Below, piece after piece: positions 1 to 64,000 of a stretch of DNA of 64,000 nt (positions are counted from its first letter, which is position 1; the number at the start of each line of letters is the position of its first letter). A model generated the notes under the pieces. That model was not told the origin of the DNA and did no database searches. It saw nothing but the letters and a program-made list of their open reading frames with translations. The DNA is from Streptomyces sp. DG2A-72. GTDB taxonomy: Bacteria > Actinomycetota > Actinomycetes > Streptomycetales > Streptomycetaceae. The DNA is taken from contig NZ_JASTLC010000001.1 in assembly GCF_030499575.1 (NCBI RefSeq), forward strand, positions 6,224,001-6,288,000, read 5' to 3'. The position numbers and the translations under genes are program-made.

Positions 1-1
1 G

Positions 2-1096
2 CGGGCCCTGCGCGCCCTCGCACCGGGTGCGGAGCTGATGGCCGTGGTGAAGTCCGACGCCTACGGCCACGGCGCGGTGCCGTGCGCCCGCGCGGCCGTG
101 GAGGCGGGGGCGACCTGGCTGGGTACCGCCACCCCCGACGAGGCCCTCGCGCTGCGGGCCGCCGGTGTCCCGGGGCGGATCATGTGCTGGCTGTGGACCC
201 CCGGCGGGCCCTGGCGCGAGGCCATCGAGGCCGACCTCGATGTATCCGTCAGCGCTATGTGGGCTCTACAGGAAGTGACCTCGGCCGCCCGGCAGACGAC
301 GACCCGGACGCCCGCCCGTGTCCAGCTCAAGGCCGACACCGGGCTGGGGCGGAACGGCTGCCAGCCCGGCGGCGACTGGGCCGCGCTGGTCGGCGCAGCC
401 CTGCGCGCCGAGCGGGACGGACTCATCCGCATCACCGGGCTCTGGTCGCACTTCGCCTGCGCCGACGAGCCCGGGCATCCCTCCATCGACGCCCAGCTCA
501 CCCGCTTCCGGGAGATGGTGTCGTACGCCGAACAGCAGGGCGTGCGCCCCGAGGTGCGGCACCTCGCCAACTCGCCCGCCACCCTCACGCTGCCCGAGAG
601 CCACTTCGACCTCGTCCGCACCGGGATCGCCGTCTACGGCATCTCGCCCAGCCCTCAGATCGGCGGCCCGGCCGACTTCGGACTGCGGCCGGTGATGACG
701 CTGTCGGCGTCCCTCGCGCTGGTCAAGCATGTTCCGGGGGGTCACGGCGTCAGTTACGGGCATCGCTACACCACGTCCGGCGAGACGACCCTCGGCCTGG
801 TGCCCGTGGGCTACGCGGACGGCATCCCGCGGCACGCCTCCGGGACCGGGCCGGTCATGATCGGCGGCAAGTGGCGTACGGTCGCGGGACGGATCGCGAT
901 GGATCAGTTCGTCGTGGACCTCGGCGGAGACGAGCCCGGGGCCGGGACCGAGGCGGTCCTCTTCGGGGCAGGCGACCGCGGTGAGCCCACCGCGGAGGAC
1001 TGGGCGCAGGCCGCGGGCACCATCGCGTACGAAATCGTCACCCGCATCGGAACGCGAGTTCCCCGCGTCTATGTGAATGAGGAACAAGCGGGGTAG
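2..1096 (+). CDS. alr: Alanine racemase, 5'-truncated by window edge
   Basis: PLP-dependent racemase that interconverts L- and D-alanine in the cytoplasm, supplying D-Ala for peptidoglycan. The frame is open from base 2, so the true start lies outside the window; an internal ATG at 38 is not the start because homologous sequence continues upstream of it. The PLP-binding lysine motif VKSDAYGHG is visible near the beginning, and the C-terminal domain contains the catalytic-tyrosine region VSYGHRYTT and the GYADGIPR motif. About 364 codons are visible, nearly full length for the family. The hydrolase gene follows after about 70 bases. The alr-hydrolase-tsaE order is conserved in actinobacteria. 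Confidence 0.96.
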   Translation, partial: RALRALAPGAELMAVVKSDAYGHGAVPCARAAVEAGATWLGTATPDEALALRAAGVPGRIMCWLWTPGGPWREAIEADLDVSVSAMWALQEVTSAARQTTTRTPARVQLKADTGLGRNGCQPGGDWAALVGAALRAERDGLIRITGLWSHFACADEPGHPSIDAQLTRFREMVSYAEQQGVRPEVRHLANSPATLTLPESHFDLVRTGIAVYGISPSPQIGGPADFGLRPVMTLSASLALVKHVPGGHGVSYGHRYTTSGETTLGLVPVGYADGIPRHASGTGPVMIGGKWRTVAGRIAMDQFVVDLGGDEPGAGTEAVLFGAGDRGEPTAEDWAQAAGTIAYEIVTRIGTRVPRVYVNEEQAG

Positions 1097-1168
1097 ACGC
1101 CAGGAGGCGTGCACCACAGTCAGCGACAGCCATCCGGCGACCAGCAGTACGGCGAAGAGGAGCGATTC

Positions 1169-2413
1169 GTGAGCGAGAGCAGTGCGGAGGCCGTAGCGAA
1201 CGCCGCCTCGGTGGCCGTCGCCTCCGCCACGGGGGCGGCCGGGAACTGGCGCCGGGTGACCGGTATCGCGGGCGCCGCGATCGGCGTGGTCGCCGCGGGT
1301 GCGGCGGCCGGCGTCGCGATAGAGCGCATGACGGTCGGGCGCGGGATGCGGCAGAAGGCCCGCCTCGCCCTGGACTCGGCCGGACCGTACGGCGCCCTGC
1401 GCGGCACCCCCGGCAAGGCGTACGCCGACGACGGCACCGAGCTGTACTACGAGGTCGACGACGTCGAACCCCAGGAAGGGCTCACCCCGCGGCGCCGGCG
1501 GCTCTTCGGGCGTAAGGCCCCCGCTCCCGTCACCGTCGTCTTCAGCCACGGCTACTGCCTGAGCCAGGACTCCTGGCACTTCCAGCGCGCGGCGCTCAGG
1601 GGTGTCGTACGGACGGTGCACTGGGACCAGCGCAGCCACGGCCGGTCCGCGCGCGGGATGTCCCAGACCGAGGACGGCATTCCGGTCAACATCGACCAGC
1701 TGGGCCGCGATCTGAAGGCCGTGATCGACGCGGCCGTCCCCGAGGGGCCGATCGTGCTGGTCGGGCACTCCATGGGCGGGATGACCGTGATGGCGCTGGC
1801 CGCCCAGTTCCCGGAGCTGGTCCAGGAGCGGGTCACCGCCGTCGCGCTGATCGGTACGTCGTCGGGGAAGCTCGGCGAGGTCAACTTCGGGCTGCCGGTC
1901 GCGGGCGTCAACGCCGTACGCCGGGTGCTCCCCGGAGTGCTGAAAGCGCTGGGGCAACAGGCGGCGCTGGTCGAGCGGGGGCGGCGGGCCACCGCCGATC
2001 TGTTCGCCGGGATCATCAAGCGGTACTCGTTCGCGTCCCGGGACGTCGATCCGGCGGTCGCGCGGTTCGCCGAGCGGATGATCGAGGGCACGCCGATCGA
2101 TGTGGTCGCCGAGTTCTACCCGGCCTTCGCGGACCACGACAAGACCGAGGCGCTCGCCCACTTCATGGAGCTGCCGGTGCTGGTGCTCGCCGGGGTCAAG
2201 GACCTCGTCACGCCCAGTGAGCACAGTGAGGCCATCGCCGATCTGCTGCCGGACGCCGAGCTGGTGCTCGTCCCGGACGCCGGGCACCTGGTGATGCTGG
2301 AGCACCCGGAAGTGGTCACCGACCGTCTCGCCGACCTGCTCACCCGCGCGGGTGCCGTGCCGGCAGGCGCTACCGTAAGTGGCTATGGAAGCAGTACCGC
2401 ACAACCCGGCTGA
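1169..2413 (+). CDS. Alpha/beta hydrolase, membrane-anchored N terminus
   Basis: Serine hydrolase of the alpha/beta fold; substrate not predictable. The nucleophile elbow is GHSMGGM (Ser about residue 201), the acid lies in the GVKDLVTPSEH segment and the catalytic His in DAGHLVMLEHP. An Ala/Gly/Val-rich hydrophobic stretch at about residues 30-51 could anchor the N terminus in the membrane, with the catalytic domain on one side. GTG at 1169 is chosen because a purine-rich GAAGAGGAG precedes it; an in-frame GTG at 1109 has a poorer context. The 3' end overlaps tsaE, so the two are translationally coupled. This position next to alr and tsaE is conserved in Streptomyces, but no functional link is known to me. 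Confidence 0.9.
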   Translation: MSESSAEAVANAASVAVASATGAAGNWRRVTGIAGAAIGVVAAGAAAGVAIERMTVGRGMRQKARLALDSAGPYGALRGTPGKAYADDGTELYYEVDDVEPQEGLTPRRRRLFGRKAPAPVTVVFSHGYCLSQDSWHFQRAALRGVVRTVHWDQRSHGRSARGMSQTEDGIPVNIDQLGRDLKAVIDAAVPEGPIVLVGHSMGGMTVMALAAQFPELVQERVTAVALIGTSSGKLGEVNFGLPVAGVNAVRRVLPGVLKALGQQAALVERGRRATADLFAGIIKRYSFASRDVDPAVARFAERMIEGTPIDVVAEFYPAFADHDKTEALAHFMELPVLVLAGVKDLVTPSEHSEAIADLLPDAELVLVPDAGHLVMLEHPEVVTDRLADLLTRAGAVPAGATVSGYGSSTAQPG

Positions 2414-2900
2414 GCCGAGCGTCCAGAACCTCACCATCACCTCCCCCGACCAGATGCGGGAACTCGGCCGCCGCCTCGCCAAGCTGCTGCGCGCCGGTGA
2501 TCTCGTGATGCTCAGCGGGGAGCTCGGCGCGGGCAAGACGACGCTGACCCGGGGGCTGGGTGAGGGGCTCGGGGTCCGTGGCGCGGTCACCTCGCCGACG
2601 TTTGTGATCGCCCGGGTGCATCCGTCGCTGGGGGACGGGCCGCCGCTGGTCCACGTCGACGCGTACCGCCTCGGTGGCGGCCTCGACGAGATGGAGGACC
2701 TCGACCTCGATGTCTCGCTGCCCGAGTCGGTGATCGTCGTGGAGTGGGGCGAGGGCAAGGTCGAGGAGCTGACCGACGAACGGCTCCAGGTCGACATCCA
2801 CCGGGCCGTCGGCGACACGGCCGACGAGGTACGGCGTGTGACGCTGACCGGGCTGGGGGAGCGCTGGGCGAACGCGGACCTCAGTGTGCTGTCGGCGTGA
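2385..2900 (+). CDS. tsaE: tRNA t6A biosynthesis ATPase TsaE
   Basis: P-loop ATPase of the TsaB-TsaD-TsaE complex that, with TsaC, makes threonylcarbamoyladenosine (t6A37) in ANN-decoding tRNAs. Walker A is GELGAGKTTLTRG near residue 40, followed by TSPTFVIAR, the VHVDAYRL motif and VVEWGEG, all typical of TsaE. ATG at 2385 is preferred, with an in-frame GTG at 2379 as alternative; both lie inside the 3' end of the hydrolase gene. Length of 171 aa is normal. The partners tsaB and tsaD lie downstream, interrupted by a reverse-strand gene. Confidence 0.95.
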   Translation: MEAVPHNPAEPSVQNLTITSPDQMRELGRRLAKLLRAGDLVMLSGELGAGKTTLTRGLGEGLGVRGAVTSPTFVIARVHPSLGDGPPLVHVDAYRLGGGLDEMEDLDLDVSLPESVIVVEWGEGKVEELTDERLQVDIHRAVGDTADEVRRVTLTGLGERWANADLSVLSA

Positions 2901-3210
2901 GCACGGTGAACGTTCCGACATGACGTCGGCAAGATATTGCTTTCGGGGTCTTGCGCGTGGTCACATGGTACCCAGTCCGTAGTTAGGTCTGCCTAACTAC
3001 GTCCGCCCCGTCCCTCAGGAGGCGTCCATGTCGGCTTCGGAGCGCAGTGCGGAGAATGATCGGTGCGAGGCTCGCCCTCAGCAGCGGTACGTGGTTGCCG
3101 GGGTGTCGATGAGTGCGTTGCTGGCGTCTTGTGCAGCGGCGCGTGCGGTCTCCACGCCGCCACCTGCGCCAGTGCGGTATGACACAGAGGGCCGTAGGGC
3201 TGCGTAGTCG

Positions 3211-3290
3211 TCTGCGGGTTCGTTGTGGCTGGTCGCGCCCACGCGGCGGAGCCGCATATCGATACAGCCCCGCGCCCCTTTGGGGCGCTC
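3211..3290. repeat. Dispersed Streptomyces intergenic repeat, family 1, in the 2,901-3,303 gap
   Basis: The gap between tsaE and the next gene holds no convincing gene. It contains a copy of a repeat recurring at 23,477, 25,908 and (inverted) 48,478, with the core TGGCTGGTCGCG followed by CCCCGCGCCCC and a short G-rich complementary tail. This copy has extra bases between the two cores. Such elements are very common between Streptomyces genes. They can form a small hairpin and may work as terminators or be decayed mobile repeats. Confidence 0.6.
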
Positions 3291-3303
3291 CACTGACCTG
3301 GCT

Positions 3304-3857
3304 TCAGCGGATCACGACGATCTTCTGGCCTACCGTCGCGAACTGCCACATCGCGTTGCCGTCCGCGCGTGATTCGCGGATGCCGCCCGTTTTCACTATG
3401 GGGTCGGGTACCGGGGTCGAGCCGTCGACGGCTGCGCTGAAGCCGATGGCGACGCCGTCGACGCTGGTGAAGCGGACGACGTGTTCGATGGGGGTGCCGT
3501 CGGAGCCGGTGACCGCGTTCGAGCGGGATGTGACGAAGTAGGTGCCCGGCGGTGGGTCGACCGTGCTCGGGTTGACCTTGAAGGTGCGCTGGACCTTGTT
3601 GCCCCGGGTGACGAGCCAGACGCGGTCGTCGTCCACCGAGTACACGACGCGTTCACCCGTGCCGGAACGGGCGGGCAGTGTCTCGGGGCGCTGCCCGTCC
3701 CGTGCCGCCTTGGAGGTGGCCGCCGAGGCCGACCCGCCCGCCTGGGCCGGCCCAGATCGGCCGGTACGGTCGCCGAGGCCTGGTAGGCGAGGAAGCCGAC
3801 CGTCGCGACCGCCGCCGCGGTCAGCACGGCCACGAATCCGGCGCTGCTGCTTGGCAC
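3304..3857 (-). pseudogene. YkuD-like secreted protein, frameshifted
   Basis: The C-terminal part reads as a natural protein (VVYSVDDDRVWLV ... PPPGTYFVTSR ... KTGGIRESRADGNAMW ... GQKIVVIR) resembling an L,D-transpeptidase (YkuD) fold. The Cys/His pair of the SHGC motif is absent: GGIRE stands where HGCIR is expected, so it would be catalytically dead even if intact. The N-terminal membrane/signal segment (FVAVLTAAAVATVGFLAY) lies in a different frame. A GTG at 3857 with GAGGTGGG upstream starts the signal segment, and a -1 shift in the GC-rich stretch near 3,735-3,770 is needed to reach the C-terminal frame. Another in-frame start for the C-terminal frame is GTG 3885. This is a genuine frameshift or a one-base sequencing error. 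Confidence 0.6.
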
Positions 3858-3965
3858 GGTCGCCCACCTCTTCGTCGTACGTCACGCTTCGTTGCGACGG
3901 TAGCAGCAGGTGACCGCCGGACCTGGGCGGCCGTGCTCGAGCCCGGGGAGCCGTAGGCTGTTTGC

Positions 3966-4619
3966 GTGCTCTTGCTCGCTCTGGATACCGCCACCCCCGC
4001 CGTCACCGTCGCTCTGCACGACGGGAAGGACGTCATCGCCTCGTCGAGTCAGATCGACGCGCGCCGACACGGAGAGTTGCTGCTGCCGGCCGTCGACCGT
4101 GTGCTGACCGAGGCGGGGCTGAAGCTCGACGCCGTCACCGGGGTCGTCGTAGGGATCGGTCCGGGCCCGTACACCGGGCTGCGGGTCGGTCTGATGACCG
4201 CGGACACGTTCGGGCTGGCGCTCGGCGTCCCCGTGCACGGGCTGTGCACGCTCGACGGCCTCGCGTACGCGTCCGACATGGGGAGCCCCTTCGTCGTGGC
4301 CACCGACGCCCGGCGCAAGGAGGTCTACTGGGCGCGGTACGCCGACTCCCGTACACGCGTCACCGATCCCGCCGTCGACCGGCCCGCCGACATCGCCGAC
4401 CGGGTCGCGGGGCTGCCCGCCGTCGGCGCGGGCGCGCTGCTGTACCCGGACACCTTCCCCAGCGTGCACGAGCCCGAGCATGTGTCGGCCGCGGCGCTCG
4501 CGAGCCTCGCCGCCGAGAAGCTGGCGGCCGGCGAGGAACTGCCCGCGCCCCGGCCGCTGTACCTGCGCCGTCCCGACGCCCAGGTCCCCAAGAACTACAA
4601 GGTGGTCACCCCCAAGTGA
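3966..4619 (+). CDS. tsaB: tRNA t6A biosynthesis protein TsaB
   Basis: TsaB is the inactive ASKHA-fold partner that heterodimerises with TsaD in t6A37 synthesis. The N-terminal LALDTATPAVTVAL motif and the GIGPGPYTGLRVGL segment near residue 65 are diagnostic; the latter is also used by the family for dimer contact. The 217-aa length is normal. GTG at 3966 starts the conserved N terminus. Its stop overlaps the rimI start by four bases (GTGA), the first overlap in the tsaB-rimI-tsaD-6185 operon. Confidence 0.95.
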   Translation: MLLLALDTATPAVTVALHDGKDVIASSSQIDARRHGELLLPAVDRVLTEAGLKLDAVTGVVVGIGPGPYTGLRVGLMTADTFGLALGVPVHGLCTLDGLAYASDMGSPFVVATDARRKEVYWARYADSRTRVTDPAVDRPADIADRVAGLPAVGAGALLYPDTFPSVHEPEHVSAAALASLAAEKLAAGEELPAPRPLYLRRPDAQVPKNYKVVTPK

Positions 4620-5110
4620 CAGCCGTGCTGCGCGAGATGCGCTGGTGGGACATTGATGCCGTGCTCGAGCTGGAGAAGGACCTCTTCCCCGAGGACGCCT
4701 GGTCGCGCGGGATGTTCTGGTCCGAGCTGGCCCACGCGCGCGGTCCCGCGGCGACCAAGCGGTACGTTGTCGCCGTCGACGAGGACCGGCTCGTCGGGTA
4801 CGCGGGCCTCGCCGCGTCCGGAGACCTCGCCGACATCCAGACCATCGCCGTCACCCGCGACCACTGGGGTACCGGCCTCGGCGGGCGGCTGCTGACCGAG
4901 CTGCTGCGGGCGGCCACCGCCTTCGAGTGCGCCGAAGTGATGCTGGAGTGCCGGATCGACAACGTCCGCGCCCAGAAGCTGTACGAGCGCTACGGCTTCG
5001 AGGCCATCGGCTTCCGGCGCGGCTACTACCAGCCGGGGAACGTGGACGCCCTCGTGATGCGACTGACCGACCCATCAACCTCCGTACAAGGAACCGAGAT
5101 CAATGGCTGA
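4616..5110 (+). CDS. rimI: Ribosomal protein S18 N-alpha-acetyltransferase RimI
   Basis: GNAT-family acetyltransferase of 164 aa that acetylates the N terminus of ribosomal protein S18 and possibly other proteins. The acetyl-CoA pyrophosphate loop is [13 protein letters not shown], and the C-terminal [16 protein letters not shown] segment is typical of RimI. GTG at 4616 overlaps the tsaB stop and is the only start fitting the family N terminus ([11 protein letters not shown]). The 3' end overlaps tsaD by 8 bases. The tsaB-rimI-tsaD order is widespread in bacteria. Confidence 0.94.
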
Positions 5111-6188
5111 CGAACCTCTGGTCCTGGGGATCGAGACCTCCTGCGACGAGACCGGCGTCGGCATCGTCCGCGGCACGACCCTGCTGGCGGACGCCGTCGC
5201 GTCCAGCGTCGACGAGCACGCCCGCTTCGGCGGCGTGGTGCCGGAGGTCGCCTCCCGGGCGCATCTGGAGGCGATGGTCCCGACGATCGACCGCGCGCTG
5301 AAGGAAGCCGGGGTGAGCGCCAGGGACCTGGACGGCATCGCCGTCACCGCCGGTCCCGGACTCGCGGGCGCCCTGCTGGTCGGCGTCTCGGCGGCGAAGG
5401 CGTACGCCTACGCGCTGGGCAAGCCGCTGTACGGCGTGAACCACCTGGCCTCGCACATCTGCGTGGACCAGCTGGAGCACGGCGCGCTGCCCGAGCCGAC
5501 GATGGCGCTGCTGGTGTCCGGCGGGCACTCGTCCCTGCTGCTGTCGTCCGACATCACCTCCGACGTACGGCCGCTGGGCGCGACCATCGACGACGCGGCC
5601 GGCGAGGCCTTCGACAAGATCGCGCGGGTGCTGAACCTCGGCTTCCCGGGCGGTCCCGTCATCGACCGGTACGCGAAGGAGGGCGACCCTCAGGCCATTG
5701 CCTTCCCGCGCGGTCTGACCGGGCCCCGCGATCCGGCGTACGACTTCTCCTTCTCCGGTCTGAAGACGGCCGTGGCCCGCTGGATCGAGGCCAAGCGGGC
5801 GGCGGGGGAGGAGGTGCCGGTGCGCGATGTGGCGGCGTCCTTCCAGGAGGCGGTCGTGGACGTGCTGACCCGCAAGGCCGTACGGGCCTGCAAGGACGAG
5901 GGCGTCGAGCATCTGATGATCGGGGGTGGCGTGGCGGCCAACTCCCGTCTGCGGCATCTCGCCCAGCATCGGTGCGAGGCGGCCGGGATCGAACTGCGGG
6001 TGCCGCGGCCGAAGTTGTGCACCGACAACGGCGCGATGGTCGCGGCGCTCGGTGCGGAGCTGGTGGCGCGGGGGCGGGCGGTGTCCAGCTGGGACCTGTC
6101 GGCGGACTCCTCGCTGCCGGTGACCGACCCGCATGTGCCGGGGCACGACCACGTCCACGAGGTCAGCAAGGACAACCTGTACTCATGA
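5103..6188 (+). CDS. tsaD: tRNA N6-adenosine threonylcarbamoyltransferase TsaD
   Basis: Catalytic subunit that transfers the threonylcarbamoyl group from TC-AMP to A37 of tRNA. The N-terminal [14 protein letters not shown], the metal-binding HxxxH in GVNHLASHI, the SGGHSSLLL loop and the C-terminal [11 protein letters not shown] and CTDNGAMVA motifs are all present. The protein is 361 aa including a short His-rich tail, normal for actinobacteria. The ATG at 5103 follows an AAGGAACC-type ribosome site inside rimI. Its stop overlaps the next ATG (ATGA at 6185). Confidence 0.97.
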
Positions 6189-6448
6189 CCGTGGCGTTGA
6201 TGTGGGAGGCGCGGGCGGCCGAAGGGCGGGGCGCGGAGCTGCTGGCCTGGGTGCGCGGGCAGCGGCTTCCCGAGGAGCCGCTGCGCCGGGAGACCTTCCG
6301 GGCGCCGCAGGACCGGGTGCTGGTCATCACGTGGTGGGACGCGGCGTACGACGCCGAGCTGCCCGAACTGCCGGAGCCGGACGGGGAGTTGGTCAATCGG
6401 GTGGTGCATCGGTGGCGGTTCGAGTCCGTCGACGCCTGGACAGGGTGA
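6185..6448 (+). CDS. Small hypothetical protein coupled to tsaD
   Basis: An 87-aa protein starting with ATG inside the tsaD stop (ATGA overlap), so it is very probably translated from the tsa operon. It contains [12 protein letters not shown] and a C-terminal [10 protein letters not shown] segment, and has the size and alpha+beta look of the small antibiotic-biosynthesis-monooxygenase-like (dimeric ferredoxin-like) proteins. That is only an impression, as I recognise no definite family. It overlaps the convergent lipoprotein gene by 56 bases at its 3' end. Confidence 0.75.
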
Positions 6449-7130
6449 GCCAGAGACCGAGCACCAGGACGGTGACGACTCCGCCTATGAACCACAGCCG
6501 CCAGTTGGGCGGGCTGTGTCCGAAAACGGTGACGATCTCTCCCTCGCCCGGTACCGAGGTGATGTCGCGGAGCGTGAGGATCACATCGTCCGAGCCGAGC
6601 AGGTCGTTGTTCTCCCGGAAGTCCTCCAGGCCACCGGTGTAGGTCTCGCCGTTGGCGTCGATCAGGGCGGCGGACTTCGACTTGTCCGGTGGCTGTGCCA
6701 CGTAGAGGGTGATGAGTTCGAGGGCCCCGTCCTCGTGCTGGACCAGGACGGAGCGCCTGAAGAGTTCGCCCTCGGAACCGGTGAAGTCCCGCGCCGCCGC
6801 GCTCACGGACGAGTTCGGCGGGCAGCCGGTGTTGGATTCGTAGTCGGTGTCGGTCTCGGCGGCGTCGGTGTCGCAAGGGGTCGCCCCAAGGAGTACCGCC
6901 TGTAGCTGTTCGGGGGTGTAGTGGGCGGCGAAGTTGGAGATTCGGTCCTCGCCGGAGCCACCGTCACTGGGAAACCTGTCGTTCTTGACGTCGGTCGACC
7001 TCGTGTACTCCCTGAACAGTTTTCCGGGCGGCGTCTCCGGTTCCGGGGATCCGCAGGACGCCAGCAGCAGGACGAGCAGCGCGGCGATGGCCGCGACTGC
7101 TCCGGGGCGCAGACGCGTCACAGATGTCAT
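6393..7130 (-). CDS. Putative lipoprotein with C-terminal membrane helix
   Basis: A 245-aa exported protein of unknown function. The N terminus has a basic start, a Leu/Ala-rich core and a lipobox ending LLASCGS (Cys about residue 26). A second hydrophobic helix ([18 protein letters not shown]) near the C terminus is followed by an Arg-rich cytoplasmic tail, so the middle domain of about 180 residues faces outside and is held at both ends. The middle domain has no family I can name. It is convergent with and overlaps the small gene behind tsaD. Confidence 0.82.
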   Translation of the reverse strand: MTSVTRLRPGAVAAIAALLVLLLASCGSPEPETPPGKLFREYTRSTDVKNDRFPSDGGSGEDRISNFAAHYTPEQLQAVLLGATPCDTDAAETDTDYESNTGCPPNSSVSAAARDFTGSEGELFRRSVLVQHEDGALELITLYVAQPPDKSKSAALIDANGETYTGGLEDFRENNDLLGSDDVILTLRDITSVPGEGEIVTVFGHSPPNWRLWFIGGVVTVLVLGLWLTLSRRRRTRTATDAPPD

Positions 7131-7169
7131 CCGCCCTGTGTAGCGGGGTGGGGGTGGGACGGGTCCCGC

Positions 7170-9476
7170 TCACCCCGGCGCCGATACCTCCGTCTCGCAC
7201 CGCAGCCGCCGGTCCGGCCCCAACTCCCGTACGTGCCCCGTGAGTTCCACCCGCGCCGTATGCCGTACGTCCGCGCTGGACGCCGCCAGCCGCAGCTCCA
7301 GTACGCCCGGTTCGACCACCCGCCGTCCCGAGCGATCGGTGAAGGAGGACAGGTCGGTGTGGAAGCGGAAGGTCACCCGGTTCGCCTCGCCCGGCTCCAG
7401 CTCCACCCGCCGGTAGCCGATCAGCCGGACGTCCGGGCGGGTCACCGACGCCACCGGGTCGTGGAGGTAGAGCTGGACGACCTCCGCGCCCGCGCGGTCG
7501 CCGGTGTTGCGGACGGTGAGCGAGATGTCGTACGAACCGTCCGTGTCGATGGACGGGTGCGTGCCCTCGAAGGACTCCCAGGCGAACGTGGTGTACGAGC
7601 GGCCGTGTCCGAAGGCGTACAGCGGCGTCGGATCCAGGTTGCTGACCTCGCCCGCCAGGCCCAGCGGGGGCTGGAGGTAGGTCCAGGGCTGTCCGCCGGG
7701 CACGTGCGGGACGCTCACCGGGAGGCGGCCGGAGGGGTTGACGCGGCCCGACAGCACTCCCGCCACCGCCGGTCCGCCCTCCTCCCCGGGGAAGAACGCC
7801 TGGACGACCGCCCCGAGCCGCCCGTGCCAGCGGCCGAGCGCGTACGGCCGTCCCGTCAGGAGTACCAGCACGACCGGTACGCCCGTCGCGATCAGGTTGT
7901 CCAGCAACTCGCCCTGTACGCCCGGCAGTCGCAGGTCCGTCACATCGCAGCCCTCGCCCGACGTGCCCCGCCCGAACAGGCCCGCCCGGTCGCCCAGCAC
8001 CGCCACGCACACATCCGCCTCGGACGCCCGCGCCACCGCCTCCTCGAAGCCCGAGGTGTCCGGGTCCGAGGTGTCGCAGCCCTCGGCGAACGTCACCTTG
8101 GCGTCGGGGAGTTCGTCGCGCAGGGCCTGGAGGACGGGCGGGATCTCGATGCCCATGGGGACTTCCGGGTGGTGGGTGAGGACGTGGGACGGGAAGGAGT
8201 AGCAGCCGAGCATGGCGAGGGCGTCCGCCGCGCGCGGGCCCACGACCGCGATCCGGGCGTCCGGGGCCAGCGGCAGCACGCCGTCCGGGTTGTCCAGCAG
8301 GACCACGGACTCCTCGGCCAGACGGCGGGCGAGGGCGCGGTTGGCCGTCGAGTCGAGGTCGATCGGGCCCTTCGGCTCCGGGTCCCAGTCGGCGTCCAGG
8401 AGGCCGAGTTCGCACTTCTGGAGCAGGACCCGGCGGGCGGCCCGTTCCACCAGTTCCTCCGGGACGCGGCCCTCCCGTACCGCCTCCAGCAGCGGGCGGC
8501 CGTAGCACTTCACCGTCGGCAGTTCCACGTCGATGCCCGCGGCGAGCGCCGCGTGCGCCGCCTCGGCGGGGGAACCGGCCACGCGGTGCAGGGTCTGCAG
8601 GAAGCCGATGCCGAAGTAGTCGGCGACGACCGTGCCCGTGAACCCCCAGTCCCGGCGCAGGAGTTCGGTCAGCAGGGCCGGGTCCGCGGAGGCCGGGACG
8701 CCGTCCGTCTCGTTGTAGGCCGCCATCACCGAGCGGGCCCCGCCCTCGCGCAGCGCCAGCTCGAAGGGCGGGAGGATCACGTCCGCGAGCTCCCGGACGC
8801 CCGCCCGCACGGGGGCCTGGTTCCGGGCGCCCGCGGAGGACGCGTATCCGGCGAAGTGCTTGAGCGTGGCGATGATCCCGGCCGACTCCAGGCCCCGTAC
8901 ATAGGCGGCGCCGACCGTGCCGACCAGGTACGGGTCCTCGCCGATCGTCTCCTCGACCCGGCCCCAGCGCGGATCCCGTACGACGTCCAGGACGGGCGCG
9001 AGGCCCTGGTGGACGCCGGCCGCGCGCAGGTCGCGGCCGATGTGCCGGGCCATCTCCTCGACCAGCGGCGGGTCGAAGGTGGCGCCCCAGGCGAGGGGGA
9101 CCGGGTAGGCGGTGGCGCCCCAGGCCGTGAAGCCGGCGAGGCACTCCTCGTGGGCCACGGCAGGGATGCCGAAGCGGCCCGAGTCGGCGATACGGCGCTG
9201 GGCGCGGGCCAGTGCCTGTGCGCCCAGCGCCGGGTCCACGGGGGCGGTGCCGTAGGAGCGGGTGAGCTGGCCCAGGCCGTGGGTGATCAGCTCGTCCCAG
9301 GTGTAGTCGACGGTCATGTCGTGCTGGTGCGGGGCGACTCCGTCGCCGTCCGTGGCGGCGCCCACCCACACGCCGTACAGCTGGGCGGTCTTCTCCTCCA
9401 GGGTCATCCGGGCGAGGAGATCGTCGACGCGGGCGGCGGCGGGCAGGGCGGGGTCACGCCAGGGGGCGGTGGTCAT
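7170..9476 (-). CDS. Glycoside hydrolase family 3 beta-glucosidase/xylosidase-type enzyme
   Basis: GH3 exo-glycosidase of about 768 aa with no signal peptide, so probably cytoplasmic and acting on imported oligosaccharides. It has the N-terminal TIM-barrel domain (the GLAPVLDVVRDPRWGR and KHFAGYA motifs), the nucleophile Asp in VVADYFGI, the second alpha/beta sandwich domain, and a C-terminal fibronectin-III-like domain. ATG 9476 is chosen because AGGAG lies just upstream; an upstream in-frame ATG at 9524 lacks this and would run into the operator region. Divergent from a LacI-family gene, which would be its expected regulator. Exact sugar specificity (glucoside versus xyloside) cannot be told by eye. 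Confidence 0.9.
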   Translation of the reverse strand: MTTAPWRDPALPAAARVDDLLARMTLEEKTAQLYGVWVGAATDGDGVAPHQHDMTVDYTWDELITHGLGQLTRSYGTAPVDPALGAQALARAQRRIADSGRFGIPAVAHEECLAGFTAWGATAYPVPLAWGATFDPPLVEEMARHIGRDLRAAGVHQGLAPVLDVVRDPRWGRVEETIGEDPYLVGTVGAAYVRGLESAGIIATLKHFAGYASSAGARNQAPVRAGVRELADVILPPFELALREGGARSVMAAYNETDGVPASADPALLTELLRRDWGFTGTVVADYFGIGFLQTLHRVAGSPAEAAHAALAAGIDVELPTVKCYGRPLLEAVREGRVPEELVERAARRVLLQKCELGLLDADWDPEPKGPIDLDSTANRALARRLAEESVVLLDNPDGVLPLAPDARIAVVGPRAADALAMLGCYSFPSHVLTHHPEVPMGIEIPPVLQALRDELPDAKVTFAEGCDTSDPDTSGFEEAVARASEADVCVAVLGDRAGLFGRGTSGEGCDVTDLRLPGVQGELLDNLIATGVPVVLVLLTGRPYALGRWHGRLGAVVQAFFPGEEGGPAVAGVLSGRVNPSGRLPVSVPHVPGGQPWTYLQPPLGLAGEVSNLDPTPLYAFGHGRSYTTFAWESFEGTHPSIDTDGSYDISLTVRNTGDRAGAEVVQLYLHDPVASVTRPDVRLIGYRRVELEPGEANRVTFRFHTDLSSFTDRSGRRVVEPGVLELRLAASSADVRHTARVELTGHVRELGPDRRLRCETEVSAPG

Positions 9477-9505
9477 GAAACTCCTGTCGGTGTTCCAGTC
9501 GCTGG

Positions 9506-9538
9506 CGAATGTTTCGGTATGCACTTCGAATGTTCCGG
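9506..9538. promoter_or_regulatory. Two 12-bp direct repeats 21 bp apart in the GH3-lacI intergenic region
   Basis: CGAATGTTTCGG (9506-9517) and CGAATGTTCCGG (9527-9538) are direct repeats whose starts are 21 bp apart, two helical turns, so both face the same side of the DNA. They lie between the divergent GH3 and LacI-type genes and are the best candidate operator. The second copy also overlaps a TTCGAA palindrome. Binding by the adjacent LacI regulator is inference. Confidence 0.5.
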
Positions 9539-9595
9539 GACGCTATGGCGCTCAGAAGGGTTCGTCAAGAGGGGTGCGGGGATACGATCTCCGCC

Positions 9596-10662
9596 ATGAC
9601 ACCCTCCGAGCCCGCTCAAACCCGGACGACAGGACGCTCGACGCAGACCGCGACGCTCGCCGAGATCGCCCGCGAGGCCGGCGTGTCCGCGCCGACTGTT
9701 TCGAAGGTCCTCAACGGCCGGGCCGATGTCGCCCCGGCGACCCGGACCCGCGTCGAGGAACTGCTGCGCGCCCACGGCTACCGGCGCCGCCGCGCCGAGG
9801 CGAGCCGCTCCCCCTGATCGACCTCGTCTTCCACGAGCTGGAGAGCGCGTGGGCGATGGAGGTCATCCGGGGCGTGGAGAACGTGGCGCGGGACGCCGGG
9901 CTGAGCGTGGTGCTGAGCGAGAGCGCGGGCCGGCTCACCCCCGGCCGCACCTGGGCCGACCAGGTCGCCGCCCGCCGCCCGCACGGCGTGATCCTCGTCC
10001 TGTCCGGCCTCGACGAGTCCCAGCGTGCCCTGCTGACCAGCCGTTCCATCCCGTTCGTGGTGATGGACCCGGCGGGCGACCCTGGCGCCGACGTGCCGTC
10101 CATCGGCGCCACCAACTGGCAGGGCGGGCTCGCCGCAACGCGCCATCTCGTCGAGCTGGGGCACACCCGGATCGGCGCGGTCACCGGACCGTCCCGGATG
10201 ATGTGCAGCCGCGCCCGGGTGGACGGCTACCGGGCGGCGCTGGAGACCGCCGGGCTGCCGGTCGACCCCGAGCTGATCAAGAACGGCGACTTCCACCACG
10301 AGACGGGCTACCGGCGGGGACTGGACCTGCTGCGCGCCCCCGACCGGCCCACCGCGGTCTTCGCCGGCAACGACCTCCAGGCGCTCGGCCTGTACGAGGC
10401 GGCGCGCGAGCTGGGGCTGCGTATCCCGGAGGACCTGAGCGTCGTCGGCTTCGACGATCTGCCGATCGCCCGCTGGGTGGGGCCGCCGCTGACGACCGTA
10501 CGGCAGCCGCTGACCGAGATGGCCGAGGCGGCGGCCAAGCTCGTCCTCGATCTCGCGCGCGAGGACGGGACGCCGGCGGCGACACGGGTGGAGCTGGCGA
10601 CGAGCCTTGTGGTGCGCAGCAGCACAGGGGCGCCGCCCGCCCTTCCGAAGCCAGTCGGATGA
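9596..10662 (+). pseudogene. LacI-family transcriptional regulator, frameshifted in a C run
   Basis: The N-terminal helix-turn-helix (TLAEIAREAGVSAPTVSKVLNGR) reads from ATG 9596 but stops at TGA 9815-9817. The natural continuation (LIDLVFHELESAWAMEVI ... to 10662), a periplasmic-binding-protein-like sensor domain, is in another frame. The break falls at a run of five Cs (9810-9814). One extra C would restore a continuous S-P-L-I-D-L reading and a protein of about 355 aa. The rest of the sensor domain is intact (GHTRIGAVTGP, AVFAGNDLQALG, VVGFDDLPIARW), so decay is recent, phase-variable, or a homopolymer sequencing error. Divergent from the GH3 gene. Confidence 0.85.
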
Positions 10663-10666
10663 CCGA

Positions 10667-10679
10667 CCGAAACTTTCGG
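10667..10679. promoter_or_regulatory. CCGAAACTTTCGG near-perfect palindrome
   Basis: Thirteen-base inverted repeat (CCGAAA-C-TTTCGG) five bases after the LacI-type stop. It resembles CGAAA/TTTCG operators described for LacI-type regulators of xylan and cellulose use in Streptomyces. It is too short and too A+T-rich for a typical terminator here. Which gene it serves is unclear: the next gene downstream is the LCP protein. Confidence 0.4.
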
Positions 10680-10702
10680 AACCGATGAAAGCCGGTGACT
10701 CT

Positions 10703-10750
10703 GCCCTGAGGCAGGGCTGAGAAGTCTTAGATTTTCCGCAGAAACTGCGG
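10703..10750 (+). terminator. Two consecutive short hairpins after lacI
   Basis: GCCCTG-AGG-CAGGGC (10703-10717) and CCGCAG-AAA-CTGCGG (10736-10750) form two 6-bp stems with tight loops in the gap before the LCP gene. They probably end the regulator transcript. No strong T run follows. Confidence 0.4.
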
Positions 10751-10794
10751 GCAGGGGTGTCCTCTCGTAATAATTCGGACTTACGTTCCTGCCC

Positions 10795-11844
10795 GTGACT
10801 GCTGAAGACGAACACGGGGACGACAACGGGGGAACGGACAGACACATACGCCCGCGCTCCGGTCTGCTGAAGGCCGTCGGCTTCACCCTGGCCGGTCTGC
10901 TGGCGCTGGGCGCCGCGGGGGCCGGCTGGGCCTACTGGCATCTCAACGACAACATCACCAGTGTCGACATCAACAGCGCGCTCGGCGACGACCGCCCGGC
11001 CAAGCCGATGACGACGCCCGACGGTTCGGCGTCCGCGTCCCCACTGCCCACCGAGGCACTCAACATCCTGGTGCTGGGCTCGGACTCGCGGGAAGGCGAG
11101 GAGAACCAGAAGCTCGGCGGCGGCGACAGCGGCGGCGCCCGCTCCGACACGGCGATGGTCGTCCACCTCGACGCCGGCCGCACCGAGGCCACCGTGGTCA
11201 GCATCCCGCGCGACACGCTCGTCACCCGGCCGTCCTGCCCGCTGTCGAACGGGGAGTCGACGCAGGTGGCGTACGGCGTGATGTTCAACAGCGCGTATGC
11301 GGTGGGCGGGCCGGTCTGTGCCGTGAAGACCGTCGAGTCGATGACGGACGTCCGCATGGACCACTACATCGAGATCGACTTCTCCGGCTTCGCCAAGCTG
11401 GTGGACGCGCTCGGTGGGGTCACCGTCACCACGGACGAGGACATCGACGACGAGGACAGTCACCTGACCCTTGAGGCCGGCACCCACCACCTCGACGGTG
11501 AGCGGGCCCTGGCCCTCGCCCGCACCCGGCACGGCATCGGCGACGGCAGCGACCTCGGGCGCATAGGCCTCCAGCAGACGCTCGTGAAGGCCCTCTTGGA
11601 GCAGCTGTCCGACATCGGCCCTACCCGGCTCTACTCGGTCGCCGACGCCGTGACCGGCAGCCTCACCACCGACACCGGCCTGGACTCACTGACCGAGCTG
11701 TATGCGCTGGGGCAGAGCCTCAAGGGGCTGTCCGCGGACGACACGACGACCGTGACCATGCCGGTGGAGACGGCACCTTCGAACGCCAACCGGGTGGTCG
11801 CGGAGGAGCCGGAGGCGCGGGAGCTGTGGGAGTCGTTGCGGTGA
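10795..11844 (+). CDS. LytR-CpsA-Psr (LCP) family cell-wall glycopolymer ligase
   Basis: LCP enzymes transfer lipid-linked teichoic-acid or polysaccharide chains to peptidoglycan on the outer membrane face. The protein (349 aa) has a short acidic cytoplasmic tail, one N-terminal helix (AVGFTLAGLLALGAAGAGWAY) and an extracellular LCP domain. Family motifs are visible: ILVLGSDSREG, ARSDTAMVVHL, VVSIPRDTLV, DHYIEIDFSGFAKLVDALGG and ALALARTRH with the conserved arginines. GTG 10795 is the first start giving the normal topology. It stands alone between the LacI gene and the ECF42 pair. Confidence 0.93.
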   Translation: MTAEDEHGDDNGGTDRHIRPRSGLLKAVGFTLAGLLALGAAGAGWAYWHLNDNITSVDINSALGDDRPAKPMTTPDGSASASPLPTEALNILVLGSDSREGEENQKLGGGDSGGARSDTAMVVHLDAGRTEATVVSIPRDTLVTRPSCPLSNGESTQVAYGVMFNSAYAVGGPVCAVKTVESMTDVRMDHYIEIDFSGFAKLVDALGGVTVTTDEDIDDEDSHLTLEAGTHHLDGERALALARTRHGIGDGSDLGRIGLQQTLVKALLEQLSDIGPTRLYSVADAVTGSLTTDTGLDSLTELYALGQSLKGLSADDTTTVTMPVETAPSNANRVVAEEPEARELWESLR

Positions 11845-11875
11845 GGAGAATTTCCTCGAAGAAATCCGGGGCGCG

Positions 11876-11902
11876 TGTCGATCCGGCTGTCTCCCGATCG
11901 AC
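11876..11902 (+). promoter_or_regulatory. Probable ECF42 sigma-dependent promoter
   Basis: TGTCGA (11876-11881), a 17-base spacer and CGAC (11899-11902) precede the DGPF-protein gene by about 55 bases. This matches, as I recall it, the TGTCGA / CGA(C or T) promoter reported for ECF42 sigma factors, which control their own neighbouring DGPF genes. It implies autoregulation of the DGPF-sigma operon. Confidence 0.6.
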
Positions 11903-11955
11903 GCAGGGGTGAGAGGCGGGGAGAGACCCCGCCGGTTCATGTCGAAGGAGTCACC

Positions 11956-12309
11956 ATGCCCCGCTACCTGTCGCTGGTGAAGACCCAGGAGAGCCAGGCG
12001 GCCGCCGGCCCCAGTCCCGAGCTGATGCAGCGGATGGGCGAGTTGATCGAGGAGATGGCCAAGGCCGGGGTGATGCTCGACACCGCCGGTCTGACGCCCA
12101 CCTCCCAGGGCACCCGCGTGCACTGGGAGGACGGGAAGGTCTCCGTGACCGACGGTCCGTTCACCGAGACCAAGGAGGCCGTCGGCGGCTACGCGATCCT
12201 GCAGTGCAAGGACAAGGCCGAGGCGCTGGAGTGGACCAAGCGGTTCCTGAAGGTGCACGAGGAGTTCTGGACGGTGACCTGCGAGGTGCGGGAGATCATG
12301 GAGGGCTGA
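11956..12309 (+). CDS. DGPF-domain (YCII-related) protein, partner of ECF42 sigma
   Basis: A 117-aa protein with the diagnostic DGPF motif inside VTDGPFTETKEAVGG, and YLSLVK near the start, fitting the YCII-related DGPF family (small dimeric alpha+beta proteins). These genes are almost always beside an ECF42 sigma factor and are its main target; their biochemical role is not established. ATG 11956 follows GAAGGAG. The sigma gene starts 48 bases downstream, apparently in one operon. Confidence 0.92.
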   Translation: MPRYLSLVKTQESQAAAGPSPELMQRMGELIEEMAKAGVMLDTAGLTPTSQGTRVHWEDGKVSVTDGPFTETKEAVGGYAILQCKDKAEALEWTKRFLKVHEEFWTVTCEVREIMEG

Positions 12310-12357
12310 GCCTCCGGTCCTTGGAGGCGCGCCGGTCGGGGTGTCCAATGGGGGGCT

Positions 12358-13623
12358 GTGAGCAGCTCGCAGCCCTCCGCCGACCCGCGATCCACCGTCG
12401 AGACCGTCTTCCGTATCGAGTCGCCCCGCGTCATCGCCGCCGTCGCCCGTGTCGTCCGCGACGTCGGCATCGCCGAGGAGCTGGCCCAGGACGCCCTGGT
12501 CGCGGCGCTGGAACAGTGGCCCCGGGACGGGGTCCCGGACAATCCGGGCGCGTGGCTGATGGCGACCGCCAAGCACCGCGCCGTCGATCTGATCCGGCGC
12601 AAGGAGAACTACGCCCGCAAGCTGGCGGAGATCGGCCGCGACCTGTCGACGGTGACCGAGCCCGAGGAGCCCGCGGACCCCGACGACATCGACGACGACC
12701 TGCTCCGCCTCGTCTTCACCGCCTGCCACCCGGTCCTCTCCGCCGAGGCCCACATCGCCCTCACCCTGCGCCTCCTCGGCGGCCTGACCACGGCGGAGAT
12801 CGCCCGCGCGTTCCTCGTCCCGGAATCGACGGTCGCCCAGCGCATCGTCCGCGCGAAACGCACCCTCGCCGCAAAGAACGTCGCGTTCGAGGTGCCGTAC
12901 GGCCCCGACCGCGAGGCCCGCCTCGGCTCCGTTCTCGACGTCATCTACCTGATCTTCAACGAGGGTTACGCCGCTACAGCAGGCGACGACTGGCTGCGCC
13001 CGTCCCTGTGCGAGGACGCGCTGCGGCTGGCCCGGCAGCTGGCCGGCCTGATGCCCAAGGAGCCCGAGGTGCACGGCCTGGCCTCTCTGCTGGAGTTCCA
13101 GGCGTCCCGTATGGCCGCCCGCACCGGCCCGGACGGTGAGCCGGTCCTGCTCCAGGATCAGAGCCGCAGTCGCTGGAACCGGCTCCTCATCGCCCGCGGG
13201 ATCACCGCCCTCGACCGCGCGGAGGCGGTGTCCACCGGCGTGCCCGGCCCGTACGCCCTCCAGGCCGCGATCGCCGCCTGCCACGCGCACGCGCTCACCT
13301 ACGAGGACACCGACTGGCGCGCGATCGCCACCCTGTACGGCCTGCTCGCCGCCCGCGCACCCTCCCCGGTCGTCGAACTCAACCGCGCGGTCGCCGTGTC
13401 GATGGCGGACGGCCCCGCCCCGGCCCTGGAGATGGTCGACACCCTCGCCGCCGAACCCGCCCTGCGGGACTACCACTTGCTGCCGAGCGTGCGCGGCGAT
13501 CTGCTGGCCCGCCTGGGGCGTACGGCGGAGGCCCGCGAGGAGTTCGTACGGGCGGCCAGGCTGGCACGCAACGAACGCGAGCGGAAGCTGTTGCTGGCCA
13601 GGGCCCGGGAGTGCGATTCGTAA
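12358..13623 (+). CDS. ECF42-type RNA polymerase sigma factor with C-terminal TPR-like extension
   Basis: 421-aa sigma factor, about twice the length of a normal ECF sigma. Residues about 10-80 are region 2 (VARVVRDVGIAEELAQDALV, then PGAWLMATAKHRAVDLIRR) and residues about 110-170 are region 4 (LTLRLLGGLTTAEIARAFLV, VAQRIVRAKRTL). A roughly 230-residue helical C-terminal part with repeated Ala/Leu helices follows, known in ECF42 proteins as a TPR-like domain required for activity. GTG 12358 follows a G-rich sequence and begins the conserved N terminus. No anti-sigma gene is present, as usual for this group. Confidence 0.93.
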   Translation: MSSSQPSADPRSTVETVFRIESPRVIAAVARVVRDVGIAEELAQDALVAALEQWPRDGVPDNPGAWLMATAKHRAVDLIRRKENYARKLAEIGRDLSTVTEPEEPADPDDIDDDLLRLVFTACHPVLSAEAHIALTLRLLGGLTTAEIARAFLVPESTVAQRIVRAKRTLAAKNVAFEVPYGPDREARLGSVLDVIYLIFNEGYAATAGDDWLRPSLCEDALRLARQLAGLMPKEPEVHGLASLLEFQASRMAARTGPDGEPVLLQDQSRSRWNRLLIARGITALDRAEAVSTGVPGPYALQAAIAACHAHALTYEDTDWRAIATLYGLLAARAPSPVVELNRAVAVSMADGPAPALEMVDTLAAEPALRDYHLLPSVRGDLLARLGRTAEAREEFVRAARLARNERERKLLLARARECDS

Positions 13624-13735
13624 CCCGAAGCCGCACATCTGTTCACCGGTAACTCTGTTCCCTCCAGGCTTCTTTGGGCACTACTGTGACCCGGCCTCTG
13701 TGTAGAGGCTGTGAAGATCCATGGGGGGATCGACC

Positions 13736-15775
13736 TTGAGAATGTTCACGCGCCGCCGTGCCGCGGCGCTCGCGACCGCGGCGGTGCTCGCCGCGGTGGG
13801 CACCCTGGCCACCGCACCGGGCGCCCTCGCCGACGAGGCAGGGCCCTGGCCGGGCACCGAGGGCCGGATCCTCACTGACGGCCCCGTCCTCGTCGACCCG
13901 GCCACCGGCCGGACCACCGCGGTCCCGGGTGCCTCCGGGAACCACGCCGCCTGGGCGCCGGACGGCAGCCGGTTGGTCACCGCCTGGAGCCAGATCTCCA
14001 GCGTCCGGCCCAGCGGCTCTTCGAAGATCACGCTGCCCTGGGCGGAGGGCATGCGCTCCAGCGCCGCCTACGAGGACCTGGCCTTCTGGTGGGGCGGCCG
14101 CTACGTCGTCTTCGCCACCGGCGGCCAGCTCGCCTACGGCCCCTCCGACGGCTCGTGGGCACCCACCCCGCTGCTGTCCGAGGCCCTGGAACCGGCCAAG
14201 GTCTGCGACGAGGACCCGACGGTGAGCCCGTCCGGCCTGCTCGCCTTCTCACGCCGTATCGAAGGCTGCTCCGACAGCGCGTGGATCTACACCTACGACG
14301 GGACCACCAACACGCTCAAGCGGGTCCTCAGGAACGCCGAGCAGCCCGCCTTCTCGCCCGACGGCACCAAGCTGGCCTTCGTCCGCAAGGATGCCGACGG
14401 CAACGCGCAGATCTTCACGGCGAACGCCGACGGCACCGGCGTCCGGCAGCACACCAACGGCCCCCGCTGGTACGCCAACCCGTCCTGGTCGCCCACCGGC
14501 AAGCGGATCGTCGTCGACGCCCACACCTCGCCGCACAGCAGCGACGTACACACCACCGAGTACGTCGACCTGGCCACCGGCGAGCTCACCCGGGTCCCGG
14601 GCACTCCGCAGGGCAGCAACCCCAGCTGGCAGCCGCTGCGCAAGAACCGCACCGGCCGGGTCTGGGGCAGCAACGCCTACAACACCAACCTCGCCTCCTC
14701 GCGCTGGACCTGGAACAAGATCGGCGGCAGCGTGCCGGGCCTGCTGGACGCCAAGGCGGCGGTGCTGGTCAACCAGGACGACATGGCGTACGCGCTCACC
14801 GCGCCCGCGCTGGCCGGCAAGAAGCAGGGGCCGGTGCTCACGACCCCGAAGAGCGGGCTGTCCACGGCGGTGAAGAGCGAGCTGAAGCGGGCGCTGAAGC
14901 CGGGCGCCAGTGTGTATCTCGTCGGCGGCACGTCCATTCTCAGCGGCAATGTCGCCGCCCAGCTGAAGACGCTCGGCTACGTCCCCAAGCGGCTGTCCGG
15001 CGCCGACCGCTACGAGACGTCGGTCAAGGTGGCGCGGTCCGTCACCGGCGCCCCGAAGTATGTGTTCCTGGCGTCGGGCACCGACTACCGCGCGGCCCTC
15101 CCGGCAGCCGCCGCGGCCGGCGCCGACGGAGCGGGCAGCGCGGGCAGCGTCGTCCTCACCAGCGGCAACAAGCTGACCGCGTCCGTGAAGTCGTACCTCA
15201 ACAGCCTGAACCCCGACAAGACCATGATCATCACGGTCGGGTCGGACGCCAAGTACGCGCTGACCCACACGGCCTTCTCCAGGTGGCCGTCGAGGTACGC
15301 GTACTACCCGATCACGGGGAGCACCGACGCGGCCCTGTCGGTGGCGGTCGCCAAGTTCTGGTGGACGGCGCCGAGTTCGGTGGCGCTCGCCTACGCGGGC
15401 GCCTGGCGCGACGGCCTGTCCGCCGGTGCGGCGATGAACGTCTTCGGGCCCCTCCTGTGGACCTCCCGCCCCGCCCTGTCGGACGAGACCAAGAGCTATC
15501 TGCTGCGCGAGTCCGCGAGCACGAGCTTCACGGTCGCGTTCGGCCCCACCGCCTCCGTCACCGCGAGCACGCTGAACACGGCGGGCTCCTCGATCAGCGC
15601 GAGCGGCACCCAGTTCGTGTACCACGAGTACTACAACGGCACGGTGCCCACGAGCGCGCAGACCGGCACCTTCTCGGCCCGCACGAACGGCGGTCAGCCC
15701 GCCACCGTGGCCCGCACCGGCCCGGTCGGCGCCGACCCCCACCTGGAGCCCCTCAAGAGGCTCCACCGGCAGTAG
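13736..15775 (+). CDS. Secreted TolB-type propeller plus cell-wall-binding repeat-2 protein
   Basis: Exported wall-associated protein of about 679 aa. It has an Arg-rich signal peptide (FTRRRAAALATAAVLAAVG, cleavage probably after ALA), then WD40-like/TolB beta-propeller blades (AWAPDGSRLV, AFSPDGTKLAFVRK, SWSPTGKRIVVDAH). The second half has three cell-wall-binding type 2 units with the VYLVGGTSILSGNVAAQL and RLSGADRYETSV signatures, which in Clostridium bind anionic wall polymer. TTG 13736 with GGGGGGA upstream is the likely start; ATG 13721 or 13742 are alternatives in the same frame. A GCCTCT-GTGT-AGAGGC hairpin (13694-13709) sits in the leader. The 3' end overlaps the convergent methyltransferase by 23 bases. 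Confidence 0.87.
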   Translation: MRMFTRRRAAALATAAVLAAVGTLATAPGALADEAGPWPGTEGRILTDGPVLVDPATGRTTAVPGASGNHAAWAPDGSRLVTAWSQISSVRPSGSSKITLPWAEGMRSSAAYEDLAFWWGGRYVVFATGGQLAYGPSDGSWAPTPLLSEALEPAKVCDEDPTVSPSGLLAFSRRIEGCSDSAWIYTYDGTTNTLKRVLRNAEQPAFSPDGTKLAFVRKDADGNAQIFTANADGTGVRQHTNGPRWYANPSWSPTGKRIVVDAHTSPHSSDVHTTEYVDLATGELTRVPGTPQGSNPSWQPLRKNRTGRVWGSNAYNTNLASSRWTWNKIGGSVPGLLDAKAAVLVNQDDMAYALTAPALAGKKQGPVLTTPKSGLSTAVKSELKRALKPGASVYLVGGTSILSGNVAAQLKTLGYVPKRLSGADRYETSVKVARSVTGAPKYVFLASGTDYRAALPAAAAAGADGAGSAGSVVLTSGNKLTASVKSYLNSLNPDKTMIITVGSDAKYALTHTAFSRWPSRYAYYPITGSTDAALSVAVAKFWWTAPSSVALAYAGAWRDGLSAGAAMNVFGPLLWTSRPALSDETKSYLLRESASTSFTVAFGPTASVTASTLNTAGSSISASGTQFVYHEYYNGTVPTSAQTGTFSARTNGGQPATVARTGPVGADPHLEPLKRLHRQ

Positions 15776-16943
15776 CCGACGGCTGCGCGGGGGCGCCGAC
15801 GAGCATGGTCGGCGCCCCCGCGACCCGGGTGAGGAACACCGTCGCCGCGTTGGGCCCCTGCGGCTTGACCTTCCTGCGCAACTCCTCCGGCTCCACCGCC
15901 GACCCACGCTTCTTCACGGTCAGTGTCCCGACCTGCCGCTCCCGGAGCAGGGCCTTCAACTTCTTCACGTTGAAGTGGAGTTGGTCGGTGATCTCGTACG
16001 CGGTGGCGTACGGGGTCTCGTGGTGCTCGTCGGCGGTGATGTAGGCGATGGTGGGGTCGATCAGCCCGCCTTCCAGGTCCTCGGCGACCTCGGCGACCAG
16101 ATGGGCCCGGATGACGGCGCCGTCGGGCTCGTACAAGTACCGCCCGACGGGCCGGACCTGGGGATCCGGCAGCCCGCGTCCGAGCAGGGTGCGCGGCCCC
16201 GGCAGCAGGGTCGCGCGTACGGCACCCGGCTCGGTGCCGAACCACAGCACCGCCTCCTTCACATCCCCGCCGTCGGAGATCCACTCGGCCTCGGCCTCGG
16301 CGGGGACGGCTTCATGGGGGATTCCGGGCGCGATCTTCAGAGCGGCGCGCCGGCCTTTCCGGGCCGTCCGCACCGCCCAGGACAGGGGCGGCGAGTAGGC
16401 CTCGGGGTCGAAGATCCGGCCGCGACCGCCACGCCGGGCGGGATCGACGAACACGGCGTCGTACGGAGCCGTATCCACCTCCGTCACATCCGCTTCCCGC
16501 ACCTCGATCAGCCCGGCCAGCCCCAGCACGTCGGCGTTCGCGCGCGCCACCGCTGCCGTCAGCGCATCCCGGTCGACGGCCAGCACCCGAATCCCGGCGC
16601 GGGCGAAGGCGATCGCGTCGCCGCCGATACCGCAGCACAGGTCCGCGACGGACCGGATCCCCAGCGCCTTGAATCGCTCGGCCCGATACGCCGCCACGCT
16701 CGCCCGGGTCGACTGCTCGACCCCGTTCGGCGTGAAGAACATCCGCTCCGCGTCCTCGGCCCCGAACTTCGCCACCGCTCGCTGCCGCAGCCGCGCCTGC
16801 CCGAGCGCCGCCGACACCAGCTCGGCGGGGTGTTCGCGGCGCAGCCGGGTGGCGACGGCGAGTTCCTGCGCGGGGTCGGTGCCGCGGACCTCGTCGAGGA
16901 GGGCGCGGCCTTCGGGGGTGAGGAGGGGGGCGAGGTCGTTCAC
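15753..16943 (-). CDS. SAM-dependent methyltransferase with THUMP-like C-terminal region
   Basis: Class I methyltransferase of 396 aa. Motif I is ADLCCGIGGDAIAFARAG, the acidic loop is VLAVDRDALTAA, and motif IV is DAVFVDPARRGGRGR, which suggests RNA or protein methylation. The C-terminal half contains LHFNVKKLKALLRE and VGTLTVKKRGSAVEPEELRR, seen in THUMP-like methyltransferase-related proteins of actinobacteria. GTG 16943 gives the natural N terminus NDLAPLLTPEGRALLDEV; the ribosome site is weak. Target not known. Confidence 0.88.
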   Translation of the reverse strand: MNDLAPLLTPEGRALLDEVRGTDPAQELAVATRLRREHPAELVSAALGQARLRQRAVAKFGAEDAERMFFTPNGVEQSTRASVAAYRAERFKALGIRSVADLCCGIGGDAIAFARAGIRVLAVDRDALTAAVARANADVLGLAGLIEVREADVTEVDTAPYDAVFVDPARRGGRGRIFDPEAYSPPLSWAVRTARKGRRAALKIAPGIPHEAVPAEAEAEWISDGGDVKEAVLWFGTEPGAVRATLLPGPRTLLGRGLPDPQVRPVGRYLYEPDGAVIRAHLVAEVAEDLEGGLIDPTIAYITADEHHETPYATAYEITDQLHFNVKKLKALLRERQVGTLTVKKRGSAVEPEELRRKVKPQGPNAATVFLTRVAGAPTMLVGAPAQPSATAGGAS

Positions 16944-17033
16944 CGGTTCATTGTGGGCCAGTCGGTGGATGGTGCACGCGCGGCGGCGGTGTCGGCCGGG
17001 GTTCGGGACGGGTGCCTGCGAGGATCCGGCCCC

Positions 17034-17945
17034 ATGCGAGTAGTCGTACAAAATGATAAATACGGTGCGTATCGGAAGCGGCGGATTCGAACCGGAATCG
17101 CCGTGCTCGCCGCCGCGGCCATCGCCTCGGGCTGCGCGGACGACGCCTCCACGGCACGGCCCGCAGCAGGCCAGCCGCCTCGTGAAGCGCCCGTCGCCAA
17201 GGTCCCCGACAAGCACGCCGCGCAGCGGGCTCGGGTCGCGGCGGCGAAGCGCTGGGGCCTGTCGAGGGTCCCCCTGACGGCCCCGCCGCCCCCGGCCGTG
17301 AAACCGGAGATCAAGACCCGCGCGGGCTTCGAGGTGGACGGCCATGAGGAGGACGACCTTCCGCCGGTCTTCACCACCATCCCCACCCGGCAGAAGATCG
17401 TCTTCCTCACGATCGACGACGGCGCCGAGAAGGACCCGGCGTTCCTGCGCATGATGCGCGAACTGCGGGTCCCGTACACCGCGTTCCTCAGCGACTACCT
17501 GGTGAAGGAGGACTACCGCTACTTCAAGCGCATGCAGCGGGCGGGGGCGAGCCTGAACAACCACACCCTCCACCACCCCTACATGCCGGGCCTGTCGTAC
17601 TCCCGCCAGAAGCGCGAGATCTGCGGCATGCAGAACGTCATCGAGAAGCACTACGGCACCCGCCCGACCCTCTTCCGCCCGCCCTTCGGCAACTACAACG
17701 CGGACACCCTGTACGCCGCGAAGGCCTGCGGCATCAAGTACGCGCCCCTGTGGAACGAGGAGGTCTTCGCCGACCACTGGGACTACCGCGAGTGGGACCG
17801 TGACCTTCATCCCGGCGACATCGTTCTCAGCCATTTCCGCGGTAAGGACGACTGGAAGGGCACGATGCCGGACATGGTCCGACGGTTCCTGGAGAAGGTC
17901 ACGGCGAAGGGGTACGCCGTGGCACGCCTGGAGGACTACCTGTGA
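17034..17945 (+). CDS. Lipoprotein polysaccharide deacetylase (NodB homology), copy 1
   Basis: Exported metal-dependent carbohydrate de-N-acetylase, 303 aa. The signal ends in a lipobox (AAIASGCADD), so it is anchored outside the membrane. NodB motifs: the Asp pair in FLTIDDGAEKD, the metal histidines in NNHTLHH, and RPPFGNYN. Likely substrates are peptidoglycan or wall polysaccharide. ATG 17034 is the first in-frame start. Its stop overlaps the start of a second deacetylase (GTGA at 17942). Confidence 0.92.
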   Translation: MRVVVQNDKYGAYRKRRIRTGIAVLAAAAIASGCADDASTARPAAGQPPREAPVAKVPDKHAAQRARVAAAKRWGLSRVPLTAPPPPAVKPEIKTRAGFEVDGHEEDDLPPVFTTIPTRQKIVFLTIDDGAEKDPAFLRMMRELRVPYTAFLSDYLVKEDYRYFKRMQRAGASLNNHTLHHPYMPGLSYSRQKREICGMQNVIEKHYGTRPTLFRPPFGNYNADTLYAAKACGIKYAPLWNEEVFADHWDYREWDRDLHPGDIVLSHFRGKDDWKGTMPDMVRRFLEKVTAKGYAVARLEDYL

Positions 17946-18640
17946 GGCTGCGCGCGGCCGGGGCGCTGGCGCTGACCGCCGCGCTGCTCACCGGCTGCGC
18001 CCAGTCCGTCGACCCCATCGAACGCCTCGGCCAGAAAGCGGCCGGACGGGTGAGCCCGCACGGCCCGGAGGCGGACCGGGGTCTGCCGCCCGTGGTGGAC
18101 CGGGTCCGCACCAAAGACAGGGTCGTCTTCCTGACCTACGACGACGGCGCGGAGAAGGACCCCCGCTTCGTCGACATGGTCCGCGAACGGCGGCTCCCGG
18201 TCAGCATGTTCCTCACCGACAGCGTCGTGGGTCCGGGCTACGGCCACTTCGCGCGCCTGCAGTCGGTCGGCGCGAGCATCCAGAACCACACCCTCGACCA
18301 CACCGCCCTGCCCGGCCTGCCCTACGCCGGCCAGCGCGCCGAGATCTGCGGCCAGCAGGACAAACTCAAGTCCCGCTTCGGCATCCGCCCCCGCCTCTTC
18401 CGCCCACCCCACGGCCGCTACGACATGACGACCCTGCACGCGACCGCCGACTGCGGCCTCTCGGCGATCGTCCTGTGGACCTCCGCCGACTCCGACGACG
18501 CCCCCCTCCACCCCGGCGACATCATCCTCATCGGCCCGGACGACCCGACCGGCCCACCCCTGTGGGAGCGAACGGAACGGGTGCTGCGGCGGGTGGAGGG
18601 GGCAGGGCTGAGGGTGGGGCGGCTTGAGGATTACTTGTAG
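17942..18640 (+). CDS. Lipoprotein polysaccharide deacetylase (NodB homology), copy 2
   Basis: 232-aa paralogue of the preceding gene, translationally coupled through a GTGA overlap. The lipobox is LLTGCAQ. NodB motifs are FLTYDDGAEKD, QNHTLDH and RPPHGRYD, and both proteins end in the same RLEDYL. It is shorter than copy 1 because the linker between the signal and the catalytic domain is reduced. The shared, unusual DDGAEKD motif and identical C terminus point to tandem duplication, with divergence in the metal-site second shell (PFG versus PHG). Confidence 0.92.
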   Translation: MRLRAAGALALTAALLTGCAQSVDPIERLGQKAAGRVSPHGPEADRGLPPVVDRVRTKDRVVFLTYDDGAEKDPRFVDMVRERRLPVSMFLTDSVVGPGYGHFARLQSVGASIQNHTLDHTALPGLPYAGQRAEICGQQDKLKSRFGIRPRLFRPPHGRYDMTTLHATADCGLSAIVLWTSADSDDAPLHPGDIILIGPDDPTGPPLWERTERVLRRVEGAGLRVGRLEDYL

Positions 18641-18647
18641 GCGACTC

Positions 18648-18722
18648 AGCCCGTCCGGCGTTTGAGGACGAGGCCGTTCAGGGCGAAGCGGGGGGTCTGG
18701 GGGGCGCAGCCCCCAGGAAACC
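18648..18722. repeat. Dispersed Streptomyces intergenic repeat, family 2
   Basis: Sequence containing CAGCCCGTCCGGCGTTTGAG and, further on, GGGGGGCGCAGCCCCC. I know this pattern as a frequent intergenic repeat in Streptomyces genomes. It follows the second deacetylase directly and can form a short G/C hairpin near 18,700-18,716, so it may end that transcript. Confidence 0.6.
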
Positions 18723-18779
18723 CGACGCCGGGTTCCAGGCAACGGACGTCCACAAGACTCCGCCGACGCGCCGCAGGCA

Positions 18780-18806
18780 TTGGCACTCCGCTTGACCGAG
18801 TGCTAA
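18780..18806. promoter_or_regulatory. CIRCE operator 1 (HrcA site)
   Basis: TTGGCACTC-N9-GAGTGCTAA differs from the CIRCE consensus TTAGCACTC-N9-GAGTGCTAA by one base. In Streptomyces the HrcA repressor binds such sites upstream of groES-groEL1 and releases them on heat shock. It overlaps the -35 of the groES promoter. Confidence 0.95.
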
Positions 18807-18820
18807 CCCCGTCATAGTCT
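18792..18820 (+). promoter_or_regulatory. groES-groEL1 promoter
   Basis: TTGACC (18792-18797), a 17-base spacer and TAGTCT (18815-18820) form a housekeeping-type promoter. The -35 lies inside CIRCE 1 and the start region lies next to CIRCE 2, as expected for HrcA repression. Confidence 0.8.
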
Positions 18821-18825
18821 CTGGT

Positions 18826-18852
18826 CTGGCACTCGGCAGAGGAGAGTGCCAA
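18826..18852. promoter_or_regulatory. CIRCE operator 2
   Basis: CTGGCACTC-N9-GAGTGCCAA, a second CIRCE centred 46 bp downstream of the first, in the 5' untranslated region. It keeps 9-bp arms with a single edge mismatch (C against A). Two copies imply tight or cooperative HrcA control. Confidence 0.9.
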
Positions 18853-18950
18853 CAAGCGACGGGCAGGTCCGGCACCCGCGACGACGGATCGACCTGGTCG
18901 CCACCTCAGACAGTTAACCCCGTGAGATCTCCGAAGGGGGAGGTCGGATC

Positions 18951-19259
18951 GTGACGACCGCCAGCTCCAAGGTTGCCATCAAGCCGCTCGAGGACCGCAT
19001 TGTGGTCCAGCCGCTGGACGCCGAGCAGACCACGGCCTCTGGCCTGGTCATTCCGGACACCGCCAAGGAGAAGCCCCAGGAGGGCGTCGTCCTGGCCGTG
19101 GGCCCGGGCCGCTTCGAGAACGGCGAGCGCCTGCCGCTCGACGTCAAGACCGGCGACATCGTGCTGTACAGCAAGTACGGCGGCACCGAAGTGAAGTACA
19201 ACGGCGAGGAGTACCTGGTGCTCTCCGCTCGCGACGTGCTCGCGATCATCGAGAAGTAG
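18951..19259 (+). CDS. groES: Co-chaperonin GroES
   Basis: 102-aa heptameric lid of the GroEL chaperonin. Typical motifs: [21 protein letters not shown], the mobile-loop segment [17 protein letters not shown], and [17 protein letters not shown] 18951 follows GGGGGAGG. It is preceded by two CIRCE elements and followed by groEL1 after 117 bases, the standard actinobacterial operon. Confidence 0.98.
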
Positions 19260-19285
19260 ATCAACGAAGCACACTTGCTTTTGAG

Positions 19286-19335
19286 CTGCGCCCCGGGCCC
19301 CCGCGAACTTATGAAGCCGGGCGTCAGGGGCGCAG
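19286..19335 (+). promoter_or_regulatory. Long-range hairpin between groES and groEL1
   Basis: CTGCGCCCC (19286-19294) pairs perfectly with GGGGCGCAG (19327-19335) across a 32-base loop. There is no T run, so it is more likely an mRNA stability or processing element setting the groES:groEL ratio than a terminator. It ends 41 bases before the groEL1 start. Confidence 0.55.
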
Positions 19336-19367
19336 TTCGTTTCACCCACGTTTTCCGAGAGGGCTGA

Positions 19368-20999
<1,632 letters not shown>

Positions 21000-21014
21000 C
21001 GTACGTCAGCACCG

Positions 21015-21043
21015 AGGCCCGGCACCCCTGGGGTGCCGGGCCT
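21015..21043 (+). terminator. groEL1 terminator
   Basis: Arms AGGCCCGGCACCCC (21015-21028) and GGGGTGCCGGGCCT (21030-21043), a 14-bp near-perfect stem. It lies between groEL1 and a convergent gene, so it can serve both directions. Confidence 0.9.
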
Positions 21044-21053
21044 TCGCGTTGCC

Positions 21054-21761
21054 CTACTTCTCCAGCGCGTCCAGCGCGCCCAGCTGCTCCATCAGCCCGA
21101 GCCGGTCGTACTGCCACCAGCCCTCGGCGATCTTCCCGTCCGCAGTGCACCGGTGGATGGTCGTCCCGGTCATGGTGACCCGCTTCCCGGTGGATGCGAT
21201 CCCGAGGAACTCGCCCTTGTGCAGGCCGTTCCAGGTCCACCGGGTGCACACCCGGTCACCCTGGGCCAGCTGGTCCTCGATCGTGAACGAGAAGTCGAAG
21301 CCGCCCCGCCACATCTCCACCTCGCGCCGGATCGCATCGAGCCCGATGGCGTCCTGCGGGTTGCTGGGATCGTGGTCGTGATAGTCCTCGATGAGCACAT
21401 CGTTGAACGTGGGCGCCTCGCCCTTCCCGGGCAGCGCGTCGAAGAACCGCCGCGCGGTGGCCGCGTACAACTGCTCGTCGCGCACCACGTCCAGATCCGT
21501 GAACGTCGGCATCTCGTCGCAGAGGGCGACCATGTCCCGGAAGATCTTGTCGGTCTCCGGGAGTTGCGAGTTCCGCATCGCCTCCTCGTACGACGGGAAC
21601 TCCACGATCTCGATGAAGTGCAACGCGTCGGACCGGTCCTTGCCGATCACGCTGTGCGTCGCGGTCCTCTTCCCCTTGGTCTGCTCGACCCAGGTGTCCA
21701 TCAGCCGGTTCATCTCGTCGAACCGGCTCGTCTTGCAGTCGATGAGCTGTACGAACGTCAT
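21054..21761 (-). CDS. Two-domain protein: ABM-like plus SnoaL-like (NTF2 fold)
   Basis: 235-aa cytoplasmic protein. Residues about 1-95 (FVQLIDCKTSRFDEMNRLMD ... HFIEIVEFPSYEEAMRNSQ) look like a dimeric ferredoxin-like (ABM) domain. Residues about 100-235 (ARRFFDALPGKG ... GLDAIRREVEMWRGGFDFS ... GEFLGIASTGKRVTMTGT) are a SnoaL/polyketide-cyclase-like ester cyclase domain. Each is common alone; the fusion is less so. The C-terminal domain keeps an acidic and a His residue of the cyclase cavity, but the substrate is unknown. Convergent with groEL1. Confidence 0.8.
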   Translation of the reverse strand: MTFVQLIDCKTSRFDEMNRLMDTWVEQTKGKRTATHSVIGKDRSDALHFIEIVEFPSYEEAMRNSQLPETDKIFRDMVALCDEMPTFTDLDVVRDEQLYAATARRFFDALPGKGEAPTFNDVLIEDYHDHDPSNPQDAIGLDAIRREVEMWRGGFDFSFTIEDQLAQGDRVCTRWTWNGLHKGEFLGIASTGKRVTMTGTTIHRCTADGKIAEGWWQYDRLGLMEQLGALDALEK

Positions 21762-21833
21762 GGCGTCGCCTCCGTCCCCCCGAGGGTCCGGTCGAACAGC
21801 TCCATTCTCCTCCTGAGCGCTCCTTCTGTCGGC

Positions 21834-22607
21834 CTACTGCGGCCCGTACTTGCGTCCCGTCTTCGAGGTGATCCCGCCGAGCATCCCGCGCGGCACCACC
21901 TTCGCCATGCCCATCAGCACCTTGTAGCGGGGGTCGGGAATCGACAGCGTCTTGCCGCGCGCCAGGTCGGCAAGGGCCGCCGCGACCAGTTTGTCGGCGT
22001 CCAGCCACATCCAGCCGGGGATGTTGTCCGTGCCCATCCCGGCCCGCTCGTGGAACTCCGTACGGACGAAACCGGGGGCCAGCGCCATCAGCCGCACGCC
22101 GCTGCCGGCCAGATCACGCGCCGCGCCCTGCGTGAACTGCACGACCCACGCCTTGGACGCCCCGTACGTACCGCGCGGCACGAAGGCGGCGACCGAGGCG
22201 ACGTTGATGACGCCACCCCGCCCGCGCTCCCGCATCGCCTCCGCCGCGGCCGAGGTCAGCCGCAGCACCGCCTCGCAGTGCACCTTGAGCATCTTCAGCT
22301 CGTCGGCCATGGACACGTCGAGATAGCGGCCCTTGTTGCCGAAGCCCGCGTTGTTGATCAGCAGGTCGACGGGGTTCTTGCGGTCGGCGAGGCGGGCGGC
22401 CACCGCGTCGATACCGGTGTCCTCGGCGAGGTCGGCGGACAGCACCTCCGCCTCGATGCCGTGCCGGTCGTGCAGTTCGGTCGCCTGCTCCGCGAGCCGC
22501 TTGGTGTCCCGCGCGACCAGGACGAGGTTGTGCCCGTCGGCCGCCAGCCGCCGCGCGAACGCGGCGCCGATGCCCGCGGTGGATCCGGTGATGAGAGCCG
22601 TTGTCAT
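21834..22607 (-). CDS. Short-chain dehydrogenase/reductase
   Basis: Classical SDR of 257 aa. The cofactor motif is TGSTAGIGAAFARRL, NNAG is present (LLINNAGFGNKG), and the catalytic Ser-Tyr-Lys is in VASVAAF...TYGASKAWV. The basic residue after strand 2 (VARDTKR) suggests NADP(H). Substrate unknown. Transcribed in the same direction as the ABM-SnoaL gene, 72 bases upstream of it, so the two may form an operon. Confidence 0.93.
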   Translation of the reverse strand: MTTALITGSTAGIGAAFARRLAADGHNLVLVARDTKRLAEQATELHDRHGIEAEVLSADLAEDTGIDAVAARLADRKNPVDLLINNAGFGNKGRYLDVSMADELKMLKVHCEAVLRLTSAAAEAMRERGRGGVINVASVAAFVPRGTYGASKAWVVQFTQGAARDLAGSGVRLMALAPGFVRTEFHERAGMGTDNIPGWMWLDADKLVAAALADLARGKTLSIPDPRYKVLMGMAKVVPRGMLGGITSKTGRKYGPQ

Positions 22608-22739
22608 GGCGCAAGGTTAAACACCCGGATGCTGTGCGTCCGCTCCCTGCACAGGCCCTCCCGGTAGGTGAAGCCCGGGCGAAGGACGAGGTGGTGAGAG
22701 CGCGTCAGGTCGAGGGGCGCGACGCGGTGCGGGAGGGGA

Positions 22740-23420
22740 TCAGGCGCCGAGGGGTCCGGCGCCCTGCTTCTCCAGGTACTCCCGCGCCTTCGCCAGCGCC
22801 TCCGGGTGCAGTGCCTCGCCCGCCGCGAGCAGCCGGGGCAGCAGCGCCCGTTCGGTGGTCACCGCACGGAACTGAAGCGCGACGGTCACCTCGTGATCGG
22901 GCCGGTGCACGACCTCGACCGGATCGCCCGCGCGGACCTCGCCGGGCTCGATCACCCGCAGATACGCGCCGGGCGCCCCCTTCGCCGTGAAGCGCTTCAC
23001 CCACCGCTCTTCACCCACATGGACCTGGAAGGTGCTGCACGGAATCCGGCCGCTGGTGACCTCCAGCACCACGGACCCGATGCGCCAGCGCTCGCCGATC
23101 CGCGCTCCGGACACATCCAGACCGGTCGTCGTGAGGTTCTCGCCGAACACGCCGTTCGCCAGCGGTCGTCCCAACTCCCGTTCCCAGTCGTCGAGATCCT
23201 CGCGCGCGACCGCGTACACGGCCTGGTCGTCGCCGCCGTGATGCCGCGTGTGGCACACCGCGTCCCCGGCCACCCCGCTCGCCCCGACGCCCTTGGGCCC
23301 GGGCGCCGCCACCCGCACCGGCCCGTCCACCGGCCGCTTGTCGATGCCGGTCACACCGTCCGGCTGGTCCGTGTACGGCACGGACTTCGGGCGGCCCAGA
23401 TTGACAGACAGAAGCTTCAC
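22740..23420 (-). CDS. MOSC-domain protein
   Basis: 226-aa MOSC (molybdenum cofactor sulfurase C-terminal) protein of the YiiM type. It has VFGENLTTTGLDVSGARIGERW and the conserved Cys in SGRIPCSTFQVH, which in MOSC enzymes handles sulfur or binds Mo cofactor. Likely a cytoplasmic molybdoenzyme-like N-hydroxylated-compound reductase or sulfur carrier; precise role unknown. GTG 23420 starts the family N terminus KLLSVNLGRPKSV; no ribosome site is obvious, so the message may be leaderless. Divergent from the LysR gene. Confidence 0.9.
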   Translation of the reverse strand: MKLLSVNLGRPKSVPYTDQPDGVTGIDKRPVDGPVRVAAPGPKGVGASGVAGDAVCHTRHHGGDDQAVYAVAREDLDDWERELGRPLANGVFGENLTTTGLDVSGARIGERWRIGSVVLEVTSGRIPCSTFQVHVGEERWVKRFTAKGAPGAYLRVIEPGEVRAGDPVEVVHRPDHEVTVALQFRAVTTERALLPRLLAAGEALHPEALAKAREYLEKQGAGPLGA

Positions 23421-23476
23421 GGAGGGCACGCTAGCGCTCCGCTGGAAGAACGGTGACAAACCGCTGGCCGGTGGGG

Positions 23477-23513
23477 GCTGGTCGCGCAGTTCCCCGCGCC
23501 CCTTACGGGGCGC
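23477..23513. repeat. Dispersed repeat, family 1
   Basis: CTGGTCGCGCAGTTCCCCGC followed by a GCCCCTTACGGGGC hairpin, in the gap between the MOSC and LysR genes. Closely matches the copies at 25,908 and 48,478 (inverted). Confidence 0.7.
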
Positions 23514-23578
23514 TACCGGCACCCAAAGTGTCGACGGGGTATTCGGCGTCGTACCCAAGGAGCGCTTATGCTCAAGGG

Positions 23579-24475
23579 GTGATCGAGGCCCGTCATCTCC
23601 GTGTCCTGCGCGCCGTGGCCACCACCGGTTCCTTCTCGGCGGCGGGCCGTGAACTGGGCTGCACCCAGCCCGCCGTCAGCCAGCAGATGAAGGCCCTGGA
23701 GGCGTCGGTCGGCACCCCCCTGCTGATCCGCACCGGCCGCGAAATGCGGCTGACCCAGGCCGGCGAGGCCCTTGTCCGGCACGCCTCCGGCATCCTCGCC
23801 GGGCTCACCGCCGCCGAGGAGGAGGTCGCCGCGATCGCGGGCCTGCGCGCGGGCCGCGTCCGCCTGGTCTCCTTTCCCAGCGGCAGCTCCACCCTCGTCC
23901 CCACCGCCCTCGCCGCCCTGCGCGCCGCCCACCCCGGCACCCGCGTCTTTCTGGAGGAGGCCGAACCGCCGCGCTCCGTGGAGATGCTGCGCGAGGGCGA
24001 CTGCGACATGGCCCTCGCCTTCCGCTACGAGGGAGCGGCGGGCGCCGAGGAGTGGGACGACCTCGTCGTACGACCGCTGCTGCGCGACCGGCTCGTAGCG
24101 CTGGTGCCCGAACGCCACCGGCTCGGCCGGGCGGACTCCGTCGCCATCGGCGAACTCGCCGCCGAACCTTGGATCGCGGGCTGCCCGCGCTGCCGCGGCC
24201 AGTTGATCGAGGTCTGCGAGGGTGCGGGCTTCACTCCCCGCATCGACTTCGCGACCGACGACTATCCGGCGGTCGTCGGCCTGGTGGCCGCGGGCCTGGG
24301 CGTCGCCGTCCTGCCCCAGCTCGCCATCGAGTCCGTACGACCACGGGGCGCGCGCACGGTGACGCTGGAACCGGCGGTACGGCGGGAGATCGTCGCGCTC
24401 ACGCTGCCCGACCTGGCGCAGGTGCCTGCCGTGGCGGCGACGCTGGAGCAACTGGCGCGGGCGGCCACAAGGTAG
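23579..24475 (+). CDS. LysR-family transcriptional regulator
   Basis: 298-aa LysR regulator. The winged helix-turn-helix is at residues about 1-60 (RHLRVLRAVATTGSFSAAG, CTQPAVSQQMKALE), followed by a substrate-binding domain to the end. The CPRCR pair of cysteines near residue 205 is unusual for LysR and could sense redox or metal. GTG 23579 is used; only a weak AAGGGG directly precedes it, so the message may be nearly leaderless. Divergent from the MOSC gene, a plausible target. A terminator overlaps its stop codon. Confidence 0.92.
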   Translation: MIEARHLRVLRAVATTGSFSAAGRELGCTQPAVSQQMKALEASVGTPLLIRTGREMRLTQAGEALVRHASGILAGLTAAEEEVAAIAGLRAGRVRLVSFPSGSSTLVPTALAALRAAHPGTRVFLEEAEPPRSVEMLREGDCDMALAFRYEGAAGAEEWDDLVVRPLLRDRLVALVPERHRLGRADSVAIGELAAEPWIAGCPRCRGQLIEVCEGAGFTPRIDFATDDYPAVVGLVAAGLGVAVLPQLAIESVRPRGARTVTLEPAVRREIVALTLPDLAQVPAVAATLEQLARAATR

Positions 24476-24497
24476 GGGCACGCGAGCGCGTGCCCCT
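24474..24497 (+). terminator. Terminator overlapping the lysR stop codon
   Basis: AGGGGCACGC (24474-24483), loop GAGC, GCGTGCCCCT (24488-24497). The first arm uses the last bases of the TAG stop. Just after it, TGTGCAGAAA occurs twice in tandem (about 24,510-24,531). Confidence 0.75.
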
Positions 24498-24549
24498 TGT
24501 GCGGTCCGTGTGTGCAGAAATTGTGCAGAAACGTTCCTTCGGATGTGGT

Positions 24550-24876
24550 TCAACTCGACGAGGCATGTTCGCCGGCCGGTGATGCCGACACCAGCCGATT
24601 GCGCGCCCGCCCCATGAGCTCTTCGCGCTCGTCCTCGGTCAGGCCGCCCCAGACGCCGTACGGCTCGCGCACCGCCAGCGCGTGCGCCGCGCACTGGGCG
24701 CGGACCGGGCACCTCATGCAGACCTCCTTGGCCGAGTTCTCACGAGCACTCCGCGCCGCACCGCGCTCACCCTCCGGATGAAAGAAGAGCGAGCTGTCCA
24801 CCCCGCGACAGGCAGCCAGCAGCTGCCAGTCCCACAGGTCCGCGTTCGGTCCGGGAAGGCGGGAGAAATCTGCCAT
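24550..24876 (-). CDS. whiD: WhiB-like sporulation regulator WhiD
   Basis: 108-aa iron-sulfur protein required for late sporulation-septum and spore maturation in Streptomyces. The four cluster ligands are Cys23, Cys53, Cys56 and Cys62 (ACRGV; VCMRCPVRAQC), exactly the spacing published for S. coelicolor WhiD. The GVWGG turn and a basic C-terminal DNA-contact tail follow. WhiB proteins act by binding region 4 of the principal sigma factor; a [4Fe-4S] cluster that reacts with O2 and NO is known for WhiD. Divergent from bldM, the arrangement known in S. coelicolor. ATG 24876 follows AAGGGG. Confidence 0.95.
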   Translation of the reverse strand: MADFSRLPGPNADLWDWQLLAACRGVDSSLFFHPEGERGAARSARENSAKEVCMRCPVRAQCAAHALAVREPYGVWGGLTEDEREELMGRARNRLVSASPAGEHASSS

Positions 24877-25104
24877 TACGTGACCCCTTGTAGCCGTTCT
24901 GGGCGGATACGGTGTCCACGACCGTACATCTACGATCTAAGGAGATGAAAATATGACTCATTGCGAATCTAGCCTCAGAATCTGCTTGATGGGAAGAAAT
25001 AGGGCTAAATGGGGCATGGTTGTGATGAAACGTTCAGGGTCTACTGCGCCTGTCTGCACCGTGTCCGCCCCCTCACGTAGAGTGCCGAAGACGGCGCACG
25101 GCCC

Positions 25105-25132
25105 CGTAACTCTTTCGAGTGACCGTCGTTGA
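25105..25132 (+). promoter_or_regulatory. Sigma-BldN promoter of bldM, in the 24,877-25,256 gap
   Basis: CGTAAC (25105-25110), 16-base spacer, CGTTGA (25127-25132), a perfect match to the CGTAAC-N16-CGTTGA pattern reported for the ECF sigma BldN, whose known targets include bldM promoter p1. The rest of the whiD-bldM gap is unusually A+T-rich for this genome (about 24,940-25,050), fitting a dense regulatory region; no gene is supported there. Confidence 0.85.
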
Positions 25133-25256
25133 GAGTGCGGAGGCGGTTGAACCAACAAGCGCTCGGGCAGGCGTCCGACGCGGTCGACCGCACAGGTGAC
25201 GATTTCGTACCAGCCTGGAGGCTCAAGGTGACGTGCATCAGCTGCGGAGGACGGCC

Positions 25257-25868
25257 ATGACATCCGTCCTCGTCTGCGACGACTCCCCGCTTGCCCGAGA
25301 GGCGCTTCGCCGCGCGGTCGCGACCGTGCCCGGCGTCGAGCGCGTGACGACCGCGGCCAACGGCGAGGAAGTCCTCCGCCGCTGGGGCGCCGACCGCTCG
25401 GACCTGATTCTGATGGACGTACGCATGCCCGGTCTGGGCGGCGTCGAGACCGTCCGGCGGCTGCTGTCCGCCGACCCCGGTGCGCGCATCATCATGCTCA
25501 CCGTCGCCGAGGACCTGGACGGCGTGGCCCTCGCGGTCGCCGCCGGTGCGCGGGGGTATCTGCACAAGGATGCCTCGCGCGCGGAACTGCGCGCCACGGT
25601 GACGCAGGCGCTGGCGGATCCGACGTGGCGTCTCGCCCCGCGGCGGCTGCGGTCCGCCGAGATGGGCGCGGCGCCGACGCTCACGGCGCGTGAGATCCAG
25701 GTGCTCGAGGGTATGAGCCATGGTCGTTCCAACGCGGAGATCGGTCGCGAGCTTTTTCTCTCCGAGGACACGGTCAAGACGCATGCTCGGCGGTTGTTCA
25801 AGAAGCTCGGTGCGTCGGACCGGGCGCATGCGGTGGCGCTTGGCTTCCGATGGGGTCTGGTTCGTTAA
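25257..25868 (+). CDS. bldM: Orphan response regulator BldM
   Basis: 203-aa NarL/FixJ-type regulator essential for aerial hyphae and sporulation. The receiver domain has DD8-9, the phospho-acceptor position Asp54 (LILMDVRMPG) and HKD; the LuxR-type HTH is at the C terminus (LTAREIQVLEGMSHGRSNAE, DTVKTHARRLFKKLG). No kinase gene is adjacent, consistent with published phosphorylation-independent action as a homodimer or with WhiI. ATG 25257 follows GGAGG. Near-identity to what I recall of S. coelicolor BldM makes the symbol secure. Confidence 0.97.
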   Translation: MTSVLVCDDSPLAREALRRAVATVPGVERVTTAANGEEVLRRWGADRSDLILMDVRMPGLGGVETVRRLLSADPGARIIMLTVAEDLDGVALAVAAGARGYLHKDASRAELRATVTQALADPTWRLAPRRLRSAEMGAAPTLTAREIQVLEGMSHGRSNAEIGRELFLSEDTVKTHARRLFKKLGASDRAHAVALGFRWGLVR

Positions 25869-25907
25869 GCGCCCCACTGTGGGTGCCGCGTTGTGCCGTC
25901 TGGCGGC

Positions 25908-25960
25908 TGCGGGTTTGTCGTGGCTGGTCGCGCAGTTCCCCGCGCCCCTTCGGGGGCGCG
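25908..25960. repeat. Dispersed repeat, family 1
   Basis: GTGGCTGGTCGCGCAG, TTCCCCGCGCC and a CCCCTTCGGGGG hairpin after bldM. The bases leading into it (GCTGCGGGTTTGTCGTGGCT) match those leading into the copy at 3211, so the repeated unit is longer than the hairpin core. Confidence 0.7.
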
Positions 25961-26083
25961 GATGCGAGGTCGGTCAATCGGTCCCGTCGGTGCCCGCTGC
26001 TCGTTTCGGCGCGCATGCCGCATCCTTGAGGTGTGGAGTCTCTCGGGGACGAGTCGGTCGAGCGGAAGGGGAGGGCGCAAGGG

Positions 26084-26761
26084 ATGAGTTCCGGCGCACC
26101 TGCTCATAACGCTTCGGTGCACAACAACGGACGCGGTGCCACGGACCGGACGGCCGCAAGGCACCATGGACCGATGCGCGATGACGAGGCATCCCGTGCC
26201 CAAGGGGCGATCGGAGCGCTCGTTCATCGCGCCGTCGACGGGGACGAGCAGGCGACGCATGACCTGCTCGCCCATGTTCACCCCTTGGCACTGCGCTACT
26301 GCCGCACCCGTCTGTCCCGGCTTCCGGGCGACGCGCGGCACTTTGTGGAGGACCTGGCCCAGGAGGTCTGCGTCGCCGTCCTCCTCGCCCTCCCGCGCTA
26401 CAAGGACACCGGCCGCCCCTTCGAGGCCTTCGTCTTCGCCATCGCCGCGCACAAGGTCGCGGACCTGCAGCGGGCGGCGATGCGGCACCCGGGGTCGACG
26501 GCGGTCCCGTCGGACGAGATGCCGGAGCGGCCCGACGACTCACTGGGCCCCGAAGAGCGCGCGCTGCTGAGCAGCGACGCCGAATGGGCCAAGAAACTGC
26601 TGGCCAACCTCCCGGAGAACCAGCGCGAGCTGCTGCTGCTGCGTATCGCCGTGGGCTTGACGGCGGAGGAGACGGGTCAGATGTTGGGAATGTCACCCGG
26701 TGCGGTCCGAGTGGCGCAGCACCGGGCGCTGAGCCGACTCAGGGCACTGGCAGAGCAGTAA
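26084..26761 (+). CDS. shbA: ECF sigma factor of the SigD/ShbA group
   Basis: About 225 aa. Region 2 runs [20 protein letters not shown] to [16 protein letters not shown], and region 4 is [38 protein letters not shown]. Position between bldM/whiD and guaB equals that of sigD between whiB3 and guaB2 in M. tuberculosis, and of the Streptomyces sigma ShbA, reported to drive transcription of the principal sigma gene hrdB. ATG 26084 with GGGGAGG nine bases upstream is preferred; GTG 26033 and ATG 26174 are alternatives. The symbol rests on position and similarity, not on a search. Confidence 0.82.
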
Positions 26762-26873
26762 TCCCTTTGCCGTAAGCGCCTTCCTTGAACAGGCCGCTCG
26801 CGACTTCCGTACGAACATACGAAGCCGGTGGTCACCCAGAACCGTGGAATTTGAGAGCCATGCTTCCCGTTAG

Positions 26874-28421
<1,548 letters not shown>

Positions 28422-28447
28422 CGCGCACGCGCGCGTGAAGCGTGTCC

Positions 28448-28480
28448 AAGGGCGGCCCCGGAGCATCCGGGGCCGCCCTT
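28448..28480 (+). terminator. guaB terminator
   Basis: Perfect 14-bp stem: AAGGGCGGCCCCGG (28448-28461), loop AGCAT, CCGGGGCCGCCCTT (28467-28480). It separates guaB from guaB3, which therefore has its own promoter or depends on read-through. Confidence 0.93.
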
Positions 28481-28538
28481 GTCGTACCCGTCGGCGATAC
28501 TGGAAGACGCTGAAACGCATCAGGGAAAGGCCACACAC

Positions 28539-29663
28539 GTGACTGAGATCGAGATCGGGCGCGGCAAGCGCGGCCGCAGGGCGTACGCCTTCGACGACAT
28601 CGCCGTCGTCCCCAGCCGTCGTACGCGCAACCCGAAGGAGGTCTCGATCGCCTGGCAGATCGACGCCTACCGTTTCGAGCTGCCCTTCCTGGCCGCCCCC
28701 ATGGACTCGGTCGTCTCCCCGGCCACCGCGATCCGCATCGGCGAGCTCGGCGGCCTCGGCGTACTGAACCTCGAAGGCCTGTGGACGCGGTACGAGGACC
28801 CGCAACCGCTGCTCGACGAGATCGTCGGCCTCCCCGTCGAGGCGGCCACCCGCCGCCTCCAGGAGATCTACGCCGCTCCCATCAAGGAGGAGCTGATCGG
28901 CCGGCGCATCAAGGAGGTGCGCGACTCGGGCGTGGTCACCGCGGCCGCCCTCTCCCCGCAGCGCACGGCCCAGTTCTCCAAGGCCGTCGTGGACGCGGGC
29001 GTGGACATCTTCGTCATCCGCGGCACGACCGTCTCGGCGGAGCACGTCTCCGGTTCGCACGAGCCGCTCAACCTGAAGCAGTTCATCTACGAACTCGACG
29101 TCCCGGTGATCGTCGGCGGCTGCGCCACCTACACCGCGGCCCTGCACCTGATGCGTACGGGTGCGGCGGGCGTGCTCGTCGGCTTCGGCGGCGGCGCGGC
29201 GCACACCACGCGCAATGTGCTGGGCATCCAGGTCCCGATGGCGACGGCTGTCGCGGATGTGGCGGCGGCGCGTCGTGACTACATGGACGAGTCCGGTGGG
29301 CGGTATGTGCATGTGATCGCGGACGGTGGTGTGGGTTGGTCGGGCGACCTGCCCAAGGCGATCGCCTGCGGTGCGGACGCGGTGATGATGGGCTCCCCGC
29401 TCGCGCGTGCCACGGATGCGCCGGGCCAGGGGCACCACTGGGGCATGGAGGCGGTCAACGAGGAGCTGCCGCGCGGGCAGAAGGTCGACCTGGGGACGGT
29501 GGGCACGGTCGAGGAGGTGCTGGCGGGTCCGTCGCACACGCCCGACGGTTCCATGAACTTCTTCGGTGCGCTGCGGCGGGCTATGGCCACGACCGGGTAC
29601 AGCGAGCTGAAGGAGTTCCAGCGGGTCGAGGTCACGGTCGCCGACTCGCAGCACAAGCGGTAG
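28539..29663 (+). CDS. guaB3: GuaB3-family IMPDH-like protein (probable GMP reductase)
   Basis: 374-aa IMPDH-family protein lacking CBS domains, with the family segments FLAAPMDSVVSPATAIRIGE, VIADGGVGWSGDLPKAIACG and GADAVMMGSPLARA. The usual GPGSICTT active loop is replaced by GCATYTAALHLM (a Cys is kept). Actinobacterial GuaB3 was long annotated as a second IMPDH; work on a cyanobacterial homologue indicates GMP reductase activity. GTG 28539 is chosen as start. The guaB-guaB3 order is conserved in actinobacteria. Confidence 0.92.
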   Translation: MTEIEIGRGKRGRRAYAFDDIAVVPSRRTRNPKEVSIAWQIDAYRFELPFLAAPMDSVVSPATAIRIGELGGLGVLNLEGLWTRYEDPQPLLDEIVGLPVEAATRRLQEIYAAPIKEELIGRRIKEVRDSGVVTAAALSPQRTAQFSKAVVDAGVDIFVIRGTTVSAEHVSGSHEPLNLKQFIYELDVPVIVGGCATYTAALHLMRTGAAGVLVGFGGGAAHTTRNVLGIQVPMATAVADVAAARRDYMDESGGRYVHVIADGGVGWSGDLPKAIACGADAVMMGSPLARATDAPGQGHHWGMEAVNEELPRGQKVDLGTVGTVEEVLAGPSHTPDGSMNFFGALRRAMATTGYSELKEFQRVEVTVADSQHKR

Positions 29664-29694
29664 CCCGTAGGTCTACGTCTGCGTCTACGTCAGG

Positions 29695-29730
29695 AAGGGC
29701 CGGTCACTCCGGGTGGGGTGACCGGCCCTT
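29695..29730. terminator. Terminator after guaB3
   Basis: AAGGGCCGGTCAC (29695-29707), 10-base loop, GTGACCGGCCCTT (29718-29730), followed by a T. A perfect 13-bp stem that isolates the unusual 29.7-30.3 kb region from guaB3. Confidence 0.92.
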
Positions 29731-29830
29731 TGCGTGCCCAACTGCGCCTGGGTGGGGGCGCGTTGTGTGGGAGGGGGCGCGTGGTTGCGTTTGGGGCGAA
29801 TGTGGGCTGAACGGGCGTGGGGAGTCGGTA

Positions 29831-29881
29831 GTGTCCTTGATCGGCGAACCGGTTCTCTGGGGCGCCCCCTTCCAAGGACAC
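29831..29881. other. Compound inverted repeat in the guaB3-dehydrogenase gap
   Basis: GTGTCCTTG (29831-29839) pairs with CAAGGACAC (29873-29881), enclosing the GGGGCGCCCC palindrome (29859-29868). Further down, GGCCCGG near 29,905 can pair with CCGGGCC near 29,934. The region between the guaB3 terminator and the 31-codon ORF is thus strongly structured; function unknown. Confidence 0.5.
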
Positions 29882-29969
29882 GGTCCGGACCCCGCCCTCG
29901 GGGCCCGGCCCGAATTCCAACGTGCTGCCTACCGGGCCAATGGGTGGCGTCGTGGAAGGGGGCGCACCC

Positions 29970-30065
29970 ATGGGTCGTCACCGCAAGCCCACCCGCTGGG
30001 ATCGAACTTGGCTTCGGCTGGTGAAGTTCCGGAGGAGGTGCATCTTGTGGTACTACGGACGGTGA
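29970..30065 (+). CDS. Possible 31-aa basic Trp-rich peptide
   Basis: ATG 29970, preceded by GGAAGGGGG about 8 bases upstream, opens a 31-codon frame ending at TGA 30063-30065. The peptide begins MGRHRKPTRWDRTW and ends CILWYYGR: about one third Arg/Lys/His with three Trp and two Tyr, which would suit nucleic-acid or membrane binding. Its stop codon lies inside the first of two tandem structured repeats. It is too short to judge by codon bias, and I know no family. It could be a real small protein or chance. Confidence 0.35.
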   Translation: MGRHRKPTRWDRTWLRLVKFRRRCILWYYGR

Positions 30066-30148
30066 GCGGCCGCCCCCAAGAGGACTAGGGGCGGACACCC
30101 GTAAACCGTTCGGAGCCCATCGCAGTGGCCACTGTGGTGGGCTCCACC
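30061..30148. repeat. Structured tandem repeat, unit A
   Basis: 88-base unit beginning GGTGAGCGGCCG and ending GGGCTCCACC. It folds into two stems: CCGCCCC (30070-30076) with GGGGCGG (30088-30094), and GGAGCCCA (30112-30119) with TGGGCTCC (30138-30145). The second encloses the 12-base palindrome CAGTGGCCACTG. Unit B at 30162 repeats both stems with partly different sequence. Confidence 0.75.
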
Positions 30149-30161
30149 TTGTTGGCGTGAT

Positions 30162-30251
30162 GGTGAGCGGCCGTCCCTATGAGAAGTAGGGGCGGAAACT
30201 CCGTGATCCATCCACGAGCCCCACGCATTAGCCCCTGCGGTGGGCTCCACC
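30162..30251. repeat. Structured tandem repeat, unit B
   Basis: 90-base unit starting 101 bases after unit A with the same GGTGAGCGGCCG start and GTGGGCTCCACC end. Stem 1 is CCGTCCCTA (30171-30179) with TAGGGGCGG (30187-30195), keeping pairing through one G-T wobble and two extra pairs. Stem 2 is GAGCCC(C)AC (30216-30224) with GTGGGCTC (30240-30247), with one bulged C. Sequence between stems differs, so selection seems to act on structure. A CTGGCGCCAG palindrome (30265-30274) follows. Confidence 0.75.
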
Positions 30252-30324
30252 TGCCCCTACGGTACTGGCGCCAGGTGCCCCGCGCCACCAACCCCGGCAG
30301 CTCACGCACCCCACGCGCCCCCCT

Positions 30325-31533
30325 TCACAACCGATGCGCCGCCCCCGTAGGCGTAGCCCCCCGCGTATCCAGCAACAGCTGCGCCTTCACTGACAGCCCC
30401 TGAAGGTCATACGTCCGATGCTGCTGAAGCAGGATCGTCAGGTCTGCCTCCGCGGCAGCTTCGTACAGGGAGTCCGCGCGCGGGACCGGGCGGTCGAGGA
30501 TGTTCCAGGACGGGATGTACGGGTCGTGGTAGCTGATGGAGGCGCCGAGTTCCATCAGGCGGATGGCGATCTCCTGGGCGGGGGTGGACTGCTGGTCGGC
30601 GAGGTCGGGCTTGTAGGTGACGCCGAGGAGGAGGACGCGGGCGCCGCGGGCCGACATGCCGTGCTCGTTGAGGAGCTTGGCGGCGCGCTGGATGACGTAG
30701 CGGGGCATCTGGTTGTTGACCTGCTGGGCGAGTTCGACCATGCGGAGGGTGCGGCCGGCGCGGCCGGTCAGGTCCTGGGGGACGGAGTGGCCGCCGACGC
30801 CGGGGCCGGGGCGGAAGGTCTGGAAGCCGAAGGGCTTGGTCTCGGCGCAGCGGATGACGTCCCAGAGGTCGACGCCCAAGTCATGGCAGAGGACGGCCAT
30901 TTCGTTGACGAGGGCGATGTTGACGTGCCGGAAGTTGGTCTCCAGGAGCTGCACGGTTTCGGCTTCGCGGGGGCCACGCGCGCGTACCACCTTGTCGGTG
31001 AGGCGGCCGTAGAAGGCGGCGGCCGACTCGGTGCAGGCGGGGGTGAGGCCGCCGATCACCTTGGGGGTGTTGGCCGGGGTGAAGTCGCGGTTGCCGGGGT
31101 CGACGCGGCTGGGGGAGTAGGCGAGGTGGAAGTCGCGGCCCGCGCGCAGGCCTGAGCCCTCTTCGAGGAGTGGGCGGAGGAATTCCTCGGTGGTGCCCGG
31201 GTGTACGGGGGATTCGAGGATCACCGTGGTGTGCGGGCGCAGCCGCTCGGCCAGGGTGCGCGCGGAGGCCTCCACCTGGCCGAGGTCGAGCCCGCCGTCC
31301 GCGTCCCGTGGGGTCGGGGCGCAGATGACGGCGGTGCGTACCCGGCCCAGCTCTGCCGGGTTGGTGGTCGGCCGGAAGCCCCCCGAGAGCATCCGGCGCA
31401 GTTCGGCGGGGCTGAGGGAGCCGGGCTCGGGCCCCGTCTTGTACCCGATCGTGGCGACGCCGGCGGCGACGGCGGCCTGGGCCAGGGGCAGGCCGTACGG
31501 GCCGAGACCGATGACGGCGAGATCTGCGGGCAT
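30325..31533 (-). CDS. Nucleotide-sugar dehydrogenase (UDP-ManNAc/UDP-Glc DH family), catalytic Cys replaced
   Basis: 402-aa protein of the UDP-glucose/GDP-mannose dehydrogenase family, which makes uronic-acid sugars for surface polymers. The N-terminal Rossmann motif is IGLGPYGLPLA (usually GLGYVGLP). The central segment ETNFRHVNIALVNEMA and the C-terminal GVTYKPDLADQQSTP are typical. The catalytic loop, normally GGHCxPxD or GGSCFPKD, reads GGHSVPQD, so Ser replaces the Cys needed to form the thiohemiacetal. Activity may be lost or changed to a reductase or regulatory role. No sugar-nucleotide cluster is adjacent. ATG 31533. Confidence 0.88.
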   Translation of the reverse strand: MPADLAVIGLGPYGLPLAQAAVAAGVATIGYKTGPEPGSLSPAELRRMLSGGFRPTTNPAELGRVRTAVICAPTPRDADGGLDLGQVEASARTLAERLRPHTTVILESPVHPGTTEEFLRPLLEEGSGLRAGRDFHLAYSPSRVDPGNRDFTPANTPKVIGGLTPACTESAAAFYGRLTDKVVRARGPREAETVQLLETNFRHVNIALVNEMAVLCHDLGVDLWDVIRCAETKPFGFQTFRPGPGVGGHSVPQDLTGRAGRTLRMVELAQQVNNQMPRYVIQRAAKLLNEHGMSARGARVLLLGVTYKPDLADQQSTPAQEIAIRLMELGASISYHDPYIPSWNILDRPVPRADSLYEAAAEADLTILLQQHRTYDLQGLSVKAQLLLDTRGATPTGAAHRL

Positions 31534-31813
31534 GGCGTGGGCCGTCCTTCCCAGTAGCCGAAGCGGGACAGGTGCGCAAGTCGTGTGGACAGGGTGAGCG
31601 AGCGCAATGTGAGACTAGGAGTAAATATGACCGATATACGGCATTGATTTTCCTGTGTCTTTTTGTGTCTTCTGGCAGGTCGGTGAAAGTTGTCCACAGG
31701 TCGGCGGGCGGGCGGTGGCTGAAGTCGGGCAAGACGGTCAGAATTTGGGCATGGGGGAGACGGACGGGGTTCACCCGACGGGTGGGGCCGGCGACCGACA
31801 GCGGGAGGCAGCG
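31534..31813. other. A+T-rich divergent intergenic region before glpD
   Basis: 280 bases between divergent genes, with an A+T-rich core (about 31,615-31,675) containing the near palindrome CCGATATACGG and the short direct repeat TGTGTCTTTTTGTGTCTTC. This is the likely promoter/operator zone for glpD and the dehydrogenase. I could not assign a regulator site by sequence alone. Confidence 0.4.
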
Positions 31814-33520
31814 GTGAGGACAGCGACACTGGGGCCGGCGCAACGCGCCGAGTCCCTGGCAGCAATGGCCGAGCACGAGCTGGACCTGCTGGTGGTGGGC
31901 GGCGGCGTCGTCGGCGCCGGCACGGCCCTGGACGCGGTGACACGCGGCCTGTCCACGGGACTGGTCGAGGCGCGTGACTGGGCGTCGGGCACATCGAGCA
32001 GGTCCAGCAAGCTGATCCATGGCGGCCTGCGCTATCTGGAGATGCTCGACTTCGCGCTCGTCCGGGAGGCGCTGAAGGAGCGCGGACTGCTGCTGGAGCG
32101 GCTGGCCCCGCATCTCGTGAAGCCGGTGCCGTTCCTGTATCCGCTGCAACACCAGGGCTGGGAGCGCCTGTACGCCGGCTCGGGCGTCGCGCTCTACGAC
32201 GCCATGTCGATGGCCCGCGGCCACGGCCGGGGCCTGCCCGTGCACCGCCACCTGAGCCGCCGTCATGCCCTGCGCGTCGCGCCCGCCCTGAAGGCGGAGG
32301 CGCTGGTCGGCGCGTTGCAGTACTACGACGCGCAGATGGACGACGCCCGTTTCGTGGCGACCCTGGTGCGCACCGCCGCGGCGTACGGGGCGAAGACCGC
32401 CAACCGCGCGCGCGTGACCGGCTTCCTGCGCGAGGGCGAACGAGTCGTCGGAGCCCGGGTGCAGGACGTGGAGGCGGGCGGGGAGTACGAGATCCGCGCC
32501 AAGCAGATCGTCAACGCCACCGGCGTGTGGACCGACGACACGCAGGCGCTGGTGGGGGAGCGGGGGCAGTTCCACGTCCGCGCGTCCAAGGGCATCCACC
32601 TGGTCGTGCCCAAGGACCGCATCCACTCGTCGACCGGTCTGATCCTGCGCACCGAGAAGTCCGTGCTGTTCGTCATCCCGTGGGGCCGCCACTGGATCAT
32701 CGGCACCACCGACACCGACTGGGACCTCGACAAGGCCCACCCGGCCGCCTCCAGCGCCGACATCGACTATCTGCTGGAGCATGTGAACTCCGTGCTCGCG
32801 GTGCCGCTCACGCGCGACGACGTCGAGGGTGTGTACGCGGGGCTGCGCCCGCTGCTGGCCGGCGAGTCGGACGCCACGAGCAAGCTGTCCCGCGAGCACA
32901 CCGTCGCGCACCCGGTGCCGGGGCTGGTGGTCGTGGCGGGCGGCAAGTACACGACGTACCGCGTGATGGCCAAGGACGCGGTGGACGAGGCGGTGCACGG
33001 CCTCGACTTGCGGGTCGCCGAGTGCGTCACCGAGGACGTCCCGCTGATCGGAGCCGAGGGCTACCGGGCGCTGTGGAACGCGCGCGCACGGATCGCCGCC
33101 CGCTCGGGGCTCCATGTGGTGCGCGTGGAGCACCTGTTGAACCGGTACGGGGCGATGGCGGAAGAAGTCCTCGATCTCATCGGCGCAGATCCTTCGCTGG
33201 GCGAGCCCCTGCAGGCCGCCGACGACTATCTGCGCGCCGAGGTCGTGTACGCCGCCTCGCACGAGGGCGCACGGCACCTGGACGACGTACTGACCCGGCG
33301 TACCCGTATCTCCATCGAGACCTTCGACCGCGGGACGCGCAGTGCCCGCGAGGCCGCCGAGCTGATGGCGCCCGTGCTCGGCTGGGACAAGGACCACATC
33401 GAGCGCGAGATCGAGCACTACGAGAAGCGGGTGCAGGCGGAGCGGGAGTCGCAGCGCCAGCCGGACGACCTGACGGCGGATGCGGCGAGGCTGGGGGCGC
33501 CGGACATAGTGCCGTTGTAG
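31814..33520 (+). CDS. glpD: Aerobic glycerol-3-phosphate dehydrogenase
   Basis: 568-aa FAD enzyme at the inner membrane face, oxidising sn-glycerol-3-phosphate to DHAP and feeding electrons to quinone. FAD motif LLVVGGGVVGAGTALDA, then TSSRSSKLIHGGLRYLE, the GIHLVVPKDR and WGRHWIIGTTDTDWD segments, and a C-terminal DAO_C helical domain. GTG 31814 with GGGAGG five bases upstream is preferred; ATG 31865 is an alternative. Standing alone rather than in a glpFK operon suggests a second, separately controlled copy. Confidence 0.94.
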   Translation: MRTATLGPAQRAESLAAMAEHELDLLVVGGGVVGAGTALDAVTRGLSTGLVEARDWASGTSSRSSKLIHGGLRYLEMLDFALVREALKERGLLLERLAPHLVKPVPFLYPLQHQGWERLYAGSGVALYDAMSMARGHGRGLPVHRHLSRRHALRVAPALKAEALVGALQYYDAQMDDARFVATLVRTAAAYGAKTANRARVTGFLREGERVVGARVQDVEAGGEYEIRAKQIVNATGVWTDDTQALVGERGQFHVRASKGIHLVVPKDRIHSSTGLILRTEKSVLFVIPWGRHWIIGTTDTDWDLDKAHPAASSADIDYLLEHVNSVLAVPLTRDDVEGVYAGLRPLLAGESDATSKLSREHTVAHPVPGLVVVAGGKYTTYRVMAKDAVDEAVHGLDLRVAECVTEDVPLIGAEGYRALWNARARIAARSGLHVVRVEHLLNRYGAMAEEVLDLIGADPSLGEPLQAADDYLRAEVVYAASHEGARHLDDVLTRRTRISIETFDRGTRSAREAAELMAPVLGWDKDHIEREIEHYEKRVQAERESQRQPDDLTADAARLGAPDIVPL

Positions 33521-33635
33521 AGCCTGCAGCTCCTGCAGTCCCTTGTGCTCGGCACCAGTGGCACCCTGGGCGTCGGGCACTTGCCGAGTAAGAGACAATG
33601 GAGGCTCTGTCAGGGCGGGTTGCATGAGGGGACGC

Positions 33636-35705
33636 ATGTCGGAGGCGGAGCGGGCGGGGACATCCCGTCAGGACAAGAGCGCACGTCTCCTCGCCGGGCG
33701 GTACCGGCTGGGAGATGTGCTCGGCCGCGGCGGCATGGGCACGGTCTGGCGTGCCGAGGACGAAACCCTGGGCCGGACGGTCGCCGTCAAGGAACTCAGG
33801 TTTCCGTCCAACATCGACGACGACGAGAAACGGCGGCTCATCACACGCACATTGCGTGAGGCCAAGGCGATCGCGCGGATCCGCAACAACAGCGCGGTGA
33901 CGGTCTTCGACGTGGTCGACGAGGACGACCGGCCGTGGATCGTGATGGAACTCGTCGAGGGCAAGTCGCTCGCCGAGGTCATCCGGGAGGACGGCCTGCT
34001 GGAGCCCCGGCGCGCGGCAGAGGTGGGCCTCGCGGTCCTCGATGTGCTGCGTTCGGCTCATCGCGAGGGCATCCTGCACCGCGATGTGAAGCCGTCGAAC
34101 GTCCTGCTGGAGTCCGGCTCCGACCGGGTCGTGCTCACCGACTTCGGTATCGCGCAGGTCGAGGGCGACCCGTCCATCACGTCGACGGGCATGCTCGTCG
34201 GCGCGCCCTCCTACATCTCCCCGGAGCGGGCCCGCGGGCACAAGCCGGGACCGGCGGCCGACCTGTGGTCGCTCGGTGGGCTGCTGTACGCGTCGGTCGA
34301 GGGCGCCCCGCCGTACGACAAGGGGTCCGCGATCGCGACGCTCACCGCGGTGATGACCGAGCCGCTGGAGGAACCGAAGAACGCGGGACCGCTCAAGGAC
34401 GTCATCTACGGCCTGCTCACCAAGGACCCGGCCAAGCGGCTGGACGACGCCGGCGCGCGCGCCATGCTCAACGCGGTGATTCACGCGCCCGAGCCGAAGG
34501 AGGCCGAGCCGGAGCCGCCGGCGGACGCGACGAAGGTCGTGCCGCTGCCGGTACAGCCGGACGAGCCGAAGGACAAGGCGGGCAAGGGGGGTTCTCCGGG
34601 CGCGGAGGCGGGTGAGCGGCTGCGGGGGGCGCTGCGTTCCATGCGGAAGGCCGCCGCGTCGGCCGGGGCGGCTACGGCGTCGGCCGCGGCCACCGCTCGC
34701 CCCAAGTCCGGAAGCGATACGACGGTTTCGGAATCCGAGGGTGTGTCTGAGACCGCGTCCGGGCAGTCGGGTACGGCGTCGGCGTCGGCCTCGGGTGGGG
34801 CCTCCGGATCATCCGGATCATCCGGATCGTCGTCCGGGGACCGTGGCTCGCAGGGGGCGAACGCGGCTTCGGGCGGGCGGAGTTCGGGGTGGCCCGTGGT
34901 GCCGCCGCCGGACCTGCCGCCGCGGCCCGTGCCCCGGGCACCGCTCACCGATGTGGTGCCCAAGCGGACGCTGGTGATCATCGCGGTGGTCGTGGTGCTG
35001 GCGGTGCTCGGCACGGTGCTGGCGTTCATGTTCGGTGGGGACGAAGACGGTTCGAAGGACTCGGCGAGCGGCGGCGGCAAGGCCCCGGCCTCGGCGAGTG
35101 CCAGCGCCTCCACCAAGGAGGACGTGGGCGGGGACACGCGTACGGACGGTACGGCGACGGAGTCCGCCGGGGCGGGGTCGACGGCGGGTTCGACGTCCGG
35201 TTCCGGGTCCGGACGTACGCCGAGTGCGAGTGTGAGTGCGTCCGGTGGCAGTGGTGCCGAGGTCGGCGGGGTGGCCGGGGTGGCGTCGACGCACCAAGGC
35301 GGCACGTATGCGATCGGGCTGCCCAAGGGGTGGAAGTTCCAGACCGCGGGGGCTTCGGGTGACCGGTTCACCGGGCCCGGCGGGCAGAAGCTGCTGGTCG
35401 CCTGGACGTCCACGCCCAAGGGCGACCCGGTGGCGGACTGGAAGAGCCAGGAGCGGTACATGACACGCTCCCAGTACAAGAAGATCCGAATAGAGGCGGT
35501 GGGCTACCGCGGCTGGAATGCGGCCGACTGGGAGTTCACCTATGTGGAGAGCGGGACGAAGTACCGGACCATCGACCGGGGGTTCGTCGTCGACGGCGAC
35601 CAGGGCTATGCGCTGATGTACACCGCGAAAGCCGCGAACTGGGGCAGCGAGCTGCGCAAGGACACCTGGCAGACGCTGGCGAAGAGTTTCGAACCCAAGT
35701 CGTGA
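33636..35705 (+). CDS. Membrane Ser/Thr protein kinase (cluster member 1)
   Basis: 689-aa Hanks-type kinase. Kinase domain about residues 15-285: GRGGMGTVWRAED, catalytic Lys in VAVKELRF, HRDVKPSNVLL, DFGIAQ, and SYISPERARG in the activation segment. Then a long Ser/Ala/Gly/Pro-rich cytoplasmic linker, one helix (VIIAVVVVLAVLGTVLAF) and an extracellular part. That part has a low-complexity Ser/Gly stalk and a folded domain starting near YAIGLPKGWKFQTAG. No PASTA repeats. ATG 33636 follows AGGGG; ATG 33624 is an alternative. The ectodomain resembles those of the downstream kinases. Confidence 0.93.
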   Translation: MSEAERAGTSRQDKSARLLAGRYRLGDVLGRGGMGTVWRAEDETLGRTVAVKELRFPSNIDDDEKRRLITRTLREAKAIARIRNNSAVTVFDVVDEDDRPWIVMELVEGKSLAEVIREDGLLEPRRAAEVGLAVLDVLRSAHREGILHRDVKPSNVLLESGSDRVVLTDFGIAQVEGDPSITSTGMLVGAPSYISPERARGHKPGPAADLWSLGGLLYASVEGAPPYDKGSAIATLTAVMTEPLEEPKNAGPLKDVIYGLLTKDPAKRLDDAGARAMLNAVIHAPEPKEAEPEPPADATKVVPLPVQPDEPKDKAGKGGSPGAEAGERLRGALRSMRKAAASAGAATASAAATARPKSGSDTTVSESEGVSETASGQSGTASASASGGASGSSGSSGSSSGDRGSQGANAASGGRSSGWPVVPPPDLPPRPVPRAPLTDVVPKRTLVIIAVVVVLAVLGTVLAFMFGGDEDGSKDSASGGGKAPASASASASTKEDVGGDTRTDGTATESAGAGSTAGSTSGSGSGRTPSASVSASGGSGAEVGGVAGVASTHQGGTYAIGLPKGWKFQTAGASGDRFTGPGGQKLLVAWTSTPKGDPVADWKSQERYMTRSQYKKIRIEAVGYRGWNAADWEFTYVESGTKYRTIDRGFVVDGDQGYALMYTAKAANWGSELRKDTWQTLAKSFEPKS

Positions 35706-35859
35706 CGTGACTGGCCCGGAGTAATGGGGCATGAGATCTGGGCATCACCTCATTGCGGATTGCCTCCGGCACGTATCGTGAGTGGTTGCGGACCGTACGC
35801 ATCCATAACGGGCCGCAAGGCGAACGGATTTGACCAACCGGGCGGCCGGGGGAGGCAAC

Positions 35860-38697
35860 GTGGACGACTATGCGGGTCGGGTACTCGCCGACCGCTACCG
35901 CCTGCCGCTGCCGCCGTCCGATGAGTACGAACTCACCGAGTCCCGGGCCTTCGACACCTACAGCGGGCAGGAAGTCCTGGTCAGGCAGGTGCCGTTGCCG
36001 GAGATCGTCGAGGCCGAGGTGCTCGACGCGGAGGGGCTGCCGGACGGGTTCACGGCGCGCTTGCCGGACGGTTTCGCGGCCCGGGACCGTGGGGCGCGGG
36101 AGCGTGGTGCGCGGCGTCCCCCGGTGCGGACGGCCACTCGGCGGCCCACCGATCCGGCCGTGCGGCGTGCCGTGGAGGCCGCGCAGGCCGCGGCCGGAAT
36201 TCCCGACCACCCCCGGCTCGACCAGGTCTTCGACGTGTTCGCCGAGGGCGGTTCGCTGTGGATCGTCAGCGAACTGGTCGCCGCACGGCCGCTGGCGGCC
36301 CTCCTCGCCGAGCAGCCACTGACGCCGTACCGGGCGGCCGAGGTCGCCTCCGACGTCCTGATGGCCCTTGCCGTCCTGCACGCCCACGGCTGGGTCCACC
36401 GCAACATCACCGCCCGCACGGTCCTCGTCTGCGACGACGGCCGCGTCATGCTGACCGGCCTCGCGGTCGGAGCGGCGGAGGAGGCGCTGTGCGGGTACGA
36501 CCCGGTACCGGCCGAGGACGGCGACGCGGGCGCGGGGGAGGGTGGCGCTCCGGGTTTCGGTGACGGGCGCGGGGGCGGAGGCTCCGGCGGGTCCGTGGGC
36601 TTCGGCGGTGCGGGGGGCCAGGGTCCTTCCGGTTCTGTCGAAGTCGATCCCGAGGCTGCGCGGAGGGCCGCGATCGAGGCTCGGGCGGCCGGGGGGTTGC
36701 CGGCCGTCGGGGCGGAAGCAGCGAACGGGGCGGGCACGTCGAGCGCCATCGCCCGCAGGGCTCCCGACGCCGGCGGTGACATCCGGGCCGCGCGTGCCGG
36801 GGCGATCGCCGCGTATCGAGCGGGTGCCCGGGCCGCGGCCCGCGTCCAGGAGGCAGAGCAGAGCAGCCGGGCCGCCCTCCCCGGGGCCCGCCCCTCGCCC
36901 GAGGGCACGCCGCACGCACCGGCCGACGGCTCGACGCAGCGACCGTATGCCGACGGCGGCGGTGCCCAGCAGCCGCCGTACGTCCCCGGAACCGACGCGC
37001 CCCACCTCCCGTACGCCCCCGGAAACGACGCGTCCCACCTCCCGTACGCCCCCGGAAGCGACGCGTCCCACCTCCTGCCCGCGTCCGAAACCGGCGTCGA
37101 CCCGTCGTCGTATCCCGCGGACCACGGCCTCGAATACCCGCCGAATTCCCTTGGCAGCGGCCCCGCGTCGGCGGGACGGGCCGGTGCCCCGGGACAGATC
37201 GCCGACCCGTACGGAGTGGGCGGAGCCTCCTGGCACGGGGCTGCGCCTCGCGGTGTGCAGACCGGGGCCAATGGGCAAGGCGGCGGCGACCAGGGGGGCC
37301 GTACGGCACTCCCTCCCGGAGGGAACGGCCCCGCACCCATGGCCCATGCCCCAGCCCCGGGAGCCGCCCCCCTTCCCGACGCCTCCCAGACCCCGCCCCC
37401 CAGTCGCTGGGACGACCTCGTCGCCGGTGCGCCGGTGCGGCGGGGGCCGACGACCGCGCTGGCCGCCGAGCGGGCGCGGCAGGCGCGGATGGCTGTGGTG
37501 GGGCCGGTGACGGAGCGCTGGGCGCCGGAGCAGGCGGGGCCGGTGCACGAGAACTGGCAGTTGGCGGCGCCGATCGGGCCGGCCACCGATCTGTGGGCGC
37601 TGGGGGCGTTGCTGTTCCGGGCCGTGCAGGGACATGCGCCGTATCCGGAGGAGTCGACGGCCGAACTGGTGCAGATGGTGTGCGCGGAGCCGCCCGCCTT
37701 CGCGGAGGAGTGCGGTCCGCTGCGGCCGGTCGTCGAGACGCTGCTGCGTCAGGACCCCACTGAGCGGCTCGAGTTCGAGGAACTGCGGGGCTGGCTGCGT
37801 TCGCTGGTGCGGTCGGCGCCCGAGCCCGAAGCCGGGGCGCATGTCGTCGCCGCGCCGCCCGTCGACGCGAGCCGGCTGCCGATCGTACGGCGCAAGGGCG
37901 AGCTGGTGCGCAGGCGGCGGGCCGGGCTGCCCGCGACACACGGGCGGCACAAGCGGGCGCGGCAGCAGGGTCGTTCGCCGCGGAGTCTCGGCCGTACGCT
38001 GCTGCTGCTGGTGTTACTGGCGATGGCCGCGGCGGTCGCGTACGCGATGCTGTTCATGCCCAAGGCCGACAGCACCGGCACCGATGACACCGACCGGACC
38101 GGGGCCGCCGGTGAGGTGAGCCAGGAACCCGCGCAGTCGCCCGAGGCGAGCAGTGAGCCGCGGCCCGACCAGACCTCGCCGGGTGGGGAGAGCCCCTCGG
38201 CGTCGGCCGGTTCCGACGAGACGCAGACCACCGCTCCCGACCTCCCCGACGGCTTCACGCTGCGCACGGACCAGGAGGGTTTCGCCGTCGCCGTCGCCAA
38301 CGGCTGGGACCGGACCGCGAAGAACGGGCGTGGGCAGGTCGTCTACTCGAACGGCGACTTCGACCTCGTCGTCGTACCGGGACGGGACACCGCGGACGAG
38401 TACGGCACCGATCCGATGGCCTATCAGCGGGAGAAAGAGCCCGAACTGCAGCCGTACCGCGACTCCAGCTGGGCCACCTCCACCGGCCTGAAGACGATTC
38501 AGGTGGGCGGGCGGACCATGGCCGAGGGGCAGTTCACCTGGACCGGCGCCGACGACCGCGAGCTGTTCGTGCGCAACCTCGCGATCCTGATCGACGGGCG
38601 CTATCACGTGCTGCAACTGCGCGGCCCGGAAGCCGAGCGGGACGAAGTGACGCGGCTGTACGAGCAGGCGGCGGCGACATATCGGTTCACGGGCTGA
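35860..38697 (+). CDS. Membrane pseudokinase with a TTA codon (cluster member 2)
   Basis: 945-aa kinase-fold protein lacking catalytic residues: no Gly-rich loop, the VAVK lysine is Arg (EVLVR, residue 42), HRD is HRN (WVHRNIT, Asn182), and DFG is replaced by TGL. A Gly/Pro/Ala-rich insert of about 330 residues splits the N lobe/active site from the C-lobe helix (PATDLWALGALLFRAV). One helix (LLLLVLLAMAAAVAYAM) precedes an ectodomain (GFAVAVANGWDRTAK) like its neighbours. The helix contains a TTA leucine codon at 38014-38016, in frame, so full translation should depend on bldA tRNA. GTG 35860 follows GGGGGAGG. Probably a scaffold or regulator of adjacent kinases. Confidence 0.88.
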   Translation: MDDYAGRVLADRYRLPLPPSDEYELTESRAFDTYSGQEVLVRQVPLPEIVEAEVLDAEGLPDGFTARLPDGFAARDRGARERGARRPPVRTATRRPTDPAVRRAVEAAQAAAGIPDHPRLDQVFDVFAEGGSLWIVSELVAARPLAALLAEQPLTPYRAAEVASDVLMALAVLHAHGWVHRNITARTVLVCDDGRVMLTGLAVGAAEEALCGYDPVPAEDGDAGAGEGGAPGFGDGRGGGGSGGSVGFGGAGGQGPSGSVEVDPEAARRAAIEARAAGGLPAVGAEAANGAGTSSAIARRAPDAGGDIRAARAGAIAAYRAGARAAARVQEAEQSSRAALPGARPSPEGTPHAPADGSTQRPYADGGGAQQPPYVPGTDAPHLPYAPGNDASHLPYAPGSDASHLLPASETGVDPSSYPADHGLEYPPNSLGSGPASAGRAGAPGQIADPYGVGGASWHGAAPRGVQTGANGQGGGDQGGRTALPPGGNGPAPMAHAPAPGAAPLPDASQTPPPSRWDDLVAGAPVRRGPTTALAAERARQARMAVVGPVTERWAPEQAGPVHENWQLAAPIGPATDLWALGALLFRAVQGHAPYPEESTAELVQMVCAEPPAFAEECGPLRPVVETLLRQDPTERLEFEELRGWLRSLVRSAPEPEAGAHVVAAPPVDASRLPIVRRKGELVRRRRAGLPATHGRHKRARQQGRSPRSLGRTLLLLVLLAMAAAVAYAMLFMPKADSTGTDDTDRTGAAGEVSQEPAQSPEASSEPRPDQTSPGGESPSASAGSDETQTTAPDLPDGFTLRTDQEGFAVAVANGWDRTAKNGRGQVVYSNGDFDLVVVPGRDTADEYGTDPMAYQREKEPELQPYRDSSWATSTGLKTIQVGGRTMAEGQFTWTGADDRELFVRNLAILIDGRYHVLQLRGPEAERDEVTRLYEQAAATYRFTG
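36976..37074 (+). repeat. Three 33-bp in-frame tandem repeats inside the pseudokinase
   Basis: Three consecutive copies (36976, 37009, 37042) encode the 11-residue unit PYxPGxDAxHL at residues 373-405, in the disordered insert. High identity between copies suggests recent slippage and length variation between strains. Confidence 0.85.
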
Positions 38698-38833
38698 CAG
38701 CGCTTGCGGTGCTTGGTTGCCTGTCGGCTGCCGAGGCGACAACCGTCACAGGACTGTCTCCGTGGTACCCCCGCGGTTCCCTGCGGGCGGGCCGGTCCTT
38801 AGTCTGACCCTGTCAAGACCATTGCGGGGCAAC

Positions 38834-40441
38834 GTGAATCAGATGCAGGGCCTGCTCGTCGCGGGCCGCTACCGGCTTGCCGACTCGATCGGCAGCGGCG
38901 GCATGGGCCGCGTGTGGCGTGCGCATGACGAGGTGTTGCACCGAGCCGTCGCGATCAAGGAACTGACCGCCGCGCTCTATGTCTCCGAGGCCGACCAGGA
39001 AAGACTCCTCGCCCGTACCCGGGCGGAAGCGCGCGCGGCCGCCCGGATCAACCACTCCGCCGTCGTCACCGTGCACGACGTGCTGGAGCACGACGGCCGG
39101 CCGTGGATCGTGATGGAGCTGATCGAGGGCCACTCGCTCGCCGACGCGGTGAAGGAGCAGGGCCGGGTCGCGCCGGAGGAGACCGCCCGCATCGGCCTGT
39201 GGGTGCTGCGCGCGCTGCGTGCCGCGCACTCCGCCGGTGTCCTGCACCGCGATGTGAAGCCCGGCAACGTCCTTCTCTCGCACGACGGGCGCGTGCTCCT
39301 CACCGACTTCGGCATCGCGCAGATCGAGGGCGACAACACGATCACCCGGACCGGAGAGGTCGTCGGCTCGGTCGACTACCTGGCCCCCGAGCGCATCCGC
39401 GGCCATGATCCCGGGCCGTCCTCCGACCTGTGGGCGCTGGGCGCCACGCTGTACACGGCGGTGGAGGGCAGGTCGCCGTTCCGCCGCACCTCGCCGCTGA
39501 GCACCATGCAGGCGGTCGTCCAGGAAGAGCCCGCGATGCCGCAGCACGCCGGCCCGCTCGGCGACGTCATCACCGCCCTGCTGCACAAGGATCCGGCCGT
39601 ACGACCCGACGCGGAGGCCGCCGAGCTGATGCTCGCGGCGGCGGCGGAGGGGCGGCGGTCGAACAGGGCGCAGGCGTTCGTGTCGACGCGGCCTGGGGCG
39701 TACGGACAGCAGGGGCGCTACGAGCAGCCGCAGACCGGTGTCACCAGGCCGCACCCGGCCGCCGTCACCCAGGTGGGCCCGCCCCCGGCGCCCCCGAAGA
39801 AGTGGCGCCGTCTGCGCGCGGTTGTCCTCGTCGCCGTTGTCGCGATCACCGGGGCGGGAGCCGCGGTCGCGCTGCAGCAGTTCGGCACAGGCAGCCCCGG
39901 CGACTCCGCCTCTGTATCGCCGACTCCGAGTGCCACGCCGAGCGACGAGGGCGGTCAGGGGGCGGTTCCCGCCGGTTGGGAGCGGCGCAACGACCCGGTG
40001 GGCTTCAGCATCTCCCTGCCCAAGGGGTGGAAGCGGTCCGTCTCCATCGACCAGGACGGCCTCCGGCAGGTCGACTACTCGCCCGACAAGGGCAAGCACC
40101 TCGTGCGGGTCGCCGTCGACACCGCGCCGGACTTCCGCACCTCGTACGAGCACATGGTCAACCTGGACCAGCGGCTCTCAGAGCGGCTGCAGGACTACAA
40201 GCAGCTGAGCCTCAAGGAGGAGCTTTTCCGCGACCTGCCGGGCGTCCGCTGGGAGTACACGTTCAACGCGCTGGCCAAGGATGCACCGCACTACTTCCAG
40301 GGGCCCTACCGTGCGATAGACGTCGGGTACATGGACAGTGACGGCACCGAGTACGCCATCTACGCGTCCTCGCCGGCCGACGACTGGGCCACCACCAGAA
40401 AGCAGTTCGACTGGATCCTGCGGGGCTTCCAGGAGGGGTGA
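38834..40441 (+). CDS. Membrane Ser/Thr protein kinase (cluster member 3)
   Basis: 535-aa kinase with all catalytic motifs: GSGGMGRVWRAHD, VAIKEL, HRDVKPGNVLL, DFGIAQ, VDYLAPERIRG. The kinase domain ends near residue 280, followed by a basic linker, one helix (AVVLVAVVAITGAGAAVAL) and an ectodomain of about 150 residues beginning VGFSISLPKGWKRS. GTG 38834 follows GGGG. It is preceded by the pseudokinase gene after 136 bases and followed by a ruined kinase copy. Confidence 0.93.
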   Translation: MNQMQGLLVAGRYRLADSIGSGGMGRVWRAHDEVLHRAVAIKELTAALYVSEADQERLLARTRAEARAAARINHSAVVTVHDVLEHDGRPWIVMELIEGHSLADAVKEQGRVAPEETARIGLWVLRALRAAHSAGVLHRDVKPGNVLLSHDGRVLLTDFGIAQIEGDNTITRTGEVVGSVDYLAPERIRGHDPGPSSDLWALGATLYTAVEGRSPFRRTSPLSTMQAVVQEEPAMPQHAGPLGDVITALLHKDPAVRPDAEAAELMLAAAAEGRRSNRAQAFVSTRPGAYGQQGRYEQPQTGVTRPHPAAVTQVGPPPAPPKKWRRLRAVVLVAVVAITGAGAAVALQQFGTGSPGDSASVSPTPSATPSDEGGQGAVPAGWERRNDPVGFSISLPKGWKRSVSIDQDGLRQVDYSPDKGKHLVRVAVDTAPDFRTSYEHMVNLDQRLSERLQDYKQLSLKEELFRDLPGVRWEYTFNALAKDAPHYFQGPYRAIDVGYMDSDGTEYAIYASSPADDWATTRKQFDWILRGFQEG

Positions 40442-40486
40442 GCCGAGTGGAACAGAAGGTTCCGCTGTCACTGCGGTCGCTCTCTC

Positions 40487-40840
40487 ATCGCCCCGGAGCG
40501 GGCGTTGGGGAAGCGGCCGGGGCCTGCCTCTGATCTCTGGCCGCTCGGCGTGGTGCTGTATGCGGCGACGGAGCGCATCTCGCCGTTCCGCCCCAGCACA
40601 ACGCCCCGGTGATCAGGATGTCGATGATATGGAGAAGACGGAGGACGCTACTTTCTCCTCGAAGCGACCAAAACTTCGTACCAGGGCAGCGAATCGGCCG
40701 AGAACGTCGTGACCTACGTGGACGACGACTTCGCTGAAGGCGGTCGCGTATCGGCCCATCCGAAATTCTCGTGGGCCGATACGTCAACGATTCGAGCGAC
40801 CACTGTGCTTCAGCGAGGGGTGGTCCGCAGTGAATTGTAG
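40487..40840 (+). pseudogene. Remnant of a Ser/Thr kinase gene
   Basis: Two coding fragments of a lost kinase fill the 40,442-40,865 gap. 40487-40612 reads IAPERALGKRPGPASDLW and PLGVVLYAATERISPFR, the activation segment and F helix, then hits TGA. 40670-40840 reads KTSYQGSESAENVVTYV, an ectodomain piece. Both are closest to the kinase at 43,219 (IAPERVLGQRPGPASDLW; TYQGKQSAENTVTYT). About 250 codons between them and the whole N lobe are missing, so a deletion removed most of a duplicate gene. Confidence 0.85.
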
Positions 40841-40865
40841 TTAGAGCGGGCTATTGTGCGGGAGC

Positions 40866-41279
40866 TCAGGCCCAGTCAGTGCAAGCACGGACTATCGTGC
40901 CCCCTTCCATCACCGCCACCTGCGCGCCGATGTGGTGGAGACGATCGCCGGCGGGCCTCGCGTAAGTGGTGAAGCTGGTAGTCGATCCGCTGCCGTCGTA
41001 TTCGTGACGCCAGGGCCACTCTGTTACCCATCCGGTGGACTCGTCTATGGATCTGAATCGAATGGCCACATGGTGACCATCGGCAGCGTTGTCCTTGACC
41101 CAACCGCGGATGTCCACATAGCTGCTTGTCCAGTTGGTGAACGTCATGCTCCCCGAGGCGCCGGTCACCGAGCACGCGGCTCCGCCACTCGCCGCGCTGG
41201 CATTGGTCACTGTGGTCGTAGCGAATATTGCCACCGCCGCGACGCTCGTGACGGAAAGGCGCTTGAATGTGTTTCCCAT
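40866..41279 (-). CDS. Small secreted protein of unknown function
   Basis: 137-aa exported protein. It has a basic N terminus (GNTFKRL), a hydrophobic core (SVTSVAAVAIFATTTV) and a likely cleavage after ASA, leaving about 108 mature residues with two Cys (ACSVTG; VRACTDWA) that could form one disulfide. It is rich in Thr/Ser/aromatic residues (FTNWTSSYVDIRGWVKDN), like a small beta-sandwich. Start ATG 41279 is chosen by the signal peptide; the ribosome site is poor, and ATG 41330 or 41318 lie upstream in frame. Base composition is lower in G+C than neighbouring genes, and it sits among decayed sequence, suggesting acquisition by transfer. Confidence 0.7.
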   Translation of the reverse strand: MGNTFKRLSVTSVAAVAIFATTTVTNASAASGGAACSVTGASGSMTFTNWTSSYVDIRGWVKDNAADGHHVAIRFRSIDESTGWVTEWPWRHEYDGSGSTTSFTTYARPAGDRLHHIGAQVAVMEGGTIVRACTDWA

Positions 41280-41330
41280 AAGGAAAAGGTAAGGCTTCCA
41301 TGATTCACTTGACAGCATGATTTCAGCCAC

Positions 41331-41697
41331 CCGTTTTGCCCTATATGGTGGGCATCTCTAGGTTATTTGCCGTGATTTGCACCCTATTCAAAGCAAGTTG
41401 TGGCCGAAAATGGTCGACTCTGGCCGCCCGGCCCGACCTGGTCACGCACGCCGACGAACTGGCCGAACTCACTGGCTCCCAGGAGCCGTCGCGCGCCACC
41501 GGGCCGCTGGTGTGCCAAGGCGCTGGATGGGCCTCGCGGAGGACCTGCAGCAGACCTGGCCCGCGTTCTGCGAGCAGGTGGATGACCTCGTGGGTGTAGG
41601 CGTGGGCGGTGGACTCACTGTCCACTCTTGGGGTGGCGGCGTACTTGGCCGATCGGCGCTCCGGAGGGGACCCATCCGGTGCGGCATGATGGGGCGC
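41331..41697. other. Unassigned, possibly degenerate coding sequence
   Basis: The stretch before the next kinase has Streptomyces-like codon bias in broken frames on both strands. The reverse strand reads STAHAYTHEVIHLLAERG and the forward strand LAARPDLVTHADELAELTG, but neither makes a complete gene. The leftmost part (41,331-41,400) is A+T-rich. It looks like scar sequence left by the rearrangement that destroyed the kinase copy. No family recognised. Confidence 0.4.
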
Positions 41698-43119
41698 ATG
41701 GGGACCCAGAGGGAGCAGGGGGACGGCCGATGGGGCAACCCCCGTCTGATCGCGGGTCGTTACCGGCTCGATGCGCGACTGGGCCGTGGCGGCATGGGTG
41801 TCGTGTGGCGGGCGACCGACCGGCTCCTCCGTCGGCAGGTGGCGGTGAAGGAGCTGCTCCTCGACGAGACCCTCTCCGCGGACGAGGTCCGGCAGCAGCG
41901 CGACCGCACTCTGCGCGAGGCCCGCGCGGTCGCCCAGCTCAGCCACCCGCACATCATCGTCGTCCACGATGTGGTCGAGCACGACGAACGCCCGTTCATC
42001 GTCATGGAGTTGATCGACGGCTGCTCCCTGGCCGAGCGCATCTCCACGCACGGCCCGCTCGACGCCCCCGAGGCCGCCCGGATCGGCATCGCCCTGCTCA
42101 GCGCCCTGCGCACCGCGCACGCGGCCGGTGTCCTGCACCGCGACCTCAAGCCCGCGAACGTCCTGCTGGAGCCCGCCACCGGCCGCGTCGTCCTCACCGA
42201 CTTCGGTATCGCCCGGCTGACGGGCGCCCCCACGCTCACCGAGAGCGGCACCTTCGTCGGCTCGCCCGAGTACACCGCGCCCGAGCGCATGACCGGCGCC
42301 CGCACCGGCCCCGAGTCCGACCTGTGGTCGCTGGGCGCGCTGCTGTGCGCGACCCTGAGCGGTGAATCACCGTTCCGGCGCGACTCGTTGGGCGGCATCG
42401 TGCACGCGGTGATCGACGACGACATACGTCCGCCCGTCCAGGCGGAGCCGCTCCTGCCCGTCGTACGAGGGCTGCTGGACCGCGATCCGGACCAGCGGCT
42501 GGACGCGGAGCGGGCCGAGCGGATGCTGCGGGACTTTCTCGACATGGGGCGACTGCCGCCGCAGGCGGTGCAGTACCGGCGGCGTATGCTGGTGGGCGCG
42601 CTGCTGGTCGCCGCGATGGCGGGGGCGGGGGTGTCGGCGGCGGCGCTGCTGATGAACGACGGGGGAGGTACGCCGGGTCCGGAAGTGTCCGTGTCGGCGC
42701 CTGCGGGTTACCGGGTCGTCGAGGAGCCGGCGGGGTTCTCGCTGGCCGTGCCGGAGGGGTTCACGCGTCGCGCTCAGGGGCTGTACGTATCGCGTGGAGA
42801 AACCTTCCGTCTGAGTGTCCGGATCAGCGAAGCCGAGCCCGGCGGCCCCCTGGGCGCGATGCGGCGAGCGCACGCGAAGGGGCCGGACGCCCATGCGGGG
42901 TACCGGGAGGGCCGGGTCATCGCCACCGCGCACCACGGACACGCCGCCGCCCGCCGGGAGTTCACCTGGAATGCGGAAGGCATGGCGAAGCGCACGTACG
43001 AGCTGTGGTGGCAGGAGGACGGCCGGTTGTACGAGCTTCAGGTGTCGGCGCCGGTGGGGGAGGCGCGGCAGGGGCGGGCGTATTTCGACGTAGCGCTCGA
43101 CACGTTCATGCGAGCGTGA
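41698..43119 (+). CDS. Membrane Ser/Thr protein kinase (cluster member 4)
   Basis: 473-aa kinase: GRGGMGVVWRATD, VAVKEL, HRDLKPANVLL, DFGIAR, PEYTAPERMTG. Unlike its neighbours it has HRDLK and DFGIAR, and its linker to the membrane helix (MLVGALLVAAMAGAGVSAAA) is very short. The ectodomain starts GFSLAVPEGFTRR and is about 130 residues. ATG 41698 with GGGG close by is used; ATG 41686 and 41689 are also in frame. Confidence 0.92.
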   Translation: MGTQREQGDGRWGNPRLIAGRYRLDARLGRGGMGVVWRATDRLLRRQVAVKELLLDETLSADEVRQQRDRTLREARAVAQLSHPHIIVVHDVVEHDERPFIVMELIDGCSLAERISTHGPLDAPEAARIGIALLSALRTAHAAGVLHRDLKPANVLLEPATGRVVLTDFGIARLTGAPTLTESGTFVGSPEYTAPERMTGARTGPESDLWSLGALLCATLSGESPFRRDSLGGIVHAVIDDDIRPPVQAEPLLPVVRGLLDRDPDQRLDAERAERMLRDFLDMGRLPPQAVQYRRRMLVGALLVAAMAGAGVSAAALLMNDGGGTPGPEVSVSAPAGYRVVEEPAGFSLAVPEGFTRRAQGLYVSRGETFRLSVRISEAEPGGPLGAMRRAHAKGPDAHAGYREGRVIATAHHGHAAARREFTWNAEGMAKRTYELWWQEDGRLYELQVSAPVGEARQGRAYFDVALDTFMRA

Positions 43120-43218
43120 ACGGGAGATACAGACGTAAGCGTGAGATAAGCGACGAGCTGAGTCACGGCTCTGTGACCGGAATGCGTTCCCTGTGGAACC
43201 GGGAGCGGTTGCCGCGAT

Positions 43219-44883
43219 ATGGATAAACCCATGAGCAGCAACGGGGGAGCCCCTTACGGGTCCGACGAGCCAACGAGTTTCGGTCTGCAACCGCCGAACC
43301 CGCCCGCGGCGGTGCCGCACCCCGACAACCCGTATGCGGCGCCCATACAGGTCGCGCCCATACAGGTCGCGCCCGCGCAGACCGCGCCCGCGCAGGACCC
43401 GGGCGCCGGGCGCCTGATCGCGGGCCGTTACCGGCTGCTGGCCAAGCTCGGGCACGGCGGTATGGGCACGGTGTGGCGGGCCAAGGACGAGACGGTGGAC
43501 CGCGAGGTCGCCGTCAAGGAACCGCGTGTACCGGATCACCTTCCCGAACGCGAACGTGCCAACGCCTTCGAGCGGATGCGTCGCGAGGCGCGCGCCGCGG
43601 CCCGGCTGGACCATCCGGCGGTCGTGAACGTGCATGACGTCGCGGTCGTGGACGGCCGGCCGTGGATCGTGATGGAGCTGGTGCAGGGCCGTTCGCTGGG
43701 CGATGCGTTGCAGGAGGGCACGCTCGGGGCCCGGGAAGCGGCGAGAATCGGCCTCGAGGTGCTGGGTGCGCTGGAGGCCGCGCACGCGGCGGGCATCCTG
43801 CACCGGGACGTCAAGCCGGACAACGTCCTGCTCGGCCGGCACGACCGCGTCGTCCTCACCGACTTCGGCATCGCGCAGATCGAGGGCGAGACCAGCCTCA
43901 CCGACACCGGCGGCTTCGTCGGCTCGCCGGAGTACATCGCGCCGGAACGGGTGCTGGGCCAGCGCCCCGGCCCGGCAAGCGACTTGTGGTCCCTGGGCGT
44001 GGTCCTCTACGCGGCCACGGAGGGCGTCTCGCCGTTCCGTCGCAGCAACACCCCGGCCACCCTCCAGTCCGTCCTCAACGCCACGCCGGCCCTGCCGGCC
44101 ACCGCGCAGGGCCCGCTCGCCGACGTCATCAACGGCCTGCTCCAGAAGGACCCGGCGCGCCGGCCGAACGCCGGGCAGACGCGTGCGCTGCTGGAACAGG
44201 CGGCCGATCCGCCGGCGCCGCCCGCCACGCAGGTGGTGCGGATCGCCGAGGGCGGCACGGGAGGCGTCCGGCTGGGGCGCAAGGCGTTGCTCGGGATCGG
44301 TGCGGCGGTCGTCGCGGGTGCGGTGGCGGCGTATCTGGTGATCGCCGACCCGTTCGCGGGTTCCCTGCCGGACGGCTGGACAGAGCGGGCGCACCCGAAG
44401 CTGGGGGTGACACTCCAGGTGCCGGCGACCTACCAGGTCGGCAAGCCGGACGCCGACGACAACGACAAGAACTGGGTCACCTACACCGACTGGAGCGGCA
44501 GCATCTGGATCGGTGTGAACCTGGCCAGGAAGTCCGAGGACACCTCGAACGAGATCAAGAACTCCGCCGCGGCCGAAATGTACGCCGACAACGAGGTGTT
44601 CAAGGACCAGGGCAGCTACGACCTCTCCATGCCCGAAGCCGCTCGGACCAGCCCTGAGGAGACCACGTACCAGGGCAAGCAGTCGGCCGAGAACACGGTC
44701 ACGTACACCACGACCGACACCCAGAACCCGCGCCCCCGCGAGCTGAAGCTCTTCTACTACAAGACCTCGGCCGGCGACATGTACAAGGTGACGATCAGCT
44801 ATCCGGGCAAGGGCGACTTCACCGAGCGGGGACGCGAGGTGGCGCGGACGACGATCGCCAACCTGGACATCGACAAGCTGTGA
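43219..44883 (+). CDS. Membrane Ser/Thr protein kinase (cluster member 5)
   Basis: 554-aa kinase with a Pro/Gln-rich N-terminal extension (about 60 residues, with the short repeat APIQVAPIQVAP), then the kinase domain: GHGGMGTVWRAKD, VAVKEP, HRDVKPDNVLL, DFGIAQ, PEYIAPERVLG. One helix (LLGIGAAVVAGAVAAYLVI) and an ectodomain beginning GVTLQVPATYQVG follow. It is the closest relative of the broken copy at 40,487. ATG 43219 is used; ATG 43231 is an alternative. It lies 99 bases after the previous kinase and may be co-transcribed. Confidence 0.93.
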   Translation: MDKPMSSNGGAPYGSDEPTSFGLQPPNPPAAVPHPDNPYAAPIQVAPIQVAPAQTAPAQDPGAGRLIAGRYRLLAKLGHGGMGTVWRAKDETVDREVAVKEPRVPDHLPERERANAFERMRREARAAARLDHPAVVNVHDVAVVDGRPWIVMELVQGRSLGDALQEGTLGAREAARIGLEVLGALEAAHAAGILHRDVKPDNVLLGRHDRVVLTDFGIAQIEGETSLTDTGGFVGSPEYIAPERVLGQRPGPASDLWSLGVVLYAATEGVSPFRRSNTPATLQSVLNATPALPATAQGPLADVINGLLQKDPARRPNAGQTRALLEQAADPPAPPATQVVRIAEGGTGGVRLGRKALLGIGAAVVAGAVAAYLVIADPFAGSLPDGWTERAHPKLGVTLQVPATYQVGKPDADDNDKNWVTYTDWSGSIWIGVNLARKSEDTSNEIKNSAAAEMYADNEVFKDQGSYDLSMPEAARTSPEETTYQGKQSAENTVTYTTTDTQNPRPRELKLFYYKTSAGDMYKVTISYPGKGDFTERGREVARTTIANLDIDKL

Positions 44884-44966
44884 GCTTCAGCCCGCCTTCC
44901 CGATGGGCGGCCTGATCACAAGGCATCGCGTCGACAAAGAGCCTGCCCGCACGGTAGTCATGGGGC

Positions 44967-46718
<1,752 letters not shown>

Positions 46719-46855
46719 ACCATCGCTGATCGTCTCCGCTCAAGACCCTGATCAGCGCGTTTGTTGCCAGTGATCGCTGGCGCCGTGTGAGCACTCGGTG
46801 AATCCCTATTACCGCCGGGTACACAAAGCCTCCGCCGCGGCATACCCTGCGGCTC

Positions 46856-48469
46856 ATGACGGACTCGCAGGCCCCGGAAAAGACCGGCACCAACCCGCTC
46901 GCCCCCGCCCCCGCGGGCGCCCGTACCGCCGCCGACGTGGTCACCCCCGAGCTGATAGCGCAGCTCACGAAGGGCGTGGCCGGATCCGGCCGGACCGCCA
47001 ACCACACGCCGTTCACCGGCGAGAAGCTGGCCGACCTGCCCGAGTCCACACCGGAGGACGTACGGCAGGCCTTCGAGGCGGCCCGCAAGGCCCAGTCCGT
47101 CTGGGCGCAGGTTCCGGTGCGGCAGCGCGCCGCCGTCCTGCTCCGCTTCCACGACCTGGTGCTGGCCCGCCAGGCCGAGGTCCTCGACCTCATCCAGCTG
47201 GAGACCGGCAAGGCGCGGCTGCACGCCCACGAGGAGGTGCAGGCCGTAGCCGTCGCGGCCCGCCACTACGGTCGTAGGGCCGCCGCCTATCTCCGGCCCA
47301 AGCGGCACGCCGGCGCCATGCCCACGCTCACCCGCGTCACCGAACTGCGCCACCCGCGCGGCGTCGTGGGCCAGATCGCCCCCTGGAACTACCCCCTCGA
47401 ACTCTCCGTCGGCGACGCGCTCCCCGCCTTCGTCGCGGGCAACGCGGTCGTCATGAAGCCGGACACGGAGACGTGCCTGACCGCATTGTGGGCCCGAGAC
47501 CTGCTGATCGAGGCCGGACTGCCCGCCGACGTCTTCCAGGTCGTCCTCGGCGAGGGCCCCGTCGTCGGCCCGGAACTCGTCAAGCACGCCGACTACGTCT
47601 CCTTCACCGGCTCCACCCGCACCGGCCGCGAGGTCGCCCAGGGCGCCGCCGCCCGCCTGATCGGCGTCTCCCTCGAACTCGGCGGCAAGAACGCCATGCT
47701 GGTCCTCGACGACGCCGACATCGACAAGGCGGCGGCGGGCGCGGTCCGCGCCTGCTTCTCCTCCGCCGGCCAACTGTGCATCTCCATCGAGCGGTTGTAC
47801 GTCCACGAGTCGATCGCCGACGCCTTCCTGGAGCGGTTCGCCACGCGCACCAAGGCGATGCGGCTCGGCAAGTCCCTCGCCTACGGCGCCGACATGGGAT
47901 CGCTGGTCGGCGAACGCCAGCTGGAGACCGTGACGCGGCACGTCAACGAGGCCGTGGAGAAGGGCGCGAAGGTCGTCGCGGGCGGCGTGGCCCGCCCCGA
48001 CATCGGCCCGTACTTCTACGAGCCGACCGTCCTCGACGGCGTCACGGAACCCATGTCGGTCTGCACGGAGGAGACCTTCGGCCCGGTCGTCTCCCTCTAC
48101 CGCTTCAAGACGGAGGACGAGGCCGTCGAACTCGCCAACTCCACGCCGTACGGCCTGAACTCCTCCGTCTGGACGAAGAACGGCACCCGCGGACGCGCAG
48201 TCGCCGCCCGCCTGCGCACCGGCACCGTCAACGTCAACGAGGGCTATGCCCCCGCCTACGGCAGCGTCCAGTCCCCGATGGGCGGCATGAAGGACTCCGG
48301 CCTCGGCCGCCGCCACGGCTCCGAGGGCATCCTCAAGTACACGGAGGCCCAGACGGTGGCGCAGCAGCGACTGCTGCCGATGGCCCCGTCACTGGGAATG
48401 GACGACGAGAAGTACGCGGCCTTTATGAGCCGAAGCCTGAGGTTGATGAAGACACTCCGGTTCAGGTGA
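46856..48469 (+). CDS. Aldehyde dehydrogenase (succinate-semialdehyde dehydrogenase type)
   Basis: 537-aa NAD(P)-dependent aldehyde dehydrogenase. Cofactor segment APWNYPLELSVGDALPA, catalytic Glu in ELGGKNAMLV, catalytic Cys in SAGQLCISIERL, and C-terminal EETFGPVVSLYRF. The overall sequence and the NHTPFTGEKLADLPES start resemble GabD2-type succinate-semialdehyde dehydrogenases. A C-terminal extension of about 50 residues goes beyond the usual end. The next gene is a GMC oxidoreductase, a pairing seen in actinobacteria and suggesting alcohol-to-acid oxidation. Confidence 0.92.
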   Translation: MTDSQAPEKTGTNPLAPAPAGARTAADVVTPELIAQLTKGVAGSGRTANHTPFTGEKLADLPESTPEDVRQAFEAARKAQSVWAQVPVRQRAAVLLRFHDLVLARQAEVLDLIQLETGKARLHAHEEVQAVAVAARHYGRRAAAYLRPKRHAGAMPTLTRVTELRHPRGVVGQIAPWNYPLELSVGDALPAFVAGNAVVMKPDTETCLTALWARDLLIEAGLPADVFQVVLGEGPVVGPELVKHADYVSFTGSTRTGREVAQGAAARLIGVSLELGGKNAMLVLDDADIDKAAAGAVRACFSSAGQLCISIERLYVHESIADAFLERFATRTKAMRLGKSLAYGADMGSLVGERQLETVTRHVNEAVEKGAKVVAGGVARPDIGPYFYEPTVLDGVTEPMSVCTEETFGPVVSLYRFKTEDEAVELANSTPYGLNSSVWTKNGTRGRAVAARLRTGTVNVNEGYAPAYGSVQSPMGGMKDSGLGRRHGSEGILKYTEAQTVAQQRLLPMAPSLGMDDEKYAAFMSRSLRLMKTLRFR

Positions 48470-48477
48470 TGCCGGTT

Positions 48478-48508
48478 TAGGGGCGCGGGGAACTGCGCGA
48501 GCAACCAC
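48478..48508. repeat. Dispersed repeat, family 1, inverted
   Basis: TTAGGGGCGCGGGGAACTGC followed by GCGAGCAACC is the reverse complement of the core found at 23,477 and 25,908. It lies in the 75-base gap between the aldehyde dehydrogenase and the GMC enzyme. Confidence 0.7.
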
Positions 48509-48544
48509 CGACTACCCGCACGTGAAACTCAACGAGGAGAACCC

Positions 48545-50323
48545 GTGCCCCAGGACACCTACGACTACGACGTCATAGTCGTCGGCTCCGGCTTCGGCGG
48601 CTCAGTCACCGCCCTCCGCCTCACCGAAAAGGGCTACACCGTAGGCGTCCTGGAAGCCGGCCGCCGCTTCACCCGCGAAACCCTCCCCAAGAACTCATGG
48701 GACTTGAAGAACTACCTCTGGGCCCCGCGGCTCAGAATGTTCGGCATCCAGCGCATCCACCTGCTGGGCAACGTCATGGTGCTGGCGGGCGCCGGCGTCG
48801 GCGGCGGCTCGCTCAACTACGCCAACACCCTCTACGTACCCCCGAAGCCGTTCTTCGAGGACTCCCAGTGGCGTGACATCACCGACTGGCAGGAGGAGTT
48901 GCAGCCGTACTACGACCAGGCCCAGCGCATGCTCGGCGTACGGCTCAACCCGACCATGACCCCGTCCGACGTACATCTGAAGGCTGCCGCCGAGCGGATG
49001 GGCGTCGGCGACACCTTCCACCTCGCACCGGTGGGCGTGTTCTTCGGGGACGGCAAGGACGCCGACGGGACCGCGAAGGCCGCACCCGGCGAGCAGACCG
49101 GCGACCCGTACTTCGGCGGCGCGGGCCCCGTGCGCAAGGCCTGCACCGAGTGCGGCGAGTGCATGACCGGCTGCCGCCACGGCGCCAAGAACACCCTCAA
49201 CGAGAACTACCTCTACCTGGCCGAGAAGGCGGGCGCGGTCGTGCACCCCATGACCACGGTCGTGTCGGTCACGGACGACTCGCAGGGCGGGTACGCGGTG
49301 GCCACGCTGCCGACCGACGACAAGAAGAAGGGCGAGGGCCGCACCTTCAAGGCCCGCCGGGTCGTCCTCGCCGCCGGTACCTACGGCACCCAGACCCTGT
49401 TGCACCGCATGAAGGCGACCGGCCAACTCCCGTACATCTCGGGACGGTTGGGCGAACTGACCCGCACCAACTCCGAGGCACTGGTCGGCGCGCAGACCGA
49501 CAACCGGCGCTACCGCAAGGTCACCGGCGAGCGGAAGGCCGACTTCACCCGCGGGGTCGCCATCACGTCCTCGATCCACCCGGACGCCAACACACACATC
49601 GAGCCGGTCCGCTACGGCAAGGGCTCCAACTCGATGGGCGGCCTGTCGATCCTCCAGGTCCCCTACGTGGACGGCGCGTCCCGCGTCGCTGCCTGGCTGA
49701 AGAACTCCGCCCGGCACCCGCTCCTCGTCCTGCGCTCCCTCTCCAACCGCCGCTGGTCGGAGCGGACCATCATCGGCCTGGTGATGCAGTCGCTGGACAA
49801 CTCCCTGACGACGTACCTGAAACCGGACGGCGTCGGCAAAGGCCTGCTGACCGCCCGCCAGGGCCATGGCGCCCCCAACCCCAAGCAGATCAGGGCGGCT
49901 TCTCAGGCGGCGTCGGCGATCGCGGAGTCGATCAACGGCTTCGCGGGCTCCAATGTCGGCGAACTGATGGGCACCCCGCTGACCGCCCACTTCCTCGGCG
50001 GCTGCCCGATCGGCGACTCACCCGAGACCGGCGTGATCGACCCGTACCACCGTCTGTACGGCCATCCCGGCATCTCCGTCGTCGACGGCGCCGCGGTCTC
50101 CGCCAACCTGGGCGTGAACCCCTCCCTCACCATCACCGCCCAGGCCGAGCGGGCGATGTCGTACTGGCCCAACAAGGGCGAGGCGGACCCGCGTCCCGCG
50201 CAGGGTGTGCCGTACGAGCGGCTGAAGCCGGTCGAGCCCAAGTCGCCGATGGTCCCGGCGGACGCGTTCGGCGCGCTGAAGCTGCCGTTCCTGGGGATAC
50301 CGGCGGTGCCGCCGAAGAAGTGA
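48545..50323 (+). CDS. GMC-family FAD oxidoreductase, cholesterol-oxidase-like
   Basis: 592-aa flavoenzyme. FAD-binding motif YDVIVVGSGFGGSVTALRLTE at the N terminus, GAGVGGGSLNYANTLY, a CTECGECMTGCRHGAKN cysteine-rich stretch, and the C-terminal GMC segment AHFLGGCPIGD, then GVNPSLTITAQAE. It matches the ChoD-type enzymes found near guaB/guaA in mycobacteria, which lack a secretion signal and may not act on cholesterol. GTG 48545 follows GAGGAG. Confidence 0.92.
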   Translation: MPQDTYDYDVIVVGSGFGGSVTALRLTEKGYTVGVLEAGRRFTRETLPKNSWDLKNYLWAPRLRMFGIQRIHLLGNVMVLAGAGVGGGSLNYANTLYVPPKPFFEDSQWRDITDWQEELQPYYDQAQRMLGVRLNPTMTPSDVHLKAAAERMGVGDTFHLAPVGVFFGDGKDADGTAKAAPGEQTGDPYFGGAGPVRKACTECGECMTGCRHGAKNTLNENYLYLAEKAGAVVHPMTTVVSVTDDSQGGYAVATLPTDDKKKGEGRTFKARRVVLAAGTYGTQTLLHRMKATGQLPYISGRLGELTRTNSEALVGAQTDNRRYRKVTGERKADFTRGVAITSSIHPDANTHIEPVRYGKGSNSMGGLSILQVPYVDGASRVAAWLKNSARHPLLVLRSLSNRRWSERTIIGLVMQSLDNSLTTYLKPDGVGKGLLTARQGHGAPNPKQIRAASQAASAIAESINGFAGSNVGELMGTPLTAHFLGGCPIGDSPETGVIDPYHRLYGHPGISVVDGAAVSANLGVNPSLTITAQAERAMSYWPNKGEADPRPAQGVPYERLKPVEPKSPMVPADAFGALKLPFLGIPAVPPKK

Positions 50324-50334
50324 GCGGTACCAAC

Positions 50335-50374
50335 AAGAAGGACCTGCACCCCCCTCCGAGCGCAGGTCCTTCTT
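50335..50374. terminator. Bidirectional terminator
   Basis: AAGAAGGACCTGC (50335-50347) with GCAGGTCCTTCTT (50362-50374), then TTGTCTT. A 13-bp stem between convergent genes. Confidence 0.92.
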
Positions 50375-50402
50375 TGTCTTGCGGCAAGCTCCGGTTACGC
50401 GG

Positions 50403-51437
50403 TTACGCGTTCGCGCCTGCCTTCCGCCGGCGCATCGCGAAGACCGCACCCGCACCGGCGACGATGGCGACGCCGCTGACCAGGCCGATGGCCGGCAGCG
50501 CGGAGTTTGCGCCGGTGTCGGCGAGGTTGCCGGTCGGCAGGTCGGAGATGCTGCCCTGCGGCTTCTTCCCCGGGCCCTTGCTGCCGTTGTCGCCCGGCGT
50601 GGCGGTGCCCGGGTCCGGGTTGGCGGAGCCGGCCTTCAGGACCTCGAAGTCGTACTGGGCCCAGCCCTCGGCGATGCAGTCCTGGCCGTCGACGTTGTCG
50701 AGGTAGACACCGGAGCCGAAGGAGTAGGCGTCACCGGCGGGGGCCTTGGCGTCGATGCTGACGCGCAGGTCGACCGTCTGGCTGGCCTTCGACTTCAGCG
50801 TGTCGATGCCGAAGAAGAGGTCGCCGGCCCACTCGGAGTCCCCGATCCGCTCCCAGGAGCCGGACTCGGGATTCTTGAACTCCAGGTCGACGTACGGGCT
50901 CAGATACTTCGACTCGTCGAGCTCGTAGTTCTCGACCTCGGCGTAGAAGGCGACGTCCTCGACGTCCATGCCGGACTCGTTGGTGACGACCAGCTTGAAG
51001 CCGTGGAAGCCGTCACCCGCGACGATCTTGCCCGGCAGGCCCTTGATGTCCGCGGACACCTTGGCGTCGGAGAACTCCTCGTCGAGTTCCTCGCAGAACG
51101 GGACGTCCGGCGCCTCGCTCGGCTCGGCCGACTCCGAGGGCTCGGGCCGGCCCGACTCGCTCTCGGTGGCGGAGGGCGTGGCGCTCCCGGTCGGCGCGGA
51201 GCTCGTCGGGGCGTCGCTGGCCGACGCGGTGCCCGTCGGCAGCGTGGTGTCGCTCGGTGTCGCCGTGGCCGTGTCACTCGGGGTCCCGGAGGGCGTCTCG
51301 GTGACGGTCTCGGTGACGGTCTCTGTGGGCGTCGGGGAAGCCGACCCCTCCGCGAACGCGGCGGGCGCGGACAGCAGCGCGAACGGCGATATCGCAGCCG
51401 TCGCGGCCGCGACCGCCATGGCACGGCGAAGCTTCAT
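50403..51437 (-). CDS. LAxTG sortase-anchored surface protein
   Basis: 344-aa cell-wall protein. Signal peptide MKLRRAMAVAAATAAISPF (cleavage near AFA), then a Ser/Thr/Pro/Glu stalk of about 90 residues, a folded domain (SDAKVSADIKGLPGKIV ... WAGDLFFGIDTL ... GSGVYLDNVDGQDCIAEGW) with one Cys pair, a Gly/Lys/Pro linker, and a C-terminal sorting signal LADTG plus helix and RRRK tail. The LAxTG form fits class E sortases of Streptomyces, as used by chaplins. No sortase gene is adjacent. ATG 51437 follows GAGG. Confidence 0.9.
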   Translation of the reverse strand: MKLRRAMAVAAATAAISPFALLSAPAAFAEGSASPTPTETVTETVTETPSGTPSDTATATPSDTTLPTGTASASDAPTSSAPTGSATPSATESESGRPEPSESAEPSEAPDVPFCEELDEEFSDAKVSADIKGLPGKIVAGDGFHGFKLVVTNESGMDVEDVAFYAEVENYELDESKYLSPYVDLEFKNPESGSWERIGDSEWAGDLFFGIDTLKSKASQTVDLRVSIDAKAPAGDAYSFGSGVYLDNVDGQDCIAEGWAQYDFEVLKAGSANPDPGTATPGDNGSKGPGKKPQGSISDLPTGNLADTGANSALPAIGLVSGVAIVAGAGAVFAMRRRKAGANA

Positions 51438-52212
51438 GCAGACCTCGAATAGTCCAGGTGCGCTGTGGGGTGGCAACACGCGTTGAGCGGAGGGCCTCGC
51501 GCTGTACGACACGCGTGTGGCCCTTGGTACGCCTGGTTTGATCCGCGAACCCTGTGGAAGGTTGCGCTCCACTTCACAGAATTCTTATGTGGCCTGGGTC
51601 ACGGTCTGGGGGGCACGGTCCGAGTCATGCAGAAGGGCCCCGCGGGCGTGAGCCGCGGGGCCCTTCTTTGGTCAGCACCGACGTCAGGGCAGCGCCGGTG
51701 CCTGGGGAGCGGCGCCGGGGGGTTGCGCCGCTTGCCTGGTGTGCCCTGGATGACGACCCGGCGCGCAAGGGGCGCACGAATGGTCTCGACCTTTGGCAGT
51801 GAGCCAGTACAAAGAAATGCAGTTGTCTACGGCGGGACTTGGGGCTTGCTACGCATCGTGCTGGATGGGCGGGACCTCCGCAACCTTTTGACCCATCCTT
51901 GTACGTTTCCTTGGCCCTGTCCGGGGGGAACTTGGGTGTTTGTTTTCCCGCCGGCCGGCCCCGGGCGTCCCCGGAGCCGGCCGTTCTCTTGGGCGACCGG
52001 GCTGCTGTCCCCTGCCGTCCGGTCACCTGCCTGGAGCGAGGTCCCACGGCGCACGGCACGATCCGTACGCCTCATCGCTCCAGTGAGCCACGCGTGGTTC
52101 TTCGGGCCCGCCCCTGGCTGGCACGGACATCGGGACCAACGAACCCTTTTGCGCGCCGGTCACGCGCCGTACGGGTGAGAGGAATGCGTACGTCTGTGCC
52201 GGGAACGCGGTT
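51438..52212. other. 775-bp region without a recognisable gene
   Basis: No frame on either strand has both a start context and plausible composition. It contains an isolated terminator (51,631-51,667), an A+T-rich stretch (about 51,820-51,960), a 7-bp hairpin GGATGGG/CCCATCC (51863-51869 with 51892-51898), and a reverse-strand 15-codon frame (51896 to 51849). The layout suggests one or two non-coding RNAs or a long 5' leader for the surface-protein gene. Confidence 0.45.
51631..51667 (+). terminator. Strong terminator with no upstream gene
   Basis: AGAAGGGCCCCGCGG (51631-51645) with CCGCGGGGCCCTTCT (51653-51667), a perfect 15-bp stem followed by TTGG. The T-rich side is on the + strand, but no + strand gene lies within 1.3 kb upstream. 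It may end a small RNA starting near 51,450-51,600. Confidence 0.75.
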
Positions 52213-52500
52213 TCAGATCTTGCCGCGGCACAGCTCCAGAAGGGTCATCGCCAGCGAGGTGCCCGGCTTGCCCAGCGCCTCCCTGTAGTGGGCGAGGATC
52301 TCCATCTCGCGGGAGAGGTTCACGCGCCGGCCGCCGGAGGCGATCCGGGCCTCCTGGACGACGGCGGAGACCGCCATCCGTTCCTGGATCAGGCCGATGA
52401 TCCGGTCGTCGAGTGTGTCGATGCGCTCACGGGCGCCGGTGATCGTCTCGGCGGCCTCGCGGGTGTGCGCGCCGGTCTTCTCCACTGCGGTGGCGGTCAT
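52213..52500 (-). CDS. Chorismate mutase (AroQ class)
   Basis: 95-aa all-helical chorismate mutase converting chorismate to prephenate, the first committed step to Phe and Tyr. The helix with ARERIDTLDDRIIGLIQERM and the following basic helix carry the Arg/Lys pattern of AroQ active sites, with NLSREMEILAHYREALG toward the C terminus. ATG 52500 starts the protein. Upstream on the same strand lie a Phe/Tyr-containing leader peptide and a terminator hairpin, so expression is probably controlled by transcription attenuation. Divergent from guaA. Confidence 0.92.
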   Translation of the reverse strand: MTATAVEKTGAHTREAAETITGARERIDTLDDRIIGLIQERMAVSAVVQEARIASGGRRVNLSREMEILAHYREALGKPGTSLAMTLLELCRGKI

Positions 52501-52584
52501 CTCGGGGCTCCTCTGTCAGAAGGGTTCGGAAGGGTCGGGCGGGTTCGGACGGGGTGCCCCGGATCGACCGGACCCGGAAAACGT

Positions 52585-52619
52585 CAGGCGCCCCGGGCCT
52601 TGTCGGCCCGGGGCGCCTG
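52585..52619 (-). terminator. Attenuator terminator of the chorismate mutase gene
   Basis: On the reverse strand, CAGGCGCCCCGGGCC and GGCCCGGGGCGCCTG form a perfect 15-bp stem with a 5-base loop, followed by ACGTTTTCC. It lies 21 bases after the leader-peptide stop and about 85 bases before the chorismate mutase start, in the orientation of that gene, so it would stop transcription before the gene. Confidence 0.82.
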
Positions 52620-52640
52620 GGGAAGTCGCTTGTCAGTTGC

Positions 52641-52712
52641 TCAAGCAGCACGACCATGGCAGCCGGTGGGCCGGTTGCCATAGGTAAAGAGGAAGGTCGG
52701 GTGCGTGAGCAT
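52641..52712 (-). CDS. Leader peptide with Phe/Tyr codons upstream of chorismate mutase
   Basis: 23-codon frame, ATG at 52712, stop at 52641-52643, beginning MLTHPTFLFTYGNRP. Codons 7-11 read Phe-Leu-Phe-Thr-Tyr, the end products of the pathway. A hairpin inside the frame (GGCA...TGCC outer and CCGG...CCGG inner, 52658-52679) lies right after the Tyr codon, as in ribosome-stalling attenuators. CGGCCC within it is complementary to GGGCCG in the 5' arm of the downstream terminator, giving a possible antiterminator. CATACT ends five bases before the ATG, suggesting a leaderless or very short 5' end. The opening resembles the trp leader peptide of Streptomyces in layout. Confidence 0.7.
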   Translation of the reverse strand: MLTHPTFLFTYGNRPTGCHGRAA

Positions 52713-52782
52713 GGGGTCAGTATGCCACGGCCCCGGGGTCCAAGGAGTCCAGCAGCTGGGACCGCTCTCACGCCCACCTCGG

Positions 52783-52788
52783 TAGAAT
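52783..52788 (+). promoter_or_regulatory. Probable guaA -10 element
   Basis: TAGAAT 43 bases before the guaA start. No good -35 is visible at 17-18 bp spacing, so an activator or weak promoter is possible. Confidence 0.4.
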
Positions 52789-52830
52789 CGGAGTACACAC
52801 AGACCCCCGCCCCACCGCCGGAAGGCTCCC

Positions 52831-54411
52831 GTGTCATCAGCGACCCCTGCTGCCGCCGCCCCCGACACCGTCCTGGTCGTCGACTTCGGCGCGCAGTATG
52901 CCCAGCTCATCGCCCGTCGCGTCCGCGAGGCCCGGGTCTACAGCGAGATCGTGCCGAGCACCATGCCGGTGGCGGAGATGCTCGCCAGGAATCCGGCGGC
53001 GATCATCCTCTCCGGCGGCCCCTCGTCGGTGTACGCGGAGGGCGCCCCGCGCCTCGACCGCGAGCTCTTCGAGTCCGGCGTCCCCGTCTTCGGCATGTGC
53101 TACGGCTTCCAGCTGATGGCGACGTCGCTCGGCGGCACGGTCGACAACACGGGGGCGCGCGAGTACGGCCGTACGGACCTGCATGTCAGCAAGTCCGGCT
53201 CCACCCTCTTCGAGGGCACGCCCGCCGAGCAGTCCGTCTGGATGTCGCACGGCGACGCCTGCTCCGCCGCCCCCGAGGGCTTCAGCGTGACGGCCTCCAC
53301 GGACGTCGTCCCGGTCGCCGCCTTCGAGAACGACGAGAAGAAGCTGTACGGCGTCCAGTACCACCCGGAGGTCATGCACTCCACGCACGGCCAGCAGGTG
53401 CTGGAGCACTTCCTGTACCGGGGCGCCGGGCTGACCCCGGACTGGACCACCGGCAATGTGATCGAGGAGCAGGTCGCCGCGATCCGTGAGCAGGTCGGCG
53501 ACAAGCGCGCCATCTGCGGGCTGTCCGGCGGCGTGGACTCCGCCGTCGCCGCCGCCCTCGTCCAGAAGGCCATCGGCTCCCAGCTGACCTGCGTGTACGT
53601 CGACCACGGCCTGATGCGCAAGGGCGAGACCGAGCAGGTCGAGAAGGACTTCGTGGCCGCGACCGGCGTACAGCTGAAGGTCGTGGACGCGCAGGAGCGG
53701 TTCCTGAAGGCGCTCGCCGGGGTGAGCAACCCGGAGGAGAAGCGGAAGATCATCGGCCGTGAGTTCATCCGGGTCTTCGAGCAGGCGCAGGCCGAGATCA
53801 TCGCGGACGAGGGCCCGGCGGTGGAGTTCCTCGTGCAGGGCACCCTGTACCCGGACGTGGTCGAGTCCGGTGGCGGCACCGGAACCGCCAACATCAAGTC
53901 CCACCACAACGTGGGCGGGCTGCCGGAAGACCTTGAGTTCCAGCTGATCGAGCCGCTGCGCAAGCTGTTCAAGGACGAGGTCCGGATGGTCGGCCAGGAG
54001 CTGGGCCTGCCGGACGAGATCGTCCAGCGCCAGCCGTTCCCGGGTCCTGGGCTGGGCATCCGTATCGTCGGCGATGTGACCAAGGACCGGCTCGACCTGC
54101 TGCGCGAGGCCGACGCCATCGCCCGTGAGGAGCTGACCGCGGCCGGCCTCGACCGTGACATCTGGCAGTGCCCGGTCGTCCTGCTCGCGGACGTCCGCAG
54201 CGTCGGCGTCCAGGGCGACGGCCGCACGTACGGCCACCCGATCGTCCTGCGCCCGGTCTCCAGCGAGGACGCGATGACGGCCGACTGGTCGCGACTGCCG
54301 TACGACGTGCTCGCGAAGATCTCGACGCGGATCACGAACGAGGTCGCGGACGTCAACCGGGTCGTGCTCGATGTGACGAGCAAGCCGCCGGGGACGATCG
54401 AGTGGGAGTGA
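52831..54411 (+). CDS. guaA: GMP synthase (glutamine-hydrolysing)
   Basis: 526-aa enzyme aminating XMP to GMP. N-terminal class I glutaminase with FGMCYGFQL (nucleophile Cys) and YHPEV (His/Glu of the triad), then the ATP pyrophosphatase domain with [10 protein letters not shown] and the C-terminal dimerisation domain ending [12 protein letters not shown] 52831 follows GGAAGG. It completes the guanine pathway with guaB and guaB3 at 27-29.7 kb. Confidence 0.98.
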
Positions 54412-54450
54412 CCCCCCGTTTTTAGGGGTTCAGGTGCCTTTTTCAGGGAT

Positions 54451-54924
54451 TCAGGTGCGTTTGATGAGGCGCACCGGCTCGCCGGGCTTCCAGACCTCGA
54501 CGACCAGGTACTTGTCGTCCTCGACGTAGGTCCGTACGACCTCCGTCAGCTCGGTGCGGAAGAGGTGGAACGGCTCCGGCGGTTCCACCTCTTCGCTGTA
54601 TCCGGCCTTGGTCTCCGGGTCGGTGACCTCGATCGCCCGACCGCTGATCCGCACATCGCCGCCGCCCATGGACTGCCCCTGCCCGGGGTTCGCCTGGAGC
54701 GCGAAACGCGGGTCGCGGCGCAGGTCGAGGGCCTTGAGGGAGTCCGGCATCATGCCGAGCCAGAGCTCGCCGTTCAGAAAGCGGACCTCTAGGCCTGTGG
54801 TGCGGGGGGAGCCGTCCTTGCGGAGGGTGGCGAGGACGTGATGGGTGAAGGCGCCGAAGCGTTCCTCGACGCGTTTGGCGAGGTCGGGTTCCGCGGTGAC
54901 GAAGGCCGCCCAGTTCTTTGTCAT
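54451..54924 (-). CDS. Pyridoxamine-phosphate-oxidase-fold (flavin/F420) protein
   Basis: 157-aa split-barrel protein of the PNPOx-like superfamily. LATLRKDGSPRTTGLEVRF, the LWLGMMPDSLKALDLRRDPR segment and ISGRAIEV are typical. Such actinobacterial proteins bind FMN or F420 and reduce unknown substrates. ATG 54924. TTCAGGTGC occurs twice near its end (54,429 and 54,449), a short local duplication behind guaA. Confidence 0.85.
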   Translation of the reverse strand: MTKNWAAFVTAEPDLAKRVEERFGAFTHHVLATLRKDGSPRTTGLEVRFLNGELWLGMMPDSLKALDLRRDPRFALQANPGQGQSMGGGDVRISGRAIEVTDPETKAGYSEEVEPPEPFHLFRTELTEVVRTYVEDDKYLVVEVWKPGEPVRLIKRT

Positions 54925-55062
54925 ACGGCGAGTGTGCCGCCGATACCCGACACCTTCTGTCCGATTTCGATTGCACGCTTCTTCTTTACATATCACCCCT
55001 GTTCTCCTGCGCTGACCAACGGTAACTTCCGCCCGTAAAGGAACCCAGTGCAGGAGGAACCT

Positions 55063-55857
55063 ATGCACGGGCCCACACCGCCCACGCCGCTGCCCACCGA
55101 CCGGCTGCAGTTCGCCATGCCGCCGATGCACGAGTCGGTCGACGACGAGCGCCGGCATCGCAAGGAGCGGCTCGCGGGCGCGCTGCGGATCTTCGGGCGG
55201 CTCGGCTTCGAGGACGGTGTCTCGGGGCACATCACCGCGCGCGACCCGGAGTACAGCAACTGCTTCTGGGTCAATCCGTTCGGGATGCCGTTCAAGCACG
55301 TCACCGTGAGCGACCTGGTGCTCGTCAACGCCGACGGGCAGGTGATCGAGGGCCGCTATCACATCAACCAGGCCGCGTTCACCGTGCACGCACAGGTGCA
55401 CGCGGCCCGGCCCGACGTCGTCGCGGTCGCCCACTGCCATTCGGTGTACGGGCGGGCGCTGTCGGCCCTCGGTGATCTGCTGGACCCGATCACCCAGGAG
55501 AGCTGCGCCTTCTACGAGGACCACGCCCTCTACGACGCCTACACCGGCGTCGCCGTGGACGCCGAGGAGGGCCGCCGGATCGCCGACGCGCTCGCCTCGC
55601 GCAAGGCGCTGATCCTGCGCAACCACGGGCTGCTGACGGTGGGGGACTCGGTCGACGCGGCGGCCTGGTGGTTCCTGTCACTGGAACGGTCCTGCAAGGT
55701 ACAGCTGACGGCGAAGGCGGCCGGGCGGCCGATCCTCATCGACCACAAGGCCGCGGTGGCCACGCGGGAGCAACTGGGCGGGGATCTGGTGGCGTGGATC
55801 AACTATCAGCCGCTGTGGCAGGACGTCAGTCGCAGTGAGCCGGACTTGTTGTCGTAG
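55063..55857 (+). CDS. Class II aldolase/adducin-family protein
   Basis: 264-aa protein of the zinc-dependent class II aldolase/adducin fold (fuculose-1-P aldolase, ribulose-5-P epimerase). GFEDGVSGHITAR, FWVNPFGMPF, the zinc His pair in VAVAHCHSVYGRAL and the third His in LRNHGLLTVGDSV are present. Substrate unknown. ATG 55063 is chosen because AGGAGG lies six bases upstream; GTG 55048 is in frame but lies before this site. Confidence 0.92.
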   Translation: MHGPTPPTPLPTDRLQFAMPPMHESVDDERRHRKERLAGALRIFGRLGFEDGVSGHITARDPEYSNCFWVNPFGMPFKHVTVSDLVLVNADGQVIEGRYHINQAAFTVHAQVHAARPDVVAVAHCHSVYGRALSALGDLLDPITQESCAFYEDHALYDAYTGVAVDAEEGRRIADALASRKALILRNHGLLTVGDSVDAAAWWFLSLERSCKVQLTAKAAGRPILIDHKAAVATREQLGGDLVAWINYQPLWQDVSRSEPDLLS

Positions 55858-55895
55858 GGCGTAAGGGCGTAAAGGCGTGTTGGGGGGGGGGCGGC

Positions 55896-56789
55896 TCAAA
55901 AGCCTCGCAGCACCGCCGCCTTGGTCATCGCGAACTCCTCGTCCGTGAGGACACCGTCGCGGTGCAGTTCGCCCAGTTCCCGCAGCCGTCGCAGGAGTAT
56001 GTCGTGGTGGTCGGCCTGCGGCGGTACGGCGGCCGTCAGCTGGCGGCGGGCGGTGTACTCGCCGTAGGCGATTCCCGTGCGGGTCGACGGGTGCGGCAGT
56101 CTCGCGGTGACCGCGGTGGCGACCAGGGCCGTGAGCAGGTCGCGGCGGGCGCTGCCCCACAGGTCCAGGGCGAACGGGTCCTTCTCCGGCGGCAGTTTGG
56201 AGAACACCGTCTCGCGGGTCACGAAGCGCAGGAAGCCGTCCTCGTAGCCTGAGTTGGGCAGCCACTCGACCTGTTCGAGGTCGCCGATGTTGATGACCCT
56301 TGGGCCCGTCGCGCGTTTGACGCGATCGGAGGTGTCGGACCAGTCGATCCGCACCTGCGTGCCGTCGAAGGACACCGTGCCGTCGGAGGAACGGACCGAG
56401 ACGGGGACCGGCGGGCCCGGCAGCAGATAGGTCTTGGCCGGGTCGCCCGGGATCTGGTCAAGGAGCAGCGCGCGGCGGATCTCCTCGGCCACGTACTCGG
56501 CGACTCCGGAGCGGTCGATGTCCACGACCAGCCGGTACGGGTCGGCCGCGTCGGGCAGCCGGCCGCCCGTCGCCTGGAGAAGGGGATCGGCGCCTTCTCT
56601 CAGCCGCATCCGGAGCCGGCCGCGCTTGCGTTCGGGCTCGAAGACGATGCCGGAGACGGCCTCCAGCGGCACGGCGATCTCTCCGTACGTCTGCCGGAAC
56701 AGTGGCACGGAGCGGTGCAGGCCCGGCGTGATCCTGACCGTGCTGCCGTCGAAGGCCCAGGTCCCGTCGCGCTGGATGATCTCGGCCAT
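55896..56789 (-). CDS. DUF4429-type protein with SHOCT-like C terminus
   Basis: 297-aa cytoplasmic protein. Two similar beta-rich halves, each with the FDGxxVRI pattern (TWAFDGSTVRITPG near residue 12, VSFDGTQVRIDW near residue 140), fit DUF4429, a PH-like fold found widely in Streptomyces. The last 35 residues (LRELGELHRDGVLTDEEF, then KAAVLRGF) are a SHOCT oligomerisation motif. Function unknown. Confidence 0.85.
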   Translation of the reverse strand: MAEIIQRDGTWAFDGSTVRITPGLHRSVPLFRQTYGEIAVPLEAVSGIVFEPERKRGRLRMRLREGADPLLQATGGRLPDAADPYRLVVDIDRSGVAEYVAEEIRRALLLDQIPGDPAKTYLLPGPPVPVSVRSSDGTVSFDGTQVRIDWSDTSDRVKRATGPRVINIGDLEQVEWLPNSGYEDGFLRFVTRETVFSKLPPEKDPFALDLWGSARRDLLTALVATAVTARLPHPSTRTGIAYGEYTARRQLTAAVPPQADHHDILLRRLRELGELHRDGVLTDEEFAMTKAAVLRGF

Positions 56790-57049
56790 AGGGAAATTCT
56801 CGCAGCAGGGTCAACACGGCGGGGCTCCCTTCTTCCGCGGTGACCTGACCTGCCGGATGGGGGGCGGGTGAGGTAGGGCACAATTCGCTGTCGTCGTGGG
56901 GGAGTCGTGGGTCGGGGGCCTTGTTCGCCGGGTGCGTGTGCGGTTGTGGTGTGCGCGGGTGGGGTCTGGCGCGGCGTGTGGGTCGTGAGGTTCGCGGCTT
57001 CGTGGGTTCGTGGGTTCGTTTGGGATCTGATGGGGTCTGAGGAGGACGC

Positions 57050-58345
57050 GTGGCGGTGCAGGAGGCGAGGCAGGGTGGGGGCACTGACTCGGGCGGGCCG
57101 GGGGGCGGGCACCGGGGTGGCTGCACCTGTGGTGACTGTCCGCACGGGGCCCGTGCGGGGCATCGGCGGGCCGTCGCCGAATTCCTGCTGAAGCGGGACG
57201 AGTTCGCGGCGGGGCACGGGCTGCCCGCCGCCGTGGCCCACTCCGCCTCGGCCTCCCGCCAGTGGGTCTCCGAGGAGTTGGCCCAGTCCGCCGAACTCGT
57301 CGCCGAACGCGGCCGTGCCGAGGGCGACGCCTGGCTCCTCCGCCTGTGGTGGCGTACGGCCTGTGCGGTGGGGGCGCTCGCCGTGCTGCTGTTGCTCGCC
57401 CAGGCGCTCACCGCGATCGGCGCGGGCTGGACGAGTGCGCGGACCGCCGGGCTGCTCGCCGCGCTGGTCCTGGCCGGTGCGTTGACGGCGGCCTCGTGGT
57501 TCCACCGGGCGCGCGGCGGTGCGCTCGCGCCGGTCATCGGTGAGGACAACCGGCTGTCCACGTCGCGTGCGGTGGCCGGGGCGTGGGTGCTGTTCGTGGC
57601 GTACGCCGTGCTGTTGTTGGCCGGCCGTCTCGCGGCGGCCTCCGGGCATGGGGAGCGTGACGCGCTGATCGCCGGGCTCGAACTCGCCCGGGGCGCGGGG
57701 ATCGTGACCGTGCTCGCCGTGGTGTGCGGGATCGCGGTGCTGGTGCGGCGGGTCGTCGGGATGCGGGTGCTGGGACAGCGGCTGCAGAAGGTACGGGCGG
57801 ACCGGCCGCGGGCTGCCGATCTGCTGACGGACGACTCGGGGCGGGGGTCGTTCGCCGACCTTCAGTACGTCGTGATCAGCGGGGTCGCGTTGCTGTTCGC
57901 GGCGGTGCGGCTGGCGCGGCGGCCGGATCAGTTGCCCGATCTGCCGTGGGGGCTGGCGGTGGTCGTGCTGGTCTCGGCGGCGACGTATGTGGCCGGGAAG
58001 TATGCGGAAGGGGGCCGGCCGGTGATCCTGTCGGTCGTGCGGTCCCGGGAGGCCGGCGCTCTGGACGCGCCCATCCGCACCGGCGACGACATCGAGATCC
58101 GGGGAGCCGGATTCGTGCCGCCGGGGGCGCAGGGCGCGGACCGGTTGTCGCGGATGGTCGTCCGGATCGGCGCGGTCCATGTGCATGTGCCGCTGGTGCC
58201 GGTGACCGGCGGCTTCAGCAACCCCACGGACGCGGTGCTCACGGTGCCGGTGCCGGTGGATGTGGAGCCCGGGCGGCTGGACGTGCAGGTGGTGACGGCT
58301 GCGGGGGTCGAGACGAATCGGTACGCGATCGATGTGACGGAGTGA
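57050..58345 (+). CDS. Multi-helix membrane protein with C-terminal Ig-like domain
   Basis: 431-aa protein. It has a Gly-rich N terminus with a CTCGDC cysteine motif, a helical cytoplasmic segment, five to six hydrophobic helices (for example ACAVGALAVLLLLAQAL, AWVLFVAYAVLLLAGRLA, GIVTVLAVVCGIAVLV), and a C-terminal beta domain of about 100 residues (DDIEIRGAGFVPPGAQG) resembling an IPT/TIG fold. The CxCxxC-like cluster might bind zinc. GTG 57050 follows GAGGAGG. Function unknown. The 56,790-57,049 gap before it is G/T-rich and holds no supported feature. Confidence 0.82.
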   Translation: MAVQEARQGGGTDSGGPGGGHRGGCTCGDCPHGARAGHRRAVAEFLLKRDEFAAGHGLPAAVAHSASASRQWVSEELAQSAELVAERGRAEGDAWLLRLWWRTACAVGALAVLLLLAQALTAIGAGWTSARTAGLLAALVLAGALTAASWFHRARGGALAPVIGEDNRLSTSRAVAGAWVLFVAYAVLLLAGRLAAASGHGERDALIAGLELARGAGIVTVLAVVCGIAVLVRRVVGMRVLGQRLQKVRADRPRAADLLTDDSGRGSFADLQYVVISGVALLFAAVRLARRPDQLPDLPWGLAVVVLVSAATYVAGKYAEGGRPVILSVVRSREAGALDAPIRTGDDIEIRGAGFVPPGAQGADRLSRMVVRIGAVHVHVPLVPVTGGFSNPTDAVLTVPVPVDVEPGRLDVQVVTAAGVETNRYAIDVTE

Positions 58346-58463
58346 CGCAGAAGCTGGACCAAGTCGGAAAAACTGGCCTGGACGAGGTTGAGCGGTGCAG
58401 CCTCTTCGTGCGTATCGTCTTCTGAGGGGTGACGTCACAGCGGGCGAGAGGCGGCTACGAGCG

Positions 58464-58994
58464 ATGACTCACGGCATTCGTACGGACACGCACTCCCCCT
58501 ATCTGGACGGCGGCCGCGACTGGCGGGACACCGCCACCCGTTACGCCCTGCTACCGCTCCGTGTCTTCCTTGGCGTCACCTTCATCTACGCGGGCCTGGA
58601 CAAACTCACCAACAGTGCCTTCATGAAGGACTCCGGTTCCGGGTCCATCGGCGATCTGATGCGTACGGTGCGTGACTCGTCGGCGATCCCCGCCCTGGTC
58701 GACCAGGCACTGAAGAACCCCGTCGGCTTCGGCTACGCCATCGCCTTCGGCGAGCTGGCCGTCGGCATCGCGACACTGATCGGCCTGCTCTCCCGCATCG
58801 CCGCGCTGGGCGGTGCGCTCATCTCCCTCAGCCTGTGGCTGACCGTGAGCTGGGCCACCGAGCCCTACTACTACGGCAATGACCTCGCCTACCTGATGGC
58901 CTGGCTGCCCCTCGTCCTCGCGGGTGCGCCCATGCTGTCGTTGGACGCCGTGCTACGGGGGCGACGACGACAGCGGGCGGGGGCGTATCGGTAA
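58464..58994 (+). CDS. DoxX-family membrane protein
   Basis: 176-aa four-helix membrane protein of the DoxX/DoxD type. LLPLRVFLGVTFIYAGLDKL near the start is the family signature, followed by FGELAVGIATLIGLLSRIAALGG and a WLTVSWATEPYYYGND segment. DoxX proteins are tied to thiosulfate/quinone or oxidative-stress membrane complexes; the role here is unknown. ATG 58464 is the best start. Confidence 0.88.
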   Translation: MTHGIRTDTHSPYLDGGRDWRDTATRYALLPLRVFLGVTFIYAGLDKLTNSAFMKDSGSGSIGDLMRTVRDSSAIPALVDQALKNPVGFGYAIAFGELAVGIATLIGLLSRIAALGGALISLSLWLTVSWATEPYYYGNDLAYLMAWLPLVLAGAPMLSLDAVLRGRRRQRAGAYR

Positions 58995-58997
58995 CCC

Positions 58998-59264
58998 TCA
59001 GCCGGCCTGCGTGGGGTTTTGGCTCGGTGCCTCCGGCTGGGCCTCCGTCGGGCCGGGCGCGCCGGTTCGGCGTCTGCGGCGGCGTATGCCACGGGTCAGA
59101 CCACCCACCGTGGCTGCCAGGCAGAAGCCGACCATGACGAGCGGTATCACCGCGAACCACGGTGTCTCCCAGGCGCCGCCCGCGTCGCCGGCGTAGATGA
59201 TGCCCGCGAGGGTCAGGAAGGCGCCGGCGACCAGTCGGCCGGGCTGGACCTCATGACGTAGCAC
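58998..59264 (-). CDS. Small two-helix membrane protein
   Basis: 88-aa protein with helices VAGAFLTLAGIIYAGDAGG and WFAVIPLVMVGFCLAATVGG, then an Arg-rich and Pro/Glu-rich tail. GTG 59264 overlaps the stop of the upstream PspC-domain gene by 14 bases, so the two are translationally coupled. Probably a helper of the envelope-stress module. Confidence 0.78.
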   Translation of the reverse strand: MLRHEVQPGRLVAGAFLTLAGIIYAGDAGGAWETPWFAVIPLVMVGFCLAATVGGLTRGIRRRRRRTGAPGPTEAQPEAPSQNPTQAG

Positions 59265-60783
59265 GGCTCACCTCCGCCTGTCCGACGCCGACGCGGAGAT
59301 CGAGGTCGAGTGTGCCGGTGCTCTTGGTGCCGGAGGGCGGTGTGAGGGTCAGTTCCTTGTGTCGGCCCGGTTCCACGTCCACGTCCTGTTGTTTGTCGCC
59401 CGGCAGCTGGATGTCGCCCACGCCCACGTCGATGGTCACCTTCACGGTCACGTCCTTCGGCACGATCACCTTCAGCCGGCCCACGCCGACGTCGGCGCCC
59501 GTGTCGACCGTTCGGCCCTTGGTGAGGGGCACTCCGGTCAGGTCGAGCGTGCCGACGCCTGTGCCCAGCTTGTAGTGCTGCCGCACGTCCGCCACCGCGG
59601 TGGGGCGCCATGTCTCCTGCGTCCACTGCGTGCTGATGTCCTTCGGTATCGCGGCCGCAGCGGCGAGCAGACTCGCGGTGATGACCGCGAGGAAGACCGA
59701 GCCGGCTCCCGTGCGGCCCAGGAACGCGCTGACTGCTATGCCCAGGCCGAGGACGATGAGCGCGCAGGCGAGCCCGGTCTGGAGGCTGGTGCCGAGGGGG
59801 TGTTCGTCCCAGGTGAGGCGGGTGCCCAGGCCGCCGGCGAGGAGGGCGAGCAGGAAGACCCAGCCGCCGATCCAGCGGGGGCCGCGCGGACGCGGTGCCT
59901 TGACGGGTGGGCGGCGGCGTATGTCGTCGGGGCTGTCGCCCCATGGGCCGAGGCCGATGTTGACGGCAGCCGCGATGTCGCGGGCGCGGGAGTCCCCCGG
60001 GCCCCAGAGATAGCCCGTCCCGCCCTCGTGCGTGCCGTCCTTGACGATGGGGTCGCGCCACCAGGACGGGTAGGCGGTGGGGACGGGCGGGGCCTGGGCC
60101 TCCGGCGGGGCGTCCGCGACTGCCTGGGCGGCCAGGGGGTCGGGGTCGGGGGTGCCGCGGTGCCGGGACCAGTAGGCGGCGCCCGCGAGGAGCAGGGAGA
60201 GAACCACGGCGAAGGTCAGTACCCCGCCGTTGTTCAGCAGGGTCAGGAACACCCCGCAGCCCACCAGCGCGAACAGCACGGCCGTCAGCGCCTGGCCGTC
60301 GACCCTGCCGGTCAGCAGCTTCCGCACCTCGTTCTGCTCCTCGTCCTCGTACGGGACGAAGAGCCAGGCGAAGCCGTAGAAGATGAGACCGAGGCCACCG
60401 GTCGCGGAGAGCACCGCCAGGGTGATCCGGAAGATCACCGGATCCATGTCACACTGCCGCCCGAGCCCAGCACACACCCCCGCCAGCATCTTGTGCGGCC
60501 GATCGCGCCGGAAGCGGTGGGGCGGACCGGGGACGTCGGCCGGCTGAGCGGACACATCCGCGGGCTGGCCGAGCGCGTCGGTCGGTGGGCGGGGTGCGTC
60601 GCTCGCTTCGGATGCCGTGGTCGGCCCGGGCGGCTGCGTGCCCCCCTTCTCGTACGCGCGAGGCTCCTTTCCCTCTGCGCCGGGCGCGTCCGCGGCGGGG
60701 GCGGCGTCCTGCCCGGTGCCCGGGGTGGGGCGTGGGCCGGAGCCGGGTCCCGGACCCGTCGCGGCGTGCTGGTGATCTGTCAT
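59251..60783 (-). CDS. PspC-domain membrane protein with LiaF/toastrack-like C terminus
   Basis: 510-aa protein. Pro-rich cytoplasmic N terminus of about 110 residues, PspC domain (KMLAGVCAGLGRQCDMDPVI, then LAVLSATGGLGLIFYGFAW), four further helices, and a C-terminal beta-repeat domain (GVGTLDLTGVPLTKG, VGVGRLKVIVPKDVTVKV, VGVGDIQLPG) like the LiaF/YvqF toastrack fold. Such proteins sense cell-envelope stress and control cognate kinases. ATG 60783. Divergent, 179 bases away, from a histidine kinase that carries its own PspC domain. Confidence 0.87.
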   Translation of the reverse strand: MTDHQHAATGPGPGSGPRPTPGTGQDAAPAADAPGAEGKEPRAYEKGGTQPPGPTTASEASDAPRPPTDALGQPADVSAQPADVPGPPHRFRRDRPHKMLAGVCAGLGRQCDMDPVIFRITLAVLSATGGLGLIFYGFAWLFVPYEDEEQNEVRKLLTGRVDGQALTAVLFALVGCGVFLTLLNNGGVLTFAVVLSLLLAGAAYWSRHRGTPDPDPLAAQAVADAPPEAQAPPVPTAYPSWWRDPIVKDGTHEGGTGYLWGPGDSRARDIAAAVNIGLGPWGDSPDDIRRRPPVKAPRPRGPRWIGGWVFLLALLAGGLGTRLTWDEHPLGTSLQTGLACALIVLGLGIAVSAFLGRTGAGSVFLAVITASLLAAAAAIPKDISTQWTQETWRPTAVADVRQHYKLGTGVGTLDLTGVPLTKGRTVDTGADVGVGRLKVIVPKDVTVKVTIDVGVGDIQLPGDKQQDVDVEPGRHKELTLTPPSGTKSTGTLDLDLRVGVGQAEVSRATS

Positions 60784-60962
60784 GAGTCCATGGTGACGGG
60801 CGCAGTGCCTCGGCGGGAGTCGGAACGACCCTGGCCGGACCCTGATATCGGCCCTGAGCCGGGGGCGGGGAAGCGTTCGACGGGGGCGGGTTTCGAAGAT
60901 CAGGGGAGTCTCGGGGGTCGACCCTGATGCCTCGGCCGTCCGGGCGTGTGAACATCGATGGC

Positions 60963-62255
60963 ATGCCGGAAGCCGCAGCAGCGCCACTCGTAGAACCGCG
61001 GCCGCCGCGCAAGCTCTACCGCAGCAGTGACGGACGCTGGCTGGGTGGCGTGGCGCGGGGGCTCGCCGGGCATCTCGGGCTGCCTGTGATCTGGGTGCGG
61101 CTGGTCTTCGTCGGCCTGTTCATGGCGGACGGCCTCGGCGCTCTGCTCTACGCCGCGTTCTGGTTCTTCGTGCCGCTCGGCGTCGGCGGCGTCGAAGCCC
61201 AGCGGCCCCCCTCCCTCGTCGGCACGGAAACCTCGCCCGACGGCCGCCGCAGACTCGTCGCCCGCAAGCCGGACAAGGGCCAGATCGTCGCCCTGCTCCT
61301 CATGGTCGTCGTGGCCATGGTCTTCGTCGGCAGTGTGAATCTGGGCAGCGGCGCCCAGGCGTATCTCCTGCCGGCCGTGCTCGTCGGCGCGGGCGTCGCC
61401 CTCGTCTGGCGCCAGGCGGACAACGCCCGCCGGGCCCGCTGGGTCGAGGTCGGCCGCCGCAAGCGCACGCTCAACCTGCTGCGGGCCGTGGGCGGCGTGC
61501 TGCTGGTCACCGCGGGCGTCTCCGGCATCTTCGTCCTGCAGGGCTCCGCCGCCCACCTCGGCTCGGTCCTGCAGGCGGCCCTCGCGGTCCTCGTCGGGAT
61601 AACGCTCCTCGCCGGTCCCTACCTCGTGCGCATGACCCAGGACCTGTCCGAGGAGCGGTTGATGCGCATCCGCGCCCAGGAGCGCGCCGAAGTCGCCGCG
61701 CACGTCCACGACTCGGTGCTGCACACCCTCACCCTGATCCAGCGCAACGCGGAGAACGCCAACGAGGTGCGCCGCCTGGCCCGTGCCCAGGAGCGCGATC
61801 TGCGCACCTGGCTCTACAAACCCGAGGGCACCGGCAAGGACGAGGCCGACGAACCCACCACCCTCGCCGAGGCCGTGCGGCGCAACGCGGCCGAGGTCGA
61901 GGACAAGCACGGCGTCCCCATAGAGGTCGTCGTGGTCGGCGACTGCCCGCTCGACGAGAGGATCGGCGCACAAATGCAGGCCGCACGCGAGGCGATGGTG
62001 AACGCCGCCAAGTACGGTGGCGAGGGCGGCGCCGTCCAGGTCTTTGCCGAAGTGGAGGGGAAGACGGTCTTCGTGTCCGTCCGGGACCGCGGACCGGGCT
62101 TCGATCTCGACTCGATACCCGCCGACCGTATGGGTGTCAGAGAATCGATCATCGGCCGCATGGAGCGCAACGGCGGTTCGGCCCGGCTGCGTCCGGTGCC
62201 GGACGGCGGCACGGAGGTCGAGCTGGAGATGGAGAGGGCGGAGAAGACGACATGA
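60963..62255 (+). CDS. PspC-domain sensor histidine kinase
   Basis: 430-aa NarL-group kinase. The N-terminal PspC domain (RWLGGVARGLAGHLGLPVIW, LVFVGLFMADGLGALLY) replaces the usual ectodomain, then more helices (IVALLLMVVVAMVFVGSVNL; LLPAVLVGAGVALVW). HisKA_3 box with phosphorylated His in AAHVHDSVLHTLTL and ATPase motifs REAMVNAAKYGGEGG and VRDRGPGFD. ATG 60963 is chosen, with 60927 in frame upstream. The ATGA overlap couples it to the regulator gene. It probably reads the state of the divergent PspC protein. Confidence 0.92.
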   Translation: MPEAAAAPLVEPRPPRKLYRSSDGRWLGGVARGLAGHLGLPVIWVRLVFVGLFMADGLGALLYAAFWFFVPLGVGGVEAQRPPSLVGTETSPDGRRRLVARKPDKGQIVALLLMVVVAMVFVGSVNLGSGAQAYLLPAVLVGAGVALVWRQADNARRARWVEVGRRKRTLNLLRAVGGVLLVTAGVSGIFVLQGSAAHLGSVLQAALAVLVGITLLAGPYLVRMTQDLSEERLMRIRAQERAEVAAHVHDSVLHTLTLIQRNAENANEVRRLARAQERDLRTWLYKPEGTGKDEADEPTTLAEAVRRNAAEVEDKHGVPIEVVVVGDCPLDERIGAQMQAAREAMVNAAKYGGEGGAVQVFAEVEGKTVFVSVRDRGPGFDLDSIPADRMGVRESIIGRMERNGGSARLRPVPDGGTEVELEMERAEKTT

Positions 62256-62989
62256 GCGACCCGACCGAGGCAAACGGTACGGCGGGAGCGGCGGAGTCGG
62301 CCGAGTCCGCCCAGGCGGGCGGCGGCGAGCGCCGCGTCCGTGTAGTCCTCGTCGACGACCACCGCATGTTCCGTACCGGCGTACAGGCCGAGATCGGACA
62401 GACCGAGCAGACCGGCGTCGAAGTCGTCGGCGAGGCCGCGGACGTCGACCAGGCGGTCACGGTCATCACCGCGACCCGGCCCGAGGTCGTTCTCCTCGAT
62501 GTGCACCTCCCGGGTGGCGGCGGGGTCGAAGTGCTGCGCCGCTGCGCCCCGTTGATGGCGGACACCGAGCAGCCCGTCCGCTTCCTCGCCCTGTCCGTCT
62601 CGGACGCGGCGGAGGACGTGATCGGCGTGATCCGGGGCGGCGCGCGAGGATACGTGACGAAGACGATCACGGGAACGGACCTGGTCGCCTCCATCTTCCG
62701 TGTGCAGGAAGGCGACGCGGTCTTCTCGCCGAGGCTCGCCGGGTTCGTCCTGGACGCCTTCGCCTCGACGGACGCCCCTCCCGTGGACGAGGACCTCGAC
62801 CGCCTCACCCAGCGCGAGCGCGAAGTGCTGCGCCTGATCGCCCGTGGCTATGCCTACAAGGAGATCGCCAAGCAGCTGTTCATCTCCGTGAAGACGGTCG
62901 AGTCCCATGTCTCGGCGGTGCTGAGGAAGCTTCAGCTGTCCAACCGACATGAGCTGACCCGGTGGGCGACGGCACGGCGGCTGGTCTGA
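62252..62989 (+). CDS. NarL/LuxR-type response regulator
   Basis: 245-aa regulator. A receiver domain (VVLVDDHRMFRTGVQAEIG, phospho-Asp in VVLLDVHLPGGGG, Lys in YVTKTITG) follows a Gly/Ala/Glu-rich N-terminal tail. LuxR HTH: LDRLTQREREVLRLIARGYA, KTVESHVSAVLRKLQLSNR. Partner of the upstream kinase (4-base overlap). Confidence 0.95.
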   Translation: MSDPTEANGTAGAAESAESAQAGGGERRVRVVLVDDHRMFRTGVQAEIGQTEQTGVEVVGEAADVDQAVTVITATRPEVVLLDVHLPGGGGVEVLRRCAPLMADTEQPVRFLALSVSDAAEDVIGVIRGGARGYVTKTITGTDLVASIFRVQEGDAVFSPRLAGFVLDAFASTDAPPVDEDLDRLTQREREVLRLIARGYAYKEIAKQLFISVKTVESHVSAVLRKLQLSNRHELTRWATARRLV

Positions 62990-63022
62990 CCACGGACGGG
63001 GGCGGTACGAGAGCGCCGCGGT

Positions 63023-63655
63023 TCAGTGGTGGCCCGGCCGCGGCGCCGGGCCCAGTGCCCGCACGGCCCAGCGGTAGTGCCGTACGGCCTTGATCACGCC
63101 TATCAGACCCGTCAGCCACAGGATCGTGCCGATGCCCATGTCGAGGGCGACATCGCTGTAGCGCGTGCGGTCCGGCTCCGCACCGACCGCTGAGGCGAAC
63201 GACGCCCACAGGCCGATCACGCAGAGCGCGACGGAGGAGAGCAGCCAGAAGAGGCTGAGGCCGGGGGAGCGGAGACCGGCGTCCGTCGCCGGGTCGCTGT
63301 CCAACTGCAGCCAGGCGTCGAGGAGTTGCCGTATTCGATGGTCGCGGCGGATGGCGTGGGCCAGGGTGATGACCGACGGGGACAGGGCCGCGAGGCCGAG
63401 CAGCGCGAAGACGGGGCCGAGGAGGAAGCCGAGCGGATCCCGCTCCTCCAGCTGCTGCAGCGGGATCACCAGCAGCGCCCACCCGATGATCGCGGAGAGC
63501 GCCAGCAGCCACAGCAGCAGTACCCGGTGGACCCCGATGCTGCACCGGCGCAACTCCTCCAGCGCCCGCCACCGGTCCGCCAGCAAGGCCGCCCGGTCCG
63601 GCCACATCCTGCTGTGCGGCGGTGGGGGAGGCGGCGGCAGTGGGGAGCGCGGCAT
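63023..63655 (-). CDS. Four-helix membrane protein of unknown function
   Basis: 210-aa protein with a Pro-rich start, helices VLLLWLLALSAIIGWALLVI, FLLGPVFALLGLAALS, LFWLLSSVALCVIGLWASF and IGTILWLTGLIGVIKAV, and a basic tail. ATG 63655 follows GAGAAGG; GTG 63661 is in frame just upstream. Convergent with the response regulator; no family recognised. Confidence 0.8.
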   Translation of the reverse strand: MPRSPLPPPPPPPHSRMWPDRAALLADRWRALEELRRCSIGVHRVLLLWLLALSAIIGWALLVIPLQQLEERDPLGFLLGPVFALLGLAALSPSVITLAHAIRRDHRIRQLLDAWLQLDSDPATDAGLRSPGLSLFWLLSSVALCVIGLWASFASAVGAEPDRTRYSDVALDMGIGTILWLTGLIGVIKAVRHYRWAVRALGPAPRPGHH

Positions 63656-63755
63656 CGACACCTTCTCGGGGCACGGGACGTCGTACGAAGCGTTTCGCAG
63701 ACGCTACCGTGCCGACGTGGGCATGCCACGCCCTGTGGTGTGCCGGCGGACACCT

Positions 63756-64000
63756 TCACGCCACCCGCGTCGCCCCCGCGAACGGCATCTCGTCGATGGG
63801 CGCCAGCCGTACCGGCGCCGAGGGGTTGGGGGCGTGGATCATCCGGCCGTTGCCGACGTAGAGGCCGACATGGCTGATGCCGGAGTAGAAGAACACCAGG
63901 TCGCCCGGGAGGAGTTCGGCGCGGGAGACCCGGCGGCCGGCGTCGATCTGGGCGTAGGTCGTACGGGGCAGGGAGATGCCCGCGGAGCGGTACGCGGCCT
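63756..64000 (-). CDS. NlpC/P60-family peptidoglycan hydrolase, 5' part outside window
   Basis: The last 81 codons of a C40 peptidase. LLPGDLVFFYSGISHVGLYV contains the conserved His, and GNGRMIHAPNPSAPV contains the third polar catalytic position; the Cys lies upstream, outside the window. The protein ends FAGATRVA. It would cleave stem peptides in the cell wall. The frame is open to the window edge. Confidence 0.9.
   Translation of the reverse strand, partial: AAYRSAGISLPRTTYAQIDAGRRVSRAELLPGDLVFFYSGISHVGLYVGNGRMIHAPNPSAPVRLAPIDEMPFAGATRVA

Follow-up and report, generated by a model that had tools for sequence, protein, structure and literature searches.

A putative Phe/Tyr leader-peptide attenuator in front of the chorismate mutase gene of Streptomyces and its relatives

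In Escherichia coli, pheA encodes a chorismate mutase/prephenate dehydratase and its leader, pheL, carries a Phe-rich run. In the accessible parts of a 2025 review, pheL-pheA is described by three elements: a leader peptide, a dependence on the availability of Phe-charged tRNA and a downstream chorismate mutase activity (PMC11802643). The locus presented here has the first and the last of them and is predicted to have the second. The two systems are likened by their architecture. Here, however, the downstream gene is a separate, monofunctional AroQ-type chorismate mutase (CM), the mRNA is probably leaderless, the leader core mixes Phe with Tyr, and the stop codon lies in or near the predicted antiterminator helix.

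The primary paper on aroR of Corynebacterium glutamicum is reportedly that of Neshat (2014). As far as the accessible text of three sources goes, aroR-aroF shares with our locus an actinobacterial aromatic-pathway leader; that of aroR has a Phe-Tyr-Phe stretch and responds to Phe limitation (PMC11802643, PMC4046766, PMC7356990). This likeness is drawn from description, and aroR controls a DAHP synthase, not a CM.

Closer in lineage are the leaders leuL1, leuL2, trpL1, trpL2, alaL, ilvL, metL and thrL of Streptomyces lividans. According to the accessible text they are short, contain cognate codons, are mostly leaderless, as is probably the case here, and are followed by hairpins and partly by a terminator; a single cognate codon was accepted for trpL2 (MMTRTCTQLWRAA). 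In contrast to our locus, none of these eight is given there for Phe or Tyr and none stands at a CM (PMC8079986). The same class of element was reported for Trp, Cys and branched-chain genes in the Actinobacteria survey of Seliverstov et al. (2005), whose accessible part records none for Phe or Tyr operons (PMC1262725). As far as their accessible portions extend, PMC1173090 treats attenuators of tyrA operons and mentions none for actinomycetes, the Streptomyces content of PMC4833913 concerns neither Phe nor CM, and the terms sought are absent from PMC2965389. No leader in front of a CM in Actinobacteria was found in the portions of the open-access literature covered, and an earlier report may exist in subscription papers.

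The locus lies in a stretch of 64,000 nucleotides from Streptomyces sp. DG2A-72, which is called the window below. The gene 3' of the leader belongs to the pathway of the leader's cognate amino acids: the CM step commits chorismate to Phe and Tyr, which are precursors of many Streptomyces natural products. From the end of the terminator stem to the CM start codon there are 84 nt (Table 1). Elsewhere in the window, the reverse-strand ORF 50403-51572 (end LADTGANSALPAIGLVSG...RRRK) encodes what we take to be a sortase-anchored (LAxTG) surface protein.

Table 1. Elements of the leader unit with their positions in the window, and the DAHP-synthase leaders used for comparison
Feature	Position or loci	Strand	Basis or remark
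Chorismate mutase (CM), AroQ type, CM_2, 95 aa, presumed regulated gene	52213..52500	-	NCBIfam PRK07857 and TIGR01808 above cut-off
Short T run, TTTT after ACG	52578..52581	-	read from sequence
Intrinsic terminator (3:4) with a perfect 15-bp stem and GACAA loop	52585..52619	-	arms 52619-52605 and 52599-52585
Strand 2 of predicted antiterminator: leader-hairpin loop, 3' arm and apical helix reaching into leader stop codon	52627..52670	-	folding only
Leader peptide ORF, 23 codons, MLTHPTFLFTYGNRPTGCHGRAA and stop	52641..52712	-	ATG at 52712, TGA at 52643-52641; recurs in relatives
In-frame leader hairpin (1:2), ATGGCA-a-CCGG-ccca-CCGG-c-TGCCAT	52656..52681	-	sequence, folding, alignment
Phe7-Leu8-Phe9-Thr10-Tyr11 (TTC CTC TTT ACC TAT), predicted stall site	52680..52694	-	codon conservation in 164 loci
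-10-like hexamer CATACT, 6 nt 5' of leader ATG, predicted leaderless start	52719..52724	-	pattern in 164/164 loci
GMP synthase guaA, divergent neighbour, outside unit	52831..54411	+	on the other side of the leader
DAHP-synthase leaders found with RNA model R1	L284-L294, L296, L297, L299-L301		aromatic leader and terminator, other actinobacterial families
Further DAHP-synthase aromatic leaders	L304, L307, L313, L315, L317, L318, L320, L322		with terminator and -10-like hexamer, other actinobacterial families

The first-pass annotation of this DNA had described a 23-codon frame on the reverse strand with Phe-Leu-Phe-Thr-Tyr at codons 7-11, and this description is correct. A pattern for the whole unit matched 164 of the 166 loci searched, which run from L001 to L140 and from L181 to L206 (a few genomes are present twice, and L140 is from another genus of the family). 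The other two, L066 and L103, lack upstream sequence. All 164 pattern-selected loci have TTT at codon 9 and TAT at codon 11, while in the long ORFs of the window Phe is written TTT in 8 of 339 cases and Tyr is written TAT in 49 of 338. Among 61 diverse leaders, the last Phe ahead of Tyr is TTT in 57 and TTC in 4, and the Tyr position reads TAT in 56, TAC in 4 and CAG in 1. The TTT at 52688-52686 is a separate observation: its invariance, in spite of its rarity in the window, is explained by no pairing. The TAT is partly bound up in the leader hairpin and the TTT is not; slow decoding or the avoidance of pairing is perhaps behind the fixed TTT.

A -10-like hexamer precedes the leader start in 164/164 loci (CATACT in 152), with a gap of 6-7 nt in 163 and of 4 nt in one. 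Such a hexamer is met at approximately 3.8% of random window positions, and the count selects the in-frame start that has a hexamer upstream, which favours a match. When the pattern is widened slightly, 58 of the 60 loci in the diverse set carry one. A sigma-70 scan requiring a -35 element found no promoter at the leader. Because the hexamer ends 6-7 nt upstream, transcription is predicted to start at the leader ATG itself. The predicted start therefore lies upstream of the terminator, a position on which the first-pass annotation had made its reading depend.

The frame and its aromatic codons are retained far beyond the window, and here too the earlier expectation of conservation in relatives is borne out. 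In Streptomyces they are present in 79 of 80 loci, the exception being L066 with too little upstream sequence; a DNA anchor recovers the unit in 78 of the 80, and L077 was recognized by its peptide and by reading. As a query, the DNA matched 95 of 150 genomes of the family, in 14 of 17 genera, some of the matches (e.g., all of genus g14) being bare terminators. Of the loci matched in these genomes, 40 were read; all 40 have the leader, and 39 show TT[TC]A[CG]CTA[TC]GG before CM; L146 has TTC ACC CAG, i.e., FTQG instead of FTYG, and no Tyr. Misses of the DNA search were checked in 10 genomes with no match or with a terminator match only. Five of them (genera g3, g4, g5 twice and g10) have a CM match, and the leader is present in 5/5 (MSSFDVTRSFSYGTG, MFSTAQRFFFYGTG, MSSFGVTRSFSYGTG, MFQMAYFFSYGTG and MFSTAYFFSYGAG). 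The other five, three of g14 and two of g7 (G113, G125, G151, G106 and G153), are otherwise near-complete and show no match to this CM. The leader thus precedes CM in 16 of the 17 sampled genera of the family, and in the 17th, g14, there was no CM match in 3 genomes.

In f3, another family of the order (perhaps Catenulisporaceae), an aromatic leader such as MLANRRFFYGYGPGSLAIVGC stands before CM in 12/12 loci. At two of them (L208 and L214) the leader stays with CM although the neighbour is not guaA. A third family has the leader MRQAAFRFSYGFRNRSGSPVAVWP before CM (L207). In still other families, 20 CM loci were drawn from 40 genomes with a CM match, and 12 of these have an aromatic leader (L227-L232, L234-L236, L238, L242 and L243), with cores such as RFFYGYRPPV, RFYGHRIPV, SYFYYGTGS and FFFYGSG. 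Four of the twelve are weak, with just two aromatic residues together (L234, L238, L242 and L243). No such leader was seen at the remaining eight distant CM loci (L233, L237, L240, L241, L244-L246 and L239, where the region is incomplete). The CM leaders were sought first by clusters of Phe and Tyr, and a second round with Trp included brought no further ones.

Three of these distant loci have features of their own. L236, from family f6 (perhaps Mycobacteriaceae), has the leader QRFFYGYRSAVPVV from position 155 of the fetched region and an in-frame hairpin before CM, without a clear intrinsic terminator; its output may work differently. At L240 CM is preceded by a possible leaderless frame, MVRAPARHLYRMSPEYRDRGLCT, which contains two Tyr, is accompanied by a -10-like hexamer and lacks the usual core. 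L246 has an RFYGGRV-like stretch and a hairpin before CM, without a clear start codon.

For the comparisons below, a diverse set of 60 hand-chosen leaders was used, from which most Streptomyces loci were left out. Also outside it are L157, L159, L167, L168, L171 and L180, all six with the same core, as well as L209, L212, L213, L216, L217, L219, L234-L236, L238, L242 and L243. Alignment A1 contains 58 of the 60 and the window (without L227 and L232), and alignment A2 contains 38 sequences (without other hairpin registers, L141 and L179).

Behind the Phe/Tyr core the frame is less constant, and the codons flanking the core vary. In 6 of the 164 loci (L037, L090, L107, L130, L138 and L139; FTYGTGPVRLPWS...) the hairpin differs by one base, so that the codons past the core are read in another frame, and the C-terminal part of the peptide is therefore dispensable. 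These data bear on a different explanation, in which the F-x-F-T-Y-G peptide itself stalls the ribosome, perhaps together with a small molecule, while the RNA switch remains unchanged. Such a nascent-peptide arrest would suit the conserved peptide core, the Gly that follows Tyr in nearly all leaders, and the small number of aromatic codons. We nevertheless consider it quite unlikely: residues ahead of the core vary freely, and one CM leader (MSTQRFYGHRIPVPARV) has just 5 of them, a small number for reaching far into the exit tunnel. Moreover, the hairpin encodes the Gly together with the C-terminal residues, and its letters are kept in the six frame-shifted loci, and Trp is added mostly in leaders of an enzyme that also feeds Trp (see below).

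The hairpin that had been placed inside the leader frame is indeed there (52681-52656) and recurs across the family; it starts within the Tyr codon. The terminator was described as a perfect 15-bp stem with a T-run, 21 bases past the stop. Stem and distance hold, whereas the T-run amounts to just 4 T, 3 nt off the stem. A simple promoter/terminator scan called no terminator here; it requires 5 T within a stretch of 8 bases that begins 0-2 bases past the stem. The 138-nt leader folds with z = -8.35, and 0/200 shuffles are as stable. Since, in addition, the frame, the Phe/Tyr codons, the hairpin and the terminator recur across the family, the unit is more than a chance arrangement. Within the window, Rfam 15 gave 0 matches above the gathering score and five sub-threshold matches near the leader.

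Across the 38 aligned sequences, 97.8% of the cells of leader hairpin and terminator are paired, which was reached by 0/500 shuffles, and slid versions of the pairing attain at most 50.1%. Changes on both sides occur in 6 pairs and 16 cells, five of the pairs in the terminator and one in the leader hairpin. Taken alone, the hairpin is paired in 97.1% of cells (A2), with 7 of 10 pairs invariant, and the terminator in 98.4%. Outside the family the hairpin is kept with different letters, as in L208 (ATGGCTA/TAGCCAT) and L228 (GGGCACCG/CGGTGCC), and in L021-type leaders one base has moved between stem side and loop so that stem and frame are both kept.

The two terminator arms are not equally constrained. 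Over the 164 loci, non-consensus letters make up 0.3% of the 5' arm and 8.1% of the 3' arm, so that the 5' arm is about 25 times less variable; the pattern was more tolerant of mismatches in the 3' arm (4) than in the leader and the 5' arm (2), a setting that might promote this asymmetry, yet no locus was lost to it. Such an excess constraint is expected if strand 3 pairs with both strand 2 and strand 4. It also bears on the explanation that the unit produces a constitutive short transcript, for a small RNA or a small protein, which ends at a terminator of its own, and that CM is transcribed from a separate downstream promoter. A complete promoter-ORF-terminator unit is present, as this would demand, but a plain terminator leaves the higher constraint of the 5' arm unexplained. 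Furthermore, no second -10-like element common to the loci was noticed by eye between terminator and CM, and wherever loci were read, the unit stands ahead of CM and shares its orientation. We rate the short transcript as very unlikely.

For the antiterminator, it had been proposed that CGGCCC of the leader hairpin pairs with GGGCCG of the terminator arm. The complementarity exists, but folding prefers a longer composite structure over this 6-bp helix. The simple 2:3 helix can form in 91.7% of cells, and slid versions of it reach no more than 67.2%. However, 458/500 shuffles reach its paired percentage, and a longest-helix swap test for the 2:3 pairing was not significant (1898/10000). A swap test on duplex energy was significant (0/10000), with bases under the stalled ribosome and one misread terminator (L227) included. 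In L141 the helix reads AACCCGG/CCGGGTT; this locus was outside the 2:3 shuffle count, where it would have favoured the helix. Of the two alternative stems, the covariation of which had been suggested as a check, the terminator has pairs that covary and the simple 2:3 helix has no both-side-changed pair. The simple 2:3 helix was therefore dropped as the whole antiterminator, and because it fails the shuffle and longest-helix swap tests, the case for an antiterminator rests on the composite fold and the arm asymmetry.

The composite fold was obtained by constrained folding of 61 sequences, which are related, so that the counts are not independent. The 3' edge of the ribosome was set 12 nt past the first base of the Tyr codon, the transcript was folded up to the terminator loop, and capture was defined as a value >0.5. 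A ribosome placed at Tyr is predicted to let the leader capture the 5' arm of the terminator in 61/61 sequences (mean 0.76). When it is moved on to the stop codon, predicted capture falls to 1/61 (mean 0.16), and without a ribosome it is 31/61. The captured fold is a long rod in which the hairpin loop and 3' arm pair with the terminator 5' arm, and in 50/61 it includes at least one paired base of the stop codon.

Shuffled leaders have a mean capture of 0.59. The real capture lies above the mean of its own shuffles in 61/61 and the real energy is better in 54/61; for single sequences the excess is modest (a median of 17% of shuffles are as good). The window's own sequence gives 0.66 against 0.63 in shuffles, a difference close to nil, and 60% of the shuffles have an energy as low. 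When the spacer between stop codon and terminator was shuffled, most shuffles had a worse energy for 56/61 sequences (<5% in 12/61; mean z -1.12), with z -0.01 for the window's own sequence. The antiterminator pairing predicted by these models stands unproven, and covariation does not prove it.

On the architecture, the conservation and the competing folds in silico, we give a probability of about 0.85 to a ribosome-mediated transcription attenuator that couples CM expression to the supply of Phe and Tyr. Translation, stalling, amino-acid response and read-through would then proceed as follows. Judging from the -10 position, transcription would start at the leader ATG, and a ribosome would translate the 23-codon leader behind the RNA polymerase. 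When Phe- and Tyr-tRNA are plentiful, the ribosome would reach the stop codon, in or beside the apical helix of the antiterminator. With this helix blocked, the 15-bp terminator would fold and transcription would end before CM. When Phe- or Tyr-tRNA is scarce, the ribosome would stall at codons 7-11 and mask the hairpin's 5' arm. Loop and 3' arm of the hairpin, now free, could then capture the terminator 5' arm, and CM would be transcribed. Among the features that count against an attenuator are the small number of aromatic codons, only two or three, and the short T run. The unit is probably an old, functional Phe/Tyr attenuator that lowers CM when these amino acids suffice. Conservation, promoter position and codon content, all read from DNA, support the first-pass annotation in its overall reading of a Phe/Tyr leader-peptide attenuator of chorismate mutase.

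Within this attenuator, a sub-case not exclusive of it is a switch that senses a single amino acid, either Phe alone as in C. glutamicum aroR or Tyr alone, with the other codon being incidental. In the accessible text of the 2025 review, the response of aroR is to Phe limitation, and the supply of Tyr is without effect (PMC11802643). Some CM leaders point in the same direction, as L160 and L161 have a single Phe before Tyr and L146 does without Tyr. On the other hand, both residues are kept in nearly all leaders (Phe in 61/61 and Tyr in 60/61 of the diverse set), and we regard the single-amino-acid switch as possible but at clearly less than even odds.

The signal can also be approached through the leaders of another gene. 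The leader hairpin occurs in two registers, so the RNA model R1 retains no structure but the terminator, and many of its weak matches are bare terminators. In the source genome, R1 finds no second full-scoring copy; the other matches have E 0.002 or worse, except where the complementary strand of this locus is matched. A search of 296 genomes of the class gave full-length matches in family f19, which is absent from the 56 genomes with a CM match. Of 20 chosen matches, 16 lie before a DAHP synthase (14 in f19, 2 in f30) and one, L295, before CM. Three weak matches, L298, L302 and L303, were read and rejected as unrelated bare terminators. The identity of the DAHP synthase was established by profile on the first 140 residues of L284 and L297, and for the others by the shared start MVIVM/MVVVM.... 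The source genome has no match to that DAHP synthase. Twenty further upstream regions of DAHP synthase, one per genome, gave 8 with an aromatic leader and a -10-like hexamer, 10 without, and 2 that were too short.

DAHP synthase feeds Trp, Phe and Tyr, whereas CM feeds Phe and Tyr. The DAHP-synthase leaders contain Trp besides Phe and Tyr, as in MQRNFWRFYGYRP, MHASWWFTYGDAP and MRRSWFFGYYRPG. With Trp outside the core not counted, it occurs in the aromatic core of 22/24 DAHP-synthase leaders (the 16 found with R1 and the 8 further ones) and of 5/59 CM leaders. The latter comprise the window, 38 family leaders without the 9 Streptomyces loci of the diverse set, six of the twelve of f3, L207, 12 class leaders and L295. 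By family majority, the core has Trp in 8/9 families for DAHP synthase and in 0/12 for CM (Fisher p approximately 4e-5). Trp anywhere in the peptide is found in 20 of the 38 family CM leaders, 14 times as GTGW, four codons behind Tyr and in the hairpin. Because so many family CM leaders carry Trp behind the core, the contrast is weakened and rests on position. As the Trp content matches what each enzyme feeds, it counts as good comparative evidence for the codons being the sensor. Phe and Tyr as the signal at CM fit the codon content of the leader and the contrast with the DAHP-synthase leaders.

More tentatively, and at slightly below even odds, which the Trp behind the core of family CM leaders has lowered a little, these leaders may represent one ancient leaderless family of aromatic attenuators running through the Actinomycetes and common to CM and DAHP synthase. 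The core codons would be tuned to the branch point (Phe and Tyr versus Trp, Phe and Tyr), several tRNAs would be sensed in one short stretch of codons, and the stop codon would gate the antiterminator.

The finding would be a known kind of mechanism at a new gene and in a new lineage, with a wider aromatic leader family behind it. If true, it would add a Phe/Tyr member to the amino-acid attenuators of Streptomyces, where the accessible part of the 2005 survey records none (PMC1262725). An attenuator at the chorismate commitment step would be a ready target for strain engineering. The leaders of CM and DAHP synthase would together amount to a natural codon-swap experiment, in which the logic of sensing several amino acids is directly testable.
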